A program made the translations under genes and the position numbers. This document shows, one piece after another, positions 1-25,692 of a stretch of 25,692 nucleotides of DNA. The DNA is taken from IMG/VR virus record IMGVR_UViG_3300008113_000324, positions 1-25,692 of that record; one strand, written 5' to 3'. Each line of letters starts with the position of its first letter. The stretch's first letter is position 1. The notes under the pieces were generated by a model. It was not told the origin of the DNA. It saw only the letters and a list, made by a program, of their open reading frames with translations, and did not search any database. The DNA comes from a virus.

Positions 1-249
1 ACAGCTGGCTGTACGACCTATGTGGGGGGAGTGAGTTCATAACACCAAGACTACCACGAACCGCACTGATTTGACCGCCAGACACGCCGTCTGCTACCCT
101 CTAGGGGCGGGCAACCGTGGGGCGGAAACTTCAATGAAGGGTGACGACAGTCGCTACAGCTCCCCTGAACCACCAAAGTTTTTTGGGGGGTAGGGGGGCG
201 TTTCTTAAATCAGGGCTCCGACAGGAGCCCTTTATTACAGGGGGTTAGC
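1..249. other. Left-edge region without a confident gene: hairpin-rich, G-run tract
   Basis: No convincing gene is visible here. The stretch contains short perfect inverted repeats: CAGAC (79-83) with GTCTG (89-93), CTTC/GAAG around 129-139, and GGGGAG (26-31) against CTCCCC (160-165), which would close the whole segment. It is followed by a T6-G6-TA-G6 tract (179-198) and an intrinsic terminator (213-236). This is compatible with a structured non-coding RNA on the plus strand. Competing reading: one plus-strand frame is open from 35 to a TAG at 191-193, with TTG at 71 or ATG at 134 as possible starts, and neither start has a strong ribosome site. A second frame is open from the left edge to a TGA at 72-74 and could be the tail of a gene cut by the window. 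I cannot choose between these from sequence alone. No tRNA T-arm was found. Confidence 0.4.
213..236 (+). terminator. Intrinsic terminator upstream of the rightward small gene
   Basis: A perfect 7-bp stem GGGCTCC (213-219) / GGAGCCC (224-230) with a 4-nt loop is followed by TTTATT. This is a plus-strand intrinsic terminator shape. It lies 13 nt before the ATG of the 61-aa gene, so it should end whatever is transcribed from the left edge, or act as an attenuator for that gene. Confidence 0.7.
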
Positions 250-435
250 ATGAAGGATTGGATCTTTAACCATTGGTTAACCATTGGTATTAAGCAAGGG
301 TGGATCACCGAGCCATACTGCTCGACCCATGATGTTCCGATAATGAGTGATGAGGAACAGCAAGAGTGGGAAGACGGCGGAGATCCCTGTTCTTTTGTTA
401 CAAGGATTAATCCGTATTCGGAATTTTACGCTTAG
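250..435 (+). CDS. Small conserved phage protein with Cys/His residues (61 aa)
   Basis: This is the only confident rightward gene in the window. The ATG follows a purine-rich ribosome site (AGGGGG, 238-244). The protein carries CSTHD around C24 and H27, an acidic stretch MSDEEQQEWEDGGDPC (residues 32-47) and C47. I recognise the pattern CxTHD...DEE..W..G.DPC from small proteins common in actinobacteriophage genomes, where no function is assigned. The Cys/His spacing could bind a metal, which is inference. The gene converges on the large leftward array and shares its terminator at 441-480. The frame is also open upstream of the ATG to about 166, but it contains no ATG/GTG/TTG before 250, so the annotated start is the only sensible one. 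Confident that it is a gene; function unknown. Confidence 0.75.
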   Translation: MKDWIFNHWLTIGIKQGWITEPYCSTHDVPIMSDEEQQEWEDGGDPCSFVTRINPYSEFYA

Positions 436-440
436 TAAAA

Positions 441-480
441 TAAAAAAAGAGGGGGACGATTAAGTCCCCCTCTTCTTCTA
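441..480. terminator. Bidirectional intrinsic terminator between convergent genes
   Basis: A 10-bp perfect stem AGAGGGGGAC (448-457) / GTCCCCCTCT (464-473) surrounds a 6-nt loop. On the minus strand it is followed by a T-rich run (complement of the A run 442-448, then ATTTTA), a textbook intrinsic terminator for the leftward array. On the plus strand it is followed by TCTTCT, adequate for the 61-aa gene that ends at 435. It closes both converging transcription units. Confidence 0.9.
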
Positions 481-484
481 TCTC

Positions 485-712
485 CTACCATTCTGGCGGA
501 GCAACTGCGAGCGCATCCAGCGTGGCTATATTGATGCACCCGACTACTGGGATGCCATGTCGGAGCTGCAACCCTTTTAATATTTCCTGTAGGGGAGCAT
601 CCAATAGGTCATCACCAGCAACATTAAGAGCTATCCGAACTTTGGTAACTAGCTCTGATCTTTCTTCTGGTAAAACAATTGGTAGTAGCTTGGATGTTTC
701 TATTTCTATCAC
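485..712 (-). CDS. Small protein resembling a peptidoglycan-binding domain (75 aa)
   Basis: Last gene of the leftward array, 5 nt before the terminator. It starts with GTG at 712 and overlaps the stop of the 636-aa gene as GTGA, so it is probably translationally coupled. The C-terminal half (residues 41-70, with LQLRHGIPVVGCINIATL) follows the PG_binding_1 pattern: an amphipathic helix, then L-x-x-x-x-G-x-P-x-x-G-x-I-x-x-x-T-x-x-A-L. Those domains normally sit on endolysins and bind peptidoglycan. The M15 endolysin in this window has no binding domain, so this could be a detached cell-wall-binding partner; that is inference. The N-terminal half (EIETSKLLPIVLPEERSE) is not recognised. The protein lacks a signal peptide. 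Gene confidence is good, domain assignment moderate. Confidence 0.6.
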   Translation of the reverse strand: MIEIETSKLLPIVLPEERSELVTKVRIALNVAGDDLLDAPLQEILKGLQLRHGIPVVGCINIATLDALAVAPPEW

Positions 713-2619
713 GTAATTATTTGTTCTTCGTCGATCGTCTGTAGCTGAAGAGTGACAATGCCACCGAATCCCCTGGCAAAAGAAGGTGGAGCTGTCTGCT
801 CAAACTGTATAGCGCGGATGACACAGATGCGTTCTTCCTCCGATGAGAAGTCTTGAAAGAGTACTGCACCGCCATTCTGCTCAATACGCTCAAGGTATTG
901 AATTCGTTCCCATGGGTTTGAGAATACTGTTTGTCCATTTGGATCTCTTTCCTCTTCGTAACATAGCAATGGGATTGTAATTGTACGTGAGCGTTTTGGT
1001 GCAGGCAACCCACGTATCTGCCACTCCTCAAGGATGGGACTTTTTGTTGTATCGGTTGAGTTGCGAGTAAAGTTAAATGTAATTTCAAAATGATCTGATG
1101 GTTGGATAGAGGCAGATACACCAATTTCGGTAGACATACCGAGTGGGATAGCGCCGATATCAATACTCTGTGTTCCTTGGTCTACTAATCCAAAACCTAG
1201 TGTTCCACCTGTGGTGGATTGAGATTTAATAGCTAGTGATACTGGTTGTTTTCTTTCTGATGTGCCGAAGCGAATCCATCCAGACTTAAGATATCCGTTA
1301 GTTGCCTTGTTGGTTGGGTGCTCGATAAATATACCAGAGGTTGAAGTTATAAACTTCAATCCAGTGCTACCTACAAATGCAACACCAGTTGGGGCTACTC
1401 CATCAGTGACGAGATCAGAGTTATACGCATATGCATTTCCGACTTCTGTACCCAAATCAATACGCCACAAACCTGCAGCACCAGAGATAAGGGACGAGCG
1501 ACAGGCGTAGACATAGGAACCGTCAAACGCAATATCTGATACAGATCCCGTGACGTTGAGCGGTCCATAGGTAAAGCCCTCTCCATCGGTTGACTGTGTG
1601 CCAACACGCAATCCCTTTGATGTTGCTAGGACTACGAACTCATTTAAGTATACACGAATCTGATTAAGAGACTCGCCTCGTGGCAGCTCAGCAATGATCT
1701 TTGGATCATTTAGTGCAGACAAAGCTGAGGTTGCATTAAGGGTATAAGCCTGGATACGTGATATTGATCCTTGTGTATAACCAACAATGACTGCAGAGTT
1801 TAGCTCTGAGATTGAATTGATTACTGTTGTTATGTCTGCCGTTGACCAACGCTCATGATTAGCGTCAAACTTTGGAGTTGGTGTTATGTATACACGACTA
1901 CCTTCGTAGACTGTTACCTTGGCTGTTCCTTCCAACGCTCCAACAAGTAAACGTTCTTTTACATAAGCTATCGCTTGCACAGACCATGTAGCACCATTGT
2001 GTGTTGGCTTGTCCCATAGTTTACGCACCACTCCAGCCGTAGTGACATCATAGATACCATCGCTAGCACCGACGATGCAGTACGTACCATCGGTTGTTAA
2101 CTTTTGAGGTACAGCTCCACCAGTAAGTGCGTATGTTACGGCAGTAGTACCGTTGTAATACTTAAGCGACCCGTTCTCAATATAAAACGTACCACTATTA
2201 ACAGTTACAGGGTTGCTTGCTGTCACAGATGCAAACTTGGTTACATCTGGGAGCAATTTAATCTCACCAAGTGTCCATACATCGATGTTGTTTGATTCAT
2301 AGAATCGGAATAGGTCGCTAGATGATGCGTCATAGAAGCGCTCACCTGCGCCGTGATGCCATGATGTGGCAGAACGAAGCCACCAGTTAGACAGTGACTG
2401 TTCACCAGCTGAATCGCCTTGGTCAATACGTTCTTTCTGGTATGTCGTAGTAATACGACTAAGCTTATTTTGATCTGATACACCAGATAGCCAAGGCGTA
2501 TTACCTATTGCATAGTTAGCAGCGAAATCATTACGCTGATATCTAACCAATGCGGTAGGAATGTTAGTGCTAATGGCAATAGGCAGATCGCCCTTGAGAT
2601 ATTTGTTTGTCGTTGCCAC
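709..2619 (-). CDS. Large beta-rich virion protein, probable minor tail protein (636 aa)
   Basis: Start is GTG at 2619, preceded by AGGAG with 7-nt spacing. The N-terminal ~130 residues include NWWLRSATSWHHGAGERFYD, a pattern I associate with phage tail proteins, especially in actinophages. The centre (about 130-450) is rich in Gly/Thr/Val strands with repeated G-x-Y/L-x-V and DGSYVYACRS-type segments and could form a beta-propeller-like fold. The C-terminal ~90 residues (NPWERIQYLERIEQNGG, then GFGGIVTLQLQT) resemble the end of phage minor tail proteins. It sits downstream of the lysis genes, apart from the fibre block, so it was either moved there or the lysis genes were inserted upstream. 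Likely role: tail or receptor-contacting structural protein. Exact role not determined. Confidence 0.6.
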   Translation of the reverse strand: MATTNKYLKGDLPIAISTNIPTALVRYQRNDFAANYAIGNTPWLSGVSDQNKLSRITTTYQKERIDQGDSAGEQSLSNWWLRSATSWHHGAGERFYDASSSDLFRFYESNNIDVWTLGEIKLLPDVTKFASVTASNPVTVNSGTFYIENGSLKYYNGTTAVTYALTGGAVPQKLTTDGTYCIVGASDGIYDVTTAGVVRKLWDKPTHNGATWSVQAIAYVKERLLVGALEGTAKVTVYEGSRVYITPTPKFDANHERWSTADITTVINSISELNSAVIVGYTQGSISRIQAYTLNATSALSALNDPKIIAELPRGESLNQIRVYLNEFVVLATSKGLRVGTQSTDGEGFTYGPLNVTGSVSDIAFDGSYVYACRSSLISGAAGLWRIDLGTEVGNAYAYNSDLVTDGVAPTGVAFVGSTGLKFITSTSGIFIEHPTNKATNGYLKSGWIRFGTSERKQPVSLAIKSQSTTGGTLGFGLVDQGTQSIDIGAIPLGMSTEIGVSASIQPSDHFEITFNFTRNSTDTTKSPILEEWQIRGLPAPKRSRTITIPLLCYEEERDPNGQTVFSNPWERIQYLERIEQNGGAVLFQDFSSEEERICVIRAIQFEQTAPPSFARGFGGIVTLQLQTIDEEQIIT

Positions 2620-2629
2620 GCTTTATCTC

Positions 2630-3073
2630 CTAGTTCTTTTTAGCTTTAGTTGCCAGTCTCGCTTTGATAGCATTGATCTTTGTTGGCTTGCCCATCCAGT
2701 AAAACCATGGGCTAGTATCATCATCATCATCTTCATTGATTGAGATATGAAGGTGCTTGTTGTGCTTGTTTGATCCTGTGTATTTGCGATCACCCTTAGC
2801 TTCTGACCAGATGCGACCAGCAAAGATTAGGTATGAGACTCGGTCATCATCCTTTAACATCTCGTAGATCTCACGGCAATCAATGCCGTGTTCTGGGTCA
2901 TGAGTTAGGTCAACTGCTAGACCAGTGTTGTGGTCTGAGTTAGGACTGGCTGCTATATGAGCAGCAGAAGGAAGCAGACCATCGCTGGCTTTGTTGCGCT
3001 TCGGTGACAACGCCGTTGCTTGACGCAGTACAGCAATTGCAGCAGGTGTGGCTTTCTTGACTACAGGTTTCAT
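2630..3073 (-). CDS. Endolysin: M15-type zinc peptidase (147 aa)
   Basis: The protein is predicted to cut peptide cross-links of the host peptidoglycan at lysis. Visible motifs: SDHNTGLAVDLTHDP (residues 46-60), giving the His (H48) and Asp (D55) zinc ligands of the M15/VanY-like fold, and KHLHIS (106-111), supplying the third histidine. A cysteine (C66) and the WSEAKGDRKY segment fit the small phage M15 peptidases I know from actinophages. The N-terminus is short and basic, with no signal peptide, so export would depend on the holin. No cell-wall-binding domain is fused; the C-terminus is a short Lys/Ala-rich tail. The ATG directly follows the TGA of the upstream membrane-protein gene, and that gene plus the next form a holin-holin-endolysin cassette. 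Family call confident; cleavage site not determinable. Confidence 0.8.
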   Translation of the reverse strand: MKPVVKKATPAAIAVLRQATALSPKRNKASDGLLPSAAHIAASPNSDHNTGLAVDLTHDPEHGIDCREIYEMLKDDDRVSYLIFAGRIWSEAKGDRKYTGSNKHNKHLHISINEDDDDDTSPWFYWMGKPTKINAIKARLATKAKKN

Positions 3074-3274
3074 TCATCGCTCTTTTCCAGCTACTAGTTC
3101 ATACAGGCTGTCAACGCGTCGCTCTAATCTATCGATCGAGTCACGCATCGAGCTGCCTGAATTTGGTTTCAATTCTGTGAGGTAGTGCTTAACTAACCAA
3201 CGAACTGAGCCAGCAAAGCTGGCGATTATTGTGGTAACCGCTACTGCGATACCAGCCCATTCGTTGGTAGACAT
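3074..3274 (-). CDS. Small membrane protein, probable second holin or lysis accessory (66 aa)
   Basis: It has one strongly hydrophobic helix (about residues 5-29, WAGIAVAVTTIIASFAGSVRWL), followed by a basic turn and a heptad-like hydrophilic helix (DSIDRLERRVDSLYELV). This single-TM-plus-coiled-coil layout is typical of small phage holin-like or spanin-like accessory proteins; without an outer membrane, holin/antiholin is the better guess. The ATG overlaps the stop of the upstream holin gene as TAATG, and the stop abuts the endolysin ATG. All three lysis genes should therefore be translated in step. Confidence 0.65.
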   Translation of the reverse strand: MSTNEWAGIAVAVTTIIASFAGSVRWLVKHYLTELKPNSGSSMRDSIDRLERRVDSLYELVAGKER

Positions 3275-3483
3275 TATGCTTCTTTGCCGAATGCCGAGTC
3301 GTTAGGGTTAAGCGCACGCATCAAGACTGGGAGTACTGCTACTGTTCCAGCTGTAACGATTGCCTTAAGTCCAGCAAGATCTAGTGAGAAGATATCCCCA
3401 CCTGTTGCAATGAAAGCAGCAAGAGCTGCTGTCAAAAATGAACGACCATAACTTGCTAGCATTGCCTTTGTCTTTGTGCTCAT
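3274..3483 (-). CDS. Holin (69 aa, two membrane segments)
   Basis: The predicted holin makes the membrane lesion that releases the endolysin. Two hydrophobic segments are visible: about residues 12-27 (GRSFLTAALAAFIATG) and 38-56 (GLKAIVTAGTVAVLPVLMR), with a short polar loop between them. The ending ALNPNDSAFGKEA matches the conserved tail I recognise from small phage holins of Gram-positive hosts. A strong ribosome site AAGGAG lies 5 nt before ATG. It is first in the lysis cassette, 24 nt after the methyltransferase gene. Confidence 0.75.
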   Translation of the reverse strand: MSTKTKAMLASYGRSFLTAALAAFIATGGDIFSLDLAGLKAIVTAGTVAVLPVLMRALNPNDSAFGKEA

Positions 3484-3507
3484 TGTGTCTCCTTAGTTAA
3501 ATAGTTG

Positions 3508-4080
3508 TTAAGCGTTTTTCTTAATCAAAAGATGTTGCTCGGTCTGGTTGATTACTTCATATTGACCATTAATTGCAGACAAAAATGCTGCCATACCAGC
3601 AGCAGGATTCCAATTTACATCAGGGTTGTACAGAGTAAGATCATCGCGGACAAACAAACCATTTGGCTTAAGTGCCTGCCAAGCAGCCATAGCATCTGCA
3701 TAAGCACCGTCTTCTGACTTGTCACCATCTAAGTAGATAAAGTCATAGGACTCTGAGTTTTGTGCAAAGAATGTAGCACTAGGCATCTTATGCTTAATGA
3801 TGTTACTGTAATCTTTTACCTTGTTGTCGTAGGTTTCTTCAACATATGCAAACCAATCGTGTGATTCCTGGTTCATATCAGCATCTAATTCCCATCGATC
3901 AACATCGGTAAGGGTGCAACCCTGACCAGTTAATAGATTGTCAAGAAGCCATAGGCTACCGTCTCCAGTAAAGACTCCTACTTGTAGAAACTTAAGATCG
4001 TCCTTACCTTTAAAATCTTGTAGATGTTGAGTAAAATAACTTTCTGATTTATGGTTAAACCAATTTGGATAATCTATCAT
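3508..4080 (-). CDS. Class I SAM-dependent methyltransferase (190 aa)
   Basis: This is a Rossmann-type methyltransferase resembling the Methyltransf_24 family. Motif I is FLQVGVFTGDGSLWLLDN (31-48), with acidic residues D59/D61 after the next strand to hold the SAM ribose. The later motif YDFIYLDGDKSEDG (112-125), followed by ALKPNGLFVRDD (136-147), is characteristic of this family. Target unknown; related enzymes act on small molecules, sugars or lipids rather than DNA, and there is no DNA target-recognition domain. Its ATG overlaps the stop of the glycine-rich adhesin gene as TAATG and the lysis cassette follows, so it is expressed late with the fibres. That placement suggests modification of a virion component or of the host surface during late infection; both are inference. 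Confidence 0.8.
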   Translation of the reverse strand: MIDYPNWFNHKSESYFTQHLQDFKGKDDLKFLQVGVFTGDGSLWLLDNLLTGQGCTLTDVDRWELDADMNQESHDWFAYVEETYDNKVKDYSNIIKHKMPSATFFAQNSESYDFIYLDGDKSEDGAYADAMAAWQALKPNGLFVRDDLTLYNPDVNWNPAAGMAAFLSAINGQYEVINQTEQHLLIKKNA

Positions 4081-5420
4081 TAGATTGTCACCGTTCCACT
4101 TCCTGCTGTAAACTTGTAAACACGATATCCTGGGCGAGTTGTTGTATCAACTGTGTATGTTAATGTGCCTGGAATTGTTGTGAGTGGTGGTACAACACTT
4201 GGGTACGCGTAAATTACAACACCACTTCCACCATTGCAGTTAGTGCCACCTTGACCAGATCCAGCTCCAGCACCAGCACCACTATTTGGTGCTCCTGGGA
4301 AGTTGCGACCAGTTCCGCCTAAGCCTGCAGTTCCACTATTTGAATATTGACCACCAGCACCGCCACCTGCGTAATAAGTTAATGTTCCAGTAATGCTAGA
4401 ACCTATACCGTTTCCAGAGTTCCAACCTGATGCAGAACCACCTGCTCCACCACCACCTGCTGCTGAACCATAAGTAGTGTTAGGAGATGGAGTAGTACCA
4501 CCATTACCACCATCTAAACCAGTACCACCAGCGTAAGCAGTGGTACTACCCTGTGTATATCCGCCACCGCCAGATGAACCATCAAAACCAATACCACTAT
4601 CGGTGCGACCACGACCACCACCAGTAGCGGTAATAGTTGTTGAAGCATAAGTAAGTGTAGATGTACCACCATTAGTATTAGTAGCAGGAGTTGGAGCAAC
4701 GTTAATAGTTAATGTGCTACCAATAGATGTATTTGCCAAAGTAGTAGAAGTCTTTACTGCACCACCACCAGCACCTGATGCATAGGTTCCACCTGAAGAG
4801 CCACCTGCGCCAACAACTAAATATTCAGCGTAGAACGGATAAGGGCTTGCAGGCATACTAGTAGGAACTACTGCGCCAATACCCCACGCACCAGATGAGT
4901 TCTTAAATGCAACCACAAAGTTATTTACCGTACCAGGCGCAGTGTTTGATTCGCTAACTGATACTGTTGCACCCGATGCTGTGGAAGTAAAGTTAAGAAT
5001 ATCTCCAGTCGTTGTAAGAAGATGAGCACTTACTGCCCCTGTTGGAACAGTTCCCCAGGTTCCAGTAATGACTCCATTTACTCCTAGAGATAACAAAACG
5101 CTTGTTGGTGCAGCAAGTTGAGTTACAGAGATTGGTGTTATCTCAATACCAAAAGGATACGTCATACCAGTTGGAATTTTAATTTGATTGACATCATTAG
5201 GAACTGAGATAAATCCTGAACCGCCACGAATTGTTCCAGTAAAGTTATGCCCTGCTGAATCAACCAGTGTCATTGTCATTGTCTGTGTAGAATCTGTCTT
5301 AATAAGATAGGTTCCAGTAGTTAATGTATTAGATAAAAGAAATGTGCCAGCAACGCCAGCGGTCCATCCTGTTGGGATTGAAGATGCCGTAGTTGGTAGT
5401 GGAAATACATTAATACCCAT
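4080..5420 (-). CDS. Glycine-rich tail adhesin / receptor-binding candidate (446 aa)
   Basis: The N-terminal ~190 residues are Thr/Ser/Val-rich beta domains, with a fibronectin-like stretch around LAAPTSVLLSLGVNGVITGT. From about residue 198 (AEYLVVGAGGSSGGT) to about 405 the chain is dominated by glycine runs such as GGGGAGG and GGNGGTT. It ends in a C-terminal cap (PGYRVYKFTAGSGTVTI). This 'YLVVGAGG...GYRVYKFTGGSG' architecture is widespread in phage tail fibres; Gly-rich segments form packed polyglycine helices in the T2/S16-type adhesins, which is known from those structures and only inferred here. TAATG overlaps link it to the gene on either side. Likely the outermost host-contact protein. 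Confidence 0.7.
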   Translation of the reverse strand: MGINVFPLPTTASSIPTGWTAGVAGTFLLSNTLTTGTYLIKTDSTQTMTMTLVDSAGHNFTGTIRGGSGFISVPNDVNQIKIPTGMTYPFGIEITPISVTQLAAPTSVLLSLGVNGVITGTWGTVPTGAVSAHLLTTTGDILNFTSTASGATVSVSESNTAPGTVNNFVVAFKNSSGAWGIGAVVPTSMPASPYPFYAEYLVVGAGGSSGGTYASGAGGGAVKTSTTLANTSIGSTLTINVAPTPATNTNGGTSTLTYASTTITATGGGRGRTDSGIGFDGSSGGGGYTQGSTTAYAGGTGLDGGNGGTTPSPNTTYGSAAGGGGAGGSASGWNSGNGIGSSITGTLTYYAGGGAGGQYSNSGTAGLGGTGRNFPGAPNSGAGAGAGSGQGGTNCNGGSGVVIYAYPSVVPPLTTIPGTLTYTVDTTTRPGYRVYKFTAGSGTVTI

Positions 5421-5722
5421 TACGCAATCTCCACTCCGCTAATGTGAAAGTCTACAGTTACTGCAGATGCAAAAGCCTTAATTGTCTTTGTTGTAGCAAG
5501 AACCTGCTTTAGATCAATATATACTGTTGAGTTTGCTGCAAGTGCAGTATCCTTATGCAACTCAATATCATCTAACAAGATGGTAAATGTAGCAGCAGAT
5601 GCTGCGTTATTACATACAGCAATGTTTGTAATTACTGTAGTTGTTGCTGCTGGTACTGTATATAGTGTTGTGCTTGTTGTAGCTGCTGCTGTTCTAGCCA
5701 GCGCCTTGGTTACTGTAGCCAT
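5420..5722 (-). CDS. Small beta-rich structural protein (100 aa)
   Basis: The sequence alternates short Thr/Ala/Val strands (TTLYTVPAATTTVITNIAVC, then FTILLDDIELHKDTAL) and ends in VDFHISGVEIA. This is the pattern of a small beta-sandwich often found next to phage fibre genes, perhaps an adaptor between fibre proteins; that role is inference. The ribosome site AAAGGTAG precedes ATG, and its stop overlaps the start of the glycine-rich adhesin as TAATG. Confidence 0.6.
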   Translation of the reverse strand: MATVTKALARTAAATTSTTLYTVPAATTTVITNIAVCNNAASAATFTILLDDIELHKDTALAANSTVYIDLKQVLATTKTIKAFASAVTVDFHISGVEIA

Positions 5723-5739
5723 TAGTTACTACCTTTCGT

Positions 5740-7038
5740 TTAGAGTGCGCCCATAAGAATGAGTGTCAATTCGTCTGCCACACTTCCTGGACCATTGAGT
5801 ACGATGTCTGTTAAACCTGAAATTGTTGTTACTGTGGCTCCTGATCCAATGACTGTGCTGCCAAGGGTAGGTGCTGTATAAACGCTAGTAGTTGCAATCT
5901 GTACCCAAGAAGAACCAGACCATACATACATCGCATTGGTTGTAGAGTTCCAATAGATAGCACCAATAAGAAGCGTGTTGCCATCATTGTCTATGGTAGG
6001 AGCAGATGACTTACTACCAAGGTAGCGATCATCAAAATCATCATAGGTTGTTGCAGCAGCCGTCGCAGAAGCAGCAGCGCTAGTTGCGCTGGTTGATGCT
6101 GCGGTAGCAGATGCTGCTGCGCTAGTGGCAGAAGTACCAGCAGCCTGAGCATGATACTTGGCTGAGAACTCACCACCAGCAACTGGACCAGTTGTTAATG
6201 TAGCCCAATCATTTGCAAAAGTTGCGCTAGTAGAAGCGCTTGTAGCAGAAGTTGCAGCAGCCGTTGCACTTGCTGCAGCACTAGTTGCTGATGTGGCAGC
6301 TGCAGTAACACTTGCAGTCATAGACGATGCGCTGGCAGCAGCTGAGGTTGCACTTGTACCTGCAGCGCTGGCACTAGCAGCTGAAGCTGTTGCACTGTTG
6401 GCAGCCGATGTTGCCGATGTTGCAGAAGAAGATGCAGACGTTGCAGAACTGGATGCTGAAACCGCAGCAGCGCTTGCTGAAGCAGCAGCGCTTGTTGTTT
6501 GTGTATCAATATATGATTTAGTTGCAGCGTCTGCAGCGTTGGTTGGTGTTGGAAGATTAGTGATGGTTGCACCAGTAATCGTTCCGCCAGTAATCGTTGC
6601 GGTAGAAGTAAATGCACCAGAGATCGTGGCAGCATTAATAATAGGAGTAGTAAGGGTTTTGCTTGTTAATGTCTGGGCTCCACCTGTACCTACGATATCT
6701 CCAGTTACACCGTGAACGTTTGTTGTTGCTACTTCGTGAGCACGAGACTCGGTAAAATCACGGGCAGATACACCGTGTTCTACGTTTGCTCCAATAGCGT
6801 GACCTTTAGCGCCAGAGTTGTCAATGTTACGGTTAATATTATATGCAGTACCAGTCTTGCTGGTGACCTCAACTACTTCCTCATTTGCTGTATCCTTTTC
6901 AAGGATTAGTGTATATGGATACTGTGTAGGTAGGTTAGCTGCTGCAGCTAGTTCGAGACTAGATGATGTAGAAGTAATTGAAAGCGCAAGCGTTGTTTTT
7001 GCTGCGTTTGAACTGTAATACCGTGATGGATTTGCCAT
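5740..7038 (-). CDS. Tail fibre with long Ala/Ser repeat shaft (432 aa)
   Basis: The N-terminal ~95 residues form a beta domain ending in a R-N-x-D..GA-x-x-H-x-x-G-x-x-V motif (70-87), likely the virion attachment end. A typical fibre neck follows (AQTLTSKTLTTPIINAATIS, 121-140, and AATKSYIDTQ). Residues 183-273 and 299-330 are almost only Ala, Ser and Thr in SAT/ASA triplets. The shaft is broken by FANDWATLTTGPVAGG and SAKYHAQAAG (274-301), a module I know from phage tail fibres. The C-terminal part (DRYLGSKSSAPTIDNDG, then YWNSTTNAMYVWSGSSW, 362-378) is the common fibre-tip motif. Role: trimeric host-recognition fibre. Upstream stop is 3 nt before its ATG. Confidence 0.8.
   Translation of the reverse strand: MANPSRYYSSNAAKTTLALSITSTSSSLELAAAANLPTQYPYTLILEKDTANEEVVEVTSKTGTAYNINRNIDNSGAKGHAIGANVEHGVSARDFTESRAHEVATTNVHGVTGDIVGTGGAQTLTSKTLTTPIINAATISGAFTSTATITGGTITGATITNLPTPTNAADAATKSYIDTQTTSAAASASAAAVSASSSATSASSSATSATSAANSATASAASASAAGTSATSAAASASSMTASVTAAATSATSAAASATAAATSATSASTSATFANDWATLTTGPVAGGEFSAKYHAQAAGTSATSAAASATAASTSATSAAASATAAATTYDDFDDRYLGSKSSAPTIDNDGNTLLIGAIYWNSTTNAMYVWSGSSWVQIATTSVYTAPTLGSTVIGSGATVTTISGLTDIVLNGPGSVADELTLILMGAL
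6049..6492 (-). repeat. Degenerate Ala/Ser/Thr codon repeat of the fibre shaft
   Basis: The DNA encoding residues 183-330 of the fibre is built from degenerate GCT/GCA-TCT-ACT-type codons giving SAT, ASA and AAA triplets, interrupted once near 6137-6220. It produces a long open frame on the opposite strand (6158-6715) as a by-product. Such low-complexity DNA is prone to slippage and recombination, so shaft length may vary between relatives. Confidence 0.7.
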
Positions 7039-7041
7039 TTA

Positions 7042-7935
7042 TTACCCCGTATACTGGATGGTGTTGAGGAAGTTTGCTTGCTGCTTTGATATCTCTTCGC
7101 TGAGACGAACTGTGTACAGCTGGAAGATATACTTGGCGGATGAAGTAGACGCACCAGCGGATACTGGTTGGTCCAACGCATCTGCCGAAACTGATGTGGC
7201 AGTTACCTTGCCAGGGTCTACTGTTGAAAGTAGGCGGTACATAGCACCAAGTCGGACTACGTCCTCACATGATGATGGTAATCCACTTGCTGTTAATTCT
7301 TGATTGTCAGTAATCACTGTTGGGAACTTTGTGTACTGAACTCGTACTGGCTGACCAGCCATAGGCGCTTCGTTAAGAACAATAGCTCGCTTGGTTACAC
7401 CGTTTACGTTGTAGTTAGTGTCAAGTCGCCACTTTTTAATGAGTTCCCATACGCCCGTATGGTCAGGCAATTGCCATGACACACCAGTAATATCTTCTAA
7501 TTCATCTGGCATTACATAGGTGTAATCAGCGCCGTCAAATGTAAATGTTTCGTTAGCAATGACAGGAAATGACATTGCTTTAATTGTTTCGTTAATTGCA
7601 CGCTTAACTTGCGAACGTGGGAAGATAGGGTTATTGCGAACCACAGAACCTGATACGTGTGAAGTAGCACCAGTGCTACGCCATCCACGACCAACTGGAT
7701 TACCTGCAGTACCTAGAACCTGAATGGTTCCACTTCCTGCTACAGACTGTTTGACATAGATAAGCTCGTCATCAATCTCGACGATCCCCTTGCCAAGAGA
7801 CTTAGCATCATCTACTGCAATGGTGATATCTGTAGCAGACACAGAGTTAACTGCAATTGTCACTGACTCTTGGTTACGGACGTAAGAAGAAATCTCGCCA
7901 ATAGTTTGATCGGCTAATTGATTGAGTGTACTCAT
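7042..7935 (-). CDS. Neck/connector-like virion protein (297 aa)
   Basis: The N-terminal ~100 residues form a small beta domain (SATDITIAVDDAKSLGKGIV, then EIDDELIYVKQ) ending in GRGWRSTGATSHVSGSVVR, a motif shared with the neighbouring fibre. The rest (about 105-297) is mostly helical, with FPRSQVKRAINETIKAM, WQLPDHTGVWELIKKW, and a C-terminal helix rich in Gln/Glu (YTVRLSEEISKQQANFL). Position between capsid-associated genes and fibres suggests a head-to-tail adaptor or tail tube/nozzle subunit. The ATG overlaps the previous stop as TAATG. Specific role not certain. Confidence 0.55.
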   Translation of the reverse strand: MSTLNQLADQTIGEISSYVRNQESVTIAVNSVSATDITIAVDDAKSLGKGIVEIDDELIYVKQSVAGSGTIQVLGTAGNPVGRGWRSTGATSHVSGSVVRNNPIFPRSQVKRAINETIKAMSFPVIANETFTFDGADYTYVMPDELEDITGVSWQLPDHTGVWELIKKWRLDTNYNVNGVTKRAIVLNEAPMAGQPVRVQYTKFPTVITDNQELTASGLPSSCEDVVRLGAMYRLLSTVDPGKVTATSVSADALDQPVSAGASTSSAKYIFQLYTVRLSEEISKQQANFLNTIQYTG

Positions 7936-8177
7936 TAAACTCTTACTCCAAATCCTACTGCTTCAGAAGCGCGGACTGCGCTTTGAATATCTTTCATCTT
8001 GGTAGATGCTGGCTGGATACCCTGCTTACGTGCATCACGATAAGCATTAAGTTCCTTTTCTGCTGCATTGCCTTGCCTTACATTAGCTTCATTACCGAAG
8101 CTAAGGTTTGCACTGCGGGCGCATTCACCCCAGTTTGCATGGTCTTGTGTTGGACATCCTGTTCGACAGTTAGACAT
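7935..8177 (-). CDS. Small Cys-containing conserved phage protein (80 aa)
   Basis: The N-terminus MSNCRTGCPTQDHANWGECA carries three cysteines (C4, C8, C19) and a histidine (H13), a possible metal-binding knuckle. The CPTQDH...W.EC pattern is one I associate with small unassigned proteins in structural modules of actinophages. The C-terminal half is helical (AAEKELNAYRDARKQGIQP) and looks like a capsid- or neck-associated segment. It overlaps the previous gene by 8 nt and the next by TAATG. Function unknown. Confidence 0.65.
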   Translation of the reverse strand: MSNCRTGCPTQDHANWGECARSANLSFGNEANVRQGNAAEKELNAYRDARKQGIQPASTKMKDIQSAVRASEAVGFGVRV

Positions 8178-8424
8178 TGAAAATATAATCTCCGTACCCC
8201 GCAGCCGTTAGCTCGGTTGCTTCAGCATCTGTAATTTGTTCTTCATATCCACCGCGCAGGACTCGATCACATGTCTTAAGGAAGTCTCCCTGTGGTACAA
8301 CAATCGTTGTCCATGCACCATTCTTTTTGACTACTGTTTTACCAACAGTCTCAGACGCCCACCATAGTTCATAGCGACGACCGAGTTTCTTCTGGTAAGT
8401 AGGTCCACGGAAAATCTTTGCCAT
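8170..8424 (-). CDS. Small hypothetical virion-region protein (84 aa)
   Basis: I chose ATG at 8424 because it forms a TAATG overlap with the preceding stop; an in-frame GTG two codons earlier is the alternative. The protein is a mix of beta strands (KLGRRYELWWASETVG, AWTTIVVPQGDF) and an acidic end (ITDAEATELTAAGYGDYIFNV). No family recognised. Context (small proteins between capsid and connector) fits a neck, head-completion or decoration protein. Its 3' end overlaps the next gene by 8 nt. Confidence 0.6.
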   Translation of the reverse strand: MAKIFRGPTYQKKLGRRYELWWASETVGKTVVKKNGAWTTIVVPQGDFLKTCDRVLRGGYEEQITDAEATELTAAGYGDYIFNV

Positions 8425-8699
8425 TACCACTTCACCTTATCTGCCCAGTACGCTGCTGACAGAACACCCTTCTGGATGTTCTTGGCGTGACGTGCTTTGA
8501 ATGATTGTCTACGTTGTTTATATTTGCGAGTCTCGCCAGATTTCTCTGGCGAGCCACTCACTCCTTGCTGACCAAAACGAATAGTCTTTACCTGTGAGCC
8601 AGATTTGGCTACAACGATATGAGACTTCTTTGGGTGTGTAGGCGTAGCCTTTGGTTTATTAAAACCAGATACACCTGCACGCTTTAGTCTTGGATCCAT
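8424..8699 (-). CDS. Small basic protein with an RxSFxARH...AxYWADKVKW signature (91 aa)
   Basis: The chain is strongly basic. The C-terminal third, RRQSFKARHAKNI and then LSAAYWADKVKW, resembles a short phage protein family (R-x-S-F-x-A-R-H...A-R-Y-W-x-C-K-x-W) that I recall from marine phages, where cysteines take some of these positions. Here the cysteines are absent, so any zinc site of that family is lost; this comparison is from memory. The ribosome site TAGGA lies across the previous stop codon. Possible DNA-binding head protein; function unknown. Confidence 0.55.
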   Translation of the reverse strand: MDPRLKRAGVSGFNKPKATPTHPKKSHIVVAKSGSQVKTIRFGQQGVSGSPEKSGETRKYKQRRQSFKARHAKNIQKGVLSAAYWADKVKW

Positions 8700-8702
8700 T
8701 TC

Positions 8703-9185
8703 CTACTTTTTCTTATATGGGTAACGCAAGTCGGTTACTTTTCTAAATCCGAGTCTTGCATCATTCAATGCTTTATTCATAGCTTTTGTCATTTCAGGAG
8801 TTACTTGCTCTGCCCTTGTTGGATACGGCAGCCCTCTCCTTTTGGCAACTTCCGCCATTGCATCTTTAGCTACTCGATTTGTTAGAATGTTATTCCAGTT
8901 TTGAGCAGAGACTTGGTCTTGGCGCTTGTATGTTGCAGCTAGTCTTTTTGCTCTTGCTGCTTCCTTGGCTGCCTTAAGCGCACTTGCGCTTTGTGTATTG
9001 CGACCAGGTTCGACAATCTTTACACCAGCCTTAAGCATTTCTTTTCTGCGTGCTTCTGCTGCAGCTTTCTGAGCTGCTTTCTTGACAGCTTCTGCTGCAG
9101 CTTTCTTAGCTGCTTGTCTTGTTGCTCCCATTGCCACAAGTCTTGCTACTAATGCTGCAGCCCCGATAACTACTGGCGCTGGCAT
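8703..9185 (-). CDS. Lys/Ala-rich helical basic protein (160 aa)
   Basis: After a short apolar N-terminus (MPAPVVIGAAALVARLVAMG) the protein becomes a Lys/Ala repeat helix (residues 24-46, KKAAAEAVKKAAQKAAAEAR), then a basic region with AKRRGLPYPTRAEQ and a basic end YPYKKK. The composition is that of a DNA-binding, chromatin-like or scaffolding protein. The start ATG follows the previous stop directly. It is the second of three consecutive basic proteins encoded just after the capsid gene. A packaged DNA-condensing protein is plausible but inferred. Confidence 0.55.
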   Translation of the reverse strand: MPAPVVIGAAALVARLVAMGATRQAAKKAAAEAVKKAAQKAAAEARRKEMLKAGVKIVEPGRNTQSASALKAAKEAARAKRLAATYKRQDQVSAQNWNNILTNRVAKDAMAEVAKRRGLPYPTRAEQVTPEMTKAMNKALNDARLGFRKVTDLRYPYKKK

Positions 9186-9758
9186 TTAGCGACCAGGCTT
9201 CTTAGGAAGAAGTGTCTTTGGCTTACGCTTTGGCATCTCGTTCATCTTACGTAACTGGTCTAGATTGAGCGGACGTAGAGGTTCTTTAGGCTTAGCAGTA
9301 GGTCCTGGACGACCTTGCTTGCGAAGCATGTCGCCAACTGTTCCTGTAGACAAACGCTTCATCTGACGTGTAGGTGGATTGATTCTGTCATTGATTGCGC
9401 GACCTACTGCCATGCCAGCCTTGCCAGCAGCAATTGCTGGACCTACTGGAGGCATTGTCATAATAAACTTTCTTGCTGCTGCGCTGAGATCAATACCCTT
9501 GTTACCAGGGATAGCCTGGTTCATCTTCTTGCTTGGCGCATTAGGAATTCTTTTTGGTGTCTTCTTAGGTCGCGGAACTGATGGACCTGTTTCATCGTAA
9601 CCTGGACCAGGATATCTTCCCGTTCCTGGCTTTGGCTTTGCAGGGGCTGCCTTCTTAGGCTTGCCCTTTGGTGACTTCTTCTTATTTTGTTCAGCCTGCT
9701 TAGCTGCTGCCTTACCTGCTGCTGTGTAAGGATATTCCTTACCGTTTACTCTTGGCAT
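9186..9758 (-). CDS. Lys/Pro-rich basic protein (190 aa)
   Basis: The N-terminal ~80 residues are Lys/Pro/Gly-rich and probably disordered (QNKKKSPKGKPKKAAPAKPK, residues 24-43). A short apolar segment follows near 98-122 (FIMTMPPVGPAIAAGKAGMAVGR), and the tail is again basic (MPKRKPKTLLPKKPGR). The ribosome site AAAGGG precedes ATG. No family recognised. It is the first gene after the capsid-gene hairpin, so its expression may differ from that of the capsid. Candidate nucleic-acid-binding virion protein. Confidence 0.55.
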   Translation of the reverse strand: MPRVNGKEYPYTAAGKAAAKQAEQNKKKSPKGKPKKAAPAKPKPGTGRYPGPGYDETGPSVPRPKKTPKRIPNAPSKKMNQAIPGNKGIDLSAAARKFIMTMPPVGPAIAAGKAGMAVGRAINDRINPPTRQMKRLSTGTVGDMLRKQGRPGPTAKPKEPLRPLNLDQLRKMNEMPKRKPKTLLPKKPGR

Positions 9759-9798
9759 GTGTCTGCCCTTTCTTAATAGATTGAATAATGCTTACAAC

Positions 9799-9826
9799 GG
9801 AGAGGGGCTCCGAAGAACCCCTCTCC
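9799..9826 (-). terminator. Perfect 9-bp hairpin after the capsid gene
   Basis: GGAGAGGGG (9799-9807) pairs perfectly with CCCCTCTCC (9818-9826) around a 10-nt loop, 8 nt past the capsid stop. Minus-strand sequence beyond it (GTTGTAAGC) lacks a strong T run, so it may be a partial terminator, or a 3' stabiliser that raises capsid mRNA relative to downstream genes. The fold is clear; the function is inferred. Confidence 0.65.
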
Positions 9827-9833
9827 TATCAAA

Positions 9834-10808
9834 TTAAGCAGCGATGCTTGACTTTGATGTAATGACGTAACGTGCTTCTGGACGGAAGATGTTCCATCCG
9901 AGAAGACCCTTCCAGCCCGCTGAGCGGAAGCGAAGAAGTGGATCTGTCATTGGTGAGATAACTGTCTTTGGCTCGTATGAAACAGCCTCAAGAAGAGCCT
10001 GCTTTCCGAGGATGACAGTCTTGTAGATCTTGTTCGCACCTGTACCAGAAGCAACTTCTGCACGAGGTGTTTCAATGTAACGAACCTGATCGAAGATACC
10101 GATCTCACCGTTCCAGAGGTTACCAACACCAGCTTCGGTGTAGGTGTGTGGCTGCTGCCATACGGCAACACCTGAACCTACAGCCTCTGAGCGGAGGTCG
10201 TATGAAACATCTGGGTGAATAAGTGCGGTGTAGAATCCACCGTCACGTGGCTGTACGTTTGCGCCACGAAGCTTAGCAACTGCCTTACGAGCAAGTGCTG
10301 AAGTGATGAACGCAGCGTTTGTAGATGCAGAAACGTCCTGTCCGTTAACAGTTGTCTCGTCAGCTGATGTTGTACCAGTGAAGCGACCTGTTGCTAGACC
10401 TGTAAGCTTTGCCCAAACCTGTGCGTCAAGTGTGTCGCGCATGTTGTAAGCAAGAAGATCTGCGATTGCTGGGTTGATTGATGAAATCAATTCAAGCTCA
10501 GCACGCTCTGTGTTAGTAACCAAGTTACCCCACTCGTCAACAGTTACAGAAACCTTGTCTGTGTTGTTGAGTGCAACAGCATCTGGTGATACTGTCTGTG
10601 TGAGGGCTGCAGTTACGCGAGCTAGATCCTTGTGTACCTGGAACACAACTGTGTTACCAGGGTTTGTTACGTCGCTTGGGCGCTTGTCCGCAAACTTGCG
10701 GAACATTGGCTCGGAGCGAAGGTTAAACTCTACAAGCTTGTCATACGAAACTTGTAGGAGGTTGGACAACGTGGATGTACCCGTTGCATTTGTAATTGTT
10801 GTAGGCAT
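9834..10808 (-). CDS. Major capsid protein, N4-gp56-like (324 aa)
   Basis: This forms the icosahedral shell. Supporting segments: the N-terminal helix YDKLVEFNLRSEPMFRKFA (22-40), NTVVFQVHKDLARVTAALT (52-70), VSVTVDEWGNLVTNTERAEL (87-106), and the C-terminal GLLGWNIFRPEARYVITSKS. This order matches the N4-gp56 family of HK97-fold capsid proteins as I know it, and the length is usual for it. A GAAGGA ribosome site precedes ATG, and the scaffold gene lies immediately upstream. Codons look more regular and GC-richer at third positions than in neighbouring hypothetical genes, as expected for a highly expressed gene. A hairpin follows the stop. Confidence 0.88.
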   Translation of the reverse strand: MPTTITNATGTSTLSNLLQVSYDKLVEFNLRSEPMFRKFADKRPSDVTNPGNTVVFQVHKDLARVTAALTQTVSPDAVALNNTDKVSVTVDEWGNLVTNTERAELELISSINPAIADLLAYNMRDTLDAQVWAKLTGLATGRFTGTTSADETTVNGQDVSASTNAAFITSALARKAVAKLRGANVQPRDGGFYTALIHPDVSYDLRSEAVGSGVAVWQQPHTYTEAGVGNLWNGEIGIFDQVRYIETPRAEVASGTGANKIYKTVILGKQALLEAVSYEPKTVISPMTDPLLRFRSAGWKGLLGWNIFRPEARYVITSKSSIAA

Positions 10809-10839
10809 TTTTTCCTTCTATAGGGTTGACGTGGGTATG

Positions 10840-11304
10840 TCATTGACCTCGAAGAATGCTAAGCAATTCTTCCTGTGAGCTGGCTCCCTCGACTCTTGAA
10901 GTCAAGTCAAGACCAACCTGTGGGTCGTATACATAGTCATCGAAGTTTGACATTTGCTCATATGTTTGAGCATCAGCGTCTGGTTCATAATAACCATCCT
11001 CTGATTCATCAACGGCAGTGATTCCAAAATCTTCGCCGTATTCTGTTAGCCACTCGGCAATTGCATCTGGATCAGCTTCGATCTCATCTGGAATGTAGCG
11101 AGCGATATTTGGATTAAGACCGTACCCTTCTAAGATCGCGGCGATTTCTGCTTCATGACTGTAGGTCTGGAATTCCATAATTAGATTATCGCGTTCCGCA
11201 ACTTGCTTGGAAAGTGAATCAATCTGCTTACGTAGTTTCTTTACTAGGTCTGTTCCGCTGTAATCCTCTGCGTCTTCGTAGAGTTCGTAGTCTTGTTCTG
11301 CCAT
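10840..11304 (-). CDS. Capsid assembly scaffold protein candidate (154 aa)
   Basis: The start at 11304 is preferred over an upstream ATG at 11364 because GGGAG lies 7 nt before it and the protein then begins cleanly (MAEQDYELYEDAEDYSGTDL). It is very acidic, with a predicted coiled coil at about 18-48 (LVKKLRKQIDSLSKQVAERD) and a helical C-terminus ending in SSQEELLSILRGQ. Acidic, coiled-coil, ~150 aa and placed directly before the capsid gene is the standard profile of a phage scaffold. No protease domain is seen. Confidence 0.75.
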   Translation of the reverse strand: MAEQDYELYEDAEDYSGTDLVKKLRKQIDSLSKQVAERDNLIMEFQTYSHEAEIAAILEGYGLNPNIARYIPDEIEADPDAIAEWLTEYGEDFGITAVDESEDGYYEPDADAQTYEQMSNFDDYVYDPQVGLDLTSRVEGASSQEELLSILRGQ

Positions 11305-11443
11305 TGTTTTTCTCCCTATTGTTAGTTGGACCCTCATCGGGTTTGCATCACACGTACTCCTCACCAGGGGAAGTGATTTATAGACGTGACGACTACCAGA
11401 CTAATACGCGTCTCCAGGGCTGGTCGGTCTGGGACGGATTCTG
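11305..11443 (-). promoter_or_regulatory. Longest internal non-coding gap; possible promoter for scaffold-capsid genes
   Basis: At 139 nt this is the longest gap inside the leftward array; nearly all other junctions are under 30 nt. The minus strand has TATAAA (11377-11382) with TTAGTC 16 nt upstream, a weak -35/-10 pair, and then a leader of about 65 nt ending in the scaffold ribosome site. The leader includes a small ACCC-GATGA-GGGT hairpin. A hairpin with TTTAAAA lies just upstream, in the end of the previous gene. Together these favour a separately controlled capsid unit, but the promoter is only a guess. Confidence 0.35.
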
Positions 11444-12832
11444 TTATACGTCGGCTGTTTTAAAGCGACGTCCAAGGGACGTCGTATCAATTGCACCGCG
11501 TTGCTGGAAGCGTGCTCGCTCTTGCGATGCAAGCTTCTTGGTTTTAATACCAACATCAGTTCCACCAACAAGTCCTAATTGTTGACGAACTAAATCTTCA
11601 CTACCTGCTGTTTCACCAGATAGACCAAGAAGTCTCTTGTAATCTTTCTGGCTAGTAACTGCAGCCTGGAAAGCTTCCTCTGCTTGAGCGCCTTTACCAG
11701 CTGTCTGAATTTCTTCAGCAAATGCCTTGGTTGCAGTTGTTCCTGCGCGGGTAGCCATGCCACCGATCTCGGCAGACTTATACTGCTTCTCGAGTTCAGG
11801 TGTACTAAAGTTGAAGCGACCTTCAAGAATGTTGAAAGCCTTATCCTTATCAAGTAGGTACGCAACCAAGTCATTCTGTGAAAGGTTGTAATAACTCTTA
11901 AGCGCATCAACAATGTTCTTGTCAGCCTTCTGTAGCGCAGACTGTGCAATGTTTACACGTGATGTAAGCTCACTTGGGCTAACGCCGTTAGCGATAAAGT
12001 TAGAAAAGTCTTCTTGTGTGTCGTAGAAACCAGTAGGCAATCCTGCGCTAGAGATGATATCTCTGAAGGTATCTTCTGTTTCAATGTAATCAGCTGGCTT
12101 AAGAAGGCGGTCGCCTGGGCGACCCTTGCCATCTGCCATACGCTTGCGAATTGTTTCGTTAGCGGGGAAGCGTGTCTTGTAAGCCTCGCTGTTGTAGATA
12201 GAGTTAAGAACTTGCGCTTCTGTAGGTGCAATATTGTCAGAGTAAACCTGGTCAATGCTGTCCATTAGTGACTTCATAAATGTGTCACCAAGACCTGTAT
12301 TCTCAAACATTGCCATAACAGCATCTTTTGCTGAATAATCTTTGTATTCGTCAATTACTTCTTCGGTTCCATCTGACATGACATTAACTGTCTGTACAGT
12401 TCCGCCAGTTTTGCGTACAGTTTTTTGCTTTACGATTGTTGGTTTAGTACCAGTGCCACTATCGCCACCTGTCCCTGTACCAGCACCAGCAGGAAGGGCA
12501 TACCTAACCCAGCTACCAGTTTTAGTTCCACCAATCCATGTGTATTTAAATCCTGGTTCTGGTGTCGGGACAATAGACTTGTTGTACAAAGGATCTGTTG
12601 CTTCAAGTTCTGCACGCTCAGCAGCTATTGCTGCATTTTTTTCTGCAAGAAGTTGTGTTGCAGTTTTCTTTGTTCCATCTGGGTTAAGACCTTGAGCAAC
12701 AAAAAGTTCTTTTTGCATTTCCTGAAGAGCAGTAAGGCGTGCTTCATTTTCTGCAAGTAAATTTTTAGCTTTTCCTAAAAGAGTTTCTAATCTTTTTTTC
12801 TCTGCTGCCTTCTGAGCTGCTGTCTGCGCCAT
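11444..12832 (-). CDS. Helical virion-associated protein (462 aa)
   Basis: Residues 1-80 are an Ala/Lys/Glu-rich coiled coil (KKRLETLLGKAKNLLAENEA). A short motif follows, YTWIGGTKTGSWVRY (97-111), seen in actinophage structural proteins in my memory, then a Gly/Thr linker (114-130). The remaining ~330 residues are helical, with segments such as AVMAMFENTGLGDTFMKSLM and FNFSTPELEKQYKSAEIGGM. No enzymatic motif seen. It is one of three consecutive helical proteins between the giant protein and the scaffold. In short-tailed phages this slot often holds internal (ejection) proteins, which is the favoured inference. The ATG is 3 nt past the previous stop. Confidence 0.55.
   Translation of the reverse strand: MAQTAAQKAAEKKRLETLLGKAKNLLAENEARLTALQEMQKELFVAQGLNPDGTKKTATQLLAEKNAAIAAERAELEATDPLYNKSIVPTPEPGFKYTWIGGTKTGSWVRYALPAGAGTGTGGDSGTGTKPTIVKQKTVRKTGGTVQTVNVMSDGTEEVIDEYKDYSAKDAVMAMFENTGLGDTFMKSLMDSIDQVYSDNIAPTEAQVLNSIYNSEAYKTRFPANETIRKRMADGKGRPGDRLLKPADYIETEDTFRDIISSAGLPTGFYDTQEDFSNFIANGVSPSELTSRVNIAQSALQKADKNIVDALKSYYNLSQNDLVAYLLDKDKAFNILEGRFNFSTPELEKQYKSAEIGGMATRAGTTATKAFAEEIQTAGKGAQAEEAFQAAVTSQKDYKRLLGLSGETAGSEDLVRQQLGLVGGTDVGIKTKKLASQERARFQQRGAIDTTSLGRRFKTADV
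11466..11484 (-). terminator. 8-bp perfect hairpin followed by TTTAAAA inside a gene end
   Basis: CGACGTCC (11466-11473) and GGACGTCG (11477-11484) form a perfect stem with a 3-nt loop. On the minus strand it is followed by CTTTAAAA, and it lies in the last ten codons of the 462-aa gene, just before the long gap ahead of the scaffold. It could end or pause the upstream transcript. The T run is short, so function is uncertain. Confidence 0.35.
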
Positions 12833-12835
12833 TGT

Positions 12836-13789
12836 TTACCCCAGGAATCCAAAATCTTGTAGGATCTTTTGACCCATACCCGTATATTCTTCTTTAGCCC
12901 GTTCAGTGAATTGCCACTTTGGGCTCTTGCGTGCAGCAGTCTTTGCTTGATAAAGGTTCATCGGTGTGACGTTTCCTTTTTCATCTTGCTGATTTAAAAT
13001 GCGATTAACAAAATCATCGTTGAGATCAAGTGTTTCTTGATCTATCTCCCATGTGTCAGAAATTGCTTTAAGCCAAGGGTCAGCTGCTTCGCGCAGTGTT
13101 TGACCACGGCTAAGTTGTGCTGTTAAACCAGGAAACATGGACGCTGCTGAGTTAGTTAGATCAGCTTTAATGTCTTCTTCAGTAATGTCGCCAGCTACTA
13201 ATCCACGAACGCTGTTTTGCAACCATTGGTCAAAACCCTTGTTTGACTTAGTTGACTGAAATCCATAATCCCAAGCCATTTCGTAAAGTTGGTTAGCCAG
13301 TGTTTCTGTGTTACCGCTAAGGTCATAAAGAGTTATGCCATTGACTATACGCTTCTTAGTGAAGTCAATTGAAGCAGCAATTGTCTTGTTGATAAATGTG
13401 TCATCATAAACAGTAAGCTTGCCATCCACTCGCTGAGATTTCATCATGAGCTTTTCAGCCATAGCTGTTGCCTCTTGTGCGGTAATTGGAATACCAGCTG
13501 CCTTGTACTTAGTAAGCAAAGTGTTGGTATTTCTAATCAAGTCAGCTTCAAATGTAGTTGGATCAGAAGTCTTGGCTATCTGAAACTTACGAAAGTCTTC
13601 ACTGTTCTTGAGGAACCATTCAGACTTTTGTAGTTCTGCCATCTGAAGTTTTGGGTCAACAATCTTTCCCTTAAGAATTCTATTTAAAGCATCTTGCAAA
13701 GTTTTATCAGAAGCAAGAATTGACGCAGCGATAGAGTACTTAGCAGCAAGTTGTTCGAGTGAGAACGTGTCTTGTGTTGGCTCTGCCAT
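12836..13789 (-). CDS. Helical virion-associated protein (317 aa)
   Basis: All-helical composition without a recognisable enzyme motif. Notable segments: SLEQLAAKYSIAASILASDK at the start, DGKLTVYDDTFINKTIAASI in the middle, and SRGQTLREAADPWLKAISDT toward the end. It resembles the tail-channel or internal proteins of short-tailed phages in composition only. The ATG is 2 nt after the previous stop (TAATAATG), and its own stop is 3 nt before the next gene. With its two neighbours it likely forms a functional set. Function not assigned. Confidence 0.55.
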   Translation of the reverse strand: MAEPTQDTFSLEQLAAKYSIAASILASDKTLQDALNRILKGKIVDPKLQMAELQKSEWFLKNSEDFRKFQIAKTSDPTTFEADLIRNTNTLLTKYKAAGIPITAQEATAMAEKLMMKSQRVDGKLTVYDDTFINKTIAASIDFTKKRIVNGITLYDLSGNTETLANQLYEMAWDYGFQSTKSNKGFDQWLQNSVRGLVAGDITEEDIKADLTNSAASMFPGLTAQLSRGQTLREAADPWLKAISDTWEIDQETLDLNDDFVNRILNQQDEKGNVTPMNLYQAKTAARKSPKWQFTERAKEEYTGMGQKILQDFGFLG

Positions 13790-13791
13790 TA

Positions 13792-14520
13792 TTAAATTAC
13801 CTGCCCAATTCTATTAGGGTCTGATAAAGACTGGTTAATAAGATCTAAAAATGTTCTAACAGCAAAGTTCTCTGCATAGTCAGGCATGCTGCGTGCATAG
13901 CTTTTTGCGAATTCTGTTGGGTCAAACCCAGTGGTTTGTGAACCCTTGCTTACAGACGCACCAGGTGAGGTGGTTGTTTGACCAACATACTTAGATGGTT
14001 CCTTAAGAGCACGTTCGTTAGCACCTTTTTGGTATGCAGCAATTTCTTTAGCGGTCGCTTCGCGACCAACCTCTTGACTAAATACTTTATTGATATCTGC
14101 TGCAGCACTTGATGTGCTGAAGGTGGTTGTTCGGATATCTGTTTGATTTGTTGTACCGTATCTACTGCTTTCATCTTCATCACCGAGGACTCCAGGTGTT
14201 GCGTAATCAAGATAATAACTTGGATCAATACCAAGCTTATTACCAGCCAGTGGATTGTTAAGAGTCTGTGTCCAGTCTACGCCCTTGTTCCAAAGCTTTG
14301 TTAATGTCTTGCGGTCTGTAGCAAAGCCACGAGCTGCAGCTGCAGAAGCAAATACCTGATAAGCAACAAGATTTGTCTCTGGTAAATTAGCGAACCAGTT
14401 TTTTGCTTCCGTTGGAGATGCACCGCGACCTGATGGTTGATCCGTAAATCCTGGTATAAAAATCTTTCGAACGTAATACTGTGGATCGTCAGTTAAAGGT
14501 TTTGTTGGATCTGTAGCCAC
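13792..14520 (-). CDS. Virion-associated protein of unknown role (242 aa)
   Basis: Start is GTG at 14520. The AGGAG ribosome site is embedded in the last codons of the upstream giant gene, so the two genes are tied together. The protein contains SSAAADINKVFSQEVGREAT (about residues 136-155), a segment followed by EIAAYQKGANERAL that I have seen in structural regions of phages without an assigned role. It also has an N-terminal YYVRKIFIPGF. The C-terminus is acidic-helical (FLDLINQSLSDPNRIGQVI). Family not recognised. Confidence 0.55.
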   Translation of the reverse strand: MATDPTKPLTDDPQYYVRKIFIPGFTDQPSGRGASPTEAKNWFANLPETNLVAYQVFASAAAARGFATDRKTLTKLWNKGVDWTQTLNNPLAGNKLGIDPSYYLDYATPGVLGDEDESSRYGTTNQTDIRTTTFSTSSAAADINKVFSQEVGREATAKEIAAYQKGANERALKEPSKYVGQTTTSPGASVSKGSQTTGFDPTEFAKSYARSMPDYAENFAVRTFLDLINQSLSDPNRIGQVI

Positions 14521-14521
14521 G

Positions 14522-17500
14522 TTATCTCCTAATTACTAATGAAATGTCAAGCTCTGGCATTGATGATAAATACCGAGCAGCGAATACACCGAACTCATCG
14601 GATGCATTCTGAATAAAGTCGTAGTGAAATTGAGAGAACCCTGCACGCAAGTCATACTTGCGAGCCTCTGAACTTCCAGCTTCCTCGTACATCGTGTGGA
14701 ACTTGGCAGCTTGTGCTGCCCAGATAGCAATCTCATCCCACTTGGTATTCACTTTAGATGCGTGAGCCATCCACTTCTCATCCTTAAGAATTACCTGGAT
14801 TACAGGGAACACTTCCTTGTAGAAGTCCTTTGGCTTAGGACGTGAATTCTGCCAGCCTGGATATTTAGTAGCAATGTATTCTTCTCGCTCTTTAAAGTCA
14901 TCCTGAATACCAGATAGTTCGTATCGTGGGTCATAAGTAGAAAGAATACCTAATTCGTACATACGAGCATCACGTTCTTGTGATGCAGCATTGTACTCAG
15001 CCCAGCCAATATTGGCTTCAACATCCTGCTGGATCTCTTCTTCTGTCTTTTCGCGAGTAATCTTTGTACCACCCTTGCCAGGGAAGTTTAGATACTTATA
15101 GATAGAAGCAACCGTTGATGAGTATGTATTGGTTAGCTCTTCACCGTACTGTGTAGATAGCATGTTTGCGTACTTCATATTAGTACGAGCGATCTTTTCC
15201 AGAAGCTCTGGGTTATCACGGATAACCTTGATGTCTGTGTATGAAGCAGATAGGTTTGCTACGTTTTTACGGTTAGAACCCACCAAGATAATGCCATCAA
15301 CGCCCCACTCCTTGCGGAATGCTGCATCTGCTGCATCGTAATCACCTTGGTTTTCCTCAACCAACTTAGAGTAATACTCTGTCGCTGCTCGAGTTACTGG
15401 GTCAAATGTTACAGAAATTGGCATATTGAACTGTACAAATGCGCGAATGAAATTAACAATACCTTCACTCTTGGCAGCATCTGACATTGATGGAGGTTCT
15501 CCAACTTGCCCGTTACGATACCAATCATTCATTGCTACTTTGTAGCTAGAGTAAACTCCATCCCAATAGCGATCTGACTTGTCCCAGCCAAAGGCTTTGA
15601 ACAAAGATTGCTGGTATGAAGGTAGTACTGCGCCAGCCATTGTAGTAAGAAGGTTCCCACCTTCTGCTGGATATCCGCCATATAGAAGACTTGTCTCGTA
15701 GAATTCATCACCGAATGCTGTGCGAAGACCTTGTTCAAGTTCTTCTCCGTAAATCTTCCATGGTGTATTAATACCAAAAGAGTTATTAATAAGGCTTGAG
15801 AGTGTAGCTCCACCAATCCAAGAGATGCTTGGATCAGATAGCATGAACTCAAGTTGCTTAGGGTTAACCTTCATTCCGCCACCGCGTTCGTCAACAAATG
15901 GCGCAAGAGCGCCCTTAACTCCCTTTGGCAGTTTGTTATATAGCGGGAAGCGTACGGTTACAGGCGTTCCTGCAGGTACATCCATGATTGACTTGTAGGT
16001 ATTACCCTCTTCGTCCTCATAAGCCTCGAATGAATCGAATGCTTGCTGTACTTGTGCATACCAATAAGCGTTCATTGGGTTCTTAGCCATCAATCGCAAG
16101 GCAACTACCTGGCTATTGAAGAATGCTAGCGGGAATGACATGGCATAACGCGCTTGGTACATACCATTTGTCAAACGACGTGATGAATACAGTGTCTGTT
16201 CTACGCGAGCAAGCGCACGACGACGTGCGATTTCATTAAGCTGGTTGTTAACAAAGTAATCAGTTGGATCTCCACCAGTTCTACGTGAGTTTATAATAAG
16301 AGCGCGTAGTTCTTCTTCCCAATGTTTCTTAAATAGGGGAGCACGTACCATTTTTGTTTCAGCGTCAGCTAAAAATCTCCAAGCAGCGTCTGTAACTCCA
16401 CCAACTCGGGCAGCAACGCGGTCATACTTGTTCAAATCGTTAAGGTTGATGTTCGGACCCTGGATTCGCTGTGGCAAATCTGGGTTCTTTTCTAGAAGAA
16501 CACGCATTTCATCAACAGATACAGGACGACGCATGATTAAATCACGCACTTCCTGAGTTGGGTACATAGCACGTACCTTGGCACTGGTCTCAGAGATCCA
16601 GTCGAGCATATCTTCTTGTGTGTTGACACCACGATCGCTCATACGACGACGCCATTCACGTCCAGCATCACCTGATTTATAAATCCAGTTAAGGATTTCT
16701 GTATCATTGACGCCACGGAAGATCATTCCTAGTGGAAGTTCAAGGCTGTTGCGAACCTGTCGGTTAGCAATATGTGTCAAGGCGTTAAAGTAAGCCTCTG
16801 TATCGGTACGGTCTATAGTAACGAAGCGACGGCTTTCAGCCTTGATGCGTGCGTTAATTTCTGATCGCGTACCAACAGAATAAAAGTTTTCAACGGTGTC
16901 AACTTCTGACATGTAAGCAGTAGCTCCACGTTGGTTAGGATCCATAAGACCCTTGATTGTGTAAGTCTTGCCGTCTATTTCCCACTCTTCAGCGACTTGA
17001 CCAAGACGCTTCATCTGAGCCCTATCGCCACGGGCGAGAATTGCAGGAGCAATCTTTGCCTTCTGCTTATCAATGATAGAGGCAATACCCTGGACAATGC
17101 GTGCGCTTGATTCAACAGCGTCGGTTGCTTCTCTAAATGCGGTATCTGCTTCAAAGAGTGCATCATCTGCAGCATGAAGAGCATCATCAGCCAAAGCTTG
17201 GTTAGCTTTGCTTGCTTTCTTAGCAGCTGCAGCTGCGCGTTCCTGCGCTGCGCGGGCTTTTTGCCAAGCCTTTTCAGCTGCTACTACAGCGACTTTATCC
17301 TTTTCCCATTGTGCAATATGCATTGGGAACTTCTTGTCACGAGAGATTGTACGAATCTGCTCAATGACAGAGTTTTCCTGGCGACGAGCTTTAAATCCTG
17401 GCATGCCAGGGATAAATCTGGAAATATTTTCTGCGCGAATACTGTTGTTATAGATTGCGTTACGCACGCCTTGGTTTGCGTTTCCAAACATCCCAAGACT

Positions 17501-19465
17501 TTCGGTAGCCATAGATGCACGCATCATTGGGTCAACGATAGAGTTCTTAGGAATGTAAGCGATACGAAGTAAGTTCAAGTTGCTGAAGACCATGTTAGCA
17601 ACATCAAAGAAAGAGGCTAGGCTCATCGCTGTTTGCGATGCATATGCACCACGAACCTGACCCTTGGTTACATAGTCTGAACCTTCCTTTTTCATGTGAA
17701 GGATAATTTCATTTTCCAAGCGACGGAAGTCGAGCATTGGAATTGTTTGAGCTTCGTTAGAAAGATCAATAAAGTTATTGACGAGGTTGATAGCACCGTC
17801 GTCACCTGGAATCATTCCGTTGTCAACTACGTACTTCTTAAGAGTCTGACGTGTTTCATTTTTGCCAGATACCCACTTGGTAATTTGAGCAATGATTGCT
17901 TTGTTCTCAAGTGCTGTATTTGGGTTGGCAATGTCAATGAGTTCATCAACGCCGTAGCGACGACCAAGCTCAAGGAATACTCTTTCTTCGATGTTTGCTA
18001 GTGCAACTGCACGAGCTGTATCTGTATCAGCAGCAAGGTAGCGCTCAACCATGTCGCGCTTAAACTGTGAGCCTTCTGTTCCGCGTAAGAATGAAAGACG
18101 GTTAAGGTCTGAAAGTAAATCGTTTGCTGCTTCAAAGCGACGTGGGTTAGAAATGTTGATGTGACCCTGTGGTCGCCCTGAACCTTGGTACGCAATAAAA
18201 CGAATGACGCGGTCGTATGGTCCTGACTGGTAGACTTGAGTCTTCCAGCTTCCATCTCCTGCCTTGCCAAATAGTTGTGCATCACCAAACTTTGCAGCTG
18301 TAATGAGCTTATTCTTAGCAAGTGCTACTGTCTCGTACGCTGCAAACTTTCCTGGTACAAAGTCTTCACGTGCTCCCGCTGCTGTCTTGGAAGCAAAGTC
18401 CTCAAGTGCGCGGGCAAAAGTTTTGTCTTCAGCTTTCTTCGCTTCAATGATGCGGTTGTAACGCTGAGTAAGATTAGGTGTTAGATTCTCTTCGGCAATC
18501 TTGCCCCAGTCATCTAATGGATCATACCTCATACCAAAGTTATCAATGTGGTCAGCCTCAATCGGGCGACGTCCCATAAAACGCGAAAATGCTGCTGCAT
18601 CTCCACGCTCTGCAAGAAGGTAATCTGAAACATCGTCGTATGTCTTAAGGCGAGATACAATCTGTGCTGTGCGAACTGGGTTAGCTGTCTCGGCAACTAA
18701 TGGGTTAGCTGAAAGACGTGTCAGATTAGTTTCATCAACTGCGTCTTTCATAAGAACAGCAAGACCCGAAGGTGCTGGCGTTCCGTCTGCCTTGTTACCC
18801 CATTCGGTAGCTAACTTAAGATTGTTTTTAAATGCTGCATCATCTGTTGCGGTACGGATAACCCCAGGTCCAACAACTTTTTTAGTTCCTGCACGAACTG
18901 CAGTTCCTGCACCTTTAGTTGCAGCCAAAGCAATAGCTAGATCGGTTGATCCTGAAGCAATAATACCAAGCCATTCATCTTTGAATGCCTTGTTGCGCTG
19001 CTTGTCGTCAAAGACGTCAAAGTCATTGTCTAAATATGTTGGCGTAATCGCATCTGGGAGCATGTCACTAACAAGTGACGCAGCACCAGATGCAACAGCT
19101 TGACCCATTGAAATATCTTTAGAACGCTGCTTAGCGTAAACAAAACTATTAAGACCTTTGCCACGTGCGATAGCTTGTGGTGTAAGAGCAATAGCAGAAA
19201 CGGTTTGGGTTACTGGTTGGATAACTCTGTTAGCAAGTTCCATCGCTGCCATTGCAACGTTGGTTCCTGTGCGGACAAAAAGATTACCCTTTTTGCCTTT
19301 TTCAATTGCTGAAGTAAGGACTTCACCAACCTTGTTTTCTACCTTGCCGACTTTTGTATCGTCTACGTTTTTCTTTTGTTCTTTTACGAAGCCCTCAACT
19401 GGTGCAGGTTGAACTGGTAGTTCAGTATTTGTAAAAGTATTTCCCCAGACGGATGTGTTACTCAA
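14522..19465 (-). CDS. Giant virion-associated protein, candidate ejected internal protein (1647 aa)
   Basis: This is the largest gene of the window. The start is TTG at 19465, with AAGGAG 10 nt upstream inside the preceding 53-aa gene; the genes overlap by 8 nt. Visible layout: a low-complexity N-terminus, an apolar Ala/Gly stretch near residues 170-190 (STDLAIALAATKGAGTAVRAG), a segment LRIAYIPKNSIVDPMMRA near 630, and an Ala/Lys coiled coil near 735-800 (ARAAQERAAAAAKKASKANQ). A conserved-looking core lies near 1085-1130 (YQARYAMSFPLAFFNSQVVA), and the helical C-terminal third ends in DISLVIRR. No catalytic motif was recognised. It is too helical and too early in the order to be a fibre, and it is not a tape measure: there is no long coiled-coil repeat and no tail-tube genes. 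In podoviruses this position holds proteins ejected with the DNA. Confidence 0.6.
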   Translation of the reverse strand: MSNTSVWGNTFTNTELPVQPAPVEGFVKEQKKNVDDTKVGKVENKVGEVLTSAIEKGKKGNLFVRTGTNVAMAAMELANRVIQPVTQTVSAIALTPQAIARGKGLNSFVYAKQRSKDISMGQAVASGAASLVSDMLPDAITPTYLDNDFDVFDDKQRNKAFKDEWLGIIASGSTDLAIALAATKGAGTAVRAGTKKVVGPGVIRTATDDAAFKNNLKLATEWGNKADGTPAPSGLAVLMKDAVDETNLTRLSANPLVAETANPVRTAQIVSRLKTYDDVSDYLLAERGDAAAFSRFMGRRPIEADHIDNFGMRYDPLDDWGKIAEENLTPNLTQRYNRIIEAKKAEDKTFARALEDFASKTAAGAREDFVPGKFAAYETVALAKNKLITAAKFGDAQLFGKAGDGSWKTQVYQSGPYDRVIRFIAYQGSGRPQGHINISNPRRFEAANDLLSDLNRLSFLRGTEGSQFKRDMVERYLAADTDTARAVALANIEERVFLELGRRYGVDELIDIANPNTALENKAIIAQITKWVSGKNETRQTLKKYVVDNGMIPGDDGAINLVNNFIDLSNEAQTIPMLDFRRLENEIILHMKKEGSDYVTKGQVRGAYASQTAMSLASFFDVANMVFSNLNLLRIAYIPKNSIVDPMMRASMATESLGMFGNANQGVRNAIYNNSIRAENISRFIPGMPGFKARRQENSVIEQIRTISRDKKFPMHIAQWEKDKVAVVAAEKAWQKARAAQERAAAAAKKASKANQALADDALHAADDALFEADTAFREATDAVESSARIVQGIASIIDKQKAKIAPAILARGDRAQMKRLGQVAEEWEIDGKTYTIKGLMDPNQRGATAYMSEVDTVENFYSVGTRSEINARIKAESRRFVTIDRTDTEAYFNALTHIANRQVRNSLELPLGMIFRGVNDTEILNWIYKSGDAGREWRRRMSDRGVNTQEDMLDWISETSAKVRAMYPTQEVRDLIMRRPVSVDEMRVLLEKNPDLPQRIQGPNINLNDLNKYDRVAARVGGVTDAAWRFLADAETKMVRAPLFKKHWEEELRALIINSRRTGGDPTDYFVNNQLNEIARRRALARVEQTLYSSRRLTNGMYQARYAMSFPLAFFNSQVVALRLMAKNPMNAYWYAQVQQAFDSFEAYEDEEGNTYKSIMDVPAGTPVTVRFPLYNKLPKGVKGALAPFVDERGGGMKVNPKQLEFMLSDPSISWIGGATLSSLINNSFGINTPWKIYGEELEQGLRTAFGDEFYETSLLYGGYPAEGGNLLTTMAGAVLPSYQQSLFKAFGWDKSDRYWDGVYSSYKVAMNDWYRNGQVGEPPSMSDAAKSEGIVNFIRAFVQFNMPISVTFDPVTRAATEYYSKLVEENQGDYDAADAAFRKEWGVDGIILVGSNRKNVANLSASYTDIKVIRDNPELLEKIARTNMKYANMLSTQYGEELTNTYSSTVASIYKYLNFPGKGGTKITREKTEEEIQQDVEANIGWAEYNAASQERDARMYELGILSTYDPRYELSGIQDDFKEREEYIATKYPGWQNSRPKPKDFYKEVFPVIQVILKDEKWMAHASKVNTKWDEIAIWAAQAAKFHTMYEEAGSSEARKYDLRAGFSQFHYDFIQNASDEFGVFAARYLSSMPELDISLVIRR

Positions 19466-19619
19466 TTGGCAACTGCTCCTTCCGAGACGTCAGGTCTTCT
19501 AATAATTCAATTCGATCATCATCGGATTCAAAATCCATGCGAGCTATATCCCACGCAACTGGAGCCATATCAAAGCCAAGGTATTCGAGATTCTCTTCGA
19601 ACTTCTTGAAAACTTTCAT
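19458..19619 (-). CDS. Small acidic protein overlapping both neighbours (53 aa)
   Basis: It begins with ATG in a TAATG overlap with the preceding stop and ends with TAA inside the start of the giant gene. The sequence is MKVFKKFEENLEYLGFDMAP at the N-terminus, then a strongly acidic middle (DFESDDDRIELLEDL) and a basic end. It is short, but coupled on both sides, and it carries the ribosome site used by the giant gene. Probably a real small gene that also serves to couple translation of the TTG-started gene. Function unknown. Confidence 0.6.
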   Translation of the reverse strand: MKVFKKFEENLEYLGFDMAPVAWDIARMDFESDDDRIELLEDLTSRKEQLPIE

Positions 19620-20041
19620 TATTGGATCTCCGTCTGGCTCCGTAAATATTTGACAAAGGCTTTCATTGTGCCTGTTGATTGTGGTGAGTCTGCATAAGCA
19701 GACATAAGTGGCATGTATTTAGCAAGCATGCTTAGATCCTGAAGTTGGGTATCTACAGCGTTTGGTAGTCCAAGCACTGCACGCCCAGCTCCAGGTCCAG
19801 CATCAACACCTTCGGTTACATACTCATTAGGACGGCGTGTTTCCGCATTAAACGGAATCACACCTTCGCTAATGTTTGCACTTCCTGCCATTGGTGCTCC
19901 ACCTTGGTCTGCTTGGAATTGCTGTTGCTCGCCATAAGCTGCATTAGGCAAATCCATTTTCCCCTGTGCTGGTATATCTGTTCGCTGTGAGAACGAACTT
20001 GGACCAGATACAACACCTGGGTTAGGCTGCATCATTGACAT
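19619..20041 (-). CDS. Conserved hypothetical protein of the portal-proximal block (140 aa)
   Basis: The N-terminus is Pro/Gly/Gln-rich and probably disordered (PNPGVVSGPSSFSQRTDIPA, then YGEQQQFQADQGG), with a helical C-terminus (LSMLAKYMPLMSAYADS, then MKAFVKYLRSQTE). The RTD...A.YGE..Q.Q..Q..APMA pattern matches short unassigned proteins near portals in actinophages as I recall them. It starts 8 nt after the LysM gene stop. A head-internal or portal-accessory role is inferred. Confidence 0.6.
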   Translation of the reverse strand: MSMMQPNPGVVSGPSSFSQRTDIPAQGKMDLPNAAYGEQQQFQADQGGAPMAGSANISEGVIPFNAETRRPNEYVTEGVDAGPGAGRAVLGLPNAVDTQLQDLSMLAKYMPLMSAYADSPQSTGTMKAFVKYLRSQTEIQ

Positions 20042-20049
20042 TAGTTACC

Positions 20050-21627
20050 TTATTTCTTTGGAAGATTTACTTTAGTTCCTGACCAGATCATGTTTCCACC
20101 CTTGTACTTAGGGTTCTGCTTGAACTTCTTGTTCAAGGCATGGATGTCTGCAAGTGATACTCCTGCACGCTTAGCAATTGACCAAAGGTTGTCACCGCTC
20201 TTTACGATGTACGCGTCTCCTGTAATAGGTGACTTGCTTGATCCTCCTGAAGATCCTCCTGAAGAACCACCCTTGCTTGAACCTCCTGAAGATCCTCCTG
20301 AAGAACCTCCTGAAGAACCTCCTGAAGATCCACCGCTGGCTCCACCTGATGAACCTCCAGCTGCTCCAGCTGCAGGCTTATTCTTGTAATAATCCGCAAT
20401 CTGTGCTGGAGTTGGACGAGTCGTAGAACCCGCCTTCCATGCAGCAGTTCCTGGAACTAGGCTTGATCCATCTGGACCGTAGCGAAGATTCTTATTATCT
20501 TGAGCTCTCTTATTTGCTAGTTCTTTGTCGTACTTAACTTGTAGTTCATCGGCTTTTGTACCACCGCGCTTTCCTACAATACCCATAGTTATTGAGTTAA
20601 GGATGTTCTCGCCAGATACGCCCAAAGACTGGACCATATCTTTCCATTTGGAATCTGGAGTTTTTCCTCTAAGTGCAGCAATCTTGCGCTCAAGTTCATC
20701 TTTGCGTTCCTGGTCTTTAACTGATTGACCAAGTTGGGCAATTTCCAAGACTAGACCAAGTAGTAATCCACCCTTAACAAACTTCTTAAACTTGCCACCC
20801 TTTTTAACGACAGTGTCACTGCCAGGAACTGGTGTTACTCGTGATGTAGTTGTTGCAACTGTGCCTGTACGTGTACTAACAACAGTACCCTTTGGACGAA
20901 TTGCAAGTTCACGAGAAGCTGAAAGCTTGCCTTCTTTTGTAAGCTTTGCTTGTGTTTGTTTTAGCTTTTCATCTTCCATCGCAGTAAGCGATGCATCTGT
21001 AATCGACTTAAAACTTTTAACCTTAGTGCTTTTAGGCTTCTTGGTCTTTGGCTTTGCTTCTGCGTCTGGTGTTGCAGCTGCTCTTTGGCTAGGAAGCTTT
21101 GATTCAAAGAAAAGAGCTTTGTTGAGAGCAGACTTTGGCTTGACACCTTCACGAATAAGTTTTTCGTAACGAGCTTTACCTTCTGGAGTCTTAAGAGTCT
21201 TGTCAACAGCAGTTGATGTAGTAGCAGGCTTCTTAACAGTTGGCTTCTTTTTTGGCGCTGCTTTAGAAGAAGCAGCTTTCTTTGTTGCAGCCTTCTTTTT
21301 TGTTACAGGCTTTTCTGCTACGCCATCTTCGGCAGCTACACGAGCGCGGAACTTCTCCATTGCTACGCGTCTTTCACGAGCAATGCGTTCTTTAGCTGTT
21401 TCAACTGGCTTAGTCTGAATCTTGTTGCCTTTATCGTCTGTGATAAAGTTGCCTTTGGCTTCCTTGCTGACTTCCTTTAATGCTTCTTTGTCAACTAGCT
21501 CTAACTTTGCCATTGGATCTTTTAGTCGAGCTTGTGGTTTACCAGAGAATACTTTCTTGGCATCAGCCTTGGCAGCCGAACGTGCCTGACGAAATTTCTT
21601 TGGCTTTGTTGGTTTCTTCGCTGCCAT
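20050..21627 (-). CDS. H1-like Lys-rich virion protein with C-terminal LysM domain (525 aa)
   Basis: Three parts are visible. (1) The first ~150 residues are Lys/Ala/Pro-rich with histone-H1-like tracts (KKAATKKAASSKAAPKKKPT), predicted to bind nucleic acid. (2) Near 275-320 an apolar segment (GGLLLGLVLEIAQLG) is followed by a charged helix. (3) A Gly/Ser repeat linker (about 420-469) leads to a LysM fold at 473-523 (YIVKSGDNLWSIAKRAGVSL), complete with the xxGDxLWxIA hallmark. LysM binds N-acetylglucosamine chains of peptidoglycan. The gene sits between portal and capsid genes, so it is a structural protein rather than a lysis enzyme, and no hydrolase domain is present. It may help deliver DNA and anchor the particle to the wall during entry, or be packaged internally; both are inference. 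Confidence 0.7.
   Translation of the reverse strand: MAAKKPTKPKKFRQARSAAKADAKKVFSGKPQARLKDPMAKLELVDKEALKEVSKEAKGNFITDDKGNKIQTKPVETAKERIARERRVAMEKFRARVAAEDGVAEKPVTKKKAATKKAASSKAAPKKKPTVKKPATTSTAVDKTLKTPEGKARYEKLIREGVKPKSALNKALFFESKLPSQRAAATPDAEAKPKTKKPKSTKVKSFKSITDASLTAMEDEKLKQTQAKLTKEGKLSASRELAIRPKGTVVSTRTGTVATTTSRVTPVPGSDTVVKKGGKFKKFVKGGLLLGLVLEIAQLGQSVKDQERKDELERKIAALRGKTPDSKWKDMVQSLGVSGENILNSITMGIVGKRGGTKADELQVKYDKELANKRAQDNKNLRYGPDGSSLVPGTAAWKAGSTTRPTPAQIADYYKNKPAAGAAGGSSGGASGGSSGGSSGGSSGGSSGGSSKGGSSGGSSGGSSKSPITGDAYIVKSGDNLWSIAKRAGVSLADIHALNKKFKQNPKYKGGNMIWSGTKVNLPKK
20240..20370 (-). repeat. Tandem 12-bp repeat encoding the Gly/Ser linker
   Basis: Near-identical 12-nt units of the form GGATCTTCAGGA / GGTTCTTCAGGA on the minus strand encode GSSG repeats before the LysM domain. 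The high identity of units, beyond what protein coding demands, points to recent slippage expansion. The number of units probably varies among related phages. Confidence 0.75.
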
Positions 21628-21637
21628 GGTTTATCCT

Positions 21638-21787
21638 TTACTTAAGCTTGTTTTTGTTGCCTGCGATAGGCTTTGGTGTGACACCCTGCTTGACCATTCC
21701 GCCACCCTTAACAGCACCTGATGGCTTCTTGCCCATGATTGCTGTTGATGTTGGAGCCTTAACGTGTCCGCCTTGCTTTCCGATCAT
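21638..21787 (-). CDS. Small basic Gly/Lys-rich protein (49 aa)
   Basis: A short but convincing gene: AAGGAG lies 6 nt before the ATG, it exactly fills the 173-nt space between portal and LysM genes, and the neighbouring spacings are 13 and 10 nt. The product begins MIGKQGGHVKAPTSTAIMGK and ends PIAGNKNKLK, with 9 lysines in 49 residues and no acidic residue. This suits a nucleic-acid-contacting or portal-associated peptide, but no family is recognised. Confidence 0.6.
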   Translation of the reverse strand: MIGKQGGHVKAPTSTAIMGKKPSGAVKGGGMVKQGVTPKPIAGNKNKLK

Positions 21788-21800
21788 TTGTTTCTCCTTG

Positions 21801-23576
21801 TTATGCTGGAATTGAGCGAGTTACTCTCGCTGATAGATTTGGATTTCCGCCACCTGTAAGACCTGCTAGCAATTCCTGCATAGCTGGTCGACCCTGTGGC
21901 ATCTCTGGCATAGGTCCACCCATGCCTTGTTCTGCTGGCATAGCCTCTTGTGGGGCTTCTGCTGGCATGCCTAGAGCTGTTGGCTCAGGCTTTGGTTCTT
22001 CTGGCTTAAAAGCCTTGGCGACTGCGTCTTCAAGCGGTATGCCTGATTTACGTGAGTCGATTACGCTAGCCATAGCGCTAACGATCTTCATAGGATCTTG
22101 ACCTGCCATTACCATCTGTGGAATTGCTTGAGCAAGACCAGAGATAGATGATTTCATTGAGTCACGAAGTTCTTCAATATCGATAGCGCGTTCTTCTTCT
22201 CCAGCATTAATGGAGATAGGAAGATTGCGACGTAGCATTCCGCGAGAGATTAACTTATCTCCGCGTGCTTGTAGACCCCAAACCAATGCGCGGTTTGGAT
22301 CTAGACCTGCCATTAATCCGTACTCTACGGTTACACCGTAGTTGCCCTTAACGTCTACAGATGGCTTGTACTTTAACTTGTAAGGTACTCCATTTGCTGT
22401 AGCAGATACTTCTCGTTGAAGTTCAGGGAAGTAAATTTCATCGATTGCAAGAGCAAACGATATGGCTTGTCCAATCGCTTCACCTAGAATTGATTGGTAG
22501 ATCTTTATTTGAGAATCATAACCAGCCATAAGTGCTTTCACACCCTGACCAGTTACGATAGAACCTTCGCTTTGCCCAGCACGTGCTTGAGGAAAACGGG
22601 TTCCAAGTTTCATTTCATCGGCAAGAACGTTGTTCTCTGCGAATGCAAACTGTGGTACGTCGAGATTTACTCGGCGGATTTTCTCTGGAGAGTTCGAACG
22701 AATAACAGCATCAGGACCAATGGAGAGCTGAGTAACGTCATTAGGCAAAGCAAGAGGAGCTTCAACAGATTTTTGAACAGCTTGCATAGTGAGAAGAGCA
22801 AGACGAGCTTTCGCTGCATAGACTGGGAGGACGTCGTCGAACTGTCCACGCGTTTCGCCGTCGAGCGAAGGACGCTGAGCAACAGCAACTGGGACCTCAC
22901 CGAGTTTGTTTGGTGTTTCTGCAAGAACTAATCCTCCTCGGTCAAGAATAAACATCACTGTCTTCTTCTTGTCCATCCAACGAACTACGCTAATAAGCGA
23001 GTTCTCATCACCAGATCGTGTGAAAGAGTTCTTTGCCAAGATAGCATCTGCATGCTCAGGGAACTGAGCTGCAACATCTCCTGCTTTACGCTTGTATACA
23101 CGAGCATAAGTGTTGATATTGCCAAATCGATCTTGGTCATAATAAGCACCCATAGAGTTTTCAACATGGATGTGTGGTCTCTTGTCCTTAAAGTTAGGTT
23201 CAACTCGTAGAACAACGAAACCGTATGTAGATAGTTGGTCTGCGCCACGCAGAAGTTCCGTACCAAGTCGAGATGATGCTACGTAATAGTTGCAAATCTT
23301 TGTACGCTTGTCAGCTTTGGTACGCTGGGAATCATCAAGAGATGAATCTCCAGCAGCAGTAATGGTAGGAAGAACACCGACTTGCTCAGCAACATCCCGA
23401 GCAACGACGTCAATAAGGTTGGCAACGATTGGACGTGACCAATTGCCAGAAGGAAATAAGCCAGGGAATACCTGCTCAGCGTTGCCTGCTCTTACCAAGG
23501 CAACCTCGCGCATGCGCTTATCGCGCTCGGAGTTTCGAGTTACTAATTGCTCGAAAGCATAAACTAATTCTTTCAT
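21801..23576 (-). CDS. Portal protein (591 aa)
   Basis: This is the dodecameric ring at the packaging vertex, through which DNA enters and leaves the head. Evidence: it follows the terminase directly (4-nt gap), has the usual length, and has the usual composition. The N-terminal region VKANLID-like RPIVANLIDVVARDVAEQVG, a middle with YGFVVLRVEPNFKDKRPHIH, and the MAGLDPNRALVWGLQARGDK segment (about 435-455) are typical of portals of actinophages as I know them. The last ~70 residues are Pro/Met/Gly-rich and probably flexible (MPAEQGMGGPMPEMPQG). There is no strong ribosome site, so translation likely couples to the terminase gene. Confidence 0.8.
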   Translation of the reverse strand: MKELVYAFEQLVTRNSERDKRMREVALVRAGNAEQVFPGLFPSGNWSRPIVANLIDVVARDVAEQVGVLPTITAAGDSSLDDSQRTKADKRTKICNYYVASSRLGTELLRGADQLSTYGFVVLRVEPNFKDKRPHIHVENSMGAYYDQDRFGNINTYARVYKRKAGDVAAQFPEHADAILAKNSFTRSGDENSLISVVRWMDKKKTVMFILDRGGLVLAETPNKLGEVPVAVAQRPSLDGETRGQFDDVLPVYAAKARLALLTMQAVQKSVEAPLALPNDVTQLSIGPDAVIRSNSPEKIRRVNLDVPQFAFAENNVLADEMKLGTRFPQARAGQSEGSIVTGQGVKALMAGYDSQIKIYQSILGEAIGQAISFALAIDEIYFPELQREVSATANGVPYKLKYKPSVDVKGNYGVTVEYGLMAGLDPNRALVWGLQARGDKLISRGMLRRNLPISINAGEEERAIDIEELRDSMKSSISGLAQAIPQMVMAGQDPMKIVSAMASVIDSRKSGIPLEDAVAKAFKPEEPKPEPTALGMPAEAPQEAMPAEQGMGGPMPEMPQGRPAMQELLAGLTGGGNPNLSARVTRSIPA

Positions 23577-23580
23577 AAGG

Positions 23581-25470
23581 TCACATTCTCACGGCTCGCT
23601 GTGTTGAAGCGAGATCATCCAGATTGATTATGTAACGACCTTCCATGTCAGAACGAGTTGCAAACTCGTTAGCCATAAAGTTCGGTACGTTGGTAGAAGC
23701 GATTAGAATCTCGCGGGCTACGATCTCACAGAACCACAGTGCCATCACTGCGTCCATCTTGAGTTGCTTGCCCTGCTTACCTGGTTGCCAGGTCACGAGT
23801 TGTTCAATAAGTTTCTTGACGTGTTCATTCTTCGAGCTGTCTGGTAACTCAATTAAGTTATCACCAGCATGCTTGAAGTTGTTGTTGAGTCCATCTCGCT
23901 TAATGACGGACCCAAACAAAGGAGCGAGTGAGGCTACGCCGAACTCGGGATCCTGTTTGTTATTACCTGTGTAGTGTGGTCGGTAATTAATACCACGTGT
24001 AGCGAGGAAGTTTCGAATTTCCTCGTCCTGTGTTAGGAATAACTGAAAAGCATTGGACTCTACAATCACCGTATGTGGGTGATACGTATCCGTCCATTCC
24101 CTGATAAGAGATCTGATAGCTGCAGGTGTAGGGCTTGTCATGACGTGAACGTCCATTACATAGCGTTTGTTTGTCCTGCGGTCTACCGCATAGGCGATAG
24201 CAGCTGTATCTCCAGACATTGCTGGATCGATACCAATAATTCGATAGAAGTTCGACGAATTATCAGGGTGACCTGCTGCGCCTGCAACTAAGGAGCCCGA
24301 CTTTCTCATTCCGTTTACAGCGCCTCTGACGCATGTCGGGTCGAAGATTGCATTCTCCGCGATATCGAGGTTCTGGTAAACCAGTGACCACTTGGAAGGT
24401 CCTGCCTCGTTACGAACTGCCGTAAGACGTTCGCCTGTCCATCGATCAAACATGCCGTTCTCGTCTGGCACGTCAGTGTCAGTAAGAGGTTGTTCGGTCT
24501 TAGCCCAAAGAGTTTTCCAATCCTTTGGGTTGTCTGCATATTCCAAGACTGCAGGCATGGACAAATATGACCACGGAAGGATGCCATCCGTGTAATGCTG
24601 TGGGTTGCGTAGTTCTTTATATAGATCAACTGCAGATACTCGTGTACCAACTACCAAGAGTTGACCACCACCAGGCGGGAGACGAGAGGCAACTTCCTGC
24701 CGAATCCATTCCTGTTGCTTAGCCCATTCACTTGCGTTGGACAACGTCACTACGTCGTCCAGGACTATTAAATCTGCGCGGTTACCGTAGACCTGACCAC
24801 CCATACCAATAGCTTCAACTGTTGGGTCTTTGGCGTCATTGTCTCGGATATCTCCACCAAGATAGATCTTGGTCGCCGACCACTGGTCGGCTGTTGCTTT
24901 GTAACCATCGGCGGGTCCGAAGGACGCCTGTAGGTCTGCATACCGAGGATGCGTCAAGCGTTGCTTGATCGCATACAAAAACTTCTTTGCCTGCTCTTGG
25001 GTCTTGGAGATAACCATGACCGAAATGTTAGGATTCTTAACTATGCGGTAGGTCACATAGTTAATTGTGATCGTCATAGTCTTGGCATGGTTTGGCGGGA
25101 CGTTGACCAGTAAACGGGACAACCCACCTGAACCTTTTTCAAAAACCATGGCTGGGTCTAACCAGCTTGGATCTCTACCTTCCAACATGTCAACAACGTT
25201 GAGCATGTGGGGCGGAACTTTAGTACCAAGGAACTTCTCAGAGAAACCAGCAAAGTCATCAAGATTAGACCGAGCGTCTACCGCGAGGTCCTGTGTTCTA
25301 AACCGAGCATTATCCATATAGGCAGCGAAGCCATCAGCTTCGCGCCGTTGTGTGTCATACCAAGAGCGACTTCGCCCGACCACTTTCAGTGCGTCGGCGA
25401 TGGTGCGACCTTGGCGTACCAAATCGATTAACTCTTTACGAGCCTCTTCTGGTGTTAATTGGCGATCCAT
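23581..25470 (-). CDS. terL: Terminase large subunit with an N-terminal helix-turn-helix segment (629 aa)
   Basis: The DNA-packaging motor. The ATG at 25470 is preferred because GGAGG lies 5 nt before it; a GTG at 25497 would add nine residues. ATPase: Walker A variant VNVPPNHAKTM (about 122-132), Walker B LIVLDDV (234-240), and a coupling motif near LLVVGTRVS. Nuclease: IGIDPAMSGD (412-421, first Asp), VIVESNAF (468-475, Glu), and MDAVMALWF (572-580, last Asp), giving the RNase H-like acidic triad. Residues 11-43 (GRTIADALKVVGRSRSWYDT) look like a DNA-binding HTH usually found in small terminases, so TerS function may be fused, or a separate TerS lies outside the window. It is the first gene of the leftward array. 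Confidence 0.92.
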   Translation of the reverse strand: MDRQLTPEEARKELIDLVRQGRTIADALKVVGRSRSWYDTQRREADGFAAYMDNARFRTQDLAVDARSNLDDFAGFSEKFLGTKVPPHMLNVVDMLEGRDPSWLDPAMVFEKGSGGLSRLLVNVPPNHAKTMTITINYVTYRIVKNPNISVMVISKTQEQAKKFLYAIKQRLTHPRYADLQASFGPADGYKATADQWSATKIYLGGDIRDNDAKDPTVEAIGMGGQVYGNRADLIVLDDVVTLSNASEWAKQQEWIRQEVASRLPPGGGQLLVVGTRVSAVDLYKELRNPQHYTDGILPWSYLSMPAVLEYADNPKDWKTLWAKTEQPLTDTDVPDENGMFDRWTGERLTAVRNEAGPSKWSLVYQNLDIAENAIFDPTCVRGAVNGMRKSGSLVAGAAGHPDNSSNFYRIIGIDPAMSGDTAAIAYAVDRRTNKRYVMDVHVMTSPTPAAIRSLIREWTDTYHPHTVIVESNAFQLFLTQDEEIRNFLATRGINYRPHYTGNNKQDPEFGVASLAPLFGSVIKRDGLNNNFKHAGDNLIELPDSSKNEHVKKLIEQLVTWQPGKQGKQLKMDAVMALWFCEIVAREILIASTNVPNFMANEFATRSDMEGRYIINLDDLASTQRAVRM

Positions 25471-25692
25471 GTTCCTCCAGTACCTGTAGGGGTCCACAGG
25501 GGGTTGGACAGTAGTATCCCCACTTAAGCATATATATCTTATCGGCGGGCATTAAGCCCGCCTCAGAAGGCTCAATAAGTATTTCGCCTTATACTTACAT
25601 AGGGGTCTAGAGCGTCGGCGTGTTTCAAGGGGGTAGCCCAATATATTTTTATTTATTTCGGTGATCTCAGTATAAGTCCTGGTCAGAGCTGT
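25471..25692. promoter_or_regulatory. Leader/control region upstream of the terminase
   Basis: No gene is visible here. It holds a perfect 7-bp hairpin GGCGGGC (25544-25550) / GCCCGCC (25556-25562) with a 5-nt loop, without a T run on either side. A second 7-bp hairpin is TAAGTAT (25576-25582) / ATACTTA (25591-25597). Two mutually exclusive short stems lie at 25483-25509 (CCTGT/ACAGG and GTCCA/TGGAC share bases). An AT-rich patch with TATATAT (about 25530-25537) on the minus strand could hold a -10 box for the late array, but no matching -35 at correct spacing was found. Likely promoter/leader by position. Confidence 0.4.

What the first reader, a model, noticed from the sequence alone, without database searches (positions are those of the whole stretch)
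14522..19465. 1647-aa unassigned giant protein with TTG start in a short-tail phage
It takes about a fifth of the window and has no recognised enzymatic motif. With no tape-measure or tube genes nearby, the ejected internal protein role is the best fit, but the sequence does not obviously match the known T7 or N4 internal proteins. It may contain a new domain such as a channel, transglycosylase-like or host-takeover activity.
Basis: inference. Interest (0 to 1): 0.6.

Follow-up and report, generated by a model that had tools for sequence, protein, structure and literature searches.

The report
Giant ejection protein of short-tailed actinophages
The 1,647-residue protein is a widespread but unnamed structural protein of short-tailed viruses of Actinobacteria, most likely packed in the virus head and pushed into the cell with the DNA; sister viruses plug different enzyme domains (ADP-ribosyltransferase, ParB-like, acetyltransferase) into its middle, which this copy lacks.

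Summary
The ORF is real: minus strand, 19465 down to 14522, TTG start, 1647 aa. It belongs to PHROG family phrog_10618 (unknown function; E 4e-279). The same gene lies in the same gene order, between portal and capsid genes, in Streptomyces podophages (Beephvirinae), in Planktophila phage F5 and in over 100 viral contigs. The Streptomyces relative Abafar has a 16 nm tail, so a tape-measure role is excluded. No enzyme, T7 gp16 or PDB match was found for this protein.

(1) In a sister clade, extra domains sit in frame at one site of the giant: ADP-ribosyltransferase (PF03496, above cut-off) or ParB-like. Their state changes at least 8 times on the tree, even between near-identical giants. The site maps to the turn of a predicted helical hairpin at window residue about 752, empty in the window's clade. 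(2) Planktophila phages E7 and F5, isolated on one host, are 96-99% identical on both sides of an 8.5 kb island that holds most of the 140-aa gene, the giant and the next two genes.

Best reading: an ejected internal virion protein forming one module with its neighbours, with an optional effector port. Packaging and ejection are inferred; no virion proteomics was found.

The parts
14522..19465 (-). 1647-aa giant virion protein, phrog_10618 family; predicted nearly all-helical
   Evidence: (E 4.2e-279)
17033..17332 (-). predicted long helical hairpin of the giant (residues about 712-750 and 753-811, turn at 751-752 = about 17210-17215); the turn is the place equivalent to the cargo insertion site of sister-clade giants, empty here (position approximate: coiled-coil alignment)
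   Evidence: same break in two overlapping models, pLDDT 73-92 over residues 701-800; mapping; inserts
19458..19619 (-). 53-aa gene that overlaps the giant's start by 8 nt (likely translational coupling)
19619..20041 (-). 140-aa conserved protein (phrog_8200), equivalent of Immanuel3 gp7
20050..21627 (-). 525-aa protein: basic low-complexity N-terminus, hydrophobic stretch, Gly/Ser linker, C-terminal LysM; candidate cell-wall-binding virion protein
13792..14520 (-). 242-aa protein, equivalent of Immanuel3 gp10
12836..13789 (-). 317-aa protein: the phrog_6654 core without a wall-acting N-terminal module (Streptomyces phages carry NlpC/P60 or SLT there; checked close relatives carry LysM)
11444..12832 (-). 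462-aa protein, phrog_8424, equivalent of Immanuel3 gp13
10840..11364 (-). 174-aa acidic protein before the capsid gene (scaffold candidate), phrog_7813
9834..10808 (-). major capsid protein, phrog_1357
21801..23576 (-). portal protein, phrog_104
23581..25497 (-). terminase large subunit, phrog_38

Best explanation
The protein is the giant internal (ejection) protein of a lineage of short-tailed phages of Actinobacteria. It is made late, packed into the head near the portal together with its neighbours (140-aa, 242-aa, 317-aa and 462-aa proteins), and expelled through the short tail ahead of or with the DNA. Outside the virion its mostly helical chain refolds to help carry DNA across the cell wall and membrane, while the phrog_6654 neighbour brings the wall-acting part (NlpC/P60, SLT or LysM in relatives). 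In sister phages the turn of a long helical hairpin in the middle of the giant serves as a port where an effector domain (Alt-like ADP-ribosyltransferase, ParB-like or GNAT-like) rides into the host; in the window's clade that port is empty. SHOWN: the gene, its family, conserved gene order, the short tail of a relative, the inserts, their common site and exchange, and replacement of the module as one cassette. INFERRED: packaging in the head, ejection, channel role, and delivery of the inserts.
For: Same gene in the same order in Beephvirinae and in Planktophila phage F5: profile-profile 98.0% / E 1.5e-13 over 1318 columns with Streptomyces gp9; 99.7% / E 3.5e-26 over 1398 columns with F5; 100% / E 4.7e-58 over 1500 columns with the whole F5 clade. 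Terminase, portal, 140-, 242-, 317-, 462-, 174-aa genes, capsid and fibre are collinear. Abafar, with a 1644-aa orthologue, is a podovirus with a 16 nm tail (PMC11536984). Neighbours gp11/gp12 in Streptomyces phages carry NlpC/P60 (3.6e-30) and SLT (2.5e-05, above cut-off) domains on the phrog_6654 core shared with the window's 317-aa protein; LysM is there in checked close relatives. ART inserts in sister-clade giants pass Pfam's cut-off (55.9, 60.7, 50.3 bits against 23.4) and match Alt-like RNA-polymerase ADP-ribosyltransferase PHROGs; T4 Alt is injected from the head and such domains are typical of predicted injected proteins (PMC5512222; PMC9503650). One common site, at least 8 state changes on the tree. 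E7/F5 differ by a cassette of most of the 140-aa gene, the giant and the next two genes, flanked by 96.3% and 98.8% identical DNA, which suggests a co-adapted complex. Residues invariant across clades are mostly Gly/Pro/aromatic/Arg, with no His/Cys/Glu/Lys: no sign of an active site in the core.
Against: No virion proteomics or cryo-EM was found for any member. No detectable similarity to T7 gp15/gp16. Structure predictions are poor (mean pLDDT 54.8 and 58.6). No strong transmembrane segment. The window protein itself carries no effector domain. The ParB-like and GNAT-like calls are weak.
Confidence: 0.75

Rival explanations
1. It is mainly an injected effector carrier (a polyvalent protein) with no part in DNA passage: packed in the head to act in the host cytoplasm.
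For: Sister-clade giants carry ART, ParB-like or GNAT-like domains, domain types described for phage polyvalent proteins (ART, ParB).
Against: 30 of 40 sister-clade giants on the tree and all window-clade and Streptomyces-clade giants examined carry no effector, yet keep the full 1600-1700 aa core; the core has no Pfam effector or LPD domain.
Confidence: 0.12
2. It is a permanent structural part of the short tail or tail hub, not ejected.
For: Constant length; place in the structural module; neighbours carry wall-acting domains typical of tail tips.
Against: Effector domains of cytoplasmic type inside a part that never enters the cell would make little sense.
Confidence: 0.09
3. It is a tail tape-measure protein.
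For: Long, helical and coiled-coil-rich; weak structural matches to tape measures (best E 1.8e-3, TM-score about 0.1).
Against: At 1.5 A per residue it would make a tail of about 247 nm, while Abafar with a 1644-aa orthologue has a 16 nm tail; no tape-measure profile match; no tail-tube gene recognised.
Confidence: 0.01
4. It is a non-virion protein made in the infected cell (host takeover, or an assembly chaperone or scaffold).
For: No proteomic proof of a virion location.
Against: Fixed place between portal and capsid genes, swapped as a unit with late structural neighbours.
Confidence: 0.03

Closest known systems
Beephvirinae (Streptomyces cluster BF podophages) gp9, e.g. Immanuel3 YP_009836128.1, and PHROG phrog_10618
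   Same: Same PHROG (2536 and 930 bits), same length (about 1648 aa), same gene order, full-length profile alignment
   Different: Only about 20% identity; neighbours carry NlpC/P60 and SLT enzymes in two gene copies, absent from the window's single copy
Giant protein of Planktophila phage LanE43AprF5 (OX376641), isolated on 'Ca. Planktophila' (PMC10202952)
   Same: Full-length profile match, same gene order
   Different: About 20% identity; its clade has optional effector inserts; the record carries no annotation
T7 gp16 / gp15 internal core proteins
   Same: Works like: large helical protein encoded in the structural module of a short-tailed phage, with the wall-lytic domain optional or elsewhere
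   Different: No sequence or profile similarity; no lysozyme/SLT domain in the protein; different gene position
Phage polyvalent proteins (Iyer et al. 2017, PMC5512222) and T4 Alt
   Same: Sister-clade members carry ART and ParB-like effector domains in a giant late-module protein
   Different: Single port with one interchangeable domain instead of strings of domains; no LPD domain found in the family; window copy empty
Pagevirus (Bacillus phage Pascal) gp19, 1672 aa with LPD38
   Same: Giant protein of similar size in a podophage with a related capsid and terminase
   Different: No profile similarity; LPD38 present; different gene position

Membership tests
phrog_10618 / Beephvirinae gp9 family | full-length profile match | tested here: met
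   E 4.2e-279, residues 28-1645 of the protein on 24-1719 of 1722; against Streptomyces gp9
phrog_10618 / Beephvirinae gp9 family | gene position after portal and the 140-aa gene, before the 242/317/462-aa genes and the capsid gene | tested here: met
phrog_10618 / Beephvirinae gp9 family | short-tailed virion | not testable with these tools
   shown for the relative Abafar (16 nm tail), not for the window's phage
T7 gp16-like internal virion proteins | sequence or profile homology to gp16 | tested here: not met
   hhalign probability below 1% for each family profile
T7 gp16-like internal virion proteins | N-terminal transglycosylase domain (T7 group only) | tested here: not met
   no Pfam match; SLT sits in a neighbour in Streptomyces phages
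T7 gp16-like internal virion proteins | predicted transmembrane regions | tested here: inconclusive
   weak maxima 1.35 (165-183) and 1.21 (1336-1354), not shared by all clades
T7 gp16-like internal virion proteins | located in the head and ejected | not testable with these tools
   needs mass spectrometry or cryo-EM
N4-type virion RNA polymerase | polymerase domain | tested here: not met
Tape-measure proteins | length matches tail length; profile match | tested here: not met
Phage polyvalent proteins | several effector/LPD domains in one polypeptide | tested here: not met
   for the window protein; some sister-clade members have one effector domain
Phage polyvalent proteins | encoded among late virion genes | tested here: met

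The most novel reading that the evidence does not exclude
A giant ejection protein with a single cargo port: phages of freshwater Actinobacteria exchange ADP-ribosyltransferase, ParB-like and GNAT-like domains at the turn of one helical hairpin and so fire interchangeable enzymes into the host together with their DNA. The whole ejection module is further exchanged between phages of one host as a cassette. It would follow that such ADP-ribosyltransferases of freshwater actinophages act on bacteria rather than as 'Trojan horse' toxins against grazing protists.
Probability: 0.5. Interest if true: 0.75.

Novelty: new variant of a known kind. Interest (0 to 1): 0.55.

Why it matters
How short-tailed phages of Gram-positive Actinobacteria bring DNA through a thick wall is little studied; the T7 and P22 models are for two-membrane hosts. 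This family gives a likely core component, in cultivable systems (Abafar on Streptomyces; E7 and F5 on 'Ca. Planktophila'). The exchange of effector domains at one site gives a natural experiment on payload delivery. It also makes testable a published idea (PMC6802176) that ADP-ribosyltransferases of freshwater phages are toxins against protists: an ADP-ribosyltransferase built into a virion protein would point to Alt-like injection into the bacterium instead. Whether the phages of that paper are the same ones was not checked.

Tried and rejected
Plus-strand reading: 69 stops. Pfam, PDB sequence and PDB fold searches: nothing significant; the best fold matches are mostly coiled-coil hairpins. 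BFVD fold search: finds sequence relatives (best at 47-49% identity) and, weakly, tape measures at TM-score about 0.1, not meaningful for a low-confidence model. T7 gp15/gp16 and Pagevirus gp19 as homologues: rejected. Search of bacterial genomes for relatives or prophages: 177 pattern matches, none a relative. Intein or intron as cause of the longer sister-clade genes: rejected, the inserts are in-frame domains with Pfam/PHROG matches at one site. E7's giant as a certain homologue: not shown (best 13% probability, pairwise E 0.002, against the Streptomyces family). Papers on proteomics of Beephvirinae: none found.

Full report
The observation. The ORF is on the minus strand, 19465 to 14522, 1647 codons. 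The TTG start has AAGGAG 10 nt upstream and overlaps the stop of a 53-aa gene by 8 nt; most homologues have ATG at that place. Among 64 window-clade ORFs that lie inside their contigs the length is nearly constant (1633-1686 aa, apart from one fusion and a few broken or partial copies), at 37-98% identity to the window protein in the set compared. The gene is real.

What family it is. PHROGs puts it, end to end, in phrog_10618, function unknown (E 4.2e-279). Pfam and PDB sequence searches give nothing significant. The tblastn search of named phages found only OX376641. The capsid and 462-aa genes led to Streptomyces podophages of the Beephvirinae. There, gp9 (1648 aa, 'hypothetical protein') sits in the same place, hits the same PHROG with 2536 bits and aligns to the window family over 1318 columns (98.0%, E 1.5e-13). 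An HMM comparison showed that terminase, portal, 140-aa gene, giant, 242-, 317-, 462-, 174-aa genes, capsid and fibre are collinear.

The phage. Several relatives are contigs of about 41 kb. A 65% relative, G002, encodes WhiB (PF02467, 5e-19), a sigma factor and a DnaB-like helicase. WhiB is held to be restricted to Actinobacteria and their phages (PMC10202952), so the host is very likely an actinobacterium. OX376641 and OX376640 are the cultivated Planktophila phages F5 and E7, isolated on 'Ca. Planktophila' LanE-43 (PMC10202952). Abafar, a Beephvirinae member with a 1644-aa orthologue, is a podovirus with a 16 nm tail (PMC11536984). At the 1.5 A per residue used in that paper, a tape measure of this size would give about 247 nm, so that role is out.

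Anatomy. AlphaFold2 on residues 1-830 and 690-1647 with 19-sequence alignments gave low confidence (mean pLDDT 54.8 and 58.6) but almost pure helix. The well-predicted part (pLDDT 73-92 over residues 701-800) is a long helical hairpin with a turn at 751-752, found in both overlapping models. Fold searches gave no significant PDB match and in BFVD essentially only relatives. Residues invariant from Streptomyces to Planktophila phages are mostly Gly, Pro, aromatic and Arg; none is His, Cys, Glu or Lys. This speaks against an enzyme core.

Neighbours. The 317-aa gene is the core of phrog_6654. In Streptomyces phages two copies of that core carry NlpC/P60 (3.6e-30) or SLT (2.5e-05, above cut-off) N-termini. 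In two checked relatives of the window clade the N-terminus is a LysM, and ORF lengths suggest similar extensions in most; the window, L002 and L026 have almost no N-terminal extension. The core thus looks like an adaptor for wall-acting parts.

The cargo site. In the F5 clade, some giants are 150-220 aa longer. The extra stretch is in frame and always at the same point. One type is an ADP-ribosyltransferase: PF03496 at 55.9, 60.7 and 50.3 bits against a cut-off of 23.4, and phrog_802, Alt-like RNA-polymerase ADP-ribosyltransferase. The other type has a GNHR motif and weak ParB-like matches (phrog_1033, 6e-5; PF02195, 0.017, below cut-off). On a tree of 40 giants built without the insert (30 empty, 6 ParB-like, 4 ART) the state changes at least 8 times, and pairs of near-identical giants differ in cargo (L182 ART / L183 ParB-like; L185 ART / L193 ParB-like). 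The site maps to window residue 752/753, the hairpin turn; the alignment in this coiled-coil region is approximate. None of the window-clade or Streptomyces-clade giants examined has such an insert. A giant of the E7 type (L239) carries a short GNAT-like insert in a similar position (after E7 residue 757; PF00583 22.6 bits on the isolated insert against a cut-off of 20.7, but 17.5, below cut-off, in the whole protein).

The module swap. The paper on E7 and F5 noted an 8 kb island of hypothetical genes that differs between the two. Alignment shows 96.3% identity up to E7 position 8372 and 98.8% from 16922. The island is most of the 140-aa gene, a 1764-aa giant and the equivalents of the 317- and 462-aa genes. 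E7's giant is not demonstrably homologous to the others, though its two downstream neighbours are. Exchange of exactly these genes, and not portal or capsid, suggests that they form one physical machine.

Interpretation. Position, size, helical nature, lack of an active site, short tail, wall-acting neighbours and cassette behaviour together fit an internal ejection protein. The effector inserts add an argument that the chain enters the cytoplasm: Alt-type ADP-ribosyltransferases act there, Alt is known to be injected from the T4 head, and ART and ParB-type domains are typical of predicted injected proteins (PMC5512222; PMC9503650). Packaging and ejection remain inferred. By sequence it is not a member of the T7 gp16 family, nor by architecture a polyvalent protein; it would work like the first and, in the sister clade, partly like the second.

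Verdict. An observation that holds, a first interpretation that is largely right, and an unnamed family that deserves a name. The window's copy on its own is ordinary for its lineage; the port and the module swap in its sister clade are the interesting part.

Noticed in passing
L095, L100, L182, L185, L186, L187 (ART) and L096-L099, L183, L188, L193, L216, L217, L219 (ParB-like): Effector domains at one site of sister-clade giants, exchanged between near-identical phages.
   Followed up: yes
L239:2374-7941, insert after E7 residue 757: GNAT-like insert (96 aa) in an E7-type giant.
   Followed up: partly
L064:8372-16922 (phage E7) against L046 (phage F5): The unexplained 8 kb island between two phages of one host is the giant-protein module.
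   Followed up: yes
window:20050-21627 (-): 525-aa LysM protein next to portal: basic repeat-like N-terminus, hydrophobic stretch and Gly/Ser linker; no counterpart found in Streptomyces phages.
   Followed up: no
G010 (82,688-base contig of L038): Contig of double length with two different giants 40 kb apart: two related phages joined or a composite assembly.
   Followed up: no
L024, L040, L129: Giant gene broken by stop or frameshift in L024 and L040 (possibly assembly errors); upstream 53-aa gene fused in frame to the giant in L129.
   Followed up: no
L060:18364-23382 (Bacillus phage Pascal gp19): Giant protein of similar size with an LPD38 domain, related to proteins of Pelagibacter, Vibrio and Stx phages, in phages with a related capsid but no detectable homology to this family.
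   Followed up: partly
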